This document shows, piece after piece, positions 1 through 64,000 of a DNA stretch of 64,000 bases (position 1 is the first letter of the stretch; the number at the start of each line of letters is the position of its first letter). Made by a program: the position numbers and the translations under genes. The notes beneath the pieces are model-generated. The model ran no database searches. It was not told the DNA's origin and saw only the letters and a list, made by a program, of their open reading frames with translations. The DNA is taken from assembly GCF_016522505.1 (NCBI RefSeq), contig NZ_JAEHOH010000001.1:248001-312000 (forward strand), read 5' to 3'. The stretch is from Leucobacter chromiisoli (GTDB lineage Bacteria; Actinomycetota; Actinomycetes; Actinomycetales; Microbacteriaceae).

Positions 1-2682
1 CTGGCGGTACACCGGGTTGCGCACGGGTGATTCCTGCGGCTCGTAGTGCGCGGGCAGCGGGCCGTCGACGAGGCCCTTCGGCGCGTACAGCCACCCCTTG
101 CCGTCGGACTGCATGATGAAGGGGTCGATGCCCGAGAGCGCCTCCGGGCCGCTGGCGCCGGGAGCCGGGCGGGCGTCGGGGGCGAGATCGGCCGGGAAGT
201 CGGGCACGTCGTCGCCGACCCAGCGCTCGCGATCCCCGTCCCACCACACGTACCTCTTGCGCTCGCTCCAGGGCCGGCCCTCGGGATCCGCCGATGCGCG
301 GTTGTAGAGGATGCGACGGTTCGCCGGCCAGACCCACGCCCAGTCGGGATTGATCTGATCCTGCTCCTCCTTCGCCGGACGCAGCGCCGCGTGGTTGACG
401 CCGTCCGCGTACACGCCGGTGTAGATCCAGCAGCCGCCGTCGGTGGATCCGTCCGCGCGCATCTCGGTGTACGCGGAGAGCGGCTGCCCCGCGCGCTCGC
501 CGGTGAGGTGGCGGCCGTTGATCTCGGCCAGCACGGCCTCGGGCTCGGGGTTGCCGTGGGCGTCGAGCGGGTAGTCCCAGGTCAGGTCGAGCAGCGGGCG
601 ATCCCGCTCGTCGGTCGAATCGGCCAGCTTGGCGCGGATGCGCCTGCCCAGCTCGTAGAAGAAGTCGAGCTCGCTCTGCGCCTGGCCCGGCGGCTGCACC
701 GCCTGGTGCCGCCACTGCACCATCCGCTGCGTCTGCGTGAAGGTGCCCGATTTCTCGACGTGGTTTGCGGCCGGCATGAAGAACACCTCGGTGCCGATGT
801 CCTCCGTCCGCAGCTCGCCCGACTCGATCTCGGGGCCGTCCTTCCACCACGTCGCCGTCTCGATGAGCGCGAAGTCGCGCACGACGAGCCACTTCAGGCG
901 GGACATGCCCAGGCGCTGCATGCGCCCGTGCGCCGAGCCGACGGCCGGGTTCTGCCCGAAGACGAAGTAGCCGTCGACCTCGTCGTCGAGCATGCGGGCG
1001 ACCGTCTGATAGGTGCCGTGCGGCCCGTTGAGGCGCGGCAGGTAGTCGTACGCCCAGTCGTTGTCCTCGCGGGCGGCATCGCCCCACCACGCCTTCAGCA
1101 GGCTGACGGTGTAGGCGTCGGCGTGCCCCCAGTACCCCTTCTGCCCGGGCGAGACGATGCCGCCCAGGTAGTCCTCGAGCGTCTCCGCCGCCACCGTCGG
1201 CATCGGCAGGTAGCCGGGCAGCAGGTTGAAGAGCGTGGGGATGTCGGTGGAGCCCTGGATGCTGGCGTGCCCGCGCAGGGCCATGATGCCGCCGCCGGGC
1301 CGGCCCATGTTGCCGAGCAGCAGCTGCAGGATCGATGCCGTGCGGATGAACTGTGCGCCCATCGTGTGCTGGGTCCAGCCGACGGCGTAGGCGAAGCAGG
1401 TGGTGCGCTCGCGCCCCGAGTTCTCGGTGACGGAGCGCGCCAGGTACGCGAAGTCCTCCTCCGAGATGCCGCACGTCTCGCGCACCATCTCGGGGGTGTA
1501 GCGCGAGAAGTGGCGCTTCAGGATCTGGAATACGGTGTGCGGATCCTGCAGCGTCTCATCGCGCACGTAGCCGCTGCTGACCGCGGGTCCGCCGCTGCCG
1601 TACTGGTGGCCCGAGCCCCGCACCTCCTGGAGGGAGTCCGCGCCGTCCCGGCCCGACTCCTCCTGATCCGTGCGCTTGTACGCCCAGCTCGACGGGTCGT
1701 AGGTGCCGGTCTCGGCGTCGTAGCCCGAGAACAGCCCGTCGAGATCTTCCGTGTCGCGGAACTCCTCGCTCACGATCGTCGCCGCGTTCGTGTAGGCGAG
1801 CACGTACTCCTTGAACCACAGATCGTTGGCGATCACGTGGTTGATGAGCGCGCCGAGCAGCACGATGTCGGAGCCGGCCCGGATCGGGACGTGCTTGTCG
1901 GCCACGGCGGACGTCCGCGTGAAGCGGGGGTCGACGTGGATGATCCGCGCGCCCCGCGCCTTCGCCTCCGTCACCCACTGGTACCCGACGGGATGGCACT
2001 CCGCCATGTTGGATCCCTGGATGACGATGCAATCCGCATTGGCCATGTCCTGCAGCGTCTGCGTGGCTCCGCCGCGTCCGAACGAGGCTCCCAGACTGGG
2101 AACCGTGGCGGAGTGTCAGATGCGGGCCTGGTTCTCGATCTGGATCGCTCCGGCAGCCGTGAACAGCTTCTTGATGAGGTAGTTCTCCTCGTTGTCGAGC
2201 GTGGCGCCGCCGAGGGCCGCGATGCCCATGGTGCGGCGCAGCGGCCGCCCGTGCTCGTCGGCGTCCTCCCACCAGCGCCTGCGCGACTCGATGAAGCGAT
2301 CGGCGATCATGTCGGTCGCCTCGTCCAGCGAGAGCCTCCGCCAGTCGGTGGCGTGGGGCGCGCGGTAGAGGATCTCGGTCTGCCGGCTCGCCGAGTTGAC
2401 CAGCTGCTCGCTCGCCGAGCCCTTCGGGCAGAGGCGACCGCGGGAGATCGGGGAGTCGGGATCGCCCTCGATCTGCACGACGCGCTCGTCCTTCACGAAG
2501 ACCTTCTGGCCGCAGCCCACCGCGCAGTAGGGGCAGACGCTCTGCACGACGCGGTCGGCGGTCGAGGTGCGCGGCGCGATCTCGCGGGTTCTGCGCGACA
2601 TGACGGCCTCGCCCCGCCCGAGCTTGTCGGGCGAGCTGAACTGCCGGAACACCGGCCACTCGAGGGGGCTGAACCGCGCCAT
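1..2682 (-). CDS. fdhA: Selenocysteine-containing formate dehydrogenase, alpha (molybdopterin) subunit, partial
   Basis: Catalytic subunit that oxidises formate to CO2 at a bis-molybdopterin guanine dinucleotide centre. The N-terminus carries the 4Fe-4S motif CPYCAVGC with the fourth Cys in RLCPKG. The frame meets one UGA at residue 189 (2116-2118) and then continues without another stop to the window edge. The codon is preceded by IENQARI and followed by HSATVPSLGASFGRG, matching the Sec site of FDH-N/FDH-H, so it is read as selenocysteine. Further family landmarks are CIVIQGSNMAECHPVG, GWTQHTMGAQFIRT and, near the edge, HYEPQESPVRNP. At least 894 codons are visible; the C-terminus lies outside the window. 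The ATG at 2682 sits 9 bases after the fdhD stop, so the two form an operon. Annotation pipelines may split the gene at the UGA. Confidence 0.95.
2086..2118 (-). promoter_or_regulatory. UGA selenocysteine codon with SECIS-like hairpin
   Basis: The UGA occupies 2118-2116 on the minus strand. Eleven bases later an 8-bp stem (2104-2097 with 2093-2086, one G-U pair) closes a GUC loop. Distance, stem size and a GU in the loop resemble the bacterial SECIS of E. coli fdhF, which recruits SelB. SelA, SelB, SelD and tRNA-Sec are not in this window and must be encoded elsewhere if the site is used. Confidence 0.85.
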
Positions 2683-2691
2683 GCCCCCACC

Positions 2692-3555
2692 CTAGCGGAT
2701 GGGCGCGGCGGCGTCACCGAGGCCCGCGTCGACGACGCGGTCGGGCCGGCTGTAGACCACCATGGAGCGTCCCCGGAGGAAGCCGACGAGCGTGAGCCCC
2801 GCCTCGTCGGCGAGGTCGGCGGCGAGCGAGGAGGGCGCCGACACGGCCGCGAGCATCGGGATCCCGGCCATGAGCGCCTTCTGCGTCAGCTCGAAGCTCG
2901 CCCGCCCCGAGACCATGAGCACGCAGCCGCGCGCGGGGAACCTGCCGTTCATCAGCGCCCAGCCGACGACCTTGTCGACGGCGTTGTGCCGCCCGACGTC
3001 CTCGCGCAGCACGAGCATCTCGCCCGTGCGCCCGTCGAAGAGCGCGGCCGCGTGCAGGCCCCCGGTGCGCTCGAAGACGTCCTGCCCCGCGCGCAGCGCC
3101 TCGGGGAGGCCCACCAGGGTCTCCGCGTCGATCACGAGGTCGTCGGCCGCGACTTCGAAGCTCGACGAGGTGCGCACGGCGTCGATGCTCGCCTTGCCGC
3201 ACAGCCCGCACGAGCTCGTCGTGAAGAAGCTGCGCTCGAGGCTCGGGTCGGGCGGGGCGACGCCGGGGGCGAGCGTCACGTCGAGCACGTTGTAGGTGTT
3301 CGCGCCGTCGGCGTCCGCACCGGAGCAGTACCTCGCGGTGGCGAAGTCGTCGGAGGCGCGCACGACCCCCTCCGAGGCGAGGAAGCCGGCGGCGAGCTCG
3401 AAGTCGCTGCCCGGCGTGCGCATCGTGACGGCGAGGGGTCGCCCGAGCACCCGGATCTCGAGCGGCTCCTCGACCGCGAGCTGATCCGGACGCGACGTTC
3501 TCCGCTCGCCCGCGGTCAGGCGGGTGACGCGGCGGCGGGCGGCGATTCGTGACAC
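2692..3555 (-). CDS. fdhD: Formate dehydrogenase accessory sulfurtransferase FdhD
   Basis: FdhD passes sulfur from a cysteine desulfurase to the molybdenum cofactor of formate dehydrogenase. The family hallmark [12 protein letters not shown] holds the two reactive cysteines. Later blocks [13 protein letters not shown] and [13 protein letters not shown] are also typical. I place the start at the GTG of 3555, giving 287 aa, because sequence upstream has no FdhD character. A strong AAGGAGG directly abuts that GTG, which is unusually close, so the exact start is uncertain. The gene lies immediately upstream of fdhA and in the same direction, and diverges from moeA about 87 bases away, so cofactor maturation and enzyme are clustered. 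Confidence 0.93.
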
Positions 3556-3642
3556 CCTCCTTGGATAGCATCGAACGAGACCCCGGGCAAGCCGCGGCGC
3601 CGTCCGGCGGAGCCGCGCGAATCCGATCGAGAGGCGGTGGCC

Positions 3643-4923
3643 GTGACCCCGGAAGAGCACCTGAGCTGGATCCTCGAGCGCGTCGCCCCGACCCCGGAGA
3701 TCGAGTGCGATCTGCGAGCGCCCGAGGCGCTCGGCGCGACGGTGTCGCGCGATGTCCGGGCGCGGTACGACCTGCCGCTCTGGGACAACTCGGCGATGGA
3801 CGGCTACGCCGTGCGCGCCGCCGACGTCGCCGGGGCGAGCACGGAGACGCCCCGCGTGCTCCGCGTCGTCGGCGAGGTCGCAGCCGGGAGCGCCGAGGAT
3901 CCCCGGATCGAGCCGGGCGCGGCGGTGCGCATCATGACGGGGGCGCCGCTGCCCGGCGACGCCGACGCCGTGGTGCCCGTCGAGCGGACGCGGGTGGACG
4001 GGGCGCGCGACCCCTCAGGGGCCGCTGCCGGGCGGTCGGGCGGGGATCCCCACCCCTGGGCCGAGTCCTCGGTCGCCGTGCTCGCGGCGGCGCCCCGCGG
4101 GGCGAACGTGCGCCGCCGCGGCGAGGACGTGCCCGCCGGGACGGTGCTCGCCCTGCCGGGACAGGAGCTCACCGCCGCGCGCATCGCCGCGCTCGCCGCC
4201 GCGGGCGTGCAGCGGGTGAGCGTGCACCGGCCCCCGCGCGTCGCCGTGCTCACGACGGGCTCGGAGCTGCGGACGGGCGACGGGCCGCTCGTCCGGGGCC
4301 AGATCCCCGAGTCGAACTCCCTGCTCATCGCGGGGCTGCTGCGCGAGAGCGGGGTCGCGGCGGTCGAGACCGTGCGCTGCCCCGACGACGTCGCCGCCCT
4401 GCGCGAGCGGCTCGACGACCTCGCGCGGCGGTGCGACGCGGTCGTGACGACGGGCGGCATCGGACCGGGCAGGCACGACATCGTGCGCGTCGCGCTCGCG
4501 GACGAGCCGGGCGTGCGGCAGGTGGCAGTGGCGGTGCGACCGGGACGGCCGCAGGGCGCCGGCCGCCTCTCGGGCGGGGCCCTCCTCCTCGCGCTGCCGG
4601 GCAACCCCGTGAGCGCGGCCGTGGGCTTCGAGCTCTTCGTGCGCCCCGCGATCCTCGCGATGCAGGGCCGGGAGCGTCTGCAGCGCACGCGCGTGCGGGC
4701 GATCGCCGCCGCGGCCTGGCGCGGGGCCCCGGGTCGGCTGCAGGTGCTCCCCGTGCGGGTGTTCGAGGATCCCGAGCTGCGCTGCGCACCCGTCGTGGAC
4801 CCGCGCGGCGTCTCGCACGCCGTCGGCGGACACGGCGCGGCCGACGGCTACGCGCTCGTGGACGCCGAGCGCGGCGACGTCGCGGCCGGGGAGACCGTCA
4901 CGGTGATGCTGGTGACGCGATGA
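3643..4923 (+). CDS. moeA: Molybdopterin molybdenumtransferase MoeA
   Basis: MoeA inserts molybdate into adenylated molybdopterin in the cytoplasm. Visible family motifs are [10 protein letters not shown] (about residues 47-56), [18 protein letters not shown] and the C-terminal [15 protein letters not shown]. The usual GGVSxGxxD loop reads GGIGPGRHD here, a departure from the common form. I chose the GTG at 3643 because AGAGG (3630-3634) lies 8 bases upstream; a GTG at 3637 is the alternative. The length of 426 aa is normal. It overlaps mobA by an ATGA, so the pair is probably translationally coupled, and it supplies cofactor for the neighbouring formate dehydrogenase. Confidence 0.93.
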
Positions 4924-5633
4924 GCGGCGGCGGCACCCGGGCGACCGACGGCTCCGAGGCCGCGGTCGTCGAAGCCGCGGTCTTCGAGTCAGTGGTGCTC
5001 GCCGGCGGCCGCGGCAGCCGCCTCGGCGGCGTGGACAAGGCCGCGGTCCTGCTGCGGGAGACCCGGCTCGTCGACCGCGTGCTCGCGGCCGCCCGCGCCG
5101 CCGGGGCGCGCCGCTGCGTCGTCGTCGGGCCGGAGAGCGCCGGCGAGCTCGCCGACGCGGTGGTGCGCGAGGATCCGCCGTTCGCGGGGCCGCTCGCGGC
5201 GCTCGCCGCCGGGCTCGCCGCCGTGCGCGAGGAGTGGGTGCTGCTGCTGCCCTGCGACCTCGAGCACCCCGGCCCCGTCTGCGCGGCGCTGACCGGCGCG
5301 CTCCCCGCCCGGGGCCCCGACGGGATCCGCCTGCTCGACACGGCAGGGCGGCCCCAGTGGCTCGCCGGCGTCTACCGCGCGAGCGCGCTGCGCGCGGGCA
5401 TCGATGCGCTCGGCGGGCGAACCGCCGACCGTCCGCTGCGCCTGGCCTTCGCCGCGGCGCGGGTGCGCGAGGTGCGGGCGCCCGAGGGCGCGACGGCCGA
5501 CATCGACACCGCGGAGGATCTCGAGCGCGCCCGCCGGGAGCGGCATCGAGACGCTTCGGCGTCGCTCCCGGACGGGGCCGACGACGCCGGGCCCCGCCAT
5601 ACTGTGACCGACGATCGAGGAGATCCGCGATGA
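4920..5633 (+). CDS. mobA: Molybdenum cofactor guanylyltransferase MobA-like protein
   Basis: The product is predicted to add GMP to the molybdenum cofactor, making the MGD form used by formate dehydrogenase. The N-terminal nucleotide-binding signature LAGGRGSRLGGVDKA (about residues 25-39) and the central metal-binding PCDLEHPG match the MobA/NTP-transferase fold. Length is 237 aa, with an extra hydrophilic tail of about 30 residues. It starts inside the moeA stop (ATGA, 4920-4923) and ends inside the start of the next gene (ATGA, 5630-5633), so moeA-mobA-DUF6457 form one tightly coupled operon. A CTP/UTP transferase role for another cofactor is less likely given the context. Confidence 0.88.
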   Translation: MSGGGTRATDGSEAAVVEAAVFESVVLAGGRGSRLGGVDKAAVLLRETRLVDRVLAAARAAGARRCVVVGPESAGELADAVVREDPPFAGPLAALAAGLAAVREEWVLLLPCDLEHPGPVCAALTGALPARGPDGIRLLDTAGRPQWLAGVYRASALRAGIDALGGRTADRPLRLAFAAARVREVRAPEGATADIDTAEDLERARRERHRDASASLPDGADDAGPRHTVTDDRGDPR

Positions 5634-5971
5634 GCACCAACCCCAACCCCAACCCCAACCCCAACCACCTTCCCCCCGAGGCGCTCGACGCGTGGCTCGC
5701 CGCGGCCGCGGCCGAGCTCGGCCTCGACGCGGGCGACGTCAGGATCGGCACCGTGCTCGACGTGGCGCGCGACGTCGCCCACGGCGTCGCGCGCCCGGCT
5801 GCGCCGCTCAGCACGTTCCTGCTCGGCGTCGCCGTCGGCAGAGCGGCAGCCGCGAGCGCCGATGGCGCGGGAGGGGGCGCAGGCGGCCTCGAGCGGGATC
5901 CCGAGACCGTGCTCGCCGAGCAGGCGCGGCGCCTCGTCGAGCTCGCCGCCCGGTGGGATCCGGCGGCCTAG
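5630..5971 (+). CDS. DUF6457 family small protein with Asn-Pro repeat at the N-terminus
   Basis: A 113-aa protein whose body (HLPPEALDAWLAAAAAELGL onward) matches the short actinobacterial DUF6457 family often found beside mobA or fdhD. The function is unknown; a role in molybdenum cofactor or formate dehydrogenase maturation is inferred only from position. It has no signal peptide or membrane segment. Residues 4-12 are a run of Asn-Pro dipeptides encoded by a perfect AACCCC hexamer repeat, so gain or loss of units would keep the frame. It overlaps mobA by ATGA. Its TAG stop shares the palindrome CTAG with the stop of the convergent gene. Confidence 0.75.
   Translation: MSTNPNPNPNPNHLPPEALDAWLAAAAAELGLDAGDVRIGTVLDVARDVAHGVARPAAPLSTFLLGVAVGRAAAASADGAGGGAGGLERDPETVLAEQARRLVELAARWDPAA
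5639..5666 (+). repeat. AACCCC hexanucleotide microsatellite in a start region
   Basis: Four perfect AACCCC units plus AACC lie directly behind the ATG AGC ACC start of the DUF6457 gene. The template strand reads as repeated GGGGTT, a potential G-quadruplex. Each unit adds Asn-Pro, so copy-number change is in frame. Confidence 0.9.
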
Positions 5972-6669
5972 TCGGCTCGGCGCGTCGCCAGGTGATCCGG
6001 GATCTCCGCGACCGACCCCAGCACGGTGCACGGCAGGCCCGAGAACGCGTCGGCGCCGAGCTTTCCCGTCAGCACCCCGACGGTGATCCCGGCTCCCGAG
6101 TGCACCCCCGCACGCACGTCGACGACGGTGTCGCCGGCCACGAGCACGCTCGCGACGTCGAGCACGCCCGTCGCCTCCATCGCGCGGTGGATCATGTACG
6201 GAGCCGGCCGGCCCTGCGCCACCTCGTCGCCGCAGACGAGCGCGTCGACGGTGCAGACGGCCCCCTCGTCCGCCACCCGCCACCCCAGCCGGTCCAGGAT
6301 CGCCGTCGCCACGTCGCGGGAGAACCCGGTCGTGAGCGCGACGCGGATCCCCGAGGCGCGCAGCCGAGCGATCGCCTCGGGAACGCCGGCGACGGCGACC
6401 GGCGGCTCGGCGGCGTAGAGCTCGTGCAGGATCGTCTGGAAGCGCTCGAAGGCCGCATCGACCTTGTCGGCCGGCGCCCCGGGATCGCCGCCGCCCAGCT
6501 CGATGAGGGCGGTGATCGCGGCCCGCTTCTCGGTGCCCATCCACGCCTGCAGATCCTGCTCGGCGACCGGCACCCCCGTCTCGACGACGGCGCGCTCGAG
6601 AGCGCGGTAGACCGCTCCCCGGTCGTCGATGGTGGTGCCTGCCATGTCGAAGGCTGCGAGCGCGATCAC
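5968..6669 (-). CDS. PhnX-like phosphonatase-family HAD hydrolase (TIGR03351 type)
   Basis: A cytoplasmic HAD-superfamily hydrolase of 233 aa related to phosphonoacetaldehyde hydrolase. Motif I is FDMAGTTIDD with nucleophile Asp8. Motif II is LTTGF, the Lys of motif III lies near GRPAPYM, and motif IV is GDTVVDVRAG. Lys48 in MGTEKRAAI aligns with the cap-domain Lys that forms the Schiff base in PhnX, so cleavage of a phosphonoaldehyde C-P bond is plausible. The GTG start at 6669 has AAGGAG 5 bases upstream. It lies downstream of the GntR gene on the same strand, beside phosphonate transport genes. Its stop overlaps the opposing stop at CTAG. The true substrate in the TIGR03351 family is not settled. 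Confidence 0.85.
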   Translation of the reverse strand: MIALAAFDMAGTTIDDRGAVYRALERAVVETGVPVAEQDLQAWMGTEKRAAITALIELGGGDPGAPADKVDAAFERFQTILHELYAAEPPVAVAGVPEAIARLRASGIRVALTTGFSRDVATAILDRLGWRVADEGAVCTVDALVCGDEVAQGRPAPYMIHRAMEATGVLDVASVLVAGDTVVDVRAGVHSGAGITVGVLTGKLGADAFSGLPCTVLGSVAEIPDHLATRRAD

Positions 6670-6720
6670 GGTGTCTCCTTGGGGGTCGAGGGTCAGGGTC
6701 GAGGGTCTGGGGCCGAAGTC

Positions 6721-6772
6721 GGGCCAGGGCCAGGGCCAGGGCCAGGGGCAGGGGCAGGGGGCGGGGGAGAAC
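6721..6772 (+). repeat. GGGCCA / GGGGCA tandem repeat, G-quadruplex-like
   Basis: Four GGGCCA units (6721-6744), two GGGGCA units (6745-6756) and further G runs lie between the GntR gene and the phosphonatase-like gene. The consecutive runs GGGG-CA-GGGG-CA-GGGGG-C-GGGGG fit a G-quadruplex pattern on the plus strand, which is the template for the flanking minus-strand genes. Confidence 0.8.
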
Positions 6773-6796
6773 CCGAGCCGGGCGCGCCCCCGGCCT

Positions 6797-7543
6797 TCAC
6801 GCCGGCTCGCGGGTGAGCGGGATGCGGTGCTCGGCCGTGTTCTCGATGACGAAGGTCGTCATGCTCGGCAGGTAGCGGTCGTCGGCCGACTCGATGACCC
6901 CGCCGTGTTCGTCGCGGGTGACGCGGCGGGCGCGCAGCAGCGGGCTGCCGGCGGCGACTCCGAGCCACTCGGCGTCGAGGGGGTGCGCCGCCACCGCGTC
7001 GATGACGTGCCTGGCGCGCACGGGCGCGATGTGCAGCGCGAGCAGCGTCTGGTAGATGCTGCCGCCGTCGAGGTCGGCCGCGAGCAGGTGCCTGCCGACC
7101 CAGAACGGGTGCACCGATCGCTCGATCATGGCGGGCTCGCCGTCGAGCAGGCGGAGCCGGATCACCTCGACCACGGCCTCGTCGGGCGCGATCCCGAGCT
7201 CGCGCGCGATCTCCTCGGTCGCGGGGCGGCGGGAGGCCTCGATCACGCGCTGCCCGGGGGAGCGGTCGATGCTGCGCGCCCACTCCGTGAAGGAGAGGAA
7301 CGTGTCGAAGGACTGCGCGGGCACGGTGCGCTGCACGCGGGGCGGGGCGCCGCGGCCGCCGACGATCATGCCCTCCGCCCGGAGGCTGGCGAGCGCCTGC
7401 CGAACGGGGCCGCGCGAGGTGCCGAACTCGGCGACGAGCGACTTCTCGCTCGGCACCCGGTCGCCCTCCTTCCAGGCGCCGCTGCGGATGCGCTGGATCA
7501 TCGCATCGTACAGCTGCGTGTGCAGTGGCAGGTTCTGGCTCAT
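6797..7543 (-). CDS. GntR/HutC-family transcriptional regulator with UTRA domain
   Basis: A DNA-binding repressor-type protein of 248 aa. Residues about 8-75 form the GntR winged helix-turn-helix (PLHTQLYDAMIQRI, VPSEKSLVAEFGTSRGPVRQ). Residues about 90-245 form a UTRA ligand-binding domain of the HutC/PhnF type (VVEVIRLRLLDGEPAMIERS). I prefer the ATG at 7543; a GTG two codons earlier (7549) is possible. Divergent from it lie the oxidoreductase and phosphonate transport genes; downstream lies the PhnX-like gene. It probably controls both units through the two palindromes at 7557-7574 and 7668-7685 and responds to a phosphonate or its breakdown product. The ligand is inferred from context only. 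Confidence 0.88.
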   Translation of the reverse strand: MSQNLPLHTQLYDAMIQRIRSGAWKEGDRVPSEKSLVAEFGTSRGPVRQALASLRAEGMIVGGRGAPPRVQRTVPAQSFDTFLSFTEWARSIDRSPGQRVIEASRRPATEEIARELGIAPDEAVVEVIRLRLLDGEPAMIERSVHPFWVGRHLLAADLDGGSIYQTLLALHIAPVRARHVIDAVAAHPLDAEWLGVAAGSPLLRARRVTRDEHGGVIESADDRYLPSMTTFVIENTAEHRIPLTREPA

Positions 7544-7556
7544 GCTCACAGACTAC

Positions 7557-7574
7557 AAGTTGTCATGACTTCTT
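7557..7574. promoter_or_regulatory. Probable GntR operator, copy 1
   Basis: Interrupted palindrome AAG-TT-GTCATGAC-TT-CTT. An identical 18-base copy lies 111 bases away at 7668-7685. This copy is 13 bases upstream of the GntR start codon, the usual place for an autoregulatory operator. Confidence 0.75.
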
Positions 7575-7585
7575 TCGGTGACGAT

Positions 7586-7645
7586 CGGGTGAACGAGATG
7601 AACACCCGGTAACGTGAACGCGCCCAACTGCCGCTTCACGTGAAC
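7586..7645. promoter_or_regulatory. GTGAAC repeats and palindromes in the divergent phosphonate promoter
   Basis: GTGAAC occurs at 7589, 7614 and 7640, spaced 25-26 bases, with a related ATGAAC at 7598. CGGGTG (7586-7591) and CACCCG (7603-7608) form an inverted repeat, and TTCACGTGAA (7635-7644) is a perfect palindrome. Read on the minus strand these are GTTCA words, as in actinobacterial PhoP boxes, although the spacing is not the usual 11 bases. Phosphate control is only an inference. Confidence 0.45.
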
Positions 7646-7667
7646 ACTGCCCGAACAGGCCGCAGCG

Positions 7668-7685
7668 AAGTTGTCATGACTTCTT
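7668..7685. promoter_or_regulatory. Probable GntR operator, copy 2
   Basis: Exact repeat of the 18-base palindrome at 7557-7574, ending 21 bases before the ATG of the divergent oxidoreductase gene. Two operators at the two ends of the intergenic region suggest coordinate repression of both directions. Confidence 0.75.
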
Positions 7686-7706
7686 TCATCGACGCATGCT
7701 GGAGCC

Positions 7707-8903
7707 ATGCACACCCCGCACCACACGCCCCGGATCGTGATCGTCGGCGCCGGCATCGTCGGCCTCGGCCACGCCGTCGCCGCGCTCGACGCCGGCTTCC
7801 GCGTCATCGTGATCGAGCAGGACTCCGCCACCGTCGCTGCGAGCGTCCGCAACTTCGGCCACGTCGGCGCCTCCGTGCAGACGGGCGAGCTCGGGGAGCT
7901 CGCCCGTGAGGCCCTGCCCGTGTGGAAGGGCCTCGTCGAGCGGGCCGGGGTCGAGGCGCGCGTCTCCGGCACGCTCGTCGTCGCCCGCAGCGCGGCGGAG
8001 GAGGCCGTGCTGCAGGAGCTCGCCGCCGACCCGACGCGCTTCCCCGAGGGCGCGCGCCTGCTGACGGGCGCCCAGGCGGCGCCGATGCTCGGGATCGCCG
8101 GATCGGGCTCCGCGAACGGCCCCCGCGCGGACGCCGGCTCGACCTCGGAGCTCCTGGCCGCTGCTCTGCTCCCGGGCGATCTCACCGCCGACCCGCGCTC
8201 GGCGGTCGCTCGGATCGCCGCGTGGGTCGACGCGCACGAGCGGGGCGAGGTGCGCTTCCGCACCGCCGTGCACGGCGTCGAGGCGCGACTGGACGCCGGG
8301 GGTGCGGGCTCCGTCGCCGTCGACACGAACCGGGGCAGGATCGAGGCCGACCACGTGGTGGTCGCGGCCGGGCACCTCGTCGGTCGGCTCTTCCCCGAGC
8401 TCGCGGAGGCCGGCGACGTGCGCGAGTGCGCCCTGCAGATGGCCCGCGTACGCGCCCCCGAGGGGCTTCCGCTCGGGCCGGCCGTGCTCAGCGGCACCTC
8501 GATGCTGCGCTACGGCGCCTTCGCGGGTCCCGCCGCCGATGCCCTGCGCGCGCATCTCGCCGAGACCCGGCCCGATCTGCTCGAGATCGACGCGAACGTC
8601 ATGTTCACGCACCAAGCCGACGGCACGCTGCTCGTCGGCGACTCGCACTTCTCGTTCGGTTCGGCGCCGCCGTTCCTCGACGAGCGCTGCTCGCTCCTGC
8701 TGCTCGACGAGGCCGCCGCGATCCTCGGCGTGCCCGGCCTCGAGGTGCTGGAGCGCTGGCAGGGCGTCTATGCCACGAGCGCCAGGCAGGACATCCTGCG
8801 GGCCTCCCCCGAACCCGGCGTCGAGGTCGTCTCCGTGACGACCGGGGTCGGCATGACCACCGGGCTCGGGATCGGGGCGCGCACCGTCGCCGCGCTCTCC
8901 TGA
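7707..8903 (+). CDS. FAD-dependent oxidoreductase, TIGR03364 family (phosphonate-associated)
   Basis: A flavoprotein of the DAO/glycine-oxidase fold, 398 aa. The N-terminal dinucleotide motif is VIVGAGIVGLGHA (residues about 11-23). The C-terminus ends with the second flavin contact region VTTGVGMTTGLGIGARTVA. TIGR03364 members recur in phosphonate loci, and some relatives are reported to oxidise aminoethylphosphonates. Here it may make phosphonoacetaldehyde for the PhnX-like hydrolase. The ATG at 7707 follows TGGAG. It is the first gene of a run with phnD, phnC and phnE on the plus strand. The canonical transaminase PhnW is absent, so this oxidase could replace it. Substrate assignment is inference. 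Confidence 0.85.
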   Translation: MHTPHHTPRIVIVGAGIVGLGHAVAALDAGFRVIVIEQDSATVAASVRNFGHVGASVQTGELGELAREALPVWKGLVERAGVEARVSGTLVVARSAAEEAVLQELAADPTRFPEGARLLTGAQAAPMLGIAGSGSANGPRADAGSTSELLAAALLPGDLTADPRSAVARIAAWVDAHERGEVRFRTAVHGVEARLDAGGAGSVAVDTNRGRIEADHVVVAAGHLVGRLFPELAEAGDVRECALQMARVRAPEGLPLGPAVLSGTSMLRYGAFAGPAADALRAHLAETRPDLLEIDANVMFTHQADGTLLVGDSHFSFGSAPPFLDERCSLLLLDEAAAILGVPGLEVLERWQGVYATSARQDILRASPEPGVEVVSVTTGVGMTTGLGIGARTVAALS

Positions 8904-8956
8904 CCCCGTCCACGACACCCACCCGGCCCACCCGGCCCAGACTCCCAAGGAGCACC

Positions 8957-9883
8957 GTGAAGCAGCACACCCTGAAGAAGAACACCGCACTCGCATCCCT
9001 CACCCTCGGCGCCCTCGCGCTCGGCGCGACCGGCTGCGCGAGCACCGGCGCCGAGGCCTCGGGCGAGGCATCGGCCACCTGCCCCGACGGCAAGATCCGC
9101 TTCGGGATCCTGCCCTACGAGGATCCCGAGCGCCTCGAGCCCGCCTATCAGGTGCTCGCGGAGGCCCTGTCCGAGAAGCTCGACTGCCCCGTCGAGGTCA
9201 CCATCACCGAGGACTACTCGGCCGAGGTGCTCGCGATGGAGAACGACTCGCTCGAGATCGCCCAGTTCGGTCCGCTCGGCTTCGTGTTCGCGAGCGAGCG
9301 CGCGGGCGCCGTCCCGCTCGCCTCCTTCGGCGACGCCGAGGGGCAGCCGACCACGTACACCGGCGGCATCTGGGTGCCGAAGGATTCCGACATCGAGACG
9401 ATCGACGACCTGCCGGGCAGGACCCTCGCGCTGGGCAGCCCGGGATCCACCTCGGGCGACGCGCTCCCGATGTCGGCGCTCGCCGAGGCGGGCATCGAGG
9501 ACGAGGTGACGGCCGACTACGCCGGCGGCCACCCCGAGGCGCTGCTCGCACTCGTGAACGGCACCGTCGACGCCGCCCAGATCAACTCGCAGACCCTCGC
9601 CACGGCCGAGGCGGAGGGGACGTTCGACGCGAGCGAGTACCGCCAGATCTGGGAGTCGGAGGAGATCCCGAACGACCCGATCACGGTGCGCGACAACCTG
9701 CCCCAGGAGTTCAAGGACGCCGTCGAGGAGGCCCTCCTGAGCCTCGACGCCGAAGACGTCGAGCAGGTCTCCGCCTTCCTCGGCGTGGACCCCGCCGGCC
9801 CGCTGATCCCGGTCACGGTCGAGACCTACCAGCCGCTCTTCGACCTCGCCGAGACCATGGGCCTCACCGAGGAGGACGTGTGA
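8957..9883 (+). CDS. phnD: Phosphonate ABC transporter substrate-binding lipoprotein PhnD
   Basis: A periplasmic-type binding lipoprotein of 308 aa that captures phosphonates or related oxyanions outside the membrane. It has a signal peptide with lipobox LGATGC (Cys27), then the PhnD-type core beginning IRFGILPYEDPERLEPAY and the diagnostic IAQFGPLGFVFASE. The GTG start at 8957 has AAGGAG 4 bases upstream and gives a sensible signal peptide. The stop TGATGA overlaps the start of phnC by one base, so the genes are coupled. The exact ligand (aminoethylphosphonate, N-methyl-aminoethylphosphonate, phosphite) cannot be read from sequence. Confidence 0.93.
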   Translation: MKQHTLKKNTALASLTLGALALGATGCASTGAEASGEASATCPDGKIRFGILPYEDPERLEPAYQVLAEALSEKLDCPVEVTITEDYSAEVLAMENDSLEIAQFGPLGFVFASERAGAVPLASFGDAEGQPTTYTGGIWVPKDSDIETIDDLPGRTLALGSPGSTSGDALPMSALAEAGIEDEVTADYAGGHPEALLALVNGTVDAAQINSQTLATAEAEGTFDASEYRQIWESEEIPNDPITVRDNLPQEFKDAVEEALLSLDAEDVEQVSAFLGVDPAGPLIPVTVETYQPLFDLAETMGLTEEDV

Positions 9884-10671
9884 TGACCGCCCCGGCCCTC
9901 GCTCCGGCGGCGCCGGCCTCGCGGCCCGAGGCCGGCGAGATCCTGCTCGACGTGCGCGCGATCTCGAAGAGCTTCGGCGACCGCGTCGTACTCGACGACA
10001 TGAGCATGCAGGTGCGCGCCGGCGAGGTCGTCGCCTTCCTCGGGGCGAACGGCTCGGGCAAGTCGACGACGCTGCGGGCCGTGAACGGGCTCATCGAGGC
10101 CGACTCGGGAGACATCACCATCGCGGGCGTGCGGCTGAACGAGGCGAGCGCGCCGCGTCGGGCCGAGGCGAGGCGCACCGCCGCGACGGTGTTCCAGAAG
10201 ATCCACCTCGTCGGTCGCCGCACGGCGCTGCAGAACGTCTGCGCCGGCGGCTTCTCGCGGCTGCCGGCCTGGCGATCCCTCCCGCCGCTCTTCGGCCGCG
10301 ACCTGAAGGAGGAGGCCATGGCCTGCCTCGACCGGGTCGGTCTCGCCGATCGCGCCCACGATCGTGCCGGCAGCCTCTCGGGCGGGCAGCAGCAGCGGGT
10401 GGCCATCGCCCGCGCCCTGTGCCAGCGGCCGCGCATGATCCTGGCCGACGAGCCGGTCTCGGCCCTCGATCCGAAGGCCGCCGACGACGTCATGGCGCTC
10501 CTGCACGAGCTCGCCGTGCAGGAGCGGCTGGGCGTGGCGGCCGTGCTGCACCAGCCGCACCTCGCCCGCACGTACGCCCACCGCGTCATCGGCCTGCGCG
10601 GCGGTCGGCTGGTGTTCGACGCGCCCACCGACCGCATCGACGACGCCGAGCTCGCGTCGCTCTACCTCTGA
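9883..10671 (+). CDS. phnC: Phosphonate ABC transporter ATP-binding protein PhnC
   Basis: The ATPase that drives phosphonate import, 262 aa. Walker A is GANGSGKST (about residues 49-57). The ABC signature is LSGGQQQRVAIARAL, followed by Walker B MILADEPVSALDP and the switch His in AAVLHQPHLA. The start is the ATG overlapping the phnD stop; a GTG one codon earlier (9880) is possible. It is followed 9 bases later by phnE. With phnD and phnE it forms a complete phosphonate importer. Confidence 0.95.
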   Translation: MTAPALAPAAPASRPEAGEILLDVRAISKSFGDRVVLDDMSMQVRAGEVVAFLGANGSGKSTTLRAVNGLIEADSGDITIAGVRLNEASAPRRAEARRTAATVFQKIHLVGRRTALQNVCAGGFSRLPAWRSLPPLFGRDLKEEAMACLDRVGLADRAHDRAGSLSGGQQQRVAIARALCQRPRMILADEPVSALDPKAADDVMALLHELAVQERLGVAAVLHQPHLARTYAHRVIGLRGGRLVFDAPTDRIDDAELASLYL

Positions 10672-10680
10672 GGAACCGAC

Positions 10681-11538
10681 ATGACCGACACCGTCTCCAC
10701 CGCCACGTCCACCGCCGCCCCGACGGGGGCCGGGAACCACCGCGGCCTGCGCGTGCCGCGCGACCCCCGGGTGCCCGTCCGCGCTGGGTCCTGGGCGCTG
10801 GTCCTCGCCGTCCTCGTCGTGCTGCACCTCGTCGCCTTCCGGGCCACCGACTTCCGGCCCGAGGCCCTCGCCACCGGGGCGGAGGGCATGTGGAACTTCC
10901 TCGCCGAGGCGATCCCGCCCGATTTCAGCGGCGAGGTGGTGGGCGTCGGAGTCCAGGGCGCGCTCACGACGCTCTGGATCGGCCTGCTCGGCACGACCGT
11001 CTCGGTGCCGACGGCGCTGCTGCTCGCCGTGCTCGGCGCGCGCACGACCTCGCCGAACGCGTTCGTGTACCAGCTCGCCCGCGGGATCCTGTCGTTCTTC
11101 CGCGCGGTGCCCGACATCGTCTTCGCGCTGATCTTCGTGACCGCGGTGGGGCTCGGCCCCTTCGCCGGCGTGCTCGCTCTGATCTGCCACAACACCGGCG
11201 TGATGGGCAAGCTCTGGTCGGAGGCGATGGAGGACATCGACCCCGGCCCCGAGCAGGCGCTGCGCACCGCGGGGGCGAGCCGCCTCCAGGTGGTGGCCAA
11301 CGCGACGCTCCCGAGCGTGCTGCCGCAGCTCACGGGCCTGCTGCTCTACCGCTTCGACGTGAACGTGCGCTCGTCGCTCGTGCTCGGGCTCGTGGGCGCG
11401 GGCGGTATCGGCCTGCTCATCAACAAGTCGATCAAGACGTTCCAGTTCGACGAGATGCTGACCTACCTCATCATCATCCTGGTCGTGATCGTCGCCGTCG
11501 ATCTCGCGTCGGCCTGGATCCGCAAGCGCCTGCAGTAG
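10681..11538 (+). CDS. phnE: Phosphonate ABC transporter permease PhnE
   Basis: Membrane subunit of the phosphonate importer, 285 aa. A hydrophilic N-terminal extension of about 35 residues precedes about six membrane helices. The EAA loop that contacts PhnC is visible as EQALRTAGASRLQVVANATLP. LVGAGGIGLLIN near the C-terminus is characteristic of PhnE. The ATG follows GAGGAAC. The operon appears to end here; the next gene has its own promoter at about 11600. Confidence 0.94.
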   Translation: MTDTVSTATSTAAPTGAGNHRGLRVPRDPRVPVRAGSWALVLAVLVVLHLVAFRATDFRPEALATGAEGMWNFLAEAIPPDFSGEVVGVGVQGALTTLWIGLLGTTVSVPTALLLAVLGARTTSPNAFVYQLARGILSFFRAVPDIVFALIFVTAVGLGPFAGVLALICHNTGVMGKLWSEAMEDIDPGPEQALRTAGASRLQVVANATLPSVLPQLTGLLLYRFDVNVRSSLVLGLVGAGGIGLLINKSIKTFQFDEMLTYLIIILVVIVAVDLASAWIRKRLQ

Positions 11539-11597
11539 CGGGCGCGGCGGCCACCGGGCGTCGCGCGCGGGGCGAGGCGCGTCCGCTCGAACCAGCG

Positions 11598-11615
11598 AAT
11601 GATTCTCATTATGCT
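11598..11615 (+). promoter_or_regulatory. Zur-box-like palindrome with overlapping -10 element
   Basis: AATGA-TTC-TCATT (11598-11610) matches the core of actinobacterial Zur boxes. It overlaps a -10 element TATGCT (11610-11615) that lies 6 bases before a GTG start at 11622, so a bound repressor would block a leaderless promoter. A related box is at 19833-19849. Fur or DtxR-type binding is the alternative. Confidence 0.65.
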
Positions 11616-11621
11616 TGTGGG

Positions 11622-12782
11622 GTGGCTGCAGGGGAGACGCGGGGCCGGACGAGCGCCGAGGTGATGCACGCGGCGGGGGACGCCCCGGGGAGCGGGCGCG
11701 CCGGAGGGGCGCCCGCGGCAAGAGGCCGTGCGGGATCCCGCGCCGCCGTCGCGGCACTCGCCGGGGCCGCGCTGCTGCTCGTGCTCTTCGGGATCCGAGG
11801 CCTCGCCCCCGGCGGAGACGCGCTCGAGCTGCCCGAGCGGATCCGCGATCTCCTCACGCTCTCCATCAGCGTGCTGATCGAGTCGCTGCCCTTCGTCTTC
11901 CTGGGCGTGCTGCTCTCGATCGTCGTGCAGATCTGGCTGCCCGCGACGCTGTTCGACCGGCTGCTGCCCCGTTCGCGGGTGCTGCGCCGGGCGGTGCTCT
12001 CACTGCTCGGCGTGCTGCTGCCCGTCTGCGAGTGCGGCAACGTGCCGCTCGCGCGCGGCCTCATGGTGCGCGGCCTCAGCGTCTCCGAGTCGATCACCTT
12101 CCTGCTCGCCGCACCGATCCTCAACCCCGTCACCATCATCACCACGTATCAGGCCTTCGGGTGGGAGAACGGCATCCTCGCCGCGCGCATCGTCGGCGGC
12201 TTCGTCATCGCGAACCTGGCGGGGTGGGTGTTCGACCGGCACCCCAGGCAGCACGAGCTCCTCACGCCCCGTTTCGGCGCCAGCTGCTCCCGGCCGGCCG
12301 CGGGGGGAGGTCGCGCGGGCCACGACCACGCGGGCCACGACCACGCGGGCCACGACCACGGCGGCCGCGAGGGCGTGCGCTCCCGTCTGCGCCGCAGCGC
12401 CCTCGGCTTCGCCGCCGAGACGAGCGCCCTGCTGCCGGCGCTCATCGTCGGCTCGGCGATCGCGGGCGCGATCCAGGTCGGCGTCTCGCGCGAGGCGCTC
12501 GTGACGCTCGGCTCGCACCCGGTGTACTCGGTGCTCGCCCTCATCGCGCTGGCGTTCGTGATCGCGATCTGCTCGAACGTCGACTCCTTCTTCATCCTCT
12601 CCTTCGCGTCGACCTTCATGCCGGGCAGCATCGTCGCGTTCCTCCTGTTCGGCGCCATGATGGACGTCAAGATGATCGCCCTGCTGCGCACCACCTTCAC
12701 GGCGCGCACGCTCGCGCTGCTGGCGGCGCTCGTGGGGCTGTGCTGCCTCTGCATCGGCTGGGGGATGAACCTTGTGGCGTAG
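11622..12782 (+). CDS. SO_0444/YraQ-type permease with His-rich loop
   Basis: A membrane protein of 386 aa in the DUF318/permease superfamily whose members are tied to divalent metal or metalloid efflux or uptake; the real substrate is unknown. It has about eight helices in two halves. The first half holds LPVCECGNVPLARGL with a Cys pair, and the second holds AICSNVDSFFILSFA. The loop between the halves (about residues 225-247) repeats GHDHA three times, an evident metal-binding stretch encoded by a 15-base DNA repeat at about 12318-12365. The start is the GTG at 11622, likely leaderless and overlapped by the Zur-like box. It overlaps the TIGR03943 gene, its usual partner. A role in zinc homeostasis is inferred from the box and the histidines. 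Confidence 0.82.
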   Translation: MAAGETRGRTSAEVMHAAGDAPGSGRAGGAPAARGRAGSRAAVAALAGAALLLVLFGIRGLAPGGDALELPERIRDLLTLSISVLIESLPFVFLGVLLSIVVQIWLPATLFDRLLPRSRVLRRAVLSLLGVLLPVCECGNVPLARGLMVRGLSVSESITFLLAAPILNPVTIITTYQAFGWENGILAARIVGGFVIANLAGWVFDRHPRQHELLTPRFGASCSRPAAGGGRAGHDHAGHDHAGHDHGGREGVRSRLRRSALGFAAETSALLPALIVGSAIAGAIQVGVSREALVTLGSHPVYSVLALIALAFVIAICSNVDSFFILSFASTFMPGSIVAFLLFGAMMDVKMIALLRTTFTARTLALLAALVGLCCLCIGWGMNLVA

Positions 12783-13563
12783 TCGACTGCTCACCCACTG
12801 GAAGGGCCTGCTGCTCAGCTCGATCGGGATCGCCGCGAGCTGCTGGCTCGCGTTCTCGGGGCGCCTGGGGTGGTACGTGCACCCCCGATACTTCGCCTTC
12901 ACCGTCGTGATGATGGCGATCGCCGCCGTGGCGGTGCTCGCCGCGTTCGCGGTGCTCGGCGTGCGCGGCGCGGAGGCCGATGCCGACGCGACCCCCGACG
13001 CCGAGCCCCGCCCCGCCCCCGCGCGCTGGCGCGGATGGGGCACCGTCGTGCTGATCACGGCCACCGCCGTCGCGCTGCTCGTGCTGCCCCCCGCGACGCT
13101 CACGACGAGCACCGCCGAGCAGCGGCAGATGAACGCCTCCGTGACGACGGGCGCCGGTATGGGCGGCGCGGGGTCGGACGCCGCCGGCGCGGCGGCGCTC
13201 GCCGTGGAGAACGGGGAGGACCTGAACGTCCGCGACTGGTCGCTGCTGCTGCGGCGCGGCGATCCGGGCGCGGTGACGGGTGTGGAGACGGAGCTCGTGG
13301 GCTTCGTGCTGCCCGATGAGGAGGACCCGGAGAACCTCTTCTACGTGTCGCGCTTCGTGGTCACGTGCTGCGCCGTGGACGCGCAGCCGGTCGGGGTCCC
13401 CGTCTACATGCCGGGCTGGCAGGAGTCCTTCGCGACGGACGACTGGGTGTCGGTCGCGGGGGTGTTCGCGCCGAACCCCAGCGCGGCGAGCGCTCAGCCC
13501 GTCGCGCTGCGCGCGGCGGAGGCGGCCGGGACCGAGGCGCCGGAGGACCCCTATGTCTACTGA
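12772..13563 (+). CDS. TIGR03943 family membrane protein (permease partner)
   Basis: A 263-aa membrane protein that nearly always travels with the permease encoded just upstream. Two membrane helices lie in the first 60 residues and a third at about 91-109. After these comes an extracytoplasmic domain with the family signature FVVTCCAVDAQPVGVPVY. The start is the TTG at 12772, inside the permease gene, giving an 11-base overlap. The adjacent Cys pair could bind metal, but the function is not established. It overlaps the next gene by 11 bases, so permease, TIGR03943 and the Ig-like protein are one translationally coupled unit. Confidence 0.85.
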   Translation: MWRSRLLTHWKGLLLSSIGIAASCWLAFSGRLGWYVHPRYFAFTVVMMAIAAVAVLAAFAVLGVRGAEADADATPDAEPRPAPARWRGWGTVVLITATAVALLVLPPATLTTSTAEQRQMNASVTTGAGMGGAGSDAAGAAALAVENGEDLNVRDWSLLLRRGDPGAVTGVETELVGFVLPDEEDPENLFYVSRFVVTCCAVDAQPVGVPVYMPGWQESFATDDWVSVAGVFAPNPSAASAQPVALRAAEAAGTEAPEDPYVY

Positions 13564-14878
13564 TCGGCCCGCCGCTCGCGGACGCTTCGGAGGGTGCTCG
13601 GCGGTGACGCTCGTCGTCCTCGCGGCGCTCGCCGGCGGGCTCGCATTCGCGAACGCCCAGCAGGGGCCGCGGCTGACGGCCGCCGAGGCGAACCCCGCTG
13701 CGGCGATCGAGCGCGCGGGGCAGCGCATCGTGCTGCACGCGAACCAGCCGATCGAGGAGGTCGATCCGGCCGCGCTCCGCATCGAGCCCGATGTCGGGTT
13801 CGCCGTCGACACCGAGGGCGCCACGGTGACGATCCAGCTCGAGGAGACGCTGCGCTACGGCACCGAGTACACCATCGCGGCATCGGTGCGGGGCGCGTTC
13901 ACCGGAGCCGAGGGCGAGCTGAGCACGTCGCTCGCGACCCCCGATCCCGAGGTCTACACCCTGCTGCGCGGTGCGGAGCCCGGCGCCGATGCGACGCCCG
14001 CGGACGAGGATCGCATCGTGAGACGCGGCCTCGTGGCCCCGGGCGGCGAGGAGACGGTGCTCTCGGGGCACCGCATCCAGGAGTACGCCGTGGTCGGGGA
14101 GCGGATCGCGGCGATCACCCTGGACGCTGGCGGGAGCCCACGGCTCGACGTCGCATCGATGCCGGCAGGAGGCTCCGGCGGCGCCGATCCCGACGGCGGC
14201 TCCGAGCCCTCCGGCGCGTCCTCCGGCCTCGGCGCCGACGACTCGGCGCCCGGGGCGGGCGCCGGCTTCAACGCCGCGCCGACCGACGAGGTGCGGCTCA
14301 CGCCCGAGGGGGTGGAGCGGGTCTCGGGGCTGCGCGGCGAGCCCGTCACGCGGCTGCTCGGCTACGTCGTCGAGGACCTCTCGGATACCGGGGGCCGCGA
14401 CTACCGGGACGTCCTGATGATCGACGACATGAACACCGACATGAGCACTCCGACGGAGATCACGGGGCACGGCGGGGAGCCGCTGGCGGTGCGGGAGTGG
14501 CGGTTCGTACCCGGCACCGCCGAGGTGATCGTGCTGAGCCGCGACGGCGGCGTCTACCTCGCTGACGCGCTCACGGCGCCCGCCGCGGAGCCGCTCGCGG
14601 CGGACGACCCGCGCCGGGCGGTGCTCGAGGAGCCCGAGGCCGCCACCCGGGCCCGCGAGCGCTTCCGCCCCGCGTCGGACGACAGCACCGTCGGCTCGTA
14701 CTGCCTCTCGCCGAACGGAGAGTACCTCGCGATCGAGGTGATCTCGGCCGAGGGCCGACCCGACGGCTACCCGCTCCGTCCCGGATTCACCAGCACGGGG
14801 GTCTCGTTCGTCCGCGTGGCCGACGGCGAGGTGGTGCGCCGGGCGAACGGGATGCTCCCCGACTGGTGCACGGGATAG
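13553..14878 (+). CDS. Membrane-anchored protein with Ig-like domain and propeller-like C-terminal region
   Basis: A 441-aa protein I do not recognise as a named family. An N-terminal helix (residues about 14-34, VTLVVLAALAGGLAFANA) should act as signal anchor. Residues about 35-125 resemble an SbsA/Big_5 Ig-like domain (IVLHANQPIEEVDPAALRI, YGTEYTIAASV). The rest alternates short beta-rich segments such as SPNGEYLAIEV, suggesting a beta-propeller, interrupted by a Gly/Ser-rich linker at about 205-240. It is coupled by overlap to the TIGR03943 gene, so it is likely an extracytoplasmic partner of the permease under the same Zur-like control. The function is unknown. Confidence 0.7.
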   Translation: MSTDRPAARGRFGGCSAVTLVVLAALAGGLAFANAQQGPRLTAAEANPAAAIERAGQRIVLHANQPIEEVDPAALRIEPDVGFAVDTEGATVTIQLEETLRYGTEYTIAASVRGAFTGAEGELSTSLATPDPEVYTLLRGAEPGADATPADEDRIVRRGLVAPGGEETVLSGHRIQEYAVVGERIAAITLDAGGSPRLDVASMPAGGSGGADPDGGSEPSGASSGLGADDSAPGAGAGFNAAPTDEVRLTPEGVERVSGLRGEPVTRLLGYVVEDLSDTGGRDYRDVLMIDDMNTDMSTPTEITGHGGEPLAVREWRFVPGTAEVIVLSRDGGVYLADALTAPAAEPLAADDPRRAVLEEPEAATRARERFRPASDDSTVGSYCLSPNGEYLAIEVISAEGRPDGYPLRPGFTSTGVSFVRVADGEVVRRANGMLPDWCTG

Positions 14879-14922
14879 CCCCGACCGGTGCGCCGGGGAG
14901 CCCCGACCGGTGCGCCGGAGAG
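14879..14922. repeat. 22-base tandem duplication between convergent genes
   Basis: Two adjacent copies (14879-14900 and 14901-14922), differing at one base, start right after the stop of the Ig-like gene. They fill most of the gap to the convergent ABC permease gene. I see no clear terminator here. Confidence 0.85.
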
Positions 14923-14941
14923 CCGGGGAGCGGCGCCGGGC

Positions 14942-16684
14942 TCAGCGCCGGCGCGCGCCCGCCGTCCGCCGCAGCCCCGCGAGCGCGACGGCGAGCACCG
15001 AGGTGAGGATCAGCGCGATCGCCGGCGCCACGGTGGTCCACGGCGCGCGCTCGACGTAGTCGATGCCCTCGGAGAGCAGCAGGCCCCACTCGGGGAGCGG
15101 AGGCTGCGCGCCGAGGCCGAGGAACCCGAGCGCGGCGAGCGCGAGCGCGACGCCGGGCAGACGCAGCATGCCGTGCCGCAGCAGGGGCGGGACGGTGGCG
15201 GGCAGCACGTGCCGCACCCAGATCTCGAACCGCGAGACGCCCGCGAGCGGCAGCCACCTGACGTGCGGCAGCGCGCTCGCCTCGTCGATGAGCGCCGCCG
15301 CGTGCGTCGTGAGCGGCGGCCAGGTCACCCAGAGCACCGCGAGCGCGGCGCCGCCGACCGAGGGGCCGAGCAGCGCCGCGATGATCACGCCGGCCAGGAT
15401 CGGCGGCGTCGCGTTCGCGATCTCGGCGGGGCCGCGCGAGACCTCGCCGAGCACCGCCAGGATCAGGCCGACGAGGATCGCCAGCAGCACGATCCCGATC
15501 GACGGCAGCAGCGTGCCGAGCGTGCCGTGGGCGACGCGGGCGAGCAGGTCGCGGCCGCTCGCGTCGGCGCCGAAGGGCAGCTCCGCGCTCGGCGGCGCGA
15601 GCCTGGCGTGGGAGATCGAGTACGGATCCCGGGGCAGTCCGGATACGAGGATCGCGAGGATCAGCGCGAGGGCGATCCCCGCCGTCCACCGGGCGGCTCG
15701 GCCGTCGCCCCGCGCCTCGGGCGGCGGCGGCAGGGAACCGGGAGGCAGCGGACCGCCGCGGAGCAGCCTGCGCGCGATCCCGGTCAGGATCCCGACCAGC
15801 ACCGCCGCGAGCGCCATGAGCAGCACGCCCGCCTGCAGTGCGGGCAGGTCCTGCGCGTTCGCGGCCCCGAGCAGATAGCGGCCGAGGCCCGGGATCGCGA
15901 ACACCTGCTCGACCGCGACGGCGCCGCCGAGCAGGCCGATGAGCACGAGGCCGAGCTGATCGACGACGCCCGCCGCCGCACGCCGCAGGACGCCGCCGAG
16001 GATCGCCGACCGCGGCGCGCCCGCGAGTCGCCACACGCTGACCCAGCGCTCCTCGGCCACCCCCGACAGCGCATCGGCGAGGAGCCTGCCGAGCAGACCG
16101 CCCGCCGGCACGCCGAGCGAGAGCGCCGGCAGGATCGCGGTGTCGAAGCCGCTCCACCCGTAGGGCGGCAGCCACCGCAGCTGCACCGCGACGAGCACGA
16201 GCAGCGCGCTCGCGAGCAGGAACTCGGGCAGCGCCGTGAGCGCGACGCCGACGGGCCCGGATCCGCGCTGCGGACGATCCCGCAGCACGCGCCAGGCCGC
16301 CGGGGCCACCAGCGCGGCGGCGACCGCGAGCGCCACGACGAGCGCGAACGCCGTGAGGGTGGCCGAGACGCCGAGGGCGTTCCAGACGCCCGCGCCGATC
16401 GGATTGCCGCTGACCCAGGAGGTGCCGAGGTCGCCGCGCAGGATCCCGGTCCACCACCGCAGGCTCGTGGGGATGGGCCCGCCCTCGAGCCCGAGCTCGG
16501 TGCGCACGGCGTCGAGCGCCTCGGGGGTGGGCTCCAGCTCGGCGTAGCGCGCCCGCAGCACGGAGGCGGCGGGATCCCGGAGCGACAGCCAGGGGATGGC
16601 GCCCGCGAGCAGCAGCAGCGCGATGCCGCTGAGCACGCGCGACGCGAAGCCGAGCGCGCTGCTGTGCCGCAGGGATGGAGACAT
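14942..16684 (-). CDS. Fused DppB-DppC-type ABC transporter permease
   Basis: Both permease subunits of an oligopeptide/nickel-class (Opp/Dpp/Nik/Cnt) importer joined in one 580-aa chain; normally they are two proteins of about 300 aa. The N-half (about 1-305) has the DppB features WTGILRGDLGTSWVSGNP and IPGLGRYLLGAANAQD. A proline-rich linker (about 306-330) leads to the DppC-like half with LPFGADASGRDLLARVAHG. Each half has an EAA-type loop. It lies 15 bases after the binding-protein gene in the Zur-box operon. The substrate is more likely a metal chelate than a peptide, judged from regulation; that is inference. Confidence 0.86.
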   Translation of the reverse strand: MSPSLRHSSALGFASRVLSGIALLLLAGAIPWLSLRDPAASVLRARYAELEPTPEALDAVRTELGLEGGPIPTSLRWWTGILRGDLGTSWVSGNPIGAGVWNALGVSATLTAFALVVALAVAAALVAPAAWRVLRDRPQRGSGPVGVALTALPEFLLASALLVLVAVQLRWLPPYGWSGFDTAILPALSLGVPAGGLLGRLLADALSGVAEERWVSVWRLAGAPRSAILGGVLRRAAAGVVDQLGLVLIGLLGGAVAVEQVFAIPGLGRYLLGAANAQDLPALQAGVLLMALAAVLVGILTGIARRLLRGGPLPPGSLPPPPEARGDGRAARWTAGIALALILAILVSGLPRDPYSISHARLAPPSAELPFGADASGRDLLARVAHGTLGTLLPSIGIVLLAILVGLILAVLGEVSRGPAEIANATPPILAGVIIAALLGPSVGGAALAVLWVTWPPLTTHAAALIDEASALPHVRWLPLAGVSRFEIWVRHVLPATVPPLLRHGMLRLPGVALALAALGFLGLGAQPPLPEWGLLLSEGIDYVERAPWTTVAPAIALILTSVLAVALAGLRRTAGARRR

Positions 16685-16699
16685 TCTCGTGTTCCGGTG

Positions 16700-18286
16700 C
16701 TAGTCGAGGTGGGTCTCGGCGGTGATGAGGATGCGCTCGCGGGGATCCCGGGCCGCGCCGTGGACGCCGGCGACCTCGCCCTGGATGACGCGCTCGTGCA
16801 GCAGCGGGATCGCGGCGTCGGTCGCGAGCACCTCCGCCTCCGCGAGCATGGTGGCCCGCTGGCGCTCGGCGCCCGCCTCGGTCTCGGTGGCGACCCCGAT
16901 CGCGTCGTCGACGCCCTCGGCGCACAGCTGCGAGATCGAGAACCCGCCGGCGCAGGTGAAGTCGGAGGCCAGGTAGGCGACCGGATCGCCCGAGTCGAGG
17001 ACGGTCGCGCGCGAGAGGATGAACGCGTCGAACGCCCCGTCGAGGGCGTCGGCCTCGATGAACTGGTACTCCCGCACGTCCTGCTGCACGTCGAACCCGA
17101 CGGCCTCGAGCTGCTGCTCGAGCATCACGGCGACCTCGGGCAGCTCCGCGCGGTCGGTGAACGTGCCGAGGGTGATCTTCACGCCGTCCACCTCGGCGGG
17201 CGCCGGCCTGCCCTCGAGGGCCTCCCGGTACGCGGCGTCGTCGCGCAGCTCCGCCGCCCACGGGAGCGCCGGCCCGAGCAGGCCCTCCGCCTCGTCGGCG
17301 CGCCCCTCGTAGACGCTCGAGATGATCGCGGCGCGATCGACGGCCTCGCGGGCCGCGGCGCGCACCGCGGGGTCGGCGAAGGGGCCGCTCTCGGTGTTGA
17401 GGTAGAGGGTGTTGGTGCGGGGCATGGGCACCTCGTGGATGAGCTCCTCCTCGACCGAGCCGGCCTGTCCGGTCGGGATCGCCTCCACCACATCGGCCTC
17501 ACCGGTGCGCAGCGCGGCGGCGCGAGCGGTGCCGTCGGGCACGAAGCTCACGTCGATGCCGGAGGCCTGCGCCGGGTCGCCCCAGTAGTCGTCGAATCGG
17601 TCGAGGGTCGCGCCGATCACGCCGTTGACCTCGACGATCTCGAAGGGGCCGGTTCCCGCACCGACCGGGTCGATCGTGTCGCCCTCGTAGGCGGAGGCGT
17701 CGAGGATCGACAGCTGCGGGCTGGTGAGGCGGTGCGGCAGCAGCGGATCCGGCGCCGCCGTCGTGACGACCACCTGATCGCCGTCGGCCTCCACGGAGAG
17801 GTCCGTACCGTCGAGGATGCGCGGCACCGGAGTCGAGTCGATCGCGTGCTGCAGCGAGTTCACGACGTCGTCGGCCGTGAGCGTCTCGCCGGTGTGGAAC
17901 CGCACGTCCTCGCGGATGTCGAAGCGCCAGGTGGTCTCGTCCTCCCGCTCCCACCCGGTCGCCAGCATGGGCAGCGCGTCGCCGTCCTCGTTCAGCTGCA
18001 CGAGGGTCTCGGCCGTCGACCAGCGGGAGAGCTTGAACGCGTCGTCGCTCATCGGGTTCAGCGCCGAGCGGGGCGGCTGCATGTGGGCGACCGAGATGCG
18101 CCCGTCGTCGCCGGGGTCGCCGGGGCTCGCGGATGCCGAGAAGCAGCCGGTGAGGAGCAGCCCGAGCGAGAGCGGGACTGCGACCAGGGATGCGCGGGCG
18201 CGTCGCGGGACGCGGGCCCGTGCGCCGGAGCGGGGCGGAGCGACGAGTCGGGCGGCGAGTCGGGCGCGAGGTCGTGGAACGGTCAT
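16700..18286 (-). CDS. Opp/Nik-class ABC transporter substrate-binding lipoprotein
   Basis: A binding lipoprotein of 528 aa (SBP_bac_5 family) anchored outside the membrane. An unusually long Arg-rich leader precedes the lipobox LLLTGC (Cys48). Family blocks are WEREDETTWRFDIREDVRFHTGETLTADDV (split by eye) and the hinge region GTGPFEIVEVN. The ATG at 18286 has AAAGGA 6 bases upstream. Members bind peptides, nickel chelates or metallophores such as staphylopine-metal. The Zur-like box upstream of the operon favours a metal chelate. It sits between the second ATPase gene and the fused permease. Confidence 0.88.
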   Translation of the reverse strand: MTVPRPRARLAARLVAPPRSGARARVPRRARASLVAVPLSLGLLLTGCFSASASPGDPGDDGRISVAHMQPPRSALNPMSDDAFKLSRWSTAETLVQLNEDGDALPMLATGWEREDETTWRFDIREDVRFHTGETLTADDVVNSLQHAIDSTPVPRILDGTDLSVEADGDQVVVTTAAPDPLLPHRLTSPQLSILDASAYEGDTIDPVGAGTGPFEIVEVNGVIGATLDRFDDYWGDPAQASGIDVSFVPDGTARAAALRTGEADVVEAIPTGQAGSVEEELIHEVPMPRTNTLYLNTESGPFADPAVRAAAREAVDRAAIISSVYEGRADEAEGLLGPALPWAAELRDDAAYREALEGRPAPAEVDGVKITLGTFTDRAELPEVAVMLEQQLEAVGFDVQQDVREYQFIEADALDGAFDAFILSRATVLDSGDPVAYLASDFTCAGGFSISQLCAEGVDDAIGVATETEAGAERQRATMLAEAEVLATDAAIPLLHERVIQGEVAGVHGAARDPRERILITAETHLD

Positions 18287-18306
18287 GCGGGGTCCTTTCC
18301 GAGGAG

Positions 18307-19053
18307 TCAGCGTGGGGTCGCAGGCGCGGCGAGCCTGACGGTGGTGGTGCAGCGCGCGGCGAAGGCGGGGTCGTGGGTGACGAGCAGCAGGGCGATGCCC
18401 GACTGCGCGGACGCGGTCAGGAGGGCGGTCTGCACCTCCCAGGACGTCTCGGGGTCGAGGGCGCTGGTCGGCTCGTCGGCGACGAGGACCGCGGGGTCCG
18501 CGGCGAGGGCTCTCGCGATGGCGGCGCGCTGGGCCTGGCCGCCCGAGACCTCGGAGGGGCGCCGGTCGAGCAGCGCGGGGTCGAGGCTCGCGAGCCCCGC
18601 CGCGCGCTCGATCCTGGCCTCGAGGCCGGCGCGGGTGCCGGCGTCGGCGTTGTGGGGGTCGCCGGGGCCGCCGGGGCCGCTCCCGTGCGCCGCGCGCTCC
18701 AGCCGGCGGATGGCGTGCTCGATCGAGGCGCGGAGCGTCCAGCGCGGCACGAACGAGGCGGCGGGATCCTGCGGCACGCCCTGCACGAGGCGGCGGTGCC
18801 TCCGCTCGGGGGCCGAGGAGGGCGAGCACCAGGCCAGTCCGCGGACGACGACCCGCCCCTCCGCGGGCGAGCGGAGCCCGAGCACGATGTCGGCGAGCGT
18901 CGACTTGCCGGCGCCCGAGCGGCCCACGACCGCGACCGATTCGCCGCCCTCGACGGTGAGGCTCGTCGGGGCGAGCGCCTGTCTGGCCTGCGCCCCGCGC
19001 CCGTGCACGGCGGCGACCCGGTCGACCCGGAGCGCCGGGGCGGCCCCGCCCAC
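18307..19053 (-). CDS. ABC transporter ATP-binding protein (OppF/NikE-like)
   Basis: The second ATPase of the Opp-class importer, 248 aa. Walker A is GRSGAGKST (about 43-51), the signature VSGGQAQRAAIARAL, Walker B VLVADEPTSALDP and the switch His in LLVTHDP. The GTG start at 19053 overlaps the region of the preceding stop (TGAGGTG), so translation is coupled to the first ATPase. It lacks the long C-terminal oligopeptide extension of classical OppF, which fits a Nik/Cnt-type system. Confidence 0.88.
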   Translation of the reverse strand: MGGAAPALRVDRVAAVHGRGAQARQALAPTSLTVEGGESVAVVGRSGAGKSTLADIVLGLRSPAEGRVVVRGLAWCSPSSAPERRHRRLVQGVPQDPAASFVPRWTLRASIEHAIRRLERAAHGSGPGGPGDPHNADAGTRAGLEARIERAAGLASLDPALLDRRPSEVSGGQAQRAAIARALAADPAVLVADEPTSALDPETSWEVQTALLTASAQSGIALLLVTHDPAFAARCTTTVRLAAPATPR

Positions 19054-19054
19054 C

Positions 19055-19834
19055 TCAGGAGGCCTTCCGCGGTGCCGGCGCGGTCGGCGCGAACGCCTCG
19101 GAGGCGCCGGAGGCGTTCACGGGCCGCTCTGCGACGACGCCGTCCCGAACCGCGAGCCATCGCGTGGCCAGCGCCTCCGCGACGGCGAAGTCGTGCGTCG
19201 CGACGACGAGCGCCTGCTCCGGCCCCGCGATCCGCCGCAGCAGCTCGACGGTCTGGTCGCGGGAGTCGTGGTCGAGCGCGCTCGTCGGCTCGTCGGCGAG
19301 GAGGATCGGCGCTCCCGTGAGCGCGGCCAGCGCCACCGCCGCGCGCTGGGCCTGGCCGCCCGAGAGCTCGGTCGGCCGCCGGCGGGGAAGGTCGGGGTCT
19401 CCGAGGCCGACGGCGCGGAGCGCCTGCGCGATCCGGTGCGGCGGCGCCCCGGTGACGCGGCGCAGCTGGCGCTGCAGCGGGATCAGGGGGTGGAGCGCGT
19501 CGAGGCCGCGCTGCGGGACGAAGCCGAGACGCGTGAACGACGCGGTGCGCTCGCCCGTGAACCTCACGCCCACCGGCCACCTGCCGGTGAGCGTGCTGAG
19601 CAGCAGCGACTTGCCGCTGCCCGACGGACCGGTGACGACCACCCGGTCGCCTGGGAACAGGTCGAGGCGGGGCACGCGCAGCAGCTCGCAACCCGCGTCG
19701 CCGCGTCGTTCGTCGCGGGCCGCGGCAGAGGTGCGGACGACGGCGTCGCGCAGTGAGAGGAGCGGGGCGGCGCCTCGGACGCCGGTGTCCCGCGGAGCGG
19801 TCCCGGTCCCACGGAATCGTGCATCGATAAACAT
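19055..19834 (-). CDS. ABC transporter ATP-binding protein (OppD/NikD-like)
   Basis: First gene of the Opp-class operon, 259 aa. Walker A is GPSGSGKSL (about 64-72, Leu in place of the usual Thr/Ser after the Ser). The signature is LSGGQAQRAAVALAAL, Walker B ILLADEPTSALDH and the switch His in VVATHDF. I chose the ATG at 19834 because a promoter (TTGGAC, 18 bases, GATAAT) would start RNA 3-4 bases before it, making a nearly leaderless message. Longer in-frame starts upstream would run through the Zur-like box and are less likely. Confidence 0.85.
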   Translation of the reverse strand: MFIDARFRGTGTAPRDTGVRGAAPLLSLRDAVVRTSAAARDERRGDAGCELLRVPRLDLFPGDRVVVTGPSGSGKSLLLSTLTGRWPVGVRFTGERTASFTRLGFVPQRGLDALHPLIPLQRQLRRVTGAPPHRIAQALRAVGLGDPDLPRRRPTELSGGQAQRAAVALAALTGAPILLADEPTSALDHDSRDQTVELLRRIAGPEQALVVATHDFAVAEALATRWLAVRDGVVAERPVNASGASEAFAPTAPAPRKAS

Positions 19835-19874
19835 AATGAGATTCATTATCAGAAACCCGGCAGGCGAAGTCCAA
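19833..19874 (-). promoter_or_regulatory. Promoter with Zur-box-like operator
   Basis: On the minus strand: -35 TTGGAC (19874-19869), 18-base spacer, -10 GATAAT (19850-19845). The perfect 7-3-7 palindrome ATAATGA-GAT-TCATTAT (19833-19849) covers the -10 and the predicted start site. The core AATGA-N3-TCATT is shared with 11598-11610. Sequence and spacing fit repression by Zur in metal-replete cells. Confidence 0.75.
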
Positions 19875-19951
19875 TCGACGCACCGGCGCGAGGACGCGTC
19901 GACGCGCCGGGGCACCGACGTGCGGGCGTCGACGCGCCGACGTCTCGGGTG

Positions 19952-20722
19952 CTAGCGGTCGACCGGCGTGGATCGCATCCAGTCCACGACGCGGCGCGCC
20001 ACGGGCTCGCCCGACGAGATGAGCGCCTCGTGGCCGCGCCCCTCGAGCTGGAGCATCTCCCCGCGCGGGAGCAGGCTCGTGATGCGGATCGCCCAATCGC
20101 GCGGGCAGACCGGATCCAGGACGCCGCGCAGCACGAGCGTCGGCTGGGCGACTCGGGGGAGCGTGCGCTCGATCCGGTGCTCGAGCGTCGGGCCCAGCTT
20201 CTTGACGAACCAGCGCGGACCGGTGCGCAGGTAGGCGGTCATGCCCTTCGCGATGACCGCAGGCTCGCGCCCGCGTGCGATGTCCTCGAGCATCCGGAGG
20301 GCCTGCCGGCGGACGCTGCGCTCGCGGGCGTTCACCGTGGGGGCCACCAGCACGGCGCGATCCACGGCATCCGGATGCCGCGCCGCGAGTTCGGCCACGA
20401 CCTGGGCGCCCATCGAGTGCCCCACCGCGGTGGCCGGCGTCAGCCCCTGATCGCGCAGCGCCGCGGCGAGCAGATCGGCGGTGTGCGGGATCGACGCCGC
20501 GTGCTTCGGCTCGGCCGCGTCCCCGAAGCCGGGCAGGTCGACCGCGGTGACGTCGACCTCCTCCGAGATCCTCTCGACGAAGCGGTCGTAGACGGCATGG
20601 CCCATGCCGATGCCGTGCACGAGCACGATCCGCTCGGCGCCCTCCCGGGGCCAGCGGAACAGCTGTATCTCGTCTTCGTCCCGGATGAAGCTCGCGACGA
20701 TCGGATCGGGCAGGGTGGTCAT
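19952..20722 (-). CDS. Alpha/beta hydrolase
   Basis: A 256-aa cytoplasmic alpha/beta-hydrolase-fold protein. The oxyanion region is VLVHGIGMGHAVYD and the nucleophile elbow is GHSMG (Ser at about 109). An acid in VLRGVLDPVCP and the catalytic His in LEGRGHEALI complete the triad. The substrate cannot be predicted. The ATG at 20722 lies 7 bases after a -10 TATATT (20735-20730), so the message may be leaderless. It follows the MarR gene on the same strand but seems to have its own promoter. Confidence 0.85.
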   Translation of the reverse strand: MTTLPDPIVASFIRDEDEIQLFRWPREGAERIVLVHGIGMGHAVYDRFVERISEEVDVTAVDLPGFGDAAEPKHAASIPHTADLLAAALRDQGLTPATAVGHSMGAQVVAELAARHPDAVDRAVLVAPTVNARERSVRRQALRMLEDIARGREPAVIAKGMTAYLRTGPRWFVKKLGPTLEHRIERTLPRVAQPTLVLRGVLDPVCPRDWAIRITSLLPRGEMLQLEGRGHEALISSGEPVARRVVDWMRSTPVDR

Positions 20723-20768
20723 CGCTCCCAATATAGCCCGGCGTGCGCGACGCGCCGGGGAATGACGG

Positions 20769-21323
20769 CTAGCGGGGTTCCTGCTCCCTCGCGCAGCGCG
20801 TCGCGGGGCCCTCCGGGCCCGATCCCGCCGAGCGGTTGAACCGACGAAGGGCGGCGCGCAGCGCCTCCAGGTCCTCGACGCTCCACCCCTCGAACCGCTC
20901 GTGATAGGCGTGCGCGGTCTGCGCGTGCAGCCCGTCGAGGGTGCCCTGCGCGGCGGTGCTCGTGGTGAGGAGCACGACCCGGCGATCCTCGGCCGAGGGC
21001 TCGGCGTCGATGAGGTCGAGCTGCCGCAGCTTCGCGACCTGACGGCTCACGACCGCCTTGTCCATGTCGAGCAGGTGGCTGAGCTCGGTCGCCGTGATGG
21101 GGCCGCGTCGCCGGATCGTCTGCAGCACCATCATGCCGACGCCTCGGAGGTCGGGGTGGACCTCCTCGGCGTAGCGGGTCCAGCGGGTCCTGGCGAAGGC
21201 GAAGACCTGCGAGAACTCCGCGATGATGTCGGAGATCGCCTCCTCCTCGGGCGCGATCCCGGCCGAGGGGGCCGCGGCCTCGTCCCCGTCGACCGCGGAT
21301 CCTCGAGCCTCGTGAGCGTGCAT
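20769..21323 (-). CDS. MarR-family transcriptional regulator
   Basis: A winged-helix regulator of 184 aa. An N-terminal acidic extension of about 30 residues precedes the MarR core. Recognition elements include ITATELSHLLDMDKAVVSRQVAKL and the wing EPSAEDRRVVLLTTS. The gene starts 10 bases after the MFS exporter stop and probably shares its transcript, but a -10 TAAAGT 7 bases before the ATG could add a second start. It is the obvious candidate to bind the paired GTTGA-N6-TCAAC operators in the exporter promoter, repressing until a toxic ligand binds. Confidence 0.9.
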   Translation of the reverse strand: MHAHEARGSAVDGDEAAAPSAGIAPEEEAISDIIAEFSQVFAFARTRWTRYAEEVHPDLRGVGMMVLQTIRRRGPITATELSHLLDMDKAVVSRQVAKLRQLDLIDAEPSAEDRRVVLLTTSTAAQGTLDGLHAQTAHAYHERFEGWSVEDLEALRAALRRFNRSAGSGPEGPATRCAREQEPR

Positions 21324-21333
21324 GATTCCGACT

Positions 21334-23142
21334 TTAGCGCTCGGAGGCGGGGCGATCCGCAGCGATGTCATCCGCGGCGATGTCGTCCGAAGCCGCGCCA
21401 CCCGCAGCGGGATCGTCCGCGGCGCCGGCCTCCCCGGTCCTCCCGGCGTCTCCGCCCGCTCCGGGGCGCAGGCCGGATCGCCGGGCGATCCCGGGCTCGC
21501 CGATCACCGAGATCGAGCCGGTCGACACGGCGTAGCTCGCCTCGGCGGCGCCGCCGTCCCCGCCGTCTGCACCGGCCTGCCGCCGGCGCATCTCGGCGAT
21601 CATCTCCGCGTTGCTCTTCGAGTTCAGGGGGATGTTCGGGATGCAGGCGATCGCGATGATCGCGAGGATCGCGACGGGGGATGCCGCGAGGAAGATGTTG
21701 CCGACCGCGTGGCCGTAGGCCGATTCGACGACGATGCGGATCGGCTCGGGGAGCTCGGCGATCTTCGGGATCACGCCGCCTGAGAGCGCCTCGGCGCCCT
21801 GCATCTGCTCGGGGGAGAGCTTGCCCAGGCCGTCCTTGATGTAGTCGGCCACCTGGTGCGAGAGCATCGCGCCCATCGCCGACATGCCGGCGGTGCCGCC
21901 GATCGTGCGGAAGAAGGTGACCGTCGCGCTCGCGGCGCCCATCTGCGTCGGGGCGACCGTGTTCTGCACGACGAGCACGAGGTTCTGCATCGTCATGCCG
22001 ACACCGGCGCCCAGGATGAACATCGAGACGCCCACGTACCAGTACGAGGTGTCGTAGCGCAGCTGACCCATCAGCACGAGGCCCACGAGCAGTGCGAGCG
22101 ATCCCGCCACCATGTAGCGCTTCCACTTGCCGGTCCGGGTGATGATCTGCCCGACGACGGTCGAGGAGATCAGCACACCGCCCATCATCGGCAGCGTGAG
22201 CAGGCTCGCCTCGATGACCGAGCGGCCGCGCGCCAGCTGCATGTACTGGCCGAGGAACACGGCGGTGCCGAACATGGCGAGGCCCACCGCGATCGAGGCG
22301 AGCACCGACATCGTGAACGTGCGGTTCTTGAAGAGGGTGAGCGGGATCAGCGGCTCGTCGACCTTCAGCTCGACGATGACGGCCGCGATGAGCAGCACGA
22401 GGCCGCCGCCGACCATCGCGAGGGTCTCCCAGGACCACCACTCGAAGTTGGACCCGCCGAGCGTGACCCAGATCAGCAGGCTCGAGAAGCCGGTCGTGAT
22501 GAGTGCCGCGCCCAGGTAGTCGATCTTGACCTTGCGCTTCTGCGTCGTGAGATGCAGCGTCCGCTGCAGCATGATGATCGCGACGACCGCGATGGGGGCC
22601 GCGACGTAGAAGTTCCAGCGCCATCCGATGGTGTCGGTGAAGAACCCGCCGATCAGCGGGCCGCCGACCGTGGACACGGCCATGATCGCGCCCATGACGC
22701 CCATGTACTTGCCGCGCTCGAGCGGGCTCACGATCTCGGCGAGCACGATCTGGCCGAGTGCGCCGAGGCCGCCGGCGCCGAGGCCCTGCATCACCCGGAA
22801 GGCGATGAGCCAGCTCGGGTCGTGCGCCATGCCGGCCAGTGCGGATCCGAGGGTGAACACGATGAGGGCGACCTGCAGCAGCACCTTCTTGCTGGTGAGG
22901 TCGGCGAGCTTGCCCCAGATCGGGGTCGAGACGGCGCTCGCGAGCATCGTCGCGGTCACCACCCAGGTGAATGCCGCCTGGGTGCCGCCGATGTCGGCGA
23001 TGATGATGGGCATCGAGGTGCCGACGACGTTCATGGCGAGCATCGAGACGAACATGCTCATGAAGAGGCCGGTGAGCGCGAGGTGCAGCGCCCGGCCCTT
23101 CAGCACGCCCTCGGGCGCGCTCTGGGTGGTGGTCTGGCTCAT
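21334..23142 (-). CDS. MDR-type MFS exporter (DHA2/EmrB-like, 14 helices)
   Basis: A proton-driven multidrug exporter of 602 aa. Motif A is GKLADLTSKKVLLQ between helices 2 and 3, and motif C GGPLIGGFF lies in helix 5. About 14 hydrophobic segments run from residue 17 to 515, followed by a disordered acidic/Ala-rich tail of about 90 residues that is longer than usual. The ATG at 23142 opens MSQTTTQSAPEG; an upstream in-frame start is unlikely because it lacks family sequence. It heads an operon with the MarR gene under a strong promoter with duplicated operators, a standard drug-inducible arrangement. Confidence 0.9.
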   Translation of the reverse strand: MSQTTTQSAPEGVLKGRALHLALTGLFMSMFVSMLAMNVVGTSMPIIIADIGGTQAAFTWVVTATMLASAVSTPIWGKLADLTSKKVLLQVALIVFTLGSALAGMAHDPSWLIAFRVMQGLGAGGLGALGQIVLAEIVSPLERGKYMGVMGAIMAVSTVGGPLIGGFFTDTIGWRWNFYVAAPIAVVAIIMLQRTLHLTTQKRKVKIDYLGAALITTGFSSLLIWVTLGGSNFEWWSWETLAMVGGGLVLLIAAVIVELKVDEPLIPLTLFKNRTFTMSVLASIAVGLAMFGTAVFLGQYMQLARGRSVIEASLLTLPMMGGVLISSTVVGQIITRTGKWKRYMVAGSLALLVGLVLMGQLRYDTSYWYVGVSMFILGAGVGMTMQNLVLVVQNTVAPTQMGAASATVTFFRTIGGTAGMSAMGAMLSHQVADYIKDGLGKLSPEQMQGAEALSGGVIPKIAELPEPIRIVVESAYGHAVGNIFLAASPVAILAIIAIACIPNIPLNSKSNAEMIAEMRRRQAGADGGDGGAAEASYAVSTGSISVIGEPGIARRSGLRPGAGGDAGRTGEAGAADDPAAGGAASDDIAADDIAADRPASER

Positions 23143-23251
23143 ATGGGGTGCGGGATCCTTCGGAAATCGCTGGCGGGGGCGGTGCGGCGGCCTGTCCGGC
23201 ACGGCGGACCCGAGGGGGCCCGCGGGAGAGGTCGCGCTCACCGCAGAATTC

Positions 23252-23296
23252 GTTGACGAGGATCAACTATATGCATTTGGTTGATCTGCGTCAACC
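23252..23296 (-). promoter_or_regulatory. MFS-MarR promoter with two GTTGA-N6-TCAAC operators
   Basis: On the minus strand: -35 TTGACG (23294-23289), 17-base spacer, -10 TATAGT (23271-23266). Inverted repeat GTTGACGAGGATCAAC (23252-23267) covers the -10 edge and GGTTGATCTGCGTCAACC (23279-23296) covers the -35. Centres are 28 bases apart. Confidence 0.82.
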
Positions 23297-23449
23297 ATTC
23301 TCGGCGCGCGTTCAGGATCTCTTCCGGCGCGACGGGCGCCCCGCTCCGCAGGCCTGCGGCCGTGAGGCACAATAGAGGGTGGGCGCCGCGGGAGGCCGCG
23401 GTGCGAGCCGGGGGTGGCCCGGGTGCGGCAACACCAGGAAGAGGCGGGC

Positions 23450-24595
23450 GTGGCGAACAGCGGCAGCATCAGGATCGGCGTGATAGGCGGCGGACAGCTC
23501 GCCCGCATGATGGTGCCTCCGGCGATCCACCTGGGGCTGGGGATCAGCGTGCTCGCCGAGGCCGAGGGGTCGAGCGCCGCGCGCGCCGCCGACGCCGTGG
23601 GCGACTACCGCGACCCCGAGACCGTCTACGCGTTCGCTGAGACGGTCGACGTCGTCACCTTCGACCACGAGCACGTGCCGCAGCCGATCCTGCGTGAGCT
23701 CGAGCGCCGTGGCGTCTCGGTGCATCCTCGGCCGGACGCGCTGCAGTACGCGCAGGACAAGATCCTCATGCGGCAGAAGCTCGGCGAGCTGGGCGTGCCG
23801 ATCCCCGACTGGGCGACCGTCGCCGACGAGGAGCAGCTGCGCGCGTTCATCGCCGAGCATGGCGGACGGGCGGTCGTGAAGACGGCGCGCGGAGGGTACG
23901 ACGGCAAGGGCGTGCGGGTCGTCTCCGAGCCCGACGAGGTGCGCGACTGGTTCACCGCCCTCGCCGAGGACGGCCACGGGGGGCACCTTCTCGTCGAGGA
24001 GCTCGTCGACTTCGTGCGCGAGCTCTCGCAGCTCGTCGCGCGGCGCCCGAGCGGAGAGGCCCGCACCTGGCCCGTGGTCGAGACGATCCAGCGCGACGGC
24101 GTCTGCGCCGAGGTCCTCGCGCCGGCTCCCGTCGCGAACCCGGCGACCCTGGAGGAGGCCGCCCGCATCGGCGCGGTCGTCGCGGAGGGCGTCGGCGTGA
24201 CCGGGGTGCTCGCGGTGGAGATGTTCGAGACGCGGGACGGCCGTGTGCTCGTGAACGAGCTGGCGATGCGCCCGCACAACTCCGGTCACTTCTCGATCGA
24301 GGGGTCGGTGACGAGCCAGTTCGAGCAGCACCTGCGCGCCGTCGCGGACTTGCCCCTCGGCGCGACCGACATGACGGCGCCGGCCGCGGTGATGGTGAAT
24401 GTGCTCGGCGGGCCCGAGGAGGGCCCCATGCCCGTGCGCTACGCCTCGGCGCTCGCCGAGCATCCCCGGGCGAAGATCCACAGCTACGACAAGCAGCCGC
24501 GGCCCGGCCGCAAGGTCGGCCACGTCACGGTGACGGGCGACGACCTCGAAGCGGTGCAGCGGGAGGCGCGGGCCGCCGCCGCCGCGTTCGCCTGA
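23450..24595 (+). CDS. purK: 5-(carboxyamino)imidazole ribonucleotide synthase PurK
   Basis: An ATP-grasp enzyme of purine synthesis that carboxylates AIR to N5-CAIR, which PurE then isomerises. Length is 381 aa. The N-terminus IGVIGGGQLARMMVPPAI and the metal/ATP motifs VKTARGGYDGKGV and EMAMRPHNSGH-type block (here NELAMRPHNSGHFSIEG) are diagnostic. The GTG at 23450 is preceded by GGAAGAGG. The partner purE is usually adjacent but here lies at 36984, about 12 kb away. Confidence 0.95.
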   Translation: MANSGSIRIGVIGGGQLARMMVPPAIHLGLGISVLAEAEGSSAARAADAVGDYRDPETVYAFAETVDVVTFDHEHVPQPILRELERRGVSVHPRPDALQYAQDKILMRQKLGELGVPIPDWATVADEEQLRAFIAEHGGRAVVKTARGGYDGKGVRVVSEPDEVRDWFTALAEDGHGGHLLVEELVDFVRELSQLVARRPSGEARTWPVVETIQRDGVCAEVLAPAPVANPATLEEAARIGAVVAEGVGVTGVLAVEMFETRDGRVLVNELAMRPHNSGHFSIEGSVTSQFEQHLRAVADLPLGATDMTAPAAVMVNVLGGPEEGPMPVRYASALAEHPRAKIHSYDKQPRPGRKVGHVTVTGDDLEAVQREARAAAAAFA

Positions 24596-24629
24596 GCGGC
24601 CGCCGCCCCGCGTTCGCCTGAGCGGCCGC
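24582..24629. repeat. 22-base direct repeat at the end of purK
   Basis: The last codons and stop of purK (24582-24603) are repeated exactly at 24608-24629, offset by 26 bases. The second copy is noncoding and reproduces a second in-sequence TGA. Confidence 0.88.
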
Positions 24630-24633
24630 GCCG

Positions 24634-24659
24634 GCCGGGCCCGGATCGACCGACCCGGC
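24634..24659. terminator. Possible bidirectional terminator stem
   Basis: GCCGGG (24634-24639) pairs with CCCGGC (24654-24659) between the convergent purK and M24 genes. There is no U tract, so support is weak. Confidence 0.35.
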
Positions 24660-24664
24660 TCCGT

Positions 24665-25915
24665 CTACTGTCCCACCACCATGATCTCGTGGGGGAGTTT
24701 CGACAGCAGGTGCGTGCTGTCCTCCTCGATCACGAAGGTGTCGAGCAGGCCGATGCCGCACATGCTCTCGAAGTTGGCGACGGTCCCGGCCTCGAAGACG
24801 CGGTCGTCGTCCTCGCCGCCCACGACGGTGAACTTCCACTCGCCGACCCAGTCGGGCGGGAAGGCGATCCCCATCTCGTAACCGCCGATCCAGACGCTCG
24901 AATTGAGGTCGAACACGCCGGCGTCACGGTAGTAGGCGTAGAGCTCGGCGTTCACATCGCCGATGCGCACGCCGGGGCGAGCCCGCTCGGTGAGGATGTC
25001 GAAGCCGCCGGTGAGCACCTCGAGCAGGTCGACTGCGCCCTGCGGCGGCTCCTTGAACGTGTACATCTGCGAGCGGTTCGAGTGGTAGCGCTTGTAGACG
25101 CCGCAGGGGTCGACGTCGAGGAAGTCGTCCTCGGTGATGATGCGGTGCCCCGAGATCTCGTGGTACACGCCGAGTGCGGCCAGACCGACGAAGGCGACCT
25201 GGTGCAGGCCCGCGGGCTCGCCGCCCGCGGCGGAGAGGCCGCGGATAAGCTCGCCGTGCGCCTCGAGCTCGGTCATGCCCGGTCGCAGCACACTGCCGAG
25301 ATGCAGCAGACCCGCGTCGCAGATCTCTGCGGCCTTCTTGACGGCCTCGAGCTCGGCGGGGGACTTCATGAGCCGCACGCGCCTCGAGGTGAGGGTGCCG
25401 TCGACGACGCGCGCGCCCGCGTCGAGCAGCGCGCCCTCCATCATCTTCGAGACCGCGGGATTGGGGATCGCGGAGAACATCTCCAGGCCGACGACCGAGC
25501 CGCCGACCCAGCCCTCGGAGGCGATCTCCTTGACGATGAAGCGCAGCATCCCGTCGCGCTCGTAGCGGGGGAGCAGCCGGACGTCCTCGGCCGCGGAGGT
25601 GCGACGGATCATCTCGGAGTGCTCCACGCCCTCGAAGAGGATGTACCCCGCGTCGGCGCGGACGACGGTGCAGGTGAGCGGGCGCCAGTCCGTCGGGCCG
25701 TTCGCCTTGTACCAGCGGAGCGCCAGACCGTGGAGCCAGTTCTGCGCTTCCGGCGACGAGAGCACCAGGGTGTCGATCCCGTCCTCGGCCATCGCCCGCT
25801 GCAGCCGGGTCAGGCGCGACGCGTATTCCTCGGCGGAGAACGCGATGTGGGGCTCGGTGCCCGTGATCCGCTCCTGCTGCTCGGCAATGAATTGTGTGAT
25901 CGTCGAATCGAGCAT
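24665..25915 (-). CDS. M24 family (creatinase/ectoine-hydrolase-like) protein
   Basis: A 416-aa pita-bread-fold protein with a creatinase N-domain (about 30-165) and an M24 C-domain. The region VDPCGVYKRYHSNRSQ aligns with the metal-binding stretch of aminopeptidases, but the second Asp is Asn/Ser. The usual metal-ligand His block is replaced by GGYEMGIAFPPDW, as in ectoine hydrolases and creatinases. It is therefore more likely a C-N hydrolase of a small molecule than a peptidase. The ATG at 25915 has AGAGG 5 bases upstream. The TetR-type operator at 25983-26003 controls its promoter region, linking it to the transporter operon at 26936. The substrate is unknown. Confidence 0.82.
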   Translation of the reverse strand: MLDSTITQFIAEQQERITGTEPHIAFSAEEYASRLTRLQRAMAEDGIDTLVLSSPEAQNWLHGLALRWYKANGPTDWRPLTCTVVRADAGYILFEGVEHSEMIRRTSAAEDVRLLPRYERDGMLRFIVKEIASEGWVGGSVVGLEMFSAIPNPAVSKMMEGALLDAGARVVDGTLTSRRVRLMKSPAELEAVKKAAEICDAGLLHLGSVLRPGMTELEAHGELIRGLSAAGGEPAGLHQVAFVGLAALGVYHEISGHRIITEDDFLDVDPCGVYKRYHSNRSQMYTFKEPPQGAVDLLEVLTGGFDILTERARPGVRIGDVNAELYAYYRDAGVFDLNSSVWIGGYEMGIAFPPDWVGEWKFTVVGGEDDDRVFEAGTVANFESMCGIGLLDTFVIEEDSTHLLSKLPHEIMVVGQ

Positions 25916-25982
25916 GCTCACCTCTGAGTATCTGCTGGCGTGGGGACCGGGGCGCCTCTGGTCGACGAGGCGCCGTTCTGGT

Positions 25983-26003
25983 CATAATAACCTATTATTG
26001 TTA
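25983..26003. promoter_or_regulatory. Probable TetR operator, copy 1
   Basis: CATAATAACCTATTATTGTTA upstream of the M24 gene. The same 21-base sequence, with two central bases changed, occurs in opposite orientation at 26878-26898. The core is the palindrome AATAA-N4-TTATT. Confidence 0.82.
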
Positions 26004-26054
26004 TGTCCGCGCAAGGGGCATGTCTGCGGCCTCTCCCGTGCGCTGGCCGCGGCG

Positions 26055-26792
26055 TCAGGCGGCACGCGCCTCGATGAGCGCCGCCGCGATGATCTCGGGC
26101 GAGAGCGCCGGGCGCTCGGCCGAACCCGTCTCGCGAGACAGCTTCTCCGTGATCCTCGAGACCTCGGCCGGATCCGCGCCGAGCTGCGTGCCGACCCACG
26201 CGTTGAGCACGTCGAGCATCAGGGCCTGGGTGTAGATCGAGGGCTCGGCGATCGTGCGCACCGACAGTCCGTCCATGAGCGCCAGGATCCCTGCGCTGAG
26301 GTGCTTCGGGTCCGCGCCCTCGGGAATGCGCCCGAGATCTTCGAGCTGCCGTATCGCGGCCTCGAGGGGGTGCGCCCACGAGCGGTAGATCTGCGTCGCG
26401 ACGTCGCGCAGGTGCTCCGAGCGCCCGGCGCCCGACCAGAGCTCGCTCCAGAATCCCCACCGCTCGGGGAACACGACGCTGCCGAAGACATGGAGCCTGA
26501 CCATCCCGAAGATGAACTCGAGGGGATCTCCGGTGCCGGTGATGGTGCGGGCGCTCTCGCGGGAGACCACGAGCATCATCGCCCCGAAGGCTTCGTCGAC
26601 GAGGTTCTCCCGCGTGTCGAAGTAGTGCTGCACGAGCCCGAGGCTGACTCCCGACTCCTTGGCGATGTCCTTCAGCTTCGCCGCGACGACCCCGTCGCGG
26701 GAGACGACGCGGATCGTGCCGTACAGGATCTCGGCGCGTCGGCGGGTGGCGAGGTCGATCTCGGCGACGCGGGGCTCGGCTGTCAGGGTCAC
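26055..26792 (-). CDS. TetR-family transcriptional regulator
   Basis: A 245-aa TetR repressor. The N-terminal helix-turn-helix reads LKDIAKESGVSLGLVQHYFDTRENLVDEAF (residues about 41-70). A helical ligand domain fills the rest, with family features of the BetI/TetR C-terminal type. The GTG at 26792 has an excellent AAGGAG 5 bases upstream. It sits between two copies of the same operator, one before the M24 gene and one before the ABC operon, so it probably regulates both and itself in response to the imported compound. Confidence 0.9.
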   Translation of the reverse strand: MTLTAEPRVAEIDLATRRRAEILYGTIRVVSRDGVVAAKLKDIAKESGVSLGLVQHYFDTRENLVDEAFGAMMLVVSRESARTITGTGDPLEFIFGMVRLHVFGSVVFPERWGFWSELWSGAGRSEHLRDVATQIYRSWAHPLEAAIRQLEDLGRIPEGADPKHLSAGILALMDGLSVRTIAEPSIYTQALMLDVLNAWVGTQLGADPAEVSRITEKLSRETGSAERPALSPEIIAAALIEARAA

Positions 26793-26869
26793 GGGATCTC
26801 CTTCTTGGGGCCGGGCGGCCTCGTCCGGGTTGCTGCCATTTACTTTACGGAGGCGACATGCGATGGTTA

Positions 26870-26898
26870 TTGCATCTTAACAATAATGCGTTATTATG
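26870..26898 (+). promoter_or_regulatory. ABC-operon promoter overlapped by TetR operator, copy 2
   Basis: -35 TTGCAT (26870-26874 plus preceding T), 17-base spacer, -10 TATTAT (26892-26897). The 21-base operator (26878-26898) covers the spacer and -10. Read on the minus strand it is CATAATAACGCATTATTGTTA, nearly identical to 25983-26003. Confidence 0.82.
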
Positions 26899-26935
26899 AT
26901 GATCTGAAACGTTCTGACGAAGGAGTCAACCGAAG

Positions 26936-28009
26936 ATGAAGACGACAACATTCAGAGTGCTGCCGGCCGCAGCCGTTGCCGCCGTCGCGGCTCTCGCGCT
27001 CGCCGCCTGCTCCTCGGGCGGGTCCGACGCCTCCGGCGACAGCGGCGGCGGAAGCGGAACGCTGGTGTTCGCGAGCTACGGCAGCGCGTACCAGGACGCG
27101 CAGAACGAGGCGTTCACCACCCCGTGGGGCGAGGAGAACGGCGTGACCGTGCAGAACGACGGCCCCACCTCGTACCCCAAGATCCAGCAGATGGTCGAGT
27201 CGGGCAACACGATCTGGGATGCGGTCGACACCGAGCCCTACTTCCCCGTGGCGAACTGCGGCACCCTGTTCGAGGAGCTCGACTTCACGGACATCGACAC
27301 CTCGCAGTTCCCCGAGGGCACCTGGAACGACTGCTCGATCCCCACCGCGCAGTACTCGACCATGATGATCTACAACACCGACACCTACAGCGGGGCCGAC
27401 GTGCCGCAGACGCCCGCCGACTTCTTCGATCTCGAGAAGTTCCCGGGCGACCGCGTGGTGCCGAACTGGGCCGGCGCCGGTGCGCTCGAGTTCGCCCTGC
27501 TCGCCGACGGCGTGGCTCCCGAGGATCTGTACCCGCTCGACACCGAGCGCGCCTACGCCAAGCTCGACACGATCCGCGACTCGCTGACCTTCTGGAACAC
27601 GAGCTCGGAGTCGCAGCAGTCGATGGAGGACGGCACCGCCGACATGTGGCTCGCCTGGTCGGGCCGCGGCTACGAGGCCGAGAAGAACGGCGCGGCCATC
27701 GAGCCGGTCTGGGAGGACAACCTGCTCTCGTGGGCGAGCCTCAGCATCGTCAAGGGCACGAAGAACCTCGAGCAAGCGCAGAGCTTCGTCGAGTACGCCG
27801 CTCAGGCCGAGCCTCAGGCGCGGTTCGCCGAGCTGCAGCCGTACGCCCCCGCCAACATGGAGTCGGAGCCCGAGCTCGACGATCTGCAGCAGCGCTGGAA
27901 CTCGGCCGACCCCGCAGTGCAGGAGCAGGCCGTGACCCCCGACGTGCAGTGGTGGGCCGACAACTCCGCGGACGCGGAAGCCGAGTGGGTCGCCTGGTCC
28001 ACGAGCTGA
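26936..28009 (+). CDS. Polyamine-type ABC transporter substrate-binding lipoprotein
   Basis: An extracytoplasmic binding lipoprotein of 357 aa in the spermidine/putrescine (PotD/PotF) class. The lipobox is ALAAC (Cys25), followed by a Gly/Ser linker and a core starting GTLVFASYGSAYQDAQ. Many acidic residues in the predicted cleft region would suit a cationic ligand. The ATG at 26936 has AAGGAG 10 bases upstream. It is the first gene of a seven-gene-scale unit (binding protein, two permeases, ATPase, cupin, deacylase) under TetR control. The ligand is not determinable from sequence. Confidence 0.88.
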   Translation: MKTTTFRVLPAAAVAAVAALALAACSSGGSDASGDSGGGSGTLVFASYGSAYQDAQNEAFTTPWGEENGVTVQNDGPTSYPKIQQMVESGNTIWDAVDTEPYFPVANCGTLFEELDFTDIDTSQFPEGTWNDCSIPTAQYSTMMIYNTDTYSGADVPQTPADFFDLEKFPGDRVVPNWAGAGALEFALLADGVAPEDLYPLDTERAYAKLDTIRDSLTFWNTSSESQQSMEDGTADMWLAWSGRGYEAEKNGAAIEPVWEDNLLSWASLSIVKGTKNLEQAQSFVEYAAQAEPQARFAELQPYAPANMESEPELDDLQQRWNSADPAVQEQAVTPDVQWWADNSADAEAEWVAWSTS

Positions 28010-28027
28010 CCCCTCGCACACGCTCGC

Positions 28028-28055
28028 GCGGTCGGGCCGCTCCCGGCCCGACCGC
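28028..28055 (+). terminator. Strong hairpin between binding-protein and permease genes
   Basis: A perfect 12-bp GC-rich stem (28028-28039 with 28044-28055) closes a four-base loop. It lacks a U tract. Placed right after the binding-protein gene, it may stabilise that part of the RNA or partly terminate, giving more binding protein than permease. Confidence 0.7.
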
Positions 28056-28088
28056 CCCGCCCCGTCATACCGCCTCACAGGAGGGTGC

Positions 28089-28940
28089 ATGCGTTCATCG
28101 CGTCTTCTCAGCGGCATCGCCGTGATCCCGGCGCTCGCCGTGATCCTCATCTTCTTCCTGCTGCCCATCGGCGTCATCATCTACCGCTCGTTCACCGAGC
28201 CGGATCCCGGACTGGGGCAGTACGCCGGCGCGCTCGCCGATCCCACGACGCTGCGGGTGCTCGGACGCACCTTCCTCACCGCGGTGATCGCGGTGATCGT
28301 CTGCGTCCTGCTCGGGTACCCCTACGCGTATCTCATGACGCTGGTCGGCCCGATGGCCCGCACGCTGCTGATGGTGCTCGTGCTGGTGCCGTTCTGGACC
28401 TCGCTCATGGCGCGCACCTTCGCCTGGATCTCCCTGCTGCAGCGCGACGGGCCGGTCTCGGCGATCCTCGGGTTCTTCGGCGCGCAGGACGTCACGCTGC
28501 TCGGCTCCGCGACCGGCGTGATCCTCGCCATCGTGCAGATCCTGCTCCCGTACATGATCCTGACCCTGTTCACCGCGCTCGGCTCGATCGACCGCCGACA
28601 GCTCGCCGCCGCCCAGAGTCTCGGGGCGAACCGCTACCGCACGTTCTGGCAGGTGTACCTGCCGCAGTCCCTGCCCGGACTCTTCGCGTCGAGCGCGCTC
28701 GTGTTCATCCTCGCGCTCGGGTTCTACATCACGCCGCAGCTCATCGGCAGCCCGAAGGAGGCCATGATCTCCCAGGTGATCGGGCTGAGGGTGGAGAAGA
28801 TCGTCGACTTCGCGGGCGCCGGAGCGCTGTCGGGCATCCTGCTGATCGCCACGCTCGGCCTCTTCGCGGTGGCGATCCTCGCCATCGCCCCGTTGCGGCG
28901 CAGCATCTCGCAGATGATCAACGGAGGTGAGCGCTCATGA
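28089..28940 (+). CDS. ABC transporter permease, PotB-like
   Basis: First permease of the polyamine-type importer, 283 aa, six membrane helices. The EAA loop is AAQSLGANRYRTFWQVYLPQS. The short segment PFWTSLMARTFAWISLLQ resembles PotB of spermidine/putrescine systems. The ATG at 28089 follows AGGAGG. It overlaps the second permease gene by ATGA (28937-28940). Confidence 0.92.
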   Translation: MRSSRLLSGIAVIPALAVILIFFLLPIGVIIYRSFTEPDPGLGQYAGALADPTTLRVLGRTFLTAVIAVIVCVLLGYPYAYLMTLVGPMARTLLMVLVLVPFWTSLMARTFAWISLLQRDGPVSAILGFFGAQDVTLLGSATGVILAIVQILLPYMILTLFTALGSIDRRQLAAAQSLGANRYRTFWQVYLPQSLPGLFASSALVFILALGFYITPQLIGSPKEAMISQVIGLRVEKIVDFAGAGALSGILLIATLGLFAVAILAIAPLRRSISQMINGGERS

Positions 28941-29755
28941 ACGAAGCGACGCGGATTCGACTCCCCATCCGGCTCTGGGCCTGCGTCACGGCGCTGCTGC
29001 TGGTCGCACCGACCCTGGTCGTCGTACCGCTCTCGTTCACGGGGAAGCGCAGCTTCTCCTTCCCCATCGAGGGATGGTCGCTGCAGTGGTACGAGAAGTT
29101 CTTCACCGATCCGAACTGGTTGGGCTCGCTCGGCACCAGCCTGAGCGTCGCCGTCGTCGTCGGCGTGATCGCGACCGTGCTCGGCACCTGCGCCGCCTAC
29201 GGTCTCAAAGGGCTGCGGGGGCGTCTCGCAGCGACGGCCCAGGTCGCCATGATGCTGCCGATCCTTATCCCCGGCATCGTCGCGGCGATCGCCATCTTCG
29301 GACTGTACCTGCGGTGGCAGCTCAGCGGATCGGCGCTGGGCGTGATCCTCGCCCACATCACGCTCGCGCTGCCGTTCGTGCTCATCCCGGTCGGCACGGC
29401 GCTGCGCGGCCTCGACGACACGCTGACCCGTGCGGCCTCCGTGCTCGGAGCCGGCCCCGCCGCGCGGTTCCTGCAGGTCGAGCTGCCGATCCTGCTCCCC
29501 GGCATCCTCACCGGTTTCGTCTTCGCATTCGTGACGAGCCTCGACGAGGTCGTGGTGGCCTACTTCCTCCAGTCGCCGACGCTGCGCACGCTGCCCGTCC
29601 AGATGTACAGCTCGGTGACGCGCGAGACCGACCCGAGCATCGCCGCGGCCTCGACGCTGCTGCTGGCGTTCTCCACTCTCATCATCCTGATTCCCCGATT
29701 GGTGCAGGTCGTGCAGGAACGACGTGCTGCGAAACGACTAGGAGACGTCGAATGA
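28937..29755 (+). CDS. ABC transporter permease, PotC-like
   Basis: Second permease of the polyamine-type importer, 272 aa, six helices. Motifs are FSFPIEGWSLQWYEKFF near the N-terminus, typical of PotC, and the EAA loop RAASVLGAGPAARFLQVELP. It overlaps the genes on both sides by ATGA, so the three transport subunits are translationally coupled. Confidence 0.92.
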   Translation: MNEATRIRLPIRLWACVTALLLVAPTLVVVPLSFTGKRSFSFPIEGWSLQWYEKFFTDPNWLGSLGTSLSVAVVVGVIATVLGTCAAYGLKGLRGRLAATAQVAMMLPILIPGIVAAIAIFGLYLRWQLSGSALGVILAHITLALPFVLIPVGTALRGLDDTLTRAASVLGAGPAARFLQVELPILLPGILTGFVFAFVTSLDEVVVAYFLQSPTLRTLPVQMYSSVTRETDPSIAAASTLLLAFSTLIILIPRLVQVVQERRAAKRLGDVE

Positions 29756-30897
29756 CCGTGACGCCCACTTCAGGCGCCGAGCTGCGGCTCAGCGGACTCG
29801 TCAAGCGATACGGCGGCACCGCCGCAGTCGAGAACGTCGACCTGCACATCGAGTCGGGCGAGTTCCTGACGCTGCTCGGCCCCAGCGGCTCCGGGAAGAC
29901 CACGACGCTCTCGATGATCGCGGGCTTCACCGAGCCCACCGGAGGCAGCGTCGTCTGCGACGGCCGCGAGATCACCTCCGTGCCTCCGCACAAGCGGGGT
30001 CTCGGCATGGTGTTCCAGAACTACTCCCTGTTTCCCCACCTCACGGTGCGGGAGAACGTCGAGTTCCCGCTCCGCCAGCGCGGAGTCTCGAAGCCCGAGC
30101 GGGCGCGACGCGCGCTCGAGGCTCTCGAGCTCGTGGAACTGCACGGCCGGGCGAACGCGAAGCCCGGCCAGCTCAGCGGCGGGCAGCAGCAGCGCGTCGC
30201 CCTCGCACGAGCGCTGGTGTTCGAGCCGCAACTGCTCCTCATGGACGAGCCGTTCGGCGCGCTCGACCGCGCGCTCCGCGAGCGGCTGCAGATCGAGCTG
30301 CGGCGACTGCATCACGAGCTCGGGATCACCGTCGTGTTCGTGACCCACGATCAGGAGGAGGCGCTCACCCTGTCGGATCGCATCGCCGTGTTCAACGAGG
30401 GCCGGATCGAGCAGGTCGGAACACCCGAGGAGCTCTACGAGCGCCCGGCGACGCTGTTCGTCGCCCGCTTCATCGGAGAGTCGAACGCGCTGAGCGGCGC
30501 GACCGCGAACGGCCGCTTCGTGAGCGACGGCGGCGTCGTGATCCCCGCCCCCGAGGCGCCCGACGGACCGTCGACCGCGATCATCCGCCCGGAGCGCATC
30601 CGCGTGGCCGATGCTCCCGCCGATGCCCCGGTCGACGCCTCGGCATGCGCGACCACCGGAGCCATCCACGACGTCACCTACCTCGGCGCGCAGCGCCGCA
30701 TCGAGATCATCACGGACGACGGCCCCATTATCGTGCGCACCGGGACCGAGCACGGCGCACCGGGCAGCGGGCGCACCGTGCACGTCCGCTGGGACTCCGC
30801 CGACGCCGCAGTCTTCCCCAGCCGCAACGATGCAACCGAAACGGAGAACCCATGGACCGCAACCCTCGCCCAGCACACGTCAGGCTCGCGGAGCTGA
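29752..30897 (+). CDS. ABC transporter ATP-binding protein, PotA-like
   Basis: ATPase of the importer, 381 aa. Walker A is GPSGSGKTT (about 43-51), the signature LSGGQQQRVALARAL, Walker B LLLMDEPFGALD and the switch His VTHDQ. Residues about 245-381 form a TOBE/OB regulatory domain. The last 46 bases overlap the cupin gene in another frame, an unusually long overlap, so the C-terminal tail ENPWTATLAQHTSGSRS may be a late extension. Confidence 0.93.
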   Translation: MTVTPTSGAELRLSGLVKRYGGTAAVENVDLHIESGEFLTLLGPSGSGKTTTLSMIAGFTEPTGGSVVCDGREITSVPPHKRGLGMVFQNYSLFPHLTVRENVEFPLRQRGVSKPERARRALEALELVELHGRANAKPGQLSGGQQQRVALARALVFEPQLLLMDEPFGALDRALRERLQIELRRLHHELGITVVFVTHDQEEALTLSDRIAVFNEGRIEQVGTPEELYERPATLFVARFIGESNALSGATANGRFVSDGGVVIPAPEAPDGPSTAIIRPERIRVADAPADAPVDASACATTGAIHDVTYLGAQRRIEIITDDGPIIVRTGTEHGAPGSGRTVHVRWDSADAAVFPSRNDATETENPWTATLAQHTSGSRS

Positions 30898-31253
30898 CCC
30901 CGATCGACGCCGACTCGGCGCCGACGAAGGTGCGCATCAAGCGCATCATCACGCGGGGAGAGCATCAGAGCGAGTTGACGCAGGGCGTCTGCTGGATGGA
31001 TCCCGGCGAGCAGACGAACCGCTGGTCGAGCCGCGAGGTCTTCGACCCGGAGGAGGCCGAGCACTGGTACGGCCCTGTGGACGAGACCTACTACATCATC
31101 CGCGGGCGCCTGCGGCTGACGTGGGACGAGGGCGTGTTCGAGCTCGGCCCCGACGACACGGTCTACCTCGCCCCGGGCTGGACGTACCACCTCGAGAACA
31201 TCGGCGACGAGCCGGCGTTCTTCGTCTACAACATGACCCCCGCGCAAGAGTGA
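30852..31253 (+). CDS. Cupin domain protein
   Basis: A 133-aa single-domain cupin. The two motifs are visible as WYGPVDETYYIIRGRLRL and GPDDTVYLAPGWTYHLEN, with Glu and His as probable metal ligands. The first motif lacks the usual HxH pair, so metal binding may be altered. The ATG at 30852 has GGAG upstream and lies inside the ATPase gene. It is placed between transporter and deacylase, so it may act on the imported compound or sense it. No specific reaction can be assigned. Confidence 0.82.
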   Translation: MDRNPRPAHVRLAELTPIDADSAPTKVRIKRIITRGEHQSELTQGVCWMDPGEQTNRWSSREVFDPEEAEHWYGPVDETYYIIRGRLRLTWDEGVFELGPDDTVYLAPGWTYHLENIGDEPAFFVYNMTPAQE

Positions 31254-31279
31254 CGCGCACCATCGCAAAGGAGCCAGCG

Positions 31280-32419
31280 GTGAAGCACACCGAGCAACTG
31301 TCCGTGCACTTCGACGAGCGCGTGCTCGACCACGACACCGGCAGCGCGCTGCACGAGACGGCGCCGAGCCCCTGGTTCGCGGCGAACGAGCCGCACACCG
31401 AGGGGCGTCTGCGGATCGAGCGCATGCACGACATCCTCGAGCGCGGGCCCGTGGCCGACGCGGTGCGCTTCGCGCCCGGGCGGTTGGCCCGCGAGGACGA
31501 GCTGACGCCGGTGCACGAGGCGGAGTACGTCGAGGAGGTGCGCCGCTCGGCGGAGAGCGGCGGAGGATGGGTCACCGGCACGACGCGGCTGGGCGCGGGA
31601 TCCTGGGAGCCGTTGCTCGCGGCCGCGGGCACCGCGCTCGAGGCGGCCGAGACCGTGCTCTCCGGGCGCGCACCGCTCGCCTACGCTCTGACGCGACCGC
31701 CGGGGCACCACGCGCAGCGGGCCCAGGCGGACGGGTACTGCTTCTTCAACGGGGCGGCGCTCGCCGCCGACGCCGCGCGGCGGGCCGGTATCGAGCGGGT
31801 GCTGGTGGTCGACTGGGACGTGCACCACGGCAACGGCACGCAGGACATCTTCTACGATCGCGACGACGTGCTCACCGTGAGCCTGCACATGGATCACGGC
31901 GCCTGGGGGCCCAGCCACCCCCAGACCGGGGGGCTCGAGGAGCGGGGAGAGGCGCGGGGCGCGGGCTTCAACCAGAACGTCCCGCTGCCGCTCGGCGCGG
32001 GGAACAGGGCGTATCTGCGCGCATTCGACGAGGTCGTCGCGCCGCTCGCGGAACGCTTCCGACCGGGCATGATCGTCTGCGCCAGCGGCCAGGATGCGAG
32101 CGCGTACGACCCCAACGGCAGGCACAACGTCTCGATGCCCGGCTTCCGCGGCATGGGCGAGCGGGTGCGAGCCCTCGCAGAGCGGCACTCGGAGGGACGG
32201 GCGATCCTGATCCAGGAGGGCGGCTACAACCCGTCGTACGCGCCCTTCTGCCTGCTCGCCACGATCGAGGGACTGATCGGGGCGGAGACCGCGACGCCGG
32301 ATCCGCTCGCCTACGTGCCGGACCAGACGCTCGGTCTCGACGACCGCTTCGCGGAGCTGGCGGAGGAGCTGAGCACGGCACGGCTCGAGCGGATCGAGAG
32401 CCGGGCCCCTCGAGCGTAG
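31280..32419 (+). CDS. Histone-deacetylase-family (acetylpolyamine-amidohydrolase-like) enzyme
   Basis: A zinc-dependent deacylase of the HDAC/AcuC/AphA superfamily, 379 aa. The active-site His pair is in RPPGHHAQRA, the zinc ligands are in VVDWDVHHGNGTQDI and CASGQDAS, and the catalytic Tyr is in EGGYNPSY. The GTG at 31280 has AAAGGAG 6 bases upstream. Bacterial members remove acyl groups from acetylated polyamines or similar amines. Its place at the end of a polyamine-type import operon supports deacylation of an imported N-acylated amine. The identity of that amine is inference. Confidence 0.9.
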   Translation: MKHTEQLSVHFDERVLDHDTGSALHETAPSPWFAANEPHTEGRLRIERMHDILERGPVADAVRFAPGRLAREDELTPVHEAEYVEEVRRSAESGGGWVTGTTRLGAGSWEPLLAAAGTALEAAETVLSGRAPLAYALTRPPGHHAQRAQADGYCFFNGAALAADAARRAGIERVLVVDWDVHHGNGTQDIFYDRDDVLTVSLHMDHGAWGPSHPQTGGLEERGEARGAGFNQNVPLPLGAGNRAYLRAFDEVVAPLAERFRPGMIVCASGQDASAYDPNGRHNVSMPGFRGMGERVRALAERHSEGRAILIQEGGYNPSYAPFCLLATIEGLIGAETATPDPLAYVPDQTLGLDDRFAELAEELSTARLERIESRAPRA

Positions 32420-32428
32420 AGGCTGCGA

Positions 32429-32447
32429 GGGGCCGCCGGGCGGCTCT
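32429..32447. terminator. Possible terminator hairpin between convergent genes
   Basis: An 8-bp stem with two G-U pairs (32429-32436 with 32440-32447) around a three-base loop lies 9 bases after the deacylase stop and touches the stop of the convergent gene. No U tract. Confidence 0.4.
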
Positions 32448-34837
32448 CAGTCGACGGGCTTGCCGTCGGAGCGATGCTCCGTGCCCGAACCGTCTGCCGA
32501 CTCCCCGGCGGACGCGGCGCCGGGAACCGGCTCATCATCGGAACCCTCGTTTTCGACCGGCGCCGGCTCCGGTCCCGCATCGCCCGCCTTCCGCCTCGCC
32601 AGCGCCTCGAGGGTCTCGGCGTCTCCCGTCGAGGCGAGCCACTGCTCGAGCGCCGGGTACAGCGAGGGGTTCGCCGCGAGATAGGGCCACAGCTCGCGCT
32701 CCTGGCTCATCGCATGCAGCTCGGTCGCCGGGGTGCCCGGATCGGCCGCACGCGCCGCGCCGGCGGGCACTCGCGGCGCCGAGGGCTGCGGGGGCGCGGG
32801 CACCGGGGGAACCGGGACCGGCGGAGCGGGAACCGGAGGCGCCGCGGAAGCCTGCCGGGCCGGGTCGGGCTGCGGCTGCCGGGCCGGGTCGGGCTGCGGC
32901 ACCGGGGGGATCTGCGCCGCCGCACCGGTCTGCTGCGGAGGCGAGGGGTGAGTGGCCTGGGCGAGCCCGTTCGGGTCGTACTGGCCGGTCGCGCTCTGCT
33001 GCCCGGTCGCGCTCTGCTGCCCGGCGAACTGCGCGGGATCGTACCGGGTTGGATCGTGCTGGCCCGTGGGGAACTGCCCGGTCGCTTCGGCCTGGAAATG
33101 ACCGGGCTGGGCCCCGGGATGGCCCGGCTGGGCCTGCTGCTGCGGGTACCCCTGCGCATACTGGGCGGTCTCGCGGTGCGGGGCGAAACTCGCGAAGTAG
33201 GCCCGCACCTCGGCGGGGATGAAGAGGGCGTAGAGCACGAGCGCCGCGGGGGCGAAGAAGATGACCAGCACCCAGCCCACGTCGATGATCAGCATGCCGA
33301 GCCCCTGCTTGGCGTCGAGTCCGGCGAGAATGGTCGAGACGAGGCCGAGCACCGTGATGCCGCCGGCGATGCTCGCCGCGATGACGCGGCTCTGCTGGAA
33401 ATTCGAGATGATCTGCATGCGCAGGATGAGGGCCGCGACGATGCTGAGCACCGCGCAGATGAGGACGCCGACGACGAAGCCAATCTCTCGGCCTTCGGAG
33501 GCGATGATGCGCAGGATCGCCCATACGACGACGATGCCGGCGCCGATGATCGTCGCGATCGGGGCGAACCGTGCGACCCCGTACCAGCTGTTCAGCGCGG
33601 GCTGCTGCCTCATGGCGTACGGCAGCCCCGAGCTGCTGACCAGAGCGGTGCCGGCGGCGAGCAGGAGCAGCGGATAGCCGAAGGTGCTCCACACGCTCTC
33701 GATCACGCCGAGCCTGCTGAAAGCGTTGATGAAGAGGGCGATGATCGCCGCGACGCCGAAGCCCACGGCGATGAGTCGCGCGGTCTCCGATCGGCGCACC
33801 GCGAAGAGCAGGATCGCGGGCACGGCGAGCGCTGCGACGATGCCCAGGGCGAGCCCGCCGAACACCGCGAGACCCGGGAGGTACTCGCCGAAGCCCGACC
33901 CTGCGAACTCGGCGATCGTGATGACGCTCATCACCAGGCCGAGCAGCGTCGCGGCCGCGACCGCGGCGAAGTAGCCGACGAGCGTGTTGAAGGAGAGCTT
34001 CGCCGCCGTGCCGGCCAGCTCCGGCGTCTGCAGCTCGTAGCGCCGCGGGATCGCCGCGAACAGCGCGCCGGCGAGACCGATGCCGGCTGCGGCCCCGAGG
34101 CCCGAGCCTCCGCCGTAGTCGGTGAACTTCACGGCGTCGAACACGATGTAGAGCAGCACGAGCAGCAGGTACGGGGCGTTCAGCAGCGCCCGGGTGAGGG
34201 CTGCCCGCGCCGGCGTGAAGCTCCGGCCGAACACGCCAGCCCGCGCGAGGTAGCCGATGGAGACGGAGAGCGCGGAGAGCAGGGTGATCAGCAGCACCTC
34301 GACGCGCGTGGCCGCCGTCATCAGGCCGGTGTCGTAGCTCGTCCCCTTGATCGCGGTGGCCCAGGGGAGGGCGAGCGAGACGAGCAGCAGCACGACGGCG
34401 ACTCCGTCGCGGATCCAGTCGGACACCGGCGTGCCGGCGAACGGGTTGGGCCGCGGCTGCGCGGGGGCGCCGAAGCCGGGCGGGGCGGAGCCCGGCTGCG
34501 CGTACCCCTGCGGAGCGTGTCCCGGCTGCCCGTAACCGCCGGGCTGGCCCGGGGGATATGCGCCGGGCTGGCCCTGGGGGTACGCGCCGGGCTGGCCCTG
34601 GGGGTACGCGCCGGGCTGGCCCTGCGGAGGGTATCCGGCGGTCTGACCCGGCTGCACCTGCGGATGCCCGCCCGCCTGGCCCGCCTGCTGCTGGGCGGGG
34701 AAGCCCTGGGCGGAGAGGCCGTACCCCTGCGTCTGCGACGGGTCACCGGCTCCGGAGTGCTGAGCCGGAGGCTGCTGGGGGTGGCCGTTCTGCTGCCCCT
34801 GCGATGAGCCCTGCGGGTTCTGCGGTGAGTGAGTCAT
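32447..34837 (-). CDS. Large Pro/Gln-rich multi-pass membrane protein with C-terminal LRV module
   Basis: A 796-aa protein without a known function. Residues about 1-140 are disordered and rich in Gln, Gly and Pro, with tandem YPQGQPGA units. Residues about 145-555 hold roughly a dozen membrane helices. The C-terminal tail is again Pro/Gln-rich and includes a variant leucine-rich-repeat segment WPYLAANPSLYPALEQWLA (about 715-735). The start is the ATG at 34837. The neighbouring gene on the same strand, 51 bases upstream, begins with the same type of LRV segment, so the two products probably act together at the envelope. Related pairs are common in Microbacteriaceae to my knowledge. Confidence 0.75.
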   Translation of the reverse strand: MTHSPQNPQGSSQGQQNGHPQQPPAQHSGAGDPSQTQGYGLSAQGFPAQQQAGQAGGHPQVQPGQTAGYPPQGQPGAYPQGQPGAYPQGQPGAYPPGQPGGYGQPGHAPQGYAQPGSAPPGFGAPAQPRPNPFAGTPVSDWIRDGVAVVLLLVSLALPWATAIKGTSYDTGLMTAATRVEVLLITLLSALSVSIGYLARAGVFGRSFTPARAALTRALLNAPYLLLVLLYIVFDAVKFTDYGGGSGLGAAAGIGLAGALFAAIPRRYELQTPELAGTAAKLSFNTLVGYFAAVAAATLLGLVMSVITIAEFAGSGFGEYLPGLAVFGGLALGIVAALAVPAILLFAVRRSETARLIAVGFGVAAIIALFINAFSRLGVIESVWSTFGYPLLLLAAGTALVSSSGLPYAMRQQPALNSWYGVARFAPIATIIGAGIVVVWAILRIIASEGREIGFVVGVLICAVLSIVAALILRMQIISNFQQSRVIAASIAGGITVLGLVSTILAGLDAKQGLGMLIIDVGWVLVIFFAPAALVLYALFIPAEVRAYFASFAPHRETAQYAQGYPQQQAQPGHPGAQPGHFQAEATGQFPTGQHDPTRYDPAQFAGQQSATGQQSATGQYDPNGLAQATHPSPPQQTGAAAQIPPVPQPDPARQPQPDPARQASAAPPVPAPPVPVPPVPAPPQPSAPRVPAGAARAADPGTPATELHAMSQERELWPYLAANPSLYPALEQWLASTGDAETLEALARRKAGDAGPEPAPVENEGSDDEPVPGAASAGESADGSGTEHRSDGKPVD
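34555..34632 (-). repeat. 24-base in-gene tandem repeat
   Basis: About three copies of a 24-base unit encode YPQGQPGA and its variant YPPGQPGG in the membrane protein. Recombination between units would lengthen or shorten the disordered N-terminal tail in frame. Confidence 0.8.
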
Positions 34838-34888
34838 AGTGCTTCGGTACACGCTTCCTGTATCGGTCGGTCCTGGCGCTGGTCGGTC

Positions 34889-36877
34889 CTAGAGGCCGTA
34901 GGGCATCGGTGAGGCGCCCGCGTCCTCCATGAGTTCGTCGAGCCTACCGTCCTCGGCGAGCTCCTGCAGGTTGGTGGAGATGATCGTGCTGATGTCGGCG
35001 ACGGTTCCGATGGGGCTGATCTTCCAGCCGCCATCCTCTTCGACCGCGACGAGCGACCAGTCCTCGACGCCGAGCCTCTTGAGCATCGGCACCTCCTCCT
35101 CGAGGCAGAACTCCTCGTTGACGTTCTCGATCTCGCTGCCCGAGACGCCGTGGTCGCCGAGGTAGTCGCTGAAGGATCCCGGGTAGTCGTAGTCGCTCAA
35201 CCAGTCGTCGAACAGCTCGCTGTCGTAGTAGTCGTACATGTCGACGCTGACCAGCCGCTCGCCGTCCACGGCGACGCACGTGCCGGAGACGGCGACGCGC
35301 GTCTCGAGTTCGACGACGTCGCCGCTGGCGTAGTCCTCCTCCTCGCGCACCGAGAGGAACGCGAGGTCGTCGATCGACACCCGCGAGAAGCCGTCGGCCT
35401 TCTGCTCCGAGAACTTGTTCTCCTCGAGGGTGAGGCCGAGCTCGCCCATGCTGCCCGAGAAGTCGTCGAGATCGATGTACATCGAGTCGGCGATGCTCTC
35501 GCCGTAGACGGAGAGCAGGCGGCGCTCGGCGAGCGGCATCTGCTCCACCACGGCGTCGTAGTCGCCGGCCGTGACCGCCTCGGTCAGCTGGGAGGCTGCG
35601 TCCGCCGCGTTCTTGGCGCCCTGCTTCGCGGGGGCCGCGATCTCGCTGCCGAGCAGGCTGTCGCTCGCGCCGGACGAGGTGTGCGCGTAGTCGGCGAGGG
35701 TGAGCAGCGGGCTGACGTACCAGCCGCCGTCCTCCTTCGCGGTGACGAGCTTCACGTCGTAGTCGGAGAAGTCGAGCTCGTAGGGGAGGTTGTCCTCCAG
35801 CTGGCGCTCCAGCTCGTCCCGGGCCTCGGCGATCTCGCTCTTGCTCATCTTGCCGCCGTAGAGCTCGGCCTGCTCCTGCACGAGCGGCATGGTGAAGTCC
35901 ATGACGACCTGCGCGACCTTCTCGGGGTCCCCGTCGATCTCGATGACGCCCGAGGCGACGGTGACGCGCTCGACGGTCTCATCGATGATGGGGTCGCTCT
36001 CGATCTCGAGCTGCTCGGTGGTCGTGATCGTGACCTCGCGCTTGAGATCCTCGAGGAACTGCTCCGCGGTCTTGCTGTCCTCGTCGCTCTTGAGGTCCAT
36101 GGTCTGCTCGAGCGCCGGCTCGAAAGCGCGGAACTCGCTGGGGGAGAGGGAGCCGTAGAGCGCCAGCGGGTCCATGCTGCTCGCGCTGCCGACGAGCTTC
36201 TGCACGGCGGCCTCGGGGCTCGAGGAGCCGCCGAGCTTCGACGCCAGGAACCACCAGACACCGCCGCCGGCCGCGAGCAGCAGGACGAGAACCGCGCTGA
36301 GCACGATGATGAGCGTCGTGCGCTTCTTCTTGCCGCCGGCACCTCCGGGGGCGCCCGACTGGTCGTACGGGGGCTGACCCGGCGGCTGCTCGGCGTAGGG
36401 CGGCTGCTGGGCGTACGGAGGCTGCTGGGCGTACGGCGGCTGACCGTAGGGCTGAGCGTATGCCTGTGGCTGGACCGGGCCGTTCTGCCCGGGGTAGGGC
36501 TGCTGCGGCTGGCCGTAGGGCTGCCCGGGTGCGCCGTAGGGGGAGAGCGGCACGGTGGCCTGGGTGGCGCCCTGCGGTGCCGTCGTGTCGACAACGGGCT
36601 GCAGCGGCGTCGTCGGCTGGTCGGGTGCGAGCTGTTCGGGGGCCGACTGCGCCTGCTGTTCGGGCGCCGGTTCGCCGTCTGCCGCCGTCTGCGCCTCGGC
36701 CTCGATCGGCGCCGATGGCTGCTGGGGCGCGTACTGCGCGATCCAGGCCTTGAGCTCGGGGTACGCGTTCGGGTGAGCGGCGATCTGCTGGCCGAGCTCG
36801 GGGTGGTCACGGGCGATCTCTGCGAGACGCTCGGCGGGAGTCGCCGGATTGCTGAGCTCGGTGCTCGGATCTGACAA
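34889..36877 (-). CDS. LRV-containing membrane-anchored protein with large extracytoplasmic domain
   Basis: A 662-aa protein of unknown function. Residues about 13-50 form an LRV module ([20 protein letters not shown]). A Pro/Gln/Tyr-rich disordered segment follows to about 175, then KKKRTT and a single membrane helix (about 188-210). The remaining 450 residues are extracytoplasmic, with two similar halves that each contain a [14 protein letters not shown] / [14 protein letters not shown]-type block. The start is a TTG at 36877 with AAAGG 8 bases upstream. Topology is like a sensor or a lipoprotein-like binding receptor, but no enzyme motif is seen. Confidence 0.75.
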
Positions 36878-36983
36878 GGTGCACGCCTTTCGTGGGCTTC
36901 GCGGGCTATGGGAAGAGCCTACGCGGAATCTCCGACATTCGTGTTCGAACGGCTGGCGGGCGCGCGCTCGCTACCATTGGGAT

Positions 36984-37532
36984 ATGACTGAACGCACCGC
37001 TTCCACCCCCCTCGTCGGCGTGATCATGGGATCCGACTCGGACTATCCGGTGATGGCGGAGGCCGTCCAGGTGCTGCGCGATTTCGGGATCCCGCACGAG
37101 GCGGAGGTCGTCAGCGCGCACCGCACCCCGGGGAAGATGATGGAGTACGCCCGCGAAGCCGCGGGGCGCGGGCTTCGCGTCATCGTCGCGGGGGCCGGCG
37201 GAGCGGCCCACCTGCCCGGCATGGTCGCGTCGATGACCTCGCTCCCGGTGATCGGCGTCCCCGTTCCGCTCTCGAGGCTCGACGGCCTCGACTCGCTGCT
37301 CTCGATCGTGCAGATGCCGGGCGGCATCCCGGTGGCGACGGTGAGCATCGGCGGCGCGAAGAACGCGGGGATCCTCGCGGCGAGGATCCTGGGCGCGAGC
37401 GATCCCGAGCTCCGCGAACGGCTCGACGGCTACGCCGCGGGGCTCGCGGAGATGGTGGAGGAGAAGAACGCCGCGCTCCGGGCCAGGGTCGCCGCGGAGG
37501 CGGGCTCCGCGGCACCGGATCCCGCGGCCTGA
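36984..37532 (+). CDS. purE: 5-(carboxyamino)imidazole ribonucleotide mutase PurE
   Basis: The enzyme converts N5-CAIR to CAIR in purine synthesis; 182 aa. Class I PurE motifs are [28 protein letters not shown] (active-site His) and [12 protein letters not shown]. The ATG at 36984 lies 6 bases after a -10 TACCAT (36972-36977), consistent with a leaderless message. An MFS gene begins directly at its stop codon. The functional partner purK is at 23450. Confidence 0.96.
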
Positions 37533-38756
37533 GTGGCGCCGGGGGAGGCGGCGCCCGGGGAGGAGGAGCGCGCGGAGGCGGGAAGCGCCCGCTACCGGCG
37601 GGCGATGATCGCGCTCTTCTGCGCGGGCCTCGCCACCTTCGCCCAGCTCTACTCGCCGCAGGGGCTGCTGCCGGAGATCGCGCGCGCCTACGGGGTCGGC
37701 GAGAGCGCGTCCTCCTGGGCGGTGGGCGCCGCGACCATCGGCGTCGCCCTCGGGGTGCTGCCCTGGGCCCGGCTCTCCGACCGGGTGGGCAGGGTCAGGG
37801 CCATGCGCTGGGCGATGGTGTGCGCGATGGTCATCGGCCTGATCGCGCCCTTCGCCCCCGGATTCGTCTCGATGATCGCGATCCGGGGCGCGGAGGGCGT
37901 CGCCCTCGCCGGGCTGCCGGCGATCGCGGTCACCGCGCTCGCCGAGACGATCCACCCGCGAGCGCTGGGTGCGGCCGTCGGCAGCTACGTCGCCGGAACG
38001 ACGCTGGGGGGCCTGAGCGGCAGGATCGTCGCCGGGCTCGCGGGGGATCCGCTCGGCTGGCGCTGGGGGATGGCGACCGTCGCGGTGCTCGCCGCCGTCG
38101 CGACGGTCGCGTTCCTCGTGCTGATCCCGCCGACGGCGCTGCGGCCGGGGCCCGGCATGTCGATGGTGCGCGCCACCCTGCAGAACCTGCGCACCCCCGG
38201 GGTCGCCGTGCTCGTCGCCCAAGGGTTCCTGCTGATGGGCGGGTTCGTGGCCGCCTACAACTACCTCACGTTCCGGCTCGAGCAGGCTCCCTTCGGGCTG
38301 AGCCTCGCGCAGGTCTCATGGCTCTTCCTGGCCTACCTGGCGGGCGCGGCGACCTCCCGCTGGGTGTGGCGGATCGCCCGGAGACGAGCGCCGACCGCGG
38401 TGCTGCTCGGCTGCGTGGCGGTGATGCTGGTCGGGCTCGCCGCGACGCTCGCTCCGCGGCTGCCGATCGTGATCCTCGGCCTGGTGCTGTTCACCGGCGG
38501 ATTCTTCGGAGCCCACTCGATCGCGAGCGGGCTGATCTCCCGGCGCGCCGGCGAGGCGCGCAGTCAGGCTCCGCCGCTGTACAACCTCGGCTACTACGCG
38601 GGCTCCAGCCTGCTGGGCTGGCTCGGCGGTCTCGCCTTCGCCGCGTGGGGGTGGGGCGGCACGGCGGCCACGATCGCCGCCGCGGCTGCTCTGGCCGGGC
38701 TGATGGCGTGGGGATACGCGCGCTCGAACGGCGGGATCGCCGCGGTCGACGCCTAA
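37533..38756 (+). CDS. MFS transporter (12 helices)
   Basis: A 407-aa major facilitator transporter of the AraJ/YnfM type. Motif A appears as ARLSDRVGRVRAMRW after helix 2, and about 12 helices run through the chain. AYNYLTFRLEQAPFG marks the start of the second half. The GTG follows the purE stop without a spacer (TGAGTG), so it is co-transcribed and coupled with purE. Possible cargo includes nucleosides, arabinose-like sugars or drugs; the sequence does not decide. Confidence 0.86.
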   Translation: MAPGEAAPGEEERAEAGSARYRRAMIALFCAGLATFAQLYSPQGLLPEIARAYGVGESASSWAVGAATIGVALGVLPWARLSDRVGRVRAMRWAMVCAMVIGLIAPFAPGFVSMIAIRGAEGVALAGLPAIAVTALAETIHPRALGAAVGSYVAGTTLGGLSGRIVAGLAGDPLGWRWGMATVAVLAAVATVAFLVLIPPTALRPGPGMSMVRATLQNLRTPGVAVLVAQGFLLMGGFVAAYNYLTFRLEQAPFGLSLAQVSWLFLAYLAGAATSRWVWRIARRRAPTAVLLGCVAVMLVGLAATLAPRLPIVILGLVLFTGGFFGAHSIASGLISRRAGEARSQAPPLYNLGYYAGSSLLGWLGGLAFAAWGWGGTAATIAAAAALAGLMAWGYARSNGGIAAVDA

Positions 38757-38766
38757 CCGGGCGGGT

Positions 38767-40032
38767 TCAGAGGTTCGCGTGCAGCTCCCAGAGCTGCCAG
38801 GCCGTGTTGCGCCAGGTGAAGGCCCGGCCGCGATCCTCCGCGAGCACCGCCATGCGCTCGAGCTCCGTCGCGTCGTGGCAGAGCCTGCCGAGCTCCGAGG
38901 CGAAGGCGCCGGCGTCGGCCGCCGCGATGCCGGCGTCGAGCGAGATCTCCGCGTAGCCGGCGGCACCGCCGTGCAGCACGGGGATCCCGGAGTTCAGCGC
39001 ACCGAGCAGCGGGTACCCGGAGCCCATGCACGTCTGCGGCTGCGCCATGAGATCGGCTCCCGAGAGGATCGCCCCGATGTCGGCGAGCTCGCGCGGCCGC
39101 ACGACGAGCACGCGCTGCCGCAGGGACTCGGGGATGGGGCCCATCGCCACGGGATCGGGCGCGATGGGCGTCAGCGTCGCCGTCGCCGATCGCTCCGCGG
39201 CGCCCGCGTCGGGGCTCGCGGGCGCGCGCGTCGGAACGGCGTCGGGCGTCGGAGCCGCATCGGCCGTGCGCCCCGCCGAGGGTGAGACCGCGGGCGTGCC
39301 CTTCGGCCGGCGGCCGTTCTCGTGCAGGGTCGGCCCCAGCCCGTCGACGATCACCAGCGGCGGCAGCTCGGGATCCGCCTCGAGCGCATCCAGGATCCAC
39401 TGCAGCCGGCCGTGCTCGTTCGCGGTGGTCGTGGTCACGATGTAGCGCTCGGGCAGGCCGAGCGCCGAGCGACGCTCCCGCGCGTCCGAGGGGCGGCGCA
39501 GCTCCTCGGGCGCCGCGAGGGGGAGCACCTGCACGGGCACCTGCTCGCCGTAGCGATCGTGCAGCACGGAGGCCACGGCGTAGGTGGGGGTGAGCAGCAC
39601 GTCGGCGAACTTGACGGCGCGTCGCACGAAGTTGCGGAAGAGGCGGGCCTGCGAGGGGCCGAGCAGCTCGGGGGCCTCCCACGCGATGGCGTGGGGCACC
39701 GTCACCGAGGTCTGGCTGCCGTCGTCGGCTCCCCGGTTGCGCAGCGGCACCATCGGGGTGAGCGCGTGCACGAACTCGCCGTCGAGGGGGCGGGCCGTGG
39801 TGCCGTTCTGCCACACCAGCGAGAGCACGGACGTGCTCAGCGGCATCGTCTCGACCATCGCCTTCGGGGAGGAGAAGACGGGGGCCTCGCTGCCGCGCGC
39901 GACGATGAGGCGGGCGCTGCAGGCGCGGGGGGCGGTCTCGGCGAGGGCCGCCGTGAGATCTCGGATCGCGGCTCGCTGGAGGTCGGCTTCCCAGTCGGGG
40001 AAGGGCTCTCCGATGAGGGTTAAGGTAGCCAC
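38767..40032 (-). CDS. Glycosyltransferase, GT4-like, with disordered insert
   Basis: A 421-aa GT-B type glycosyltransferase. The N-half has VPHAIAWEAPELLGPSQARLF and the C-half has the donor-site region SGADLMAQPQTCMGSGYPLLGAL with an acidic/Gly block. A stretch of about 55 residues rich in Ala, Pro, Thr and Asp (about 260-315) interrupts the domain after a short helix, an insert not typical for the family. The GTG at 40032 has GGAGG 3 bases upstream. It is convergent with the MFS gene and divergent from the LCP gene. Confidence 0.78.
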   Translation of the reverse strand: MATLTLIGEPFPDWEADLQRAAIRDLTAALAETAPRACSARLIVARGSEAPVFSSPKAMVETMPLSTSVLSLVWQNGTTARPLDGEFVHALTPMVPLRNRGADDGSQTSVTVPHAIAWEAPELLGPSQARLFRNFVRRAVKFADVLLTPTYAVASVLHDRYGEQVPVQVLPLAAPEELRRPSDARERRSALGLPERYIVTTTTANEHGRLQWILDALEADPELPPLVIVDGLGPTLHENGRRPKGTPAVSPSAGRTADAAPTPDAVPTRAPASPDAGAAERSATATLTPIAPDPVAMGPIPESLRQRVLVVRPRELADIGAILSGADLMAQPQTCMGSGYPLLGALNSGIPVLHGGAAGYAEISLDAGIAAADAGAFASELGRLCHDATELERMAVLAEDRGRAFTWRNTAWQLWELHANL

Positions 40033-40090
40033 TTTCCTCCCCGCGTGATTCCGTAGCACCAGTGTACGGAGGAGCGAACTGGGAAAACCC

Positions 40091-40148
40091 CGGAACCTCC
40101 GAGAATGACCGAACTGTGATCTGTTTGCGTCGTTCTCGGCGGGTTCCG
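40091..40148. promoter_or_regulatory. Long imperfect inverted repeat in a divergent promoter
   Basis: CGGAACC (40091-40097) pairs with GGTTCCG (40142-40148), and CCGAGAATGAC (40099-40109) with GTCGTTCTCGG (40129-40139) with one mismatch/G-U. The loop is 19 bases and A/T-rich for this genome. It lies midway between the divergent glycosyltransferase and LCP genes. Confidence 0.7.
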
Positions 40149-40222
40149 AGGTAGTCGGCCGCCTCCCATCTACTCTGGAACGTGCGTCTAGGCGGCCGGT
40201 CGAGGAAGGTGGAGGTGCGCGG

Positions 40223-41620
40223 GTGAGCGTGATGGATCTGGAGCGCCCCCTGCGCCACCCCGACACCGAGTCCGCGCCGCTGATGAGCAAGCGCGCGAGA
40301 TGGCTCGTCGTGATCGGCTTCCTGCTACCCGGCAGCGCGCAGGTGCTGGCCGGCGATCGCAGGCTGGGGCGCTTCGGTCTGGGCGCGACGATCTTCATGA
40401 TCGCCCTGCTGATCGTCGCCGGGCTCGGGATCCTCCTCTTCCGCGTCGGCACCCTCTCGCTCCTGACCAACGGCATCGTGCTGCTGATCGTGCAGGTGCT
40501 GATCGCGGCGTACGCCGTCATGTGGCTCATCCTGGGCTTCGACACGCTGCGTCTCGCCCGTCTCGTCAACGTCGGACGGGGCTGGAGGGTCCCCGTCGCC
40601 GCGCTCTCGGTGCTGCTCACCGTCCTGCCCGTCGCCGGAGCGTCCTACGCGGCCGTGGCGGTGGGATCCGCCCGCGGCGCGTTCAGCGACATCTTCGGGG
40701 GCGGCGCGCCCGCGGTGGCTCCGGTCGACGGCCGCTACAACATCCTGCTGCTGGGCACCGACGCCGGCGACGACCGCGAGGGGCTGCGCCCCGACAGCAT
40801 CTCGCTCGTCAGCGTCGACGCCGAGACCGGCCAGTCGATCATCGTCGGCCTGCCGCGAGACCTCGTGAGCGCGCCGTTCCCCGAGGGCTCGCCGATGCAC
40901 CAGTCCTTCCCCTCGGGCTTCTGCGTCGACGCCTACTGCGAGACCGACGGCAAGCTGAACGCCGTGTACACGGAGACCGAGACCTTCCTCGACGGCTCGG
41001 CCCTGTATCCCGACGCGGTCTCGCGCGGATCCTCCCCGGGCATCGAGGCGACGAAGGACGCCGTCAGCGGTGCGACCGGGCTCGAGGTGCAGTTCTACGT
41101 GCTCATCGACATGGAGGGGTTCTCGTCGCTGATCGACGCGCTGGGCGGCGTCACGGTCAATGTGGAGCAGGACGTGCCGCTCGGCGGGTACGAGGACCCG
41201 ATGACCGGCGAGTGGGTCGAGGGGCACGCGGTCATCCCCGCAGGGGAGCAGAAGCTGGACGGCGCGCACGCGCTGATGTTCGCGCGCGTGCGCCACGGCC
41301 TGGTGAACGGCGACTACGATCGCATGGAGCACCAGCGGGAGCTGCAGCGCGCGATCCTCGCCCAGATGAACCCGAGCAACGTGCTGCTGCGCTTCCAGGA
41401 GATCGCGGGGGCCGGTGCGGACCTCGTGCGGACCGACATCCCCGAGTCGATGCTGGGCCGCTTCGTCGATCTCGCCGCGAAGGCCAAGGAGCACACCCCC
41501 GTGAACGTTGAGGTCGCTCCGCCCGCGGTCGACCCCGCCTTCCCCGACTACGCGGTCGTGCACCGGCTGGTGGCCGAGGCGGTCGCCGCGGCCTCGCCCG
41601 CCGAGGAGGAGGGCGAGTAG
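40223..41620 (+). CDS. LytR-CpsA-Psr family cell-wall glycopolymer ligase
   Basis: An LCP protein of 465 aa that attaches lipid-linked glycopolymers to peptidoglycan at the outer face of the membrane. Four helices fill residues about 25-155, more than the single anchor of many LCPs. The LCP domain begins YNILLLGTDAGDDREGLRPDS and contains the Arg-bearing IIVGLPRDL and FARVRHGLVNGDYDRMEHQ blocks. A Cys pair in GFCVDAYCETDGK is typical of actinobacterial members. The GTG at 40223 follows GGAGG; an ATG at 40232 is the alternative. It probably anchors the polysaccharide made by the genes downstream. Confidence 0.92.
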   Translation: MSVMDLERPLRHPDTESAPLMSKRARWLVVIGFLLPGSAQVLAGDRRLGRFGLGATIFMIALLIVAGLGILLFRVGTLSLLTNGIVLLIVQVLIAAYAVMWLILGFDTLRLARLVNVGRGWRVPVAALSVLLTVLPVAGASYAAVAVGSARGAFSDIFGGGAPAVAPVDGRYNILLLGTDAGDDREGLRPDSISLVSVDAETGQSIIVGLPRDLVSAPFPEGSPMHQSFPSGFCVDAYCETDGKLNAVYTETETFLDGSALYPDAVSRGSSPGIEATKDAVSGATGLEVQFYVLIDMEGFSSLIDALGGVTVNVEQDVPLGGYEDPMTGEWVEGHAVIPAGEQKLDGAHALMFARVRHGLVNGDYDRMEHQRELQRAILAQMNPSNVLLRFQEIAGAGADLVRTDIPESMLGRFVDLAAKAKEHTPVNVEVAPPAVDPAFPDYAVVHRLVAEAVAAASPAEEEGE

Positions 41621-41708
41621 CGCCTCAGAGTCCGCCAAGGTCGGAGGACTAGGCTATGGCACCCGTGCGAAGTGAACGGTGAATGTCGTCACGGGAAACG
41701 GGAGTGGA

Positions 41709-43385
41709 ATGCAGCAGGAGACTGAGCCGGGGGTTCCGGTGGTGCAGGTGGAGACGCGCCGCGCCCCCGCCATGAGATTCCTGGGGGCGGTCTGGGCCGT
41801 GCTCGGCTGGCTCCTCGTCGCCCTCGGGGCCGTGCTCTTCGGCTCCGCCCTGTGGATCAGGCAGACCTTCGGCCCGATCTCCGTCGACCAGATGCTCATG
41901 CACCTTCCCGGCGCCGGGGGCGGCGACGCCGAGGCGACGCCCGAGGGGTATCTGTCGAGCTTCGTCGTGCAGGCGCTCGTGATCCCGCTCGCCGCGGTCG
42001 GAGCGCTGCTCTCCCTCGCCCTGCTCGTGCGACGCCGGCCGAAGCGGGACCGGAGGAGCTACGCCGTGCCCCCGCGGCCCTCCCGGGCCGCGCTGCTCTG
42101 GCGCCGGATCCGCGCGCGGCACTGGGCGCGGCCGGTGCTCGCCGTCGCCGCCTGCGTCGCGGGCGGTGCGGTCTTCGCCCAGGCCGTCCAGGCTCCCCAG
42201 TACGTGCAGTCGATCACGACGCCGATGACGCTGGAGGACTACTACGTCGCGCCGGAGGCCGGCGGAGCGGTGAGCACGGTCGGGGATCCCCGGTCGGGGG
42301 AGGAGCGCAAGAATCTCGTGCTCATCTACCTGGAGTCCATGGAAGACGCGTTCTCCGACGCAGAGCTCATGGGCGAGAACCTCCTCGAACCGGTCGAGGA
42401 GGCCACCGAGGGGTGGGGGACGATCCCGGCGCTGCGGCAGTACGAGGGCGGCGGCTGGACGATGTCGGGCATCGTCGGCTCCCAGTGCGGGGTGCCGCTG
42501 CGCGGGGCGGGGTACACCCCGCGGGAGCGGAACGACATCGGCGAGGGCGAGGACGACTACCTCCCCGGCGCGGTGTGCCTCGGCGACGTGCTCGACGGCG
42601 CGGGGTACACGAGCGTGTTCATGGGCGGAGCGCACGAGCAGTTCGCCTCGAAGGGCGTCTACCTGCGGAACCACGGCTACGACACGGTCAAGGACGCGAA
42701 TCACTGGATCGCGCAGGGGGAGACGGAGTACTCGGTCTGGGGCCTCTCCGACGCGCGCCTGATGGAGAACGCGAAGGCCGAGGTCGACGAGCTGCATGCG
42801 TCGGGCCGGCCGTTCAACCTGACCCTCCTGACCCTCGACTCCCACGAGCCGGCGCACCTCTTCGACCACTGCCCGCAGACCACCGAGGAGCCGTTGAGCT
42901 CGGCCATCAAGTGCTCCATGAGCGAGGTGGCCGGTTTCGTCGAGCACATGGAGTCGCAGGGCTACCTGGACGACACCGTGGTGGTGCTCGTCGGCGACCA
43001 CGAGAAGATGGTCGGGGAGGATCGCCCCTACTGGAGCGAGCTCGGCGACCTCCAGGGGCGCACGATCTTCAACCGGATCTGGAGCCCCGACGGAGTGGGC
43101 GATCTGCGCTCGGTCGACCAGCTCAGCCTCTATCCGACGCTGCTGGACCTCCTCGATCTCGGCCGCCCCGATCACCGAGCCGGGGTGGGAGTCTCGGCTC
43201 TCGTCGACGAAACCGCCTCGACGAGCATCCTGGACCTGTCCCCCGACGAGTACCGAGAGGTCGTGAACTCGCGTTCGTTCGAGCTGTATCAGCGGCTCTG
43301 GGGTCTGGAGGGCCCGGGAGGCGGCGGCACGGACCGCCCCGCCGAGGCGGGCGAGCGCGCGGGCTCGCAGCCGGTCGAAGAGTAG
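41709..43385 (+). CDS. LtaS/OpgB-like phosphoglycerol transferase (sulfatase superfamily)
   Basis: A membrane-bound 558-aa alkaline-phosphatase-fold enzyme. Three or four helices lie in the first 170 residues, then the extracellular catalytic domain. NLVLIYLESMEDAF holds the first metal ligand. GGWTMSGIVGSQCGVPL carries the predicted Thr nucleophile and matches OpgB/MdoB better than LtaS. VVLVGDHEKM supplies the GDH metal ligands. The ATG at 41709 has GGGAG 4 bases upstream. It likely transfers phosphoglycerol (or a similar group) to an envelope glycan. It ends at a hairpin-rich convergent junction with the rhamnose genes. Confidence 0.85.
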   Translation: MQQETEPGVPVVQVETRRAPAMRFLGAVWAVLGWLLVALGAVLFGSALWIRQTFGPISVDQMLMHLPGAGGGDAEATPEGYLSSFVVQALVIPLAAVGALLSLALLVRRRPKRDRRSYAVPPRPSRAALLWRRIRARHWARPVLAVAACVAGGAVFAQAVQAPQYVQSITTPMTLEDYYVAPEAGGAVSTVGDPRSGEERKNLVLIYLESMEDAFSDAELMGENLLEPVEEATEGWGTIPALRQYEGGGWTMSGIVGSQCGVPLRGAGYTPRERNDIGEGEDDYLPGAVCLGDVLDGAGYTSVFMGGAHEQFASKGVYLRNHGYDTVKDANHWIAQGETEYSVWGLSDARLMENAKAEVDELHASGRPFNLTLLTLDSHEPAHLFDHCPQTTEEPLSSAIKCSMSEVAGFVEHMESQGYLDDTVVVLVGDHEKMVGEDRPYWSELGDLQGRTIFNRIWSPDGVGDLRSVDQLSLYPTLLDLLDLGRPDHRAGVGVSALVDETASTSILDLSPDEYREVVNSRSFELYQRLWGLEGPGGGGTDRPAEAGERAGSQPVEE

Positions 43386-43400
43386 CGTCCTCGAGGGTTC

Positions 43401-43453
43401 GGTCGGCGCCGCGCGCACGGCGGCGCCGACCCCGTCCCCTCGCTCACGGGGTC
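43401..43453. terminator. Two overlapping hairpins between convergent operons
   Basis: Hairpin A: an 11-bp perfect stem (43401-43411 with 43421-43431). Hairpin B: a 7-bp stem (43428-43434 with 43447-43453) that shares bases with A, so only one can form at a time. Probably a bidirectional terminator between the transferase gene and the rml operon; no U tract. Confidence 0.65.
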
Positions 43454-43464
43454 CCGCCCGAGGG

Positions 43465-44859
43465 TCAGGCCTCGGCCAGGTACGCCGTCAGCGCTTCGCG
43501 GGCGTCGCGCGGAGTGAAGCCCGCGGCCTCCAGCTTGCCGAGTTCGAGCGTGCTGTTGAGCGGTCGCGGAGCGACCCGCTTGCCCGCGAAGTACTCCTCG
43601 GTCGAGACTCCGCTGACGCGGGCGGGGTCGTGCCCGGTGCCCTCGTACACGAGCTTCGCGATCTCGCACCACGACATCGACGGCCCCTCGTTGGTGAGGT
43701 TGTAGACGCCGTGCTCCGGCCGGGTCTCGAGCAGATGCCGGATCCCGGCCGCGATGTCGTCGGTGAAGCTCAGGCGGCCGACCTGGTCGTCCACCACGCT
43801 CGGGTCGATGCCGCGTTCGGCCAGCGAGGCCATGGTGCGCACGAAGTTGCCGCCCTCGCCGATCACCCAGCTGGTGCGCACGATGTAGTGGCGCGGCACG
43901 GTCGAGACGATGGCGTCGCCGGCGGCCTTCGTCTGGCCGTAGACGCCGAGGGGTGAGCACGCGTCGGTCTCGGCGTAGCTCTGCTCCGTGCCGTCGAAGA
44001 CGTAGTCGCTCGAGACGTGCACGAGCGTGAGCCCGTGCTCGACGGCGGCCCTGGCGAGCGCCGCGACGCCGGCGACGTTCGCGGCCCACGCGTCGCGCCG
44101 GCCCGTCTCCGTCTCGGCCTCGTCGACCTTCGTGTACGCGGCGGCGTTGACCACGGTGTCGTAGTCGGCCCAGCGGATGCCGTCGAAGGGGGCGGCGGAG
44201 GCCAGGTCGACGCGATCCCGAGCGGCGAAATCTGCGTCGGGCAGCGCTGAGCGCAGCGCGGTGCCGAGCTGCCCGTTCGCGCCGATCACGAGCGTGCGCT
44301 TCGGCTTCATCGGGACCACGTCGGCGAGGCGCGGGTGCGCGAGGTCCTTCTCCGAGCGTTCCGCCCGATCCAGGGGGATCGGCCAGTCGATCGCGGCCGT
44401 CTCGTCCTCGAGGTTCAGGAAGGTGTACTCGCCCTGGGCCTCGGCGCTCCAGTGATCGTTGACGAGGTAGACGTAGGCCGTGTCGTCGGCCAGGGTCTGG
44501 TACGAGTTGCCCACGCCGCGCGGCACGAAGATCGCCGTCGAGGGGTCGAGCTCCGCGGTGAACACGGCGCCGAAGGAGTCTCCCTCGCGCAGGTCGACCC
44601 AGGCGCCGAAGATCTTGCCGGTCGCCACCGAGACGAACTTGTCCCAGGGCTCCGCGTGGATTCCCCGCGTCGCGCCCGTCTTGTCGTTGAAGGAGATGTT
44701 GTTCTGCACCGGTCCGAAGTCGGGCAGGCCCAGCGCGACCATCTTCTCGCGCTGCCAGTTCTCCTTGAACCAGCCGCGGTTGTCGCCGTGCACGGGCAGG
44801 TCGAGCAGCACGAGGCCCGGGATCGTGGTCTCGCGCAGGGCGAGCTGCTTCGCCGCCAC
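43465..44859 (-). CDS. rmlCD: Fused dTDP-4-keto-rhamnose 3,5-epimerase / dTDP-4-keto-rhamnose reductase (RmlC-RmlD)
   Basis: A bifunctional 464-aa enzyme doing the last two steps of dTDP-L-rhamnose synthesis. Residues about 1-190 are the RmlC cupin, with the catalytic His in TRGIHAEPWDK. From KRTLVIGANGQLG (about 192) it is an RmlD short-chain reductase, with SSDYVFDG and YGQTKAAGD holding the YxxxK catalytic pair. This fusion is common in actinobacteria. The GTG at 44859 begins 2 bases after the rmlB stop, so both are coupled. It works with rmlB here and rmlA at 46958. Confidence 0.95.
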   Translation of the reverse strand: MAAKQLALRETTIPGLVLLDLPVHGDNRGWFKENWQREKMVALGLPDFGPVQNNISFNDKTGATRGIHAEPWDKFVSVATGKIFGAWVDLREGDSFGAVFTAELDPSTAIFVPRGVGNSYQTLADDTAYVYLVNDHWSAEAQGEYTFLNLEDETAAIDWPIPLDRAERSEKDLAHPRLADVVPMKPKRTLVIGANGQLGTALRSALPDADFAARDRVDLASAAPFDGIRWADYDTVVNAAAYTKVDEAETETGRRDAWAANVAGVAALARAAVEHGLTLVHVSSDYVFDGTEQSYAETDACSPLGVYGQTKAAGDAIVSTVPRHYIVRTSWVIGEGGNFVRTMASLAERGIDPSVVDDQVGRLSFTDDIAAGIRHLLETRPEHGVYNLTNEGPSMSWCEIAKLVYEGTGHDPARVSGVSTEEYFAGKRVAPRPLNSTLELGKLEAAGFTPRDAREALTAYLAEA

Positions 44860-44861
44860 GG

Positions 44862-45893
<1,032 letters not shown>

Positions 45894-45918
45894 CTACGCG
45901 CGGTAGAAGCTGTCCGTC

Positions 45919-46866
45919 TCAAGTGTAGTTGGGCCCGCCGGAGTGCGATCTGGACGGCCGGTCCCGGGCCGAGGAGCGGCGGATCGAGGCCAGCTTCAGC
46001 GCTCCGCGCGCTCTGAGGCCGAGGGTGATCGCCCAGCGGATCGGAGCGCGGAGCGGACCGGGGTACCGCTTGCCCATGAAGCGCACGGCGCTGTCCGTCA
46101 TCGCACGCTCCACCGCCTCGGCGTGCTTCTTCGTGGAGTGCGCCCCGCTGTGGACCACCGAGACGGAGGGGTCGTAGCGGTTCTCGTACCCCGCCAGGCC
46201 GATGCGGAAGCCGAGGTCGATGTCCTCGAAGTGCATGAAGTAGGCCTCGTCCCAGCCGCCGATCTCGCGATAGACGTCGGCGCGCACCATGACGGCCGCG
46301 CCCGACAGCGAGCCCGCCGAGCGGGCGGAGTCGTAGTTCGCGGCGTCCTGGTAGGCGCGGGTCCAGGGGTTGCCCCTCCACACCCTGCCGAGCAGCGCGT
46401 GCCCGACACCCGTGCCGACCGAGGGGATGTTCCTGGCGGAGGGGTAGACGGTGCCGTCGTCGTTGAACAGTCGGGGGCCGATCGATCCGACCCCGGGCTG
46501 CGAGAGCATCGCGGCGGCGAGCGCCGTCGCCGTCTCCTGCGTGAAGGTCACATCGGGGTTGCAGAAGAAGTACGCGTCGCAGTCGCGCTCGCCGCCCTCC
46601 TCCAGCGCGCGGACGCCCGCGTTCATCCCGGCGCCGTAGCCCGGGTTCTCGGGCAGCGGCACGTAGCGCGCGCCGTACTGCGCCGCGAGCGCCTCGGCGC
46701 TCTCGTGATCCGGCTTGTTGTCGACCACCACCACGGGGTGCTCGGGCGAGTGGAAGCGGCGCAGGGAGGAGAGGAAGGGACCGAGCGCATTGCCGGAGCC
46801 GTAGCTCACGGTGACGAACGCGACTCTCGGGGCTCTCCCCGCGGGCGGGGTCTCGGCTCGGGGCAT
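45919..46866 (-). CDS. GT2 glycosyltransferase, probable rhamnosyltransferase
   Basis: A 315-aa GT-A fold glycosyltransferase. VAFVTVSYGSGNALGPFL opens the nucleotide-sugar domain, CNPDVTF supplies the DxD-like metal site and GGWDEAYFMHFEDIDLG is the acceptor-side block of the WbbL/rhamnosyltransferase group. The ATG at 46866 lies 7 bases after the -10 TAGAAT (46879-46874), so the message is probably leaderless. It is followed by rmlB and rmlCD, which supply dTDP-rhamnose. A role in forming the rhamnose-bearing linker or backbone is inference. Confidence 0.85.
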   Translation of the reverse strand: MPRAETPPAGRAPRVAFVTVSYGSGNALGPFLSSLRRFHSPEHPVVVVDNKPDHESAEALAAQYGARYVPLPENPGYGAGMNAGVRALEEGGERDCDAYFFCNPDVTFTQETATALAAAMLSQPGVGSIGPRLFNDDGTVYPSARNIPSVGTGVGHALLGRVWRGNPWTRAYQDAANYDSARSAGSLSGAAVMVRADVYREIGGWDEAYFMHFEDIDLGFRIGLAGYENRYDPSVSVVHSGAHSTKKHAEAVERAMTDSAVRFMGKRYPGPLRAPIRWAITLGLRARGALKLASIRRSSARDRPSRSHSGGPNYT

Positions 46867-46957
46867 GCGCCCAATTCTATGCAGGCGGGATGCGCACCGG
46901 AGGGCCCAAGGAGCCCGGATATAGACTGTGCGCTGAGTTGTCGAAAGGAAGTGACCC

Positions 46958-47821
46958 ATGAAGGGCATCATTCTCGCCGGTGGATCCGGCACCCGGCTGT
47001 GGCCCATCACGAAGGGCATCTCGAAGCAGCTCATGCCGATCTACGACAAGCCGATGGTCTACTACCCCCTGTCGACGCTGATGATGGCGGGGATCAACGA
47101 GGTCCTGATCATCACGACCCCCGAGTACCACGAGCAGTTCCGCGCCCTCTTCGGCGACGGCTCGCACCTGGGCATGCGGATCGAGTACGCCGTGCAGCCC
47201 TCGCCCGACGGGCTCGCCCAGGCGTTCATCATCGGCGAGGAGTTCATCGGCGACGACAGCGTGGCGCTGGTGCTCGGCGACAACATCTTCCACGGCGTGG
47301 GGCTCGGCACGAGCCTGCGCCGGCACACCGACATCGACGGCGCCGTGGTCTTCGCCTACCACGTCGCGAACCCGACCGCCTACGGCGTGGTCGAGTTCGA
47401 CGAGAGTATGCGCGCCATCTCCATCGAGGAGAAGCCGACGGAGCCGAAGAGCAACTACGCCGTGCCGGGGCTCTACTTCTACGACAACGACGTGGTGCGC
47501 ATCTCGAAGACCATCGAGCCGAGCGCGCGCGGCGAACTCGAGATCTCCAGCGTCAACGAGGAGTACCTCAGGACGGGCAGGCTCAGCGTGCAGACGCTCG
47601 AGCGCGGCACCGCCTGGCTCGACACCGGCACCTTCGAGTCGATGATGCAGGCCGCCGAGTACGTGCGGGTGATCGAGGACCGCCAGGGCTTCAAGGTCGG
47701 CTGCATCGAGGAGGTCGCCTGGCGCAACGGCTGGATCGACGACGCCGAGCTCGAGGAGCTCGCCAGTCCGCTGCTGAAGAGCGGCTACGGCAGGTACCTG
47801 GCCTCGCTGCTGGGCGGCTGA
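46958..47821 (+). CDS. rmlA: Glucose-1-phosphate thymidylyltransferase RmlA
   Basis: First enzyme of dTDP-rhamnose synthesis, making dTDP-glucose; 287 aa. The N-terminal signature [20 protein letters not shown] and [18 protein letters not shown] are diagnostic. [10 protein letters not shown] and [14 protein letters not shown] complete the active site. The ATG follows GAAAGGAAG. It is transcribed away from the other rml genes, from a promoter region with TATAGAC at about 46920. Confidence 0.96.
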
Positions 47822-47855
47822 CGGCCCCGGTCGGCGGGAGCAGCTACGCGCTTCC

Positions 47856-49064
47856 TCAGCGCCGCAGGAGCCTGCTCAGCGGCCGGAGGAGCGCGTGCCC
47901 CAGGCGGTACGAGCGGGAACGGCGCAGCGCTGCATTCGCGTCGGTCAGCTCTGCGACGGTCTTCTGGAGTTCCGGTGCGGAATGCTGCAGCTCCTCGTTG
48001 GCCTTCCACGCGCCGTGAATGGCTCGCGTATTGTCGCGCTGCATCTTCGCATACGCCGTCCAACGCTTCGCGTGGGCTGCGCTGAGCGGATGCTTGGGCG
48101 TCGACTCGTCGGCGAGCCGCTCGAGCAGAGCGTCGACGTGATTGCGCAGGCTGAACCGATCCCGGTGCTCCTGGATGCGCTCCGCGGAGAACGCGCGCGC
48201 CGCGTCGTACCCCTCGATGATCTCCCGAGCGATGGCGGCGCCGCTGATCCGGCGCTTCGTCGGTCGCCCGCTGAAGTTGAACAGGCAGGCGGTCTCGAAG
48301 TCGTCCGATCCGAGCCAGCCGTCTCCGCCGAGGTGATCGTATATGTACACCGGAATGCCGAGGCACAGCGCGTACTGGGCCGTCTTGCCGATCGTGACGA
48401 CGGCGTCGACGTCGCGGAAGGTCTCGGGAGTGACCCTGGCCGGCGCATCGCCTCCGACCCGGCGTACGGCGACGCCCGAGGCTGCGAGCGCCTCGATCGC
48501 CTCCGTCATCTCCGCAGGGGGGTGATTCGAGACCAGGAGGACGGTGGCGAGATCCGAGGATGCCGGAGCGGGGGGAGACTCCTCGGTGAAGGGGCGAGGA
48601 GCGGGATTGGGGAGCAGCTCCGTGCGGTTCTCCGGCAGCCCGTACTGCAGGAGTGCGTCGCGCGTCTCCGCGGAGTTGAACGAGCTCAGGGAGGCGACCG
48701 CTGCCTCGATGTCCGCGAGTACCGGCGATTCGATGCCGGGGAGCGTCGACATGTGATGCCACACGAGGGGAAGGGCGGCCGGTCTCGAGCGGAGGGAGTC
48801 GATGATCGCTTCGGGGAGCACGCCGTGCTGCACCCACAGCAGATCGTAGTGGTCGATCGTCCGCGGGGCCTCTGCCTCGTGGAGTCGGACGAGGCCGCCG
48901 GGAGCCAGTTTCTCGAACTCGCTCCTGAACGGCTCATCCGCGTAGTTGGTGAAGACGTCGACGTGCCAACCGCGGTCCGCGAACTCCTCGGCGAGCTCGA
49001 GAGCGACCATCTCGGAACCGCCGTAGTTCGCCAGATGATTGTTCGTCAGCAGGAGGCGGGGCAC
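47856..49064 (-). CDS. Glycosyltransferase (GT4-like) with C-terminal coiled coil
   Basis: A 402-aa protein with a GT-B N-domain start LLLTNNHLANYGGSEMVALELA, typical of GT4 enzymes. The donor domain is weakly conserved. The final 80 residues form a Gln/Glu/Ala-rich heptad region (KANEELQHSAPELQKTVAELTDANAALRR, split by eye), a pattern seen at the end of several actinobacterial polysaccharide enzymes and possibly a scaffold for complex formation. GTG start at 49064. It lies downstream of the ABC exporter genes in the same direction. Confidence 0.78.
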   Translation of the reverse strand: MPRLLLTNNHLANYGGSEMVALELAEEFADRGWHVDVFTNYADEPFRSEFEKLAPGGLVRLHEAEAPRTIDHYDLLWVQHGVLPEAIIDSLRSRPAALPLVWHHMSTLPGIESPVLADIEAAVASLSSFNSAETRDALLQYGLPENRTELLPNPAPRPFTEESPPAPASSDLATVLLVSNHPPAEMTEAIEALAASGVAVRRVGGDAPARVTPETFRDVDAVVTIGKTAQYALCLGIPVYIYDHLGGDGWLGSDDFETACLFNFSGRPTKRRISGAAIAREIIEGYDAARAFSAERIQEHRDRFSLRNHVDALLERLADESTPKHPLSAAHAKRWTAYAKMQRDNTRAIHGAWKANEELQHSAPELQKTVAELTDANAALRRSRSYRLGHALLRPLSRLLRR

Positions 49065-49127
49065 AGGTCTACGCTACCATCGGGCATCGGCCCCACAGGT
49101 ACGGCCCGGAGAGGCGGGACGGGGGTG

Positions 49128-50189
49128 TCACTCGACCGGAGTGAGGCGCGGGATCCCGCTCTGCGGGATCTCGATCGTTCCCCGCAGGAAGTGCTGCCGC
49201 ACGGTGCCGTCTCCGGTGGTGACGGCGTCGTCCTTGGGCCATCCGAGCTCGTCGATGCCGCCCACCGCGTTGAAGAAGGTGCGAATGGGCTCCTTGATCG
49301 CGTGCACGCCGGTCCGCTCCGACCAGCAGAGCGCTCCTCTCTGGAAGGCCTGGACGACGCCGTGGCCGTGCACCGCGATGGGGTTCCGATGGGAGGAGGG
49401 CCAGCCGAGCTCGGACTTGCGCTCGCGGTCGAACGCCGCCTCGAACTCGGGTGCGATGGGGAACACGCTGCTGGTGTACGCGCCGGCGACGTCCTCGACG
49501 GGGCCCACCTGCCTGAGCGAGCCCTTCTCGATCCACGCCGCCTGATCGCACATCTGCATGACCGTGCCGAGGGAGTGGCTCACGAGGATGACGGTCTTGC
49601 CCTGCTCGTGCAGCTCGTCGAACTTGGCGCGGGACTTCTCCTGGAAGGCGGCGTCGCCCACCGCGAGGATCTCGTCGACGACGAGCACGTCGGGCTGCAC
49701 GTGGATGGCGACGGAGAAGCCGAGCCGCACGTACATGCCCGACGAGTAGCTCTTCACCGGCTGGTCGATGAACTTGCCGATCTCGGAGAAGTCGACGATC
49801 TCGTCGAACTTCCGGGCGACCTCCTTGCGGCTCATGCCGAGGATGGAGCCGTTCAGGAAGATGTTCTCCCGGCCGGAGAGCTCGGGATGGAAGCCGGATC
49901 CGACCTCCAGCAGCGAGGCGACGCGGCCGGTGCTCGTGATCTCGCCCTCGTCGGGCCAGAGGATCTTGGCGAGGCACTTGAGGAGGGTCGACTTGCCGGA
50001 GCCGTTGCTGCCGATGAGGGCGAAGTTGGAGCCCTGGGGAACATCGAACGTGATGTCCCGCAGCGCCCAGAAGTCCTCGTGCTCCGACACCTTCCGGCGC
50101 ATGATCGCGGACTTCAGGCTCTGGTTGCGCTCGTGGTACAGCCGGAACTTCTTGCCGAGGCCCCTCACGCTCACTGCAGTCTCGGTCAT
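49128..50189 (-). CDS. wzt: Wzt-type polysaccharide ABC exporter ATPase with C-terminal LGFP repeats
   Basis: ATPase of a polysaccharide exporter, 353 aa. Walker A is GSNGSGKST (about 60-68), the signature YSSGMYVRLGFSVA, Walker B VLVVDEILAVGD and the switch His VSHS, all as in Wzt/TagH. After about residue 250 comes not the usual beta-sandwich sugar-binding domain but LGFP-like repeats: ELGWPSSHRNPIAVHGHG, VQAFQRGALCW and ELGWPKDDA. These align closely with repeats in the secreted protein at 58206. The domain may read the exported glycan in the cytoplasm. It overlaps the permease gene by ATGA. Confidence 0.92.
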   Translation of the reverse strand: MTETAVSVRGLGKKFRLYHERNQSLKSAIMRRKVSEHEDFWALRDITFDVPQGSNFALIGSNGSGKSTLLKCLAKILWPDEGEITSTGRVASLLEVGSGFHPELSGRENIFLNGSILGMSRKEVARKFDEIVDFSEIGKFIDQPVKSYSSGMYVRLGFSVAIHVQPDVLVVDEILAVGDAAFQEKSRAKFDELHEQGKTVILVSHSLGTVMQMCDQAAWIEKGSLRQVGPVEDVAGAYTSSVFPIAPEFEAAFDRERKSELGWPSSHRNPIAVHGHGVVQAFQRGALCWSERTGVHAIKEPIRTFFNAVGGIDELGWPKDDAVTTGDGTVRQHFLRGTIEIPQSGIPRLTPVE

Positions 50190-51022
50190 AGGATCTCCGC
50201 AATCTTCTTCTCGGAGCGGTTGAAGACGACGACGCCCACCAGCACCGCCGCGGCCGTCCAGCCCACGCAGGTGACCAGGTGGACCGTGTCGGGCCAGCGG
50301 TTGTCGTAGAGCAGCTGGCGGAACGCCGTGACGAAGTGGTACATCGGGTTCAGGGTGTAGATGTCGAACACCGTGACGTCGGTTCCCAGCAGGCCGCCCA
50401 CCCGGTCGGACATGTCACGGATCAGCGAGACGGGGTAGATGATCGGCGTGAGATACATCCAGAGCTGCAGCAGGATCGTGAGCAGGTACTGGGTGTCCCG
50501 GAAGTGGATGTTGACGATCGAGAGGATCCATCCCAGGCCGCTCGCGAACATGGCGAGCAGCAGCATCATGAGGAGCGTTCCCGGGATCCACATCAGCACG
50601 TTCGCGCCGACGAGCAGCAGGGCGATCGTCAGGACGAGCATCTCGAGCAGCCAGTTCATGCCGATCGTGCCGACCGCCGCGAGCGGGAGCACGGACCTCG
50701 GGAAGTAGACCTTCGTGATGAGACCCGCGTTGGAGACGAGCGAGTTCGCGGTGGCGTTCAGGCTGCCCATGAAGAAGCCCCACGGCAGCAGGCCGCACAT
50801 GAGCCAGACGGGGAAGATGTTGAGCCCGCTCGGGTCGCCGGGCTCCGGCTGGATGCGGAACACCATCGAGAAGATGAAGGTGTAGATCAGCATCGACGCC
50901 AGAGGGTTCAGCAGCGACCACAGCCTGCCGAGGACCGTCCGCTTGTACTGGCCGCGGGTCTCGCGCAGGACGAGGTTCCCCAGGAGCTCGCGCGATGACC
51001 AGAGCTCCCGGAAAAACTGCAT
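50186..51022 (-). CDS. wzm: Polysaccharide ABC exporter permease (Wzm/TagG-like)
   Basis: An ABC-2 type membrane subunit of 278 aa with about six helices. LRETRGQYKRTVLGRLWSLLNPL near the N-terminus is the amphipathic entry characteristic of Wzm/TagG/RfbA proteins. LNPMYHFVTAFRQLLY lies before the last helix. It pairs with the overlapping ATPase gene to move a lipid-linked glycan to the outer leaflet. The ATG is preceded by TAGGA. Confidence 0.93.
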   Translation of the reverse strand: MQFFRELWSSRELLGNLVLRETRGQYKRTVLGRLWSLLNPLASMLIYTFIFSMVFRIQPEPGDPSGLNIFPVWLMCGLLPWGFFMGSLNATANSLVSNAGLITKVYFPRSVLPLAAVGTIGMNWLLEMLVLTIALLLVGANVLMWIPGTLLMMLLLAMFASGLGWILSIVNIHFRDTQYLLTILLQLWMYLTPIIYPVSLIRDMSDRVGGLLGTDVTVFDIYTLNPMYHFVTAFRQLLYDNRWPDTVHLVTCVGWTAAAVLVGVVVFNRSEKKIAEIL

Positions 51023-51115
51023 GGCGACGTCCTAACTGGCCTTTCGGATGACATGATCGACGGCGAGCCGTCGGCGTACCAAGTGTATGAGGTTTTCGAA
51101 GCCGCCGACGCCGGC

Positions 51116-52474
51116 CTACTCCTCGGGCCTGAACAGCTTGCTGACCGATCTGAGGGGCCGCGTGATCTTCCACGACGTGCTCGCCTCGAGCTGCTCGATG
51201 CGGCGCGTCATGTGCTCCCGCACCTGCTGACGGGGCGAGGAGATGAGGTTCGGGTAGTCCGCGGCGTGACGGGGCGAGGCGCAGAAGTCGAGCAGCGGCT
51301 TCAGCGTCCGACTCCAGGTCATCGTCTCGCCGAATCGACGGGAGTTCGCGCTGAACTCCTCGCGTCGACCGGCGTAGAGGACGTCCTCGATGGCGGCGGC
51401 CAGCGCCTCGACGTCCTCCGGGGGGACCACGGCGCCGAGCTCGTGATCGCGGATGATCCCCGAGAAGGTGTCGCCGTCGGTCGCGACGATCGGCAGGCCC
51501 GCCCAGAGGTAGTCGAGGATGCGGGTGCGGAAGCTGAAGGCCGTCTCGACGTGCTCGAAGTGGGTGCTGACCCCGAGATCGGCGTCGAGCAGGTAGTTCA
51601 CGCGGTCGTGGTAGTCGACCCAGTCGGTGTTGAAGAAGACGTGCTTCCCCGTCAGACCCAGCTCGTCGGAGAGGCGCATCGTCTCCGTCGCGACGCGCAT
51701 CGCGGGGACGAGGGGGTTCGGGTGCTTGACGCCGAGGAAGTAGAGGCGCAGCTTCGGGTGCCGCTCGACGAGCGAGGCGACGGCCCTGATGAGGGTGAGC
51801 GGATCGAACCAGTTGTAGACGCCGCCGCCCCAGATGATCACCTGGTCGTCGACGTCGATGCCGGGCACCGTCCCCTTGATGGCGTGGCGCGTCTGCTCGG
51901 CGACGGAGTCGGAGATGCCGAACGGCGCGATGTCGATGAGATTGCGCAGACTGGGATCCGCGTCGTAGGTGTACGGGTTGATCCTGCAGAGCGCTCCGAG
52001 CTGGCCGAGCCAGAAGTCGCGCTGCTTCTCGGATGCGCAGAGCAGGAAGTCGGCGCGCTCGATCTGGACGTTCAGCACCTCCGTCGTCTGCAGGATCAGT
52101 GCCTCGCGGTCGCCGCTCGGCAGATCCTTCCCCTGCTCCAGGGTCTCGAGGTGCATGGGGTCGTAGATGTCGGCGACGATGATGACGTCCTCGTCGCAGA
52201 TCCAGGGATAGGAGGAGAGCGTGTGCCCCTGGAAGACCAGCACGTCGGCCCACCGCACGTGCTCGCGGAGCTCGGCCTCGTCCGCCGTCGAGACGGGGAA
52301 CTCCACCGCCTCGAGCGACGAGGCCTGAGTCGAGACCAGGCGGACATCGGCGATCCGATGGAGCGCGCTCGCCATCTCCCAGGCTCGGATCGCGGGGCCG
52401 GCCATCTTGACGCCCAGGACATCGGCGGTGACGACGAGGATGCGCTGGCGCTGTGGTCGAGCGTCGGTGTTCAT
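51116..52474 (-). CDS. GT4 glycosyltransferase
   Basis: A GT-B glycosyltransferase of 452 aa. It opens LVVTADVLGVKMAGPAIRAW and continues with IIVADIYDPMHLETLEQG and LLCASEKQRDFWLGQL, then the donor domain with WGGGVYNWFDPLTLIRAV and TAFSFRTRILDYLWAGLPIV. All these blocks recur in the C-terminal half of the protein at 52680, so the two are paralogues of one duplication. The C-tail ends ASTSWKITRPLRSVSKL, a short motif frequent after such enzymes. It is 93 bases upstream of the exporter permease, same strand. Confidence 0.88.
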   Translation of the reverse strand: MNTDARPQRQRILVVTADVLGVKMAGPAIRAWEMASALHRIADVRLVSTQASSLEAVEFPVSTADEAELREHVRWADVLVFQGHTLSSYPWICDEDVIIVADIYDPMHLETLEQGKDLPSGDREALILQTTEVLNVQIERADFLLCASEKQRDFWLGQLGALCRINPYTYDADPSLRNLIDIAPFGISDSVAEQTRHAIKGTVPGIDVDDQVIIWGGGVYNWFDPLTLIRAVASLVERHPKLRLYFLGVKHPNPLVPAMRVATETMRLSDELGLTGKHVFFNTDWVDYHDRVNYLLDADLGVSTHFEHVETAFSFRTRILDYLWAGLPIVATDGDTFSGIIRDHELGAVVPPEDVEALAAAIEDVLYAGRREEFSANSRRFGETMTWSRTLKPLLDFCASPRHAADYPNLISSPRQQVREHMTRRIEQLEASTSWKITRPLRSVSKLFRPEE

Positions 52475-52679
52475 ACGTGTTGTCGGCCTCTCCGTGGGAT
52501 AGCACCAGAGAGTGTAGCCGGGGCAACCTGAGCGCGGCTGGCAAGGCGGCGGGGTGCTGAGCGGTGCGGTGCCGGCGGAGCAACTACGATGCTAGAGGAG
52601 AAGAGCCGGAGAGCCGCGGCCGGCGACGAGCCGCCCGCAGCATCCGGACACCCCGACCGTCTCGAGAAAGCGAGCCCGC

Positions 52680-55163
52680 ATGGAACCGCAGGCGCCAGTC
52701 GTATCCGTCATCCTCGTGAACTTCCGCGGGGCCGACGACACGATCGGGGCGATCCGGCATCTCGGCCAGCTCGACTGGCCCGCCGAGCGACTCGAGATCG
52801 TCGTCGTCGAGAACGCGTCCGGGGACGACAGCGCCGAGCGCATCCGCGCCGCCGCGCCGCACGTCAAGCTGATCGAGTCGCGGAAGAACCTCGGCTTCGC
52901 CGGGGGCTGCAATCTCGGCGCCAAGAAGAGCAGCGGCGATATCGTGGCCTTCCTGAACAACGACGCGAAGCCCGACCGCGGCTGGGTGCGGGAGGCGGTC
53001 GCCCGCTTCGAGTCCTCGCCCAGGATCGGCGCGGTGGCCAGCCGCGTCCTCGACTGGGACGGCAACAACGTCGACTTCATCGGCTCGGGCCTCACCTGGT
53101 TCGGCATGGGGTACAAGCCCCACGCGGGGCTCCCGATCCCGGACAAGCCCGACCTGCCGCACGACGTGCTCTTCGGCACCGGATCCGCGATGTTCGTGCG
53201 CCGTGACGTCTACGAGGAGCTGGGCGGCTTCGACGAGCGCTACTTCATGTTCTTCGAGGACGTGGACCTCGGCTGGCGGCTCAACCTGAAGGGGTACCGC
53301 TTCGCCTACGAGCCGGCCTCGCTCGCCTTCCACAAGCACCACGCGAGCATGGACAAGCTCGGGGCCTACAAGGAGACGTACCTGATCGAGCGCAACGCGC
53401 TCTACACGCTCTACAAGAACCTCGGCGACGAGGCTCTCGACGAGACGCTCGCGGCTACCCTGCTGCTCACCGTCCGGCGGAGCATCGCCCGCAGCGGGCT
53501 CGACTCGACCTCCTACGACATCCGCAAGTCGTCGGCGGACCTGGAGCTGACGGAGGCCGTCCCCAAGGACACCGTCGCCGCCCTCTACGCCATCGACCAG
53601 TTCGTGCAGGAGCTGCCCTCGCTCGTGAAGTCGAGGCGGGAGATCCAGGAGTCCCGCGCCACCCCCGAGCACGTGATCCACCGGCTGTTCCTCGACACGA
53701 ACGCGCCCTCCTTCACCGGTGAGCACTTCATGAAGGGGTACCAGCGGATCACCGAGGCCTTCGACGTGCTCGACGGCCCCGAGCGCACCAACGTGCTCAT
53801 CATCACGGGCGACCCGCTCGGCGTGAAGATGGCCGGTCCCGCGATCCGCGCCTGGCACATGGCCGAGGCGCTCTCGGGCGGCAACGACGTGCGGCTCGTG
53901 AGCCTGGAGGGCCACGAGGATCTGGACGCCGACTTCGTGCTCGACACCGTGAAGCCCGGCGACAACAGGGCGATGGCGGCCCACGAGGAGTGGGCCGACG
54001 TCATCATCTTCCAGGGGCTCGCGATGGCGCTGTTCCCGGCGATCCGCAAGACGCAGAAGATCCTGGTCGTCGACATCTACGACCCGATGCACCTGGAGCA
54101 GCTCGAGCAGGGGCGCCCGCAGGGCGAGGAGGCCTGGACTCGGGCCACGGCCGATGCGACGAACGTGCTCAACGAGCAGCTCGCGCGCGGCGACTACTTC
54201 CTCTGCGCCTCGGAGCGGCAGCGCCACTTCTACCTCGGCCAGCTGGCCGCGCTCGGGCGCGTGAACCCCGCCAACTACGCCGACGATCCCGACCTCACTG
54301 GGCTCATCAGCGTCGTGCCGTTCGGTCTCGGGCACGAGCCCCCGCAGCACGAGAAGCGCGTGCTCAAGGGCGTGCACCCGGGCATCGGCGAGAACGACAA
54401 ACTGCTCCTGTGGAGCGGCGGGCTCTACAACTGGTTCGATCCGCTCACGCTCATCCGGGCGGTCGCAAAGGTCGCCGAGACCCACCCCGAGGTCAAGCTC
54501 TACTTCCTCGGCACCAAGCACCCCCATCCCGGCGTGCCCGAGATGAAGATCGTGACCGACTCGCGGGCGCTCGCCGCCGAGCTCGGGGTCGCCGACACCA
54601 ACGTCTTCTTCAACGGGTCGTGGGTCGACTACGCGGACCGCGGCAACTACCTCGTCGAGGCCGACCTCGGCGTCAGCACGCACCACTCGCACATCGAGAC
54701 GACGTTCAGCTTCCGCACCCGCATCCTCGACTACCTGTGGGCCGAGCTGCCGATGGTCGTCACCGAGGGCGATCACTTCGCCGAGCTGGTCGAGGAGCGC
54801 GGCCTCGGTCGCGCCGTCCCCGCCGAGGACGTCGACGCCCTGGCGGCCGCGCTCGAGGATCTGCTCTTCACCGAGGGCGAGTTGGAGCAGGCCCGGCGGG
54901 CCATCGCGGAGGTGCGCCCCGAGTACGAGTGGGGCACGGTGTTCGCGCCCCTCGTCGAGTTCGTCGAGGAGGCCCGCTACGCGGCGGATCGCGTGAAGCG
55001 CGGCGAGGTCAGCATGGCGCGGACCGACGGGAGGCCGGCGAAGCGCCGCCGCCCCGCGGGGCAGAACGGGATCGTCGAGGATGCGCGCCGAGCCGGCCTG
55101 CTGCTCGTGCGGCAGGGCCCGGGCGCCGTGATCCGCAAGGTCAAGCAGCGGCTCGGGCGGTAG
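52680..55163 (+). CDS. Bifunctional GT2-GT4 glycosyltransferase fusion
   Basis: An 827-aa protein with two glycosyltransferases. Residues about 1-270 are GT2: SVILVNFRGADDTIGAI, NLGFAGGCNLGAKKSSG, FLNNDAKPDRGW and ELGGFDERYFMFFEDVDLGW. A helical linker (about 270-370) leads to a GT4 domain starting ITGDPLGVKMAGPAIRAW, paralogous to the whole of the neighbouring protein at 51116. The basic C-terminal tail KRRRPAGQ and RQGPGAVIRKVKQRLGR may sit on the membrane. The ATG at 52680 is used; no strong Shine-Dalgarno is visible. Two linked sugars may be added in sequence by one protein. Confidence 0.88.
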   Translation: MEPQAPVVSVILVNFRGADDTIGAIRHLGQLDWPAERLEIVVVENASGDDSAERIRAAAPHVKLIESRKNLGFAGGCNLGAKKSSGDIVAFLNNDAKPDRGWVREAVARFESSPRIGAVASRVLDWDGNNVDFIGSGLTWFGMGYKPHAGLPIPDKPDLPHDVLFGTGSAMFVRRDVYEELGGFDERYFMFFEDVDLGWRLNLKGYRFAYEPASLAFHKHHASMDKLGAYKETYLIERNALYTLYKNLGDEALDETLAATLLLTVRRSIARSGLDSTSYDIRKSSADLELTEAVPKDTVAALYAIDQFVQELPSLVKSRREIQESRATPEHVIHRLFLDTNAPSFTGEHFMKGYQRITEAFDVLDGPERTNVLIITGDPLGVKMAGPAIRAWHMAEALSGGNDVRLVSLEGHEDLDADFVLDTVKPGDNRAMAAHEEWADVIIFQGLAMALFPAIRKTQKILVVDIYDPMHLEQLEQGRPQGEEAWTRATADATNVLNEQLARGDYFLCASERQRHFYLGQLAALGRVNPANYADDPDLTGLISVVPFGLGHEPPQHEKRVLKGVHPGIGENDKLLLWSGGLYNWFDPLTLIRAVAKVAETHPEVKLYFLGTKHPHPGVPEMKIVTDSRALAAELGVADTNVFFNGSWVDYADRGNYLVEADLGVSTHHSHIETTFSFRTRILDYLWAELPMVVTEGDHFAELVEERGLGRAVPAEDVDALAAALEDLLFTEGELEQARRAIAEVRPEYEWGTVFAPLVEFVEEARYAADRVKRGEVSMARTDGRPAKRRRPAGQNGIVEDARRAGLLLVRQGPGAVIRKVKQRLGR

Positions 55164-55175
55164 CGCGGAGCCGGG

Positions 55176-55913
55176 TCAGCCCAGACCGGAGACGGCGGTC
55201 GCCGGTCGGCGGTGCTCCCGCCGGCGCCACTCGGCGATGTCCGAGGCCAGCGTCCCGCTCCACTCCGCGCCCGCGCCCTCGAGCAGCAGATCCCCGGAGG
55301 CGTACGCGGCCCGCAGGGCGGCGACCTGGCCGGCGTCGACGCCGTGCCGCTGCATGCCGATCGCGTTCACGCCGTGGATCCTCGCCGGAGATCCGAACGC
55401 CTTGACGTACGGGGGAAGATCCCTCGCGAGGGGGGTGCCCATACCCACCATGCAGCCGGCGCCGACGAAGGTGCGCTGGTGCACGGAGGCGTTCATGCCG
55501 AGGTTGACGCGGGCGCCGATCTCGCAGTGGCCGCCGATGCTGACGCCGGCGCTGAGCGTGCTCCCCTCGCCGAGCAGCACGTCGTGGGCGAGATAGGCGC
55601 GATTCAGCACCCAGGAACCGGCGCCCACGGTCGTGGGGCGATAGCTGCCCTGGTGGATCACGGCGCCCTCCCGGATCACCGCTCCGCGGCGGATGCGCAC
55701 GCCGGCGTGCCGGAGGTCGCCGGCCCACGCCGCGTTCTGCTCGTGATCGGTCATCTCGGGCGGAGCGCCGATCTGAGCGCCCGCTCCCACGTAGACGTCG
55801 TCCTCGATCACGCAGGGGCCGAGCAGCACGGCCCCCGGACCGATCGAGACGCGCTCGCCGAGCTCGACGCCGGGGCCGACGAAGGCGTGCGGGCTGATCC
55901 GCGACTCACTCAC
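55176..55913 (-). CDS. LpxA-like left-handed beta-helix acyltransferase
   Basis: A 245-aa hexapeptide-repeat acyltransferase. Repeats run from ISPHAFVGPGVELGERVSIG through about residue 170. The block NRAYLAHDVLLGEGST includes the catalytic His found in LpxA. The C-domain IHGVNAIGMQRHG also matches LpxA rather than serine or galactoside acetyltransferases. A Gram-positive has no lipid A, so it probably N-acylates a UDP-3-amino sugar. The GTG at 55913 overlaps the Gfo/Idh gene by 8 bases. Together with that gene and the DegT gene at 62016 it resembles the GnnA-GnnB-LpxA set for UDP-GlcNAc3N. Confidence 0.85.
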   Translation of the reverse strand: MSESRISPHAFVGPGVELGERVSIGPGAVLLGPCVIEDDVYVGAGAQIGAPPEMTDHEQNAAWAGDLRHAGVRIRRGAVIREGAVIHQGSYRPTTVGAGSWVLNRAYLAHDVLLGEGSTLSAGVSIGGHCEIGARVNLGMNASVHQRTFVGAGCMVGMGTPLARDLPPYVKAFGSPARIHGVNAIGMQRHGVDAGQVAALRAAYASGDLLLEGAGAEWSGTLASDIAEWRRREHRRPATAVSGLG

Positions 55914-56919
55914 CGGAGGCCTCGTCGTCGATGCGCCCGAGGTGCACGGTTCGCCCGCTCCTCGCCGATTCGATCGAGGCCTCGCACACGCGCAGCACCT
56001 CGAGCCCCTCGCGAAGCGTGACGGCTTCGCTCGGCCTGCCGAGGATGCGGTCGCGGAACGCCTCGTGCTCGCTCCGCAGCGGCTCCCGCTTCTCGAGCGC
56101 GAACCGGGTGACCGCCCCCTCGCTGACACCGCGGAAGGCCGTGACCGCGTCCCAGTCGGAGGTGAAGGTGCCGTTCTCGTAGAAGGTAAGGTCGGCGGTG
56201 AGCGTGTCCGCGATGAAGGATCCCCGCTCTCCCGTGACCAATGTCAACCGCTCCTTGAACGGGGTCAGCCAGTTCACGAGGTGGTTCGTGATGATGCCGT
56301 TCGCGAGCTTCGCCGACACGGTGACCATGTCCTCGTGCTGCCGACCGCTCTGGAAGGCGGTCTGCGCGGCGACGCCGACGTAGCCCGAGCCCGCGAGCCA
56401 GGCGGTGAGGTCGATGTCGTGGCTGCCGAGATCCTTCACCACGCCGACATCGGCGATGCGGGAGGGAAAGGGGCCCTGTCTGCGGGTGTGGATCTGGTAG
56501 ACCTGGCCGAGTTCGCCCCTGTCGAGGCGCTTGCGCAGCTCGATGAGCGCCGGGTTGAAGCGCTCGATGTGGCCCACCGCGCCGATGAGGCCGCGGCTTT
56601 CGAATGCGTCGACGAGGCGCTGCCCGGCCTCGATCGAGTGCGCGATGGGCTTCTCGATAAGAGCGTGCACGCCGGCCTCCGCCAGGGTGAGCCCGACCTC
56701 CTCGTGGAACTGGGTGGGCACGGCGACGACCGCCGCGTCGATGCCGTGGGCGATGAGCTCCTCGACGCTGTCGTAGCGGGGCACACCCCCCGCGGCTCCG
56801 TGTGGGTCGCCCATGCCGTCGGCGACGGCCACGAGCTCCACCCCCTCGACCTCGCGCGCGACTCGGACGTGGTGGCGCCCCATCATGCCGAGTCCGATGA
56901 TGCCGATCCTGATGGCCAT
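55906..56919 (-). CDS. Gfo/Idh/MocA-family sugar nucleotide dehydrogenase
   Basis: An NAD(P)-dependent oxidoreductase of 337 aa. The Rossmann motif IGIIGLGMMGRHHVRVA lies at the N-terminus, the family EKPIAHS carries the catalytic Lys, and DVGVVKDLGSHDIDLTAWL follows. Similar enzymes (GnnA, WbpB/WlbA) oxidise C3 of a UDP-sugar before amination. The ATG at 56919 has GGAGG 4 bases upstream. It is coupled by overlap to the LpxA-like acyltransferase, which supports a UDP-3-amino-sugar route. The exact sugar is inferred. Confidence 0.9.
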   Translation of the reverse strand: MAIRIGIIGLGMMGRHHVRVAREVEGVELVAVADGMGDPHGAAGGVPRYDSVEELIAHGIDAAVVAVPTQFHEEVGLTLAEAGVHALIEKPIAHSIEAGQRLVDAFESRGLIGAVGHIERFNPALIELRKRLDRGELGQVYQIHTRRQGPFPSRIADVGVVKDLGSHDIDLTAWLAGSGYVGVAAQTAFQSGRQHEDMVTVSAKLANGIITNHLVNWLTPFKERLTLVTGERGSFIADTLTADLTFYENGTFTSDWDAVTAFRGVSEGAVTRFALEKREPLRSEHEAFRDRILGRPSEAVTLREGLEVLRVCEASIESARSGRTVHLGRIDDEASGE

Positions 56920-56942
56920 AGTGCCTCCTTCGTTGGCGGGAG

Positions 56943-57305
56943 TCATCGTTCGTCCGTGCCCTCCTCCTGCTGCTCGCGCAGGCGCGCCTCCATCAGCGCG
57001 ACCGCGCGGGCGAGTTCCGTCACCCGGTCGTCGCTGCGCGCCTTCGCGCGGATGACGGAGACGGCGAAGAGCAGCATGGCGATGACCGAGCCGTAGAGCA
57101 GCAGATCGGCACCGCGCCCGATGCCGAAGAAGCCCGCGATCGCGGTGAGGGCGTTCGGGAAGAGGATGGCGAGCACCGCGGCTGCGGCGAAGAGGAGCGC
57201 GAAGATCCGCTTGATGGCCCGCGAGCGGTCGCCGGGCATCAGGACGATGAGCAGGATCGCGGCGAGCACGACCCCCGCGATCAGGATGAACTGGAACAGA
57301 GTCAT
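56943..57305 (-). CDS. DUF2304 family membrane protein
   Basis: A 120-aa protein with three to four membrane helices (about 5-23, 33-50, 52-62, 66-86) and a charged helical C-tail. DUF2304 genes often follow dolichol-phosphate-mannose-like GT2 genes, as here, where the GT2 gene lies directly upstream with its stop 6 bases away. The function is unknown; it may help the polyprenyl-phosphate glycosyltransferase at the membrane. Confidence 0.85.
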   Translation of the reverse strand: MTLFQFILIAGVVLAAILLIVLMPGDRSRAIKRIFALLFAAAAVLAILFPNALTAIAGFFGIGRGADLLLYGSVIAMLLFAVSVIRAKARSDDRVTELARAVALMEARLREQQEEGTDER

Positions 57306-57311
57306 GGACGC

Positions 57312-58016
57312 CTACCGGATCATGAGGTCGATGAGGATGTTGACCGAGTTGAGGAGCGACTGCCCCTTGGCCTTGGAGTAGTCGGTGTAGAGCACCTCGA
57401 CCGGATGCTCGGCGTAGGGGAGGCCCGTGCGTCCGAGCTTCACGACGATCTCGGTGCCGTGCGCCATGCGGTCCTGCCGCAGCTTGATCGCGCGCAGCGC
57501 GTCCTCGCGGATGACGCGGAGGCCGTTGTGGGCGTCGGTGAGCTTCGTCCTCGTCGACCAGTTCGTCACGGTCGTCGCGGTCTTCAGGACGATGCGCTTC
57601 AGCAGGCCGGCCTTCGTGCGCTTGTCGAGGAACCGCGAGCCGAACACGATGGCGAGGTCGTCGGTCCGGGCGCGATCCACCATCGCCTCGGCATCCTCGA
57701 CCCGATGCTGGCCGTCCGCGTCGAAGGTGACCGTGTACCTCCCGCGGCGCTCGAGGACGTACTCGAAGCCCGTCTGCAGGGCGGCGCCCTGGCCGAGGTT
57801 GATGGGGTGCGTGACCACGCGGGCACCGGCCGCGCGCGCGACCTCCCCCGATCCGTCCCGCGATCCGTCGTCGATGCAGACGACGTTCGGGAAGGCGGGC
57901 AGCAGGCCGCGGATGACCTCGGCGATGACCGGCGCCTCGTTGTACAGGGGGATCACCACCCAGACGTCGCCATTCCCGGGGATGCCGGAGATGCGCCCGG
58001 GCTGCGAAGAGGTCAT
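57312..58016 (-). CDS. GT2 glycosyltransferase, DPM1/polyprenyl-phosphate type
   Basis: A 234-aa GT-A enzyme. VWVVIPLYNEAPVIAEVIRG, CIDDGSRDGSGEVARAAGA, NLGQGAALQTGFEYVL and TFDADGQH (DxD) are classical for dolichol-phosphate-mannose-synthase-like enzymes, which load one sugar on a polyprenyl phosphate. It lacks the C-terminal membrane helices of some relatives, which the adjacent DUF2304 protein could supply. The ATG at 58016 lies 7 bases after the -10 CAGAAT (58029-58024), so it is probably leaderless. It heads an operon with DUF2304, Gfo/Idh and LpxA-like genes. Confidence 0.9.
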   Translation of the reverse strand: MTSSQPGRISGIPGNGDVWVVIPLYNEAPVIAEVIRGLLPAFPNVVCIDDGSRDGSGEVARAAGARVVTHPINLGQGAALQTGFEYVLERRGRYTVTFDADGQHRVEDAEAMVDRARTDDLAIVFGSRFLDKRTKAGLLKRIVLKTATTVTNWSTRTKLTDAHNGLRVIREDALRAIKLRQDRMAHGTEIVVKLGRTGLPYAEHPVEVLYTDYSKAKGQSLLNSVNILIDLMIR

Positions 58017-58205
58017 GCCCCATATTCTGGCAGATGCCCGCTGTGGGAACCGCCTCGCGCCGCCCTCCGGCGCCGTCTCCTCCGCCGTCCGGCGCCTCCC
58101 GCTCCGCCCGCCCAGCATTGTGGAGGGTGACGGGGCCGACTACTCTGATCTAGTCGAGTCTGCCCAGGGGGTCTGGGGACGCAGCTCAGAGGGTAGGGGA
58201 CATTC

Positions 58206-60692
58206 GTGGGAGTCCGAAGCGTGTCGCGCCGAAGCGGGTATCCGCTACTGGCGCTCTTCACGGCGTTGCTCGTCGCATTCTCCCTGATGCAGGCCCCTCC
58301 GGCCCACGCCGCGAACGTGACCGACGGATTCGACCCGGGGAACATCATCTCCGACGAGAACTTCTACGGCGGCAACGCGATGAGCGCCTCGCAGGTGCAG
58401 AGCTTCCTGAACCAGCGGGTGCCCGACTGCACCATCGGCGATCCGGGCCGCGCGCCCGGCTCCGCCTGGGGCAGCACCAGGATCGCCAACAACTGCCTGC
58501 GGGACTTCCGCGTGACGACGCAGAGCCGGCCCGCGAACGCCTACTGCGGCGCCTACGGCGGCGTGGCGAACGAGACGGCCGCCAGCATCATCGCCAGGGT
58601 GGGCCAGGCCTGCGGCATCAGCCAGCGGGTGCTGCTCATCATGCTCGAGAAGGAGCAGAGCCTCGTCACCGACACCTGGCCGACGGTGCGGCAGTTCGAC
58701 GTGGCGATGGGCTACGCCTGCCCCGACTCGGGCCCTGGCGGCTCGGCGAACTGCGACTCGGCGTACTACGGCTTCTTCAACCAGGTGTACCGGGCGGCCT
58801 GGCAGCTGAAGGTGTACCGCGCGCACCCCAACAGCTACAACTACAAGCCCTTCCAGAGCAACCGCATCCAGTGGCACCCGAACATCGGCTGCGGCACCTC
58901 CAACGTCTACATCGAGAACTGGGCGACGGCGGCCCTCTACATCTACACGCCCTACCGCCCGAACCAGGCGGCGCTGAACGCGGGCTGGGGCACGGGCGAC
59001 GCCTGCTCGAGCTACGGCAACCGCAACTTCTACAACTTCTACAAGACCTGGTTCGGGAACCCGAAGGTTGATGCCAACTACCCGAAGATCGATGAGAAGC
59101 GCGCCCAGAACTCCTGGCTGGGTGCGCCGACCTCGGAATACAACTACTACGACCACAATGGTGGTGGTGTCGTACGGGCATTCGAGAACGGTGCTGTAGC
59201 GTGGCGGTCCGGCACAAGCACGGCATTCATCCTGACCGGGGATTTCAGAACCTATTTCAGTAGTCAAGGCGGGATCACAGGACGCCTGGGTTGGCCGACT
59301 TCGGATCAGCAAGAGTGGGACCGCGGCAGGACCCAGGGGTTCCAAGGGGGTGCGGTCTCATCGAGCGCGGAACACGGTTTTGCGACCGTCACTGGCTCTA
59401 TCCGCGGTCATTACGCTGAATGGGCGCTGGCGTACAACGGCCCTCTTGGCTGGCCTACCGGAGAGCAGGTCTGCACAACGAGCACCCAATGCAGTCAGAA
59501 CTTTGAGAACGGACGTATTCTGCTCAGCGGCTCGGCCGTCTCCATCAGGATCCCCCAGATCGACTCGGTGGCCACCTCAGCAGCCTCGAAGCTCGGCGCC
59601 GTTACCCAGTCTGCTCGGGCCCAAGCTGCTCACGGTGGAGGATTCGTGCAGGCGCACAAGAACGGAGCCATCGCCTGGAGTAAGGCCACGGGCGCCCACA
59701 TCGTGGCCGGCGATATTCGAAAAGCGTATGGATCCGCGGGCGGTGTATCGGGACAGTACGGCTGGCCGACATCCGATCAGGTATGTGTTTCTGACGGATC
59801 ATGCTCTCAGAACTTCGTCGGCGGGACGATCCAGGTGGATGGCAACGGCAACGTCGTATCCATGACCAAGGATGTGCGGGATGCATATGAGGCGCTGAAG
59901 AAAGCGGGGATCGACCTGGGGAAGAGCCTCGGGGATACTCAGACTGTCTCTCAGGGCAAGGGGGGACGCGTTCACGCCTTCGAGAATGGTGCGATCGCGG
60001 CGTCGGATCGTACCGGCGCGTACGCCGTCATGGCTCCGATCCGGGCTCCGTTCGCTTCTGCCGGCGGCCTGGGAGGAGCGCTGGGTTGGCCGACGGGTAA
60101 CTCCAGAGTCGAGAGCGCCAACGGTGGAGGAACCCTTCAGGGGTTCGAGGGCGGTGCCATAACCAGTACGGCATCCGGGTCATACGTGCTTTCGGGGGTG
60201 ATGCGTACGGCTTTCGGCGCCCACGGCGGGCTCACCGGCACACTCGGATGGCCGCAATCGAACGCAGTCCAGCACACTGTGAAGGGTGGCGGTTCCGTTC
60301 AGGCATTCCAGGGCGGAGCCCTGGTTCAGCGCAATGGAACAACAGTTCCGGTTCTGCTCGACGGCGAAATCCGTAAGACCTTCGGTGCTGCGGGTGGCCT
60401 GGCCGGGACACCGGGATGGCCCACAGGAGAGGCGAGGACGGAGAGTGCGAACGGCGGCGGGGTAGTCCAAGGCTTCCAGAACGCGGCGATCGCTTCTTCC
60501 GTACATGGGACGTTCATGGTGACCGGCGAGATTCGCAGTTTCTACAGTGCTCAAGGGGGGCTGTCGGGGGCCCTGGGATGGCCTACGTCCGCCGCTACGA
60601 AGGTGGGGAACGAAGAACGGCAGTCGTTCCAGGGTGGAACGATCGTGCATGATCTCCGCACCGGAGTGAGCCGGATTGAAGCCATAGGATAA
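58206..60692 (+). CDS. Secreted LGFP-repeat protein with lysozyme-like N-terminal domain
   Basis: An 828-aa exported protein. The signal peptide ends near PAHA-AN (residue about 35). Residues about 36-290 form a Cys-containing domain with FYGGNAMSASQVQSFLN and VLLIMLEKEQSLVTDTWP; the Glu there suggests a glycan-hydrolase (lysozyme-like) site, which is inference. From about 295 to the end there are roughly ten LGFP-type repeats (LGWPTS, FENGAVAW, GDIRKAYGSAGGVSG). LGFP repeats are thought to bind the cell wall. Base composition falls sharply from about 59,060, near where the repeats begin. GTG start at 58206; the Shine-Dalgarno is weak. Confidence 0.88.
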   Translation: MGVRSVSRRSGYPLLALFTALLVAFSLMQAPPAHAANVTDGFDPGNIISDENFYGGNAMSASQVQSFLNQRVPDCTIGDPGRAPGSAWGSTRIANNCLRDFRVTTQSRPANAYCGAYGGVANETAASIIARVGQACGISQRVLLIMLEKEQSLVTDTWPTVRQFDVAMGYACPDSGPGGSANCDSAYYGFFNQVYRAAWQLKVYRAHPNSYNYKPFQSNRIQWHPNIGCGTSNVYIENWATAALYIYTPYRPNQAALNAGWGTGDACSSYGNRNFYNFYKTWFGNPKVDANYPKIDEKRAQNSWLGAPTSEYNYYDHNGGGVVRAFENGAVAWRSGTSTAFILTGDFRTYFSSQGGITGRLGWPTSDQQEWDRGRTQGFQGGAVSSSAEHGFATVTGSIRGHYAEWALAYNGPLGWPTGEQVCTTSTQCSQNFENGRILLSGSAVSIRIPQIDSVATSAASKLGAVTQSARAQAAHGGGFVQAHKNGAIAWSKATGAHIVAGDIRKAYGSAGGVSGQYGWPTSDQVCVSDGSCSQNFVGGTIQVDGNGNVVSMTKDVRDAYEALKKAGIDLGKSLGDTQTVSQGKGGRVHAFENGAIAASDRTGAYAVMAPIRAPFASAGGLGGALGWPTGNSRVESANGGGTLQGFEGGAITSTASGSYVLSGVMRTAFGAHGGLTGTLGWPQSNAVQHTVKGGGSVQAFQGGALVQRNGTTVPVLLDGEIRKTFGAAGGLAGTPGWPTGEARTESANGGGVVQGFQNAAIASSVHGTFMVTGEIRSFYSAQGGLSGALGWPTSAATKVGNEERQSFQGGTIVHDLRTGVSRIEAIG

Positions 60693-60748
60693 GGCGCCCA
60701 TGACGCTGGACACTCCATGCGCCATCCGAACGTGCCAACAGCACTGAC

Positions 60749-61915
60749 ATGCCGAGGAGAAACGTGTTTCAGTGGATGAGATCACGCTTGTTCGAGTTGC
60801 GATCCGAATCACGGCTGCGTCGAGGTGGCGCGCAGTTCCCACCGCTCGCACCCTCGGGAGGGTCGGTCGAGCGCGTGTACATCGGACCGGTCGGATCGGC
60901 CGGTCAGAACTATCAGTGGGCGCGCGCGCTCGAACGGGTGCGGCCGAATACAGCTGCCACCAGTATGCGTTTCTACGCGGGAGATGACACATTCGGATAT
61001 CCGGTGGATCAGGCTGTCTCACGGGACTACGCATCACGATCGCACAAGTGGCGGCGTCAACAGCGGGAGGCGCTGAATACCTACCGCGCCGTCGTCGTCG
61101 AGTCGGCTATGTCGCCCTTCGGGCAGGGCGACGCCAATGGTATCGCTGAGCAGATCCGACAATTGTGTGCAGCTGGCGCTTCCTGCGCTCTGCTGTTCCA
61201 CGGAAGCGATATCCGTGACCCGGAGACGCATATGAAAGCTGAGCCTCGTTCTCATTTTGCCGTGGATCCCGAGTTCCGGGCGAAGATGGCGACGAGAACC
61301 GCTTTCAGTCGTGAGGTAATCGCTCGAACAGGGATACCGGTTTTTGTCTCGACTCCGGCTCTTCTCAGCGAGGTCGAAGAAGCGACATGGTTGCCGGTGG
61401 TCGTGGATGTCGATGCTTGGCGCACGAACGAGCCTCCCCTCGCGCACGAAGGGCCCCCGAGGGTCGTGCACGCTCCCTCTCGTTCTTTCATCAAGGGGAC
61501 TGAACTCATCGAGCATCAACTGCGCGCGATGCACGAGGCCGGTGAGATCGAATATGTGCAGGTGAGCGGTATTCCGCACGCCGAGATGCCGGAGGTATAC
61601 CGCTCGGCAGATATTGTGCTCGACCACTTCCGCACGGGGAACTATGGCGTGGCAGCTGGTGAGGCGATGGCTGCGGGACGTGTTTGCGTCTCCCATGTGT
61701 CGGATATCGTGCGCACACGTACTCGCGAACTCACCGGAGAAGAGCTGCCCATCGTTCAGGCCACACCCGACGACCTCAGAGACGTGCTCCTAGGTCTGGC
61801 GAACGATCGACCCGCGGCGCGAAACATCGCGGAGAAGGGGCTGCGATTCGTACGCGCCTGGCACGACGGAACGCAGAGCGGCAGAGTGCTCGCAGACTGG
61901 CTCGAGCAGAGGTAG
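60749..61915 (+). CDS. Glycosyltransferase, GT4-like, low-GC relative to its surroundings
   Basis: A 388-aa GT-B type protein. RVYIGPVGSAGQNYQWARAL opens the fold and CALLFHGSDIRDPE follows. The donor domain has VVHAPSRSFIKGTELIEHQL and the acidic block YRSADIVLDHFRTGNYGVAAGEAMAAG, as in GT4 enzymes. Codon use is visibly richer in A/T than in the core of this window, matching the adjacent half of the LGFP gene, which suggests acquisition or allele exchange. The ATG at 60749 is used; an ATG at 60776 is possible. The sugar is unknown. Confidence 0.82.
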   Translation: MPRRNVFQWMRSRLFELRSESRLRRGGAQFPPLAPSGGSVERVYIGPVGSAGQNYQWARALERVRPNTAATSMRFYAGDDTFGYPVDQAVSRDYASRSHKWRRQQREALNTYRAVVVESAMSPFGQGDANGIAEQIRQLCAAGASCALLFHGSDIRDPETHMKAEPRSHFAVDPEFRAKMATRTAFSREVIARTGIPVFVSTPALLSEVEEATWLPVVVDVDAWRTNEPPLAHEGPPRVVHAPSRSFIKGTELIEHQLRAMHEAGEIEYVQVSGIPHAEMPEVYRSADIVLDHFRTGNYGVAAGEAMAAGRVCVSHVSDIVRTRTRELTGEELPIVQATPDDLRDVLLGLANDRPAARNIAEKGLRFVRAWHDGTQSGRVLADWLEQR

Positions 61916-62015
61916 TGCGGAGTTGGTTCCGTACTGTCCACGATGGCTCAGCAGTGTATCGAGTACTCTTGAGACCCAAGTACTGAAATGAAATAGAGAC
62001 GGGACCGAGGTACCG

Positions 62016-63128
62016 ATGCCAGTTGATTTCATCCCCCCTGCGAAGCCGATCATCGGTGACGAAGAGCGCGAGGCCGTCGATCGGGTGCTGCGATCGGGGA
62101 TGATCGCGCAGGGTCCGGAGGTCGCCGCGTTCGAGCAGGAGTTCGCGGAGCACTTCGTGGGCGGGCGTGCCACGGTAGCCGTGAACTCGGGTACGAGCGG
62201 GCAGCACCTCGGGCTCCTCGCGGCTGGCGTCGGGCCGGGTGACGAAGTGATCGTGCCGTCGTTCACGTTCGCGGCGACGGGCAACTCGGTGGCGCTGACG
62301 GGTGCGACTCCGGTGTTCGTGGACATCGAGCCCGACTACTTCACGCTGGATCCTGCGGCGGTGCGTGCGGCGATCACGCCGAAGACGAAGGGCATCATGC
62401 CGGTGCACCTCTACGGTCACCCGTTCCTGGTCGATGAGATCGAGGCGATTGCGAAGGAGCACGGTCTCGGGATCTACGAGGACGCGGCGCAGGCCCACGG
62501 GGCGAGCTGGGACGGCCGGCAGGTGGGCACGATCGGCGACTTCGCGATGTTCAGCCTCTACCCGACGAAGAACATGACGTCGGGCGAGGGGGGCATGGTC
62601 TCGTGCGCGAACGATGAGATCGCGCGGAACGTGCGGCTGCTGCGCAACCAGGGCATGGAGACGCAGTACGCCAACGAGGTGGTGGGTTTCAACGCCCGTA
62701 TGACCGATGTGCACGCGGCGATCGGTCGTGTGCAGCTCACCAGGGTCGATGGGTGGACGGTGCAGCGTCAGCGGAACGCGGCGGCTCTGAACGAGGGGCT
62801 CGCCGGGGTGCCGGGCGTGCAGACCCCGGGGGTTGCAGAGGGGGCGGTGCACGTCTATCACCAGTACACGGTCCGCCTCGATGCGGGTGAGCGGGATCGG
62901 ATCCGCGAGGCGTTGAAGGAGGAGCACGGGGTGGGGTCCGGTGTCTATTACCCGATCCCGAACCATCGACTGCCCTCACTCGCGGAGTTCGCTCCGGGTC
63001 TGGATCTTCCCGAGACCGAGCGTGCGGCGCGCGAGGTGCTGTCGTTGCCGGTGCATCCGTCACTCAGCGAGGGGGATCTCGACCGCATCGTCGCAGCGGT
63101 GGCCGATGTCGTGCGCGCCGGCGCGTGA
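62016..63128 (+). CDS. DegT/DnrJ/EryC1 family PLP-dependent aminotransferase
   Basis: A 370-aa sugar aminotransferase. NSGTSGQHLGLLAAGV, YEDAAQAHGASWDG and SLYPTKNMTSGEGGM (PLP-binding Lys) are the family landmarks. Members such as GnnB, WbpE and ArnB aminate keto-sugars on UDP or dTDP. With the Gfo/Idh dehydrogenase and LpxA-like acyltransferase of this cluster it could complete a UDP-3-acylamido-sugar route. The ATG lies about 100 bases after the previous gene, with a possible own promoter around TTGAGA at 61967. Confidence 0.92.
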   Translation: MPVDFIPPAKPIIGDEEREAVDRVLRSGMIAQGPEVAAFEQEFAEHFVGGRATVAVNSGTSGQHLGLLAAGVGPGDEVIVPSFTFAATGNSVALTGATPVFVDIEPDYFTLDPAAVRAAITPKTKGIMPVHLYGHPFLVDEIEAIAKEHGLGIYEDAAQAHGASWDGRQVGTIGDFAMFSLYPTKNMTSGEGGMVSCANDEIARNVRLLRNQGMETQYANEVVGFNARMTDVHAAIGRVQLTRVDGWTVQRQRNAAALNEGLAGVPGVQTPGVAEGAVHVYHQYTVRLDAGERDRIREALKEEHGVGSGVYYPIPNHRLPSLAEFAPGLDLPETERAAREVLSLPVHPSLSEGDLDRIVAAVADVVRAGA

Positions 63129-63147
63129 TCCGGGGAACCGCAGCAGC

Positions 63148-64000
63148 GTGAGAGTCGCGATCGCGAGCCGCATCTTCGAGCCCGAGCCGAGTGCGGCGTC
63201 GTTCAGACTCGCGGCGCTCGCGAATGCCTTCTCCGAGGCGGGCCACGAGGTCTCGGTGCTCACGGTCAGGCCGGTGCGATCTCAGCGGGACGACTCCGAC
63301 CGCAACCGACGCTACCGAGTTCGGAGATTCCCGGTGCTCAGGGACCGTACCGGGTACGTTCGCGGCTACCTGCAGTACATGAGTTTCGATGTTCCGCTAT
63401 TCTTCCGCGTGCTGTTCGGCCCGAAGCGCGACCTCGTCGTCGTCGAGCCTCCTCCGACGACCGGGTTCTTCGTGAGGCTCGCGACGGCGCTCAGGCGCAC
63501 TCCCTACGCCTACTACGCAGCCGACGTCTGGTCCGACGCCGCAGCCTCGACGGGGGCAGGCGGAGCGGTCGTAACCGTCGTGCGGAGTATGGAGCGGTTC
63601 GCTCTCTCAGGTGCTCGCGGTGTTCTCTCGGTCAATGCCGGAGTGAGCGAGCGCGTGCGGGAGCTGGCTCCTGGGAGCCGTATCCACACCGTCGGCAACG
63701 GCATCGACACGAAGGTGTTCACGGTCGACGGGCCGCGTCATCAGGGCGGCGCCTACGCGATCTATTCGGGCACCGCCTCCGAGTGGCAGGGGGCGGGGGT
63801 CTTCATCGATGCGCTCGAGCGCGTGCTCGATGAGCACCCCGGAGCGAAGCTCGTCTTTCTCGGGCAGGGCAGCGACTGGCCGGAACTCCAAGCCAGGGCC
63901 GCCCGGTTACCTGCAGGAGCAGTGGAGTTCGTGCCCACGGTACCGCCCGCGACGGCAGCCGAATGGATCCGCGGGGCCGTCGTGAGCCTCGCCTCGATCC
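63148..64000 (+). CDS. GT4 glycosyltransferase, partial (runs off the right edge)
   Basis: A frame of 284 codons stays open from GTG 63148 to the window end. It begins VRVAIASRIFEPEPSAASFR, with the N-terminal GT-B pattern of GT4 enzymes of the WcaI/FucT type. VGNGIDTKVF lies at the domain junction and YSGTASEWQGAGVFIDAL opens the donor-binding half. The C-terminal acidic motif lies beyond the window. It begins 19 bases after the aminotransferase stop and is likely in the same operon. No clear Shine-Dalgarno is seen. Confidence 0.85.
   Translation, partial: MRVAIASRIFEPEPSAASFRLAALANAFSEAGHEVSVLTVRPVRSQRDDSDRNRRYRVRRFPVLRDRTGYVRGYLQYMSFDVPLFFRVLFGPKRDLVVVEPPPTTGFFVRLATALRRTPYAYYAADVWSDAAASTGAGGAVVTVVRSMERFALSGARGVLSVNAGVSERVRELAPGSRIHTVGNGIDTKVFTVDGPRHQGGAYAIYSGTASEWQGAGVFIDALERVLDEHPGAKLVFLGQGSDWPELQARAARLPAGAVEFVPTVPPATAAEWIRGAVVSLASI

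What the first reader, a model, noticed from the sequence alone, without database searches (positions are those of the whole stretch)
49128..50189. LGFP repeats on a cytoplasmic Wzt ATPase
LGFP repeats are known from secreted wall-binding proteins. Here they replace the carbohydrate-binding domain of a polysaccharide exporter and align almost residue by residue with repeats of the secreted protein at 58206 (for example HGHGVVQAF against HGGGFVQAH, and a shared GTI end). This implies LGFP modules recognise the exported glycan itself, with one reader inside for export and one outside for retention or remodelling. I know of no described system of this kind.
Basis: partly seen in the sequence, partly recalled or inferred. 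Interest (0 to 1): 0.85.

Follow-up and report, generated by a model that had tools for sequence, protein, structure and literature searches.

The report
Wall-binding LGFP module on polysaccharide exporter
In this actinobacterium the ATPase that powers export of a surface polysaccharide carries, on its inside-the-cell end, a small module otherwise known from proteins stuck to the outside of the cell wall, probably used to recognise the sugar chain before it is exported.

Summary
The ATPase at 49128-50189(-) ends in two LGFP units (Pfam LGFP 2e-12), has no membrane segment, and in this genome LGFP is otherwise found only in the secreted protein at 58206-60692. It is no one-off: 35 of the 54 held genomes of the genus (36 proteins) have an LGFP-tailed Wzt. 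With the tail profile it was not found in 195 other-genus genomes of the family or 295 others from the phylum. Tails sit on two separate exporter lineages; four sister ATPases of the window's lineage carry the known glycan-binding domain Wzt_C at that place. In one genome two exporter copies are identical up to the tail and then differ. Best reading: an alternative cytoplasmic glycan-recognition module, a new variant of the Wzt carbohydrate-binding-domain theme. The 'one reader inside, one outside' pair is only partly supported: the secreted gene is usually a neighbour, but in 11 of 35 genomes no other LGFP gene was found, and tails do not match their own partners outside the window's lineage. 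Glycan binding is untested.

The parts
49128..50189 (-). Wzt-type ABC ATPase with C-terminal LGFP pair (P0001, 353 aa)
49470..50189 (-). Nucleotide-binding domain, residues 1-240
   Evidence: ABC_tran; Foldseek matches to A. aeolicus Wzt, TagH, M. abscessus Wzt
49287..49433 (-). LGFP unit 1 (residues 253-301: helix, LGWP, strands)
   Evidence: Pfam LGFP 2.1e-12; model secondary structure
49131..49286 (-). LGFP unit 2 (residues 302-353)
   Evidence: second LGWP; model secondary structure; aligned to PS1/MytA repeats
50186..51022 (-). Permease partner Wzm (P0003); its end overlaps the Wzt start by 4 bases
   Evidence: ABC2_membrane 1.2e-14; NCBIfam galactan_ABC_perm 9.9e-21, below its cut-off
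47856..49064 (-). Glycosyltransferase downstream of Wzt
   Evidence: Glyco_transf_4 3.2e-9
58206..60692 (+). Secreted multi-LGFP protein (P0002, 828 aa): signal-like N-terminus, conserved N-terminal domain without Pfam family, LGFP array
52680..55163 (+). Two-domain glycosyltransferase (GT2 + GT1-type)
46958..47821 (+). Nucleotidyltransferase, RmlA-like
   Evidence: NTP_transferase 2.6e-73; the Rml name is inference
44862..45863 (-). NDP-sugar dehydratase, RmlB-like
   Evidence: GDP_Man_Dehyd 7.1e-72; the Rml name is inference
43465..44916 (-). RmlC-RmlD-like fusion (dTDP-rhamnose synthesis)
   Evidence: dTDP_sugar_isom 3.7e-36 and RmlD_sub_bind 1e-68

Best explanation
The LGFP pair is a substrate-recognition module of a Wzm/Wzt-type polysaccharide exporter that takes the place of the usual Wzt carbohydrate-binding domain. 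Shown here: it is fused to the end of the nucleotide-binding domain, has no membrane segment, looks to be under purifying selection, occurs on two unrelated exporter lineages of one genus, sits where sister ATPases carry Wzt_C, and in one genome differs between two otherwise identical exporter copies. Inferred: it binds the finished or growing lipid-linked glycan in the cytoplasm and couples that binding to ATP hydrolysis, as Wzt_C does in O-antigen exporters. Also inferred: the secreted LGFP protein from the same region binds the same class of polymer once it is in the wall, but this pairing is optional. The window's module most likely came from a secreted LGFP gene, which lies 64 bp downstream of the Wzt in the nearest relative.
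For: Position and interchangeability: of 29 family ATPase loci of the window's lineage used in the tree, 25 end within 22 residues after the ATPase domain and 4 (L036-L039) have tails of 161-181 aa; all 4 tails are Wzt_C over the Pfam cut-off. Recurrence: 36 proteins in 35 of 54 genus genomes, on two ATPase lineages whose joining is rejected (p-AU 5e-99); their permeases differ too (G789 558 bits to the window's Wzm, 71-93 for the 34 of lineage II). Natural swap: in G786 a 1610-bp block holding Wzm and the ATPase domain is identical in two copies and stops at the ATPase/tail junction; tails 43 of 124 aligned residues identical, and different glycan genes follow: a weak LicD match and a GT2 after copy 1; the secreted LGFP gene and a Glyphos_transf/GT protein after copy 2. 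Selection: tail dN/dS 0.035-0.336 in the 10 of 12 pairs where it could be computed; tail dN 1.6 to 9.8 times that of the ATPase. LGFP ligand: PMC11299179 (passages read) reports that MytA LGFP units interact with peptidoglycan-arabinogalactan components. Wzt CBD mechanism: PMC9445017 (abstract, introduction and passages read).
Against: No binding data. In lineage II tail similarity does not follow similarity of the genes within 5 kb downstream once ATPase similarity is allowed for (partial correlation -0.09; 1780 of 2000 permutations as high; ATPase similarity does follow it, 0 of 2000 as high), though the test is crude (97 of 561 pairs have any related downstream gene). Eleven of 35 genomes show no other LGFP gene. 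A single origin of all tails, with later transfer between exporters, is not excluded (p-AU 0.26). LGFP units could bind something other than the exported polymer. Known cap-type CBDs come with a capping modification; I identified no capping enzyme. The 12 dN/dS pairs are not all independent and several are near saturation at synonymous sites.
Confidence: 0.62

Rival explanations
1. The LGFP tail is a protein docking or assembly device: it holds glycosyltransferases or other cytoplasmic proteins at the exporter, or stabilises the Wzt dimer, without reading the glycan.
For: No ligand known; tails do not track downstream glycan genes beyond the ATPase; TagH-type tails with other functions exist (recalled).
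Against: LGFP units elsewhere are linked to wall binding; the module sits exactly where Wzt_C sits; identical exporter cores keep different tails beside different glycan genes in G786.
Confidence: 0.2
2. One reading: an LGFP reader inside for export and an LGFP reader outside for retention, both specific for the same glycan and co-evolving.
For: In the window genome the tail's best match among 40 secreted LGFP proteins is its own partner (rank 1); secreted LGFP genes are usually neighbours of the exporter.
Against: 11 of 35 LGFP-Wzt genomes have no other detected LGFP; no association in presence (Fisher p 0.77) and no tail-partner matching outside lineage I. Rank 1 in the window may reflect recent common origin rather than a shared ligand.
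Confidence: 0.25
3. Neutral read-through fusion: the end of a neighbouring secreted LGFP gene was joined to a short Wzt and is carried along without function.
For: Frames of secreted LGFP genes lie 19-87 bp downstream of an LGFP-Wzt in G770, G785, G786 and G789 and 53-78 bp downstream of short Wzts in G121 and G051, so fusion is easy; most related family ATPases are short.
Against: Present in 35 of 54 genomes, with dN/dS of 0.035-0.336 in the 10 pairs where it could be computed.
Confidence: 0.06

Closest known systems
Wzt with C-terminal carbohydrate-binding domain (Wzt_C, PF14524; E. coli O9a, A. aeolicus WzmWzt)
   Same: Same ATPase family, same junction after the last ATPase helix, cytoplasmic C-terminal domain, partner Wzm permease, polysaccharide locus.
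   Different: The module is an LGFP pair with no Wzt_C match; no capping enzyme identified; found here in a genus of an actinobacterial-type genome rather than in a Gram-negative.
LGFP repeats of C. glutamicum PS1/MytA (PF08310; 6SWZ, 6SX4)
   Same: Same repeat family (phmmer 9.2e-8); same helix plus 3-4 strand unit.
   Different: There five units on a secreted protein; here two units on a cytoplasmic ATPase.
Short Wzt/RfbE and TagH/TarH exporters (galactan and teichoic acid export ATPases)
   Same: 25 of the 29 family ATPase loci nearest the window protein end within 22 residues after the ATPase domain.
   Different: They lack a tail; TagH tails lie behind a membrane segment (recalled), absent here.

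Membership tests
LGFP repeat (PF08310) | Score over Pfam's curated cut-off | tested here: met
   Window protein 47.7 bits against 22; G789 42.1. Of 8 lineage II proteins scanned, 5 pass; L158 (19.8 bits), L241 (19.9) and L243 (no match) do not and rest on the tail profile.
LGFP repeat (PF08310) | About 54-residue unit, helix plus 3-4 antiparallel strands | tested here: met
   Model secondary structure against the description in PMC11299179
LGFP repeat (PF08310) | Binds cell-wall glycan | not testable with these tools
   Needs binding assay
CBD-dependent Wzm-Wzt exporter | Wzt-type ATPase with Wzm-type permease in one operon | tested here: met
   4-base overlap of the two ORFs
CBD-dependent Wzm-Wzt exporter | Cytoplasmic domain fused to the C-terminus of the ATPase domain | tested here: met
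   the cytoplasmic place is inferred from the lack of a membrane segment
CBD-dependent Wzm-Wzt exporter | That domain is Wzt_C (jelly roll, PF14524) | tested here: not met
   No Wzt_C match in P0001 to E 0.1; LGFP instead
CBD-dependent Wzm-Wzt exporter | Chain-terminating cap enzyme in the locus | tested here: inconclusive
   None evident among Pfam hits of the 20 ORFs scanned; several ORFs had no family and not every ORF was scanned
CBD-dependent Wzm-Wzt exporter | Domain binds the exported glycan and is needed for export | not testable with these tools
   Needs experiment
TagH/TarH with extracytoplasmic tail | Membrane segment between ATPase and tail (recalled) | tested here: not met
   Highest 19-residue hydropathy 0.78 from residue 225 to the end

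The most novel reading that the evidence does not exclude
LGFP pairs are a second, structurally unrelated class of export-licensing glycan readers, traded between exporters of one genus and interchangeable with Wzt_C; the same module type reads the polymer inside for export and outside on the wall, so tail sequence could be used to predict or reassign which wall polymer an exporter accepts.
Probability: 0.35. Interest if true: 0.82.

Novelty: new variant of a known kind. Interest (0 to 1): 0.62.

Why it matters
How exporters of Gram-positive wall polymers choose their substrate is, as far as I know (recalled), poorly understood; a detachable cytoplasmic recognition module, present in two versions on identical exporter cores in one genome, would make that choice directly testable. 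It would also move LGFP repeats from 'cell-wall anchors' towards general readers of wall polymers.

Tried and rejected
First reading 'unique to this genome': a single-sequence query (ATPase end plus tail) found no other fused Wzt in 398 family, 396 order and 345 class genomes. This was far too strict: it missed all nine other genus members in the sample, each of which has an LGFP-Wzt. The LGFP profile over the genus and the tail profile corrected it. The order and class counts are therefore very weak negatives. In some searches only the best 18 or 12 first-look candidates of a genome were scored, with limits of E 1e-8 and 1e-11.

Small LGFP ORFs of other genera (L057, L068, L065, L067, L043, L069, L047) looked like possible fused Wzts; none matched the ATPase query, and by eye 6 of the 9 printed sequences begin like secreted proteins.

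My expectation, from memory, that LGFP repeats form a closed five-bladed ring was dropped after reading that the MytA units form a stalk, so two units can stand alone.

Tail-partner matching, presence association and tail versus downstream genes were run as tests of the pairing and of glycan reading and mostly failed; they are told as evidence against. Plasmids: the window ATPase matches at least 5000 records, 67 of them over 80% of the query; the best two are Rhodococcus short Wzts (query 1-241), and the three long-coverage hits I examined (of the 67) carry Wzt_C, one below the cut-off, and no LGFP. The window tail alone finds nothing in plasmids or phages, nor a lineage II tail in plasmids. 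Genome-contig scan: one weak archaeal hit, not pursued. Papers: none held both 'LGFP' and 'Wzt'; 5 hold 'LGFP' and 'ABC transporter', of which I read the LGFP passages of three and saw two only in the listing; none of the three describes this architecture. The structure comparison of the ATPase model showed ABC ATPases in its 50 rows, so it says nothing on the tail.

Full report
What is there. ORF 49128-50189(-) encodes a 353-aa Wzt-type ABC ATPase (ABC_tran 3.8e-20) with a C-terminal LGFP match (2.1e-12, over the cut-off). Its start overlaps the end of a Wzm-type permease (50186-51022) by four bases. In the own genome the LGFP profile finds nine matches at E up to 0.001, one in this ATPase and eight in the secreted protein at 58206-60692. 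The tail aligns to that protein over 88 columns with 34 identities, score 175 against at most 62 in 1000 shuffles. AlphaFold gives the tail two helix-plus-strand units at mean pLDDT 95-98, and phmmer links it to the C-terminal LGFP units of C. glutamicum PS1/MytA (9.2e-8). No membrane segment separates it from the ATPase.

Surroundings. The region holds RmlA-, RmlB- and RmlC/D-like genes, several glycosyltransferases, and genes with GFO/IDH, hexapeptide-transferase and DegT families (20 chosen ORFs scanned). The polymer therefore probably contains rhamnose and perhaps a diamino-type acidic sugar; this is inference from families.

How widespread. A profile of the last 35 ATPase residues plus tail (A1, 14 rows) was run over the 54 held genomes of the genus: 35 genomes have a match covering both parts, and reading the regions confirmed ATPase and tail in one frame in all 35, 36 proteins in all. 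In 199 family genomes the 4 of this genus had it and the 195 others did not; they had no match, or matched the ATPase end or LGFP alone. In 296 genomes drawn from the phylum only the window's genome had it. Only the best 18 or 12 candidates of a genome were scored in those two calls, so the negatives are not absolute.

Two exporter lineages. In the ATPase tree (quick method, 78 rows) the window protein and G789 (89% identical) lie among short Wzts of other genera and four with longer tails; the other 34 tailed proteins lie in a distant group. Holding all tailed ATPases together is rejected. All four longer tails are Wzt_C over the cut-off. In the tail tree (quick method, few columns), lineage II tails form a supported group, and the window and G789 tails form a pair that lies among secreted LGFP units; but one origin of all tails is not rejected (p-AU 0.26). 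So either LGFP was captured twice, or a tail moved between exporters. By score the window tail's nearest sequences after G789 are secreted LGFP proteins, its own first (175), ahead of any lineage II tail (at most 94). In G789 the frame of the secreted LGFP gene lies 64 bp downstream of the Wzt on the same strand, which offers a simple route for the fusion.

A natural swap. G786 has two Wzm-Wzt pairs. A 1610-bp block (L144:2822-4431 and 8138-9747) is identical and ends at the ATPase/tail junction; tails share 43 of 124 aligned residues. Copy 1 is followed by a protein with a weak LicD match (1.6e-5) and a GT2, copy 2 by the secreted LGFP gene and a Glyphos_transf/GT protein. A repeat assembly error is not excluded, though the genome is given as one contig.

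Selection. In 12 close pairs the tail's dN is 1.6 to 9.8 times that of the ATPase; dN/dS of the tail, computable in 10, is 0.035-0.336. Some pairs share a member, the domain boundary was approximate (last 125 residues, except in the window pair), and synonymous sites are near saturation in several. This suggests a functional tail that changes faster than the motor, as expected of a recognition part.

The inside/outside pair. Of the 35 genomes, 24 have a separate LGFP protein. In 22 the frames lie 19 bp to 13.1 kb from an LGFP-Wzt. In G794 the two genes lie about 16 kb apart on one contig, worked out by me from the stretch coordinates. In G784 the LGFP gene is on another short contig. In the other 11 genomes neither PF08310 to E 0.1 nor the tail profile to 1e-9 finds a second LGFP protein; PF08310 missed even the Wzt tail in 3 of these 11 (G208, G773, G779), so diverged partners could escape it. 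Without LGFP-Wzt, 12 of 19 genus genomes have an LGFP protein, so presence is not associated (p 0.77); several of the 7 with neither are incomplete genomes. Own-partner matching: 25 tails, 40 partners; the own partner ranks first for 2 (window, G770), median rank 11; 64 of 20000 permutations are as high for all, but 3834 without lineage I. Tail similarity does not follow downstream gene similarity beyond ATPase similarity (34 proteins). These results limit the two-reader model and give no independent support for glycan reading.

The secreted partner. Its N-terminal domain is conserved in the genus and in the four family members of other genera that I aligned, with invariant cysteines and an invariant KEQ in 38 aligned rows, but has no Pfam family and no PDB sequence relative at E up to 1. 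A PHROGs endolysin family matches P0002, the best stretch being residues 276-446, mostly LGFP.

Mechanism. From PMC9445017 (abstract, introduction and passages): Wzt_C binds the capped chain end in the cytoplasm, is needed for export of capped O antigen and works in trans. By position, exchangeability and rapid change, the LGFP pair most likely plays that part here; LGFP units elsewhere are reported to interact with wall glycan (PMC11299179, passages). Every step beyond the anatomy is inference. In the searches I found no paper describing LGFP on an exporter; for most listed papers I saw only the listing, and the library lacks most subscription journals.

Noticed in passing
L144:2822-4431 and 8138-9747: Two identical Wzm-ATPase cores with different LGFP tails in one genome (G786).
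   Followed up: yes
window 58206-59075 (P0002 residues 1-290): Secreted N-terminal domain conserved in the family, invariant cysteines and a KEQ motif, no Pfam family; might be a hydrolase (guess).
   Followed up: partly
L152:5905-9627 and L144:12184-16008: Large Glyphos_transf plus GT proteins beside lineage II LGFP-Wzts suggest a teichoic-acid-like polymer there, unlike the rhamnose genes in the window.
   Followed up: partly
L260 and L261 (G051, G121; other genus): Short Wzt followed after 78 or 53 bp by the frame of a secreted LGFP gene on the same strand: the arrangement from which a fusion could arise.
   Followed up: partly
window 41679-43385: Sulfatase-family protein (PF00884 7e-18) inside the polysaccharide region.
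   Followed up: no
L094 (own genome, C16:10634-11338): A second, short Wzt-like ATPase (41% identical) without tail.
   Followed up: no
L152:12421-14412 and L144:79-2064: DUF6541 proteins near lineage II exporters.
   Followed up: no
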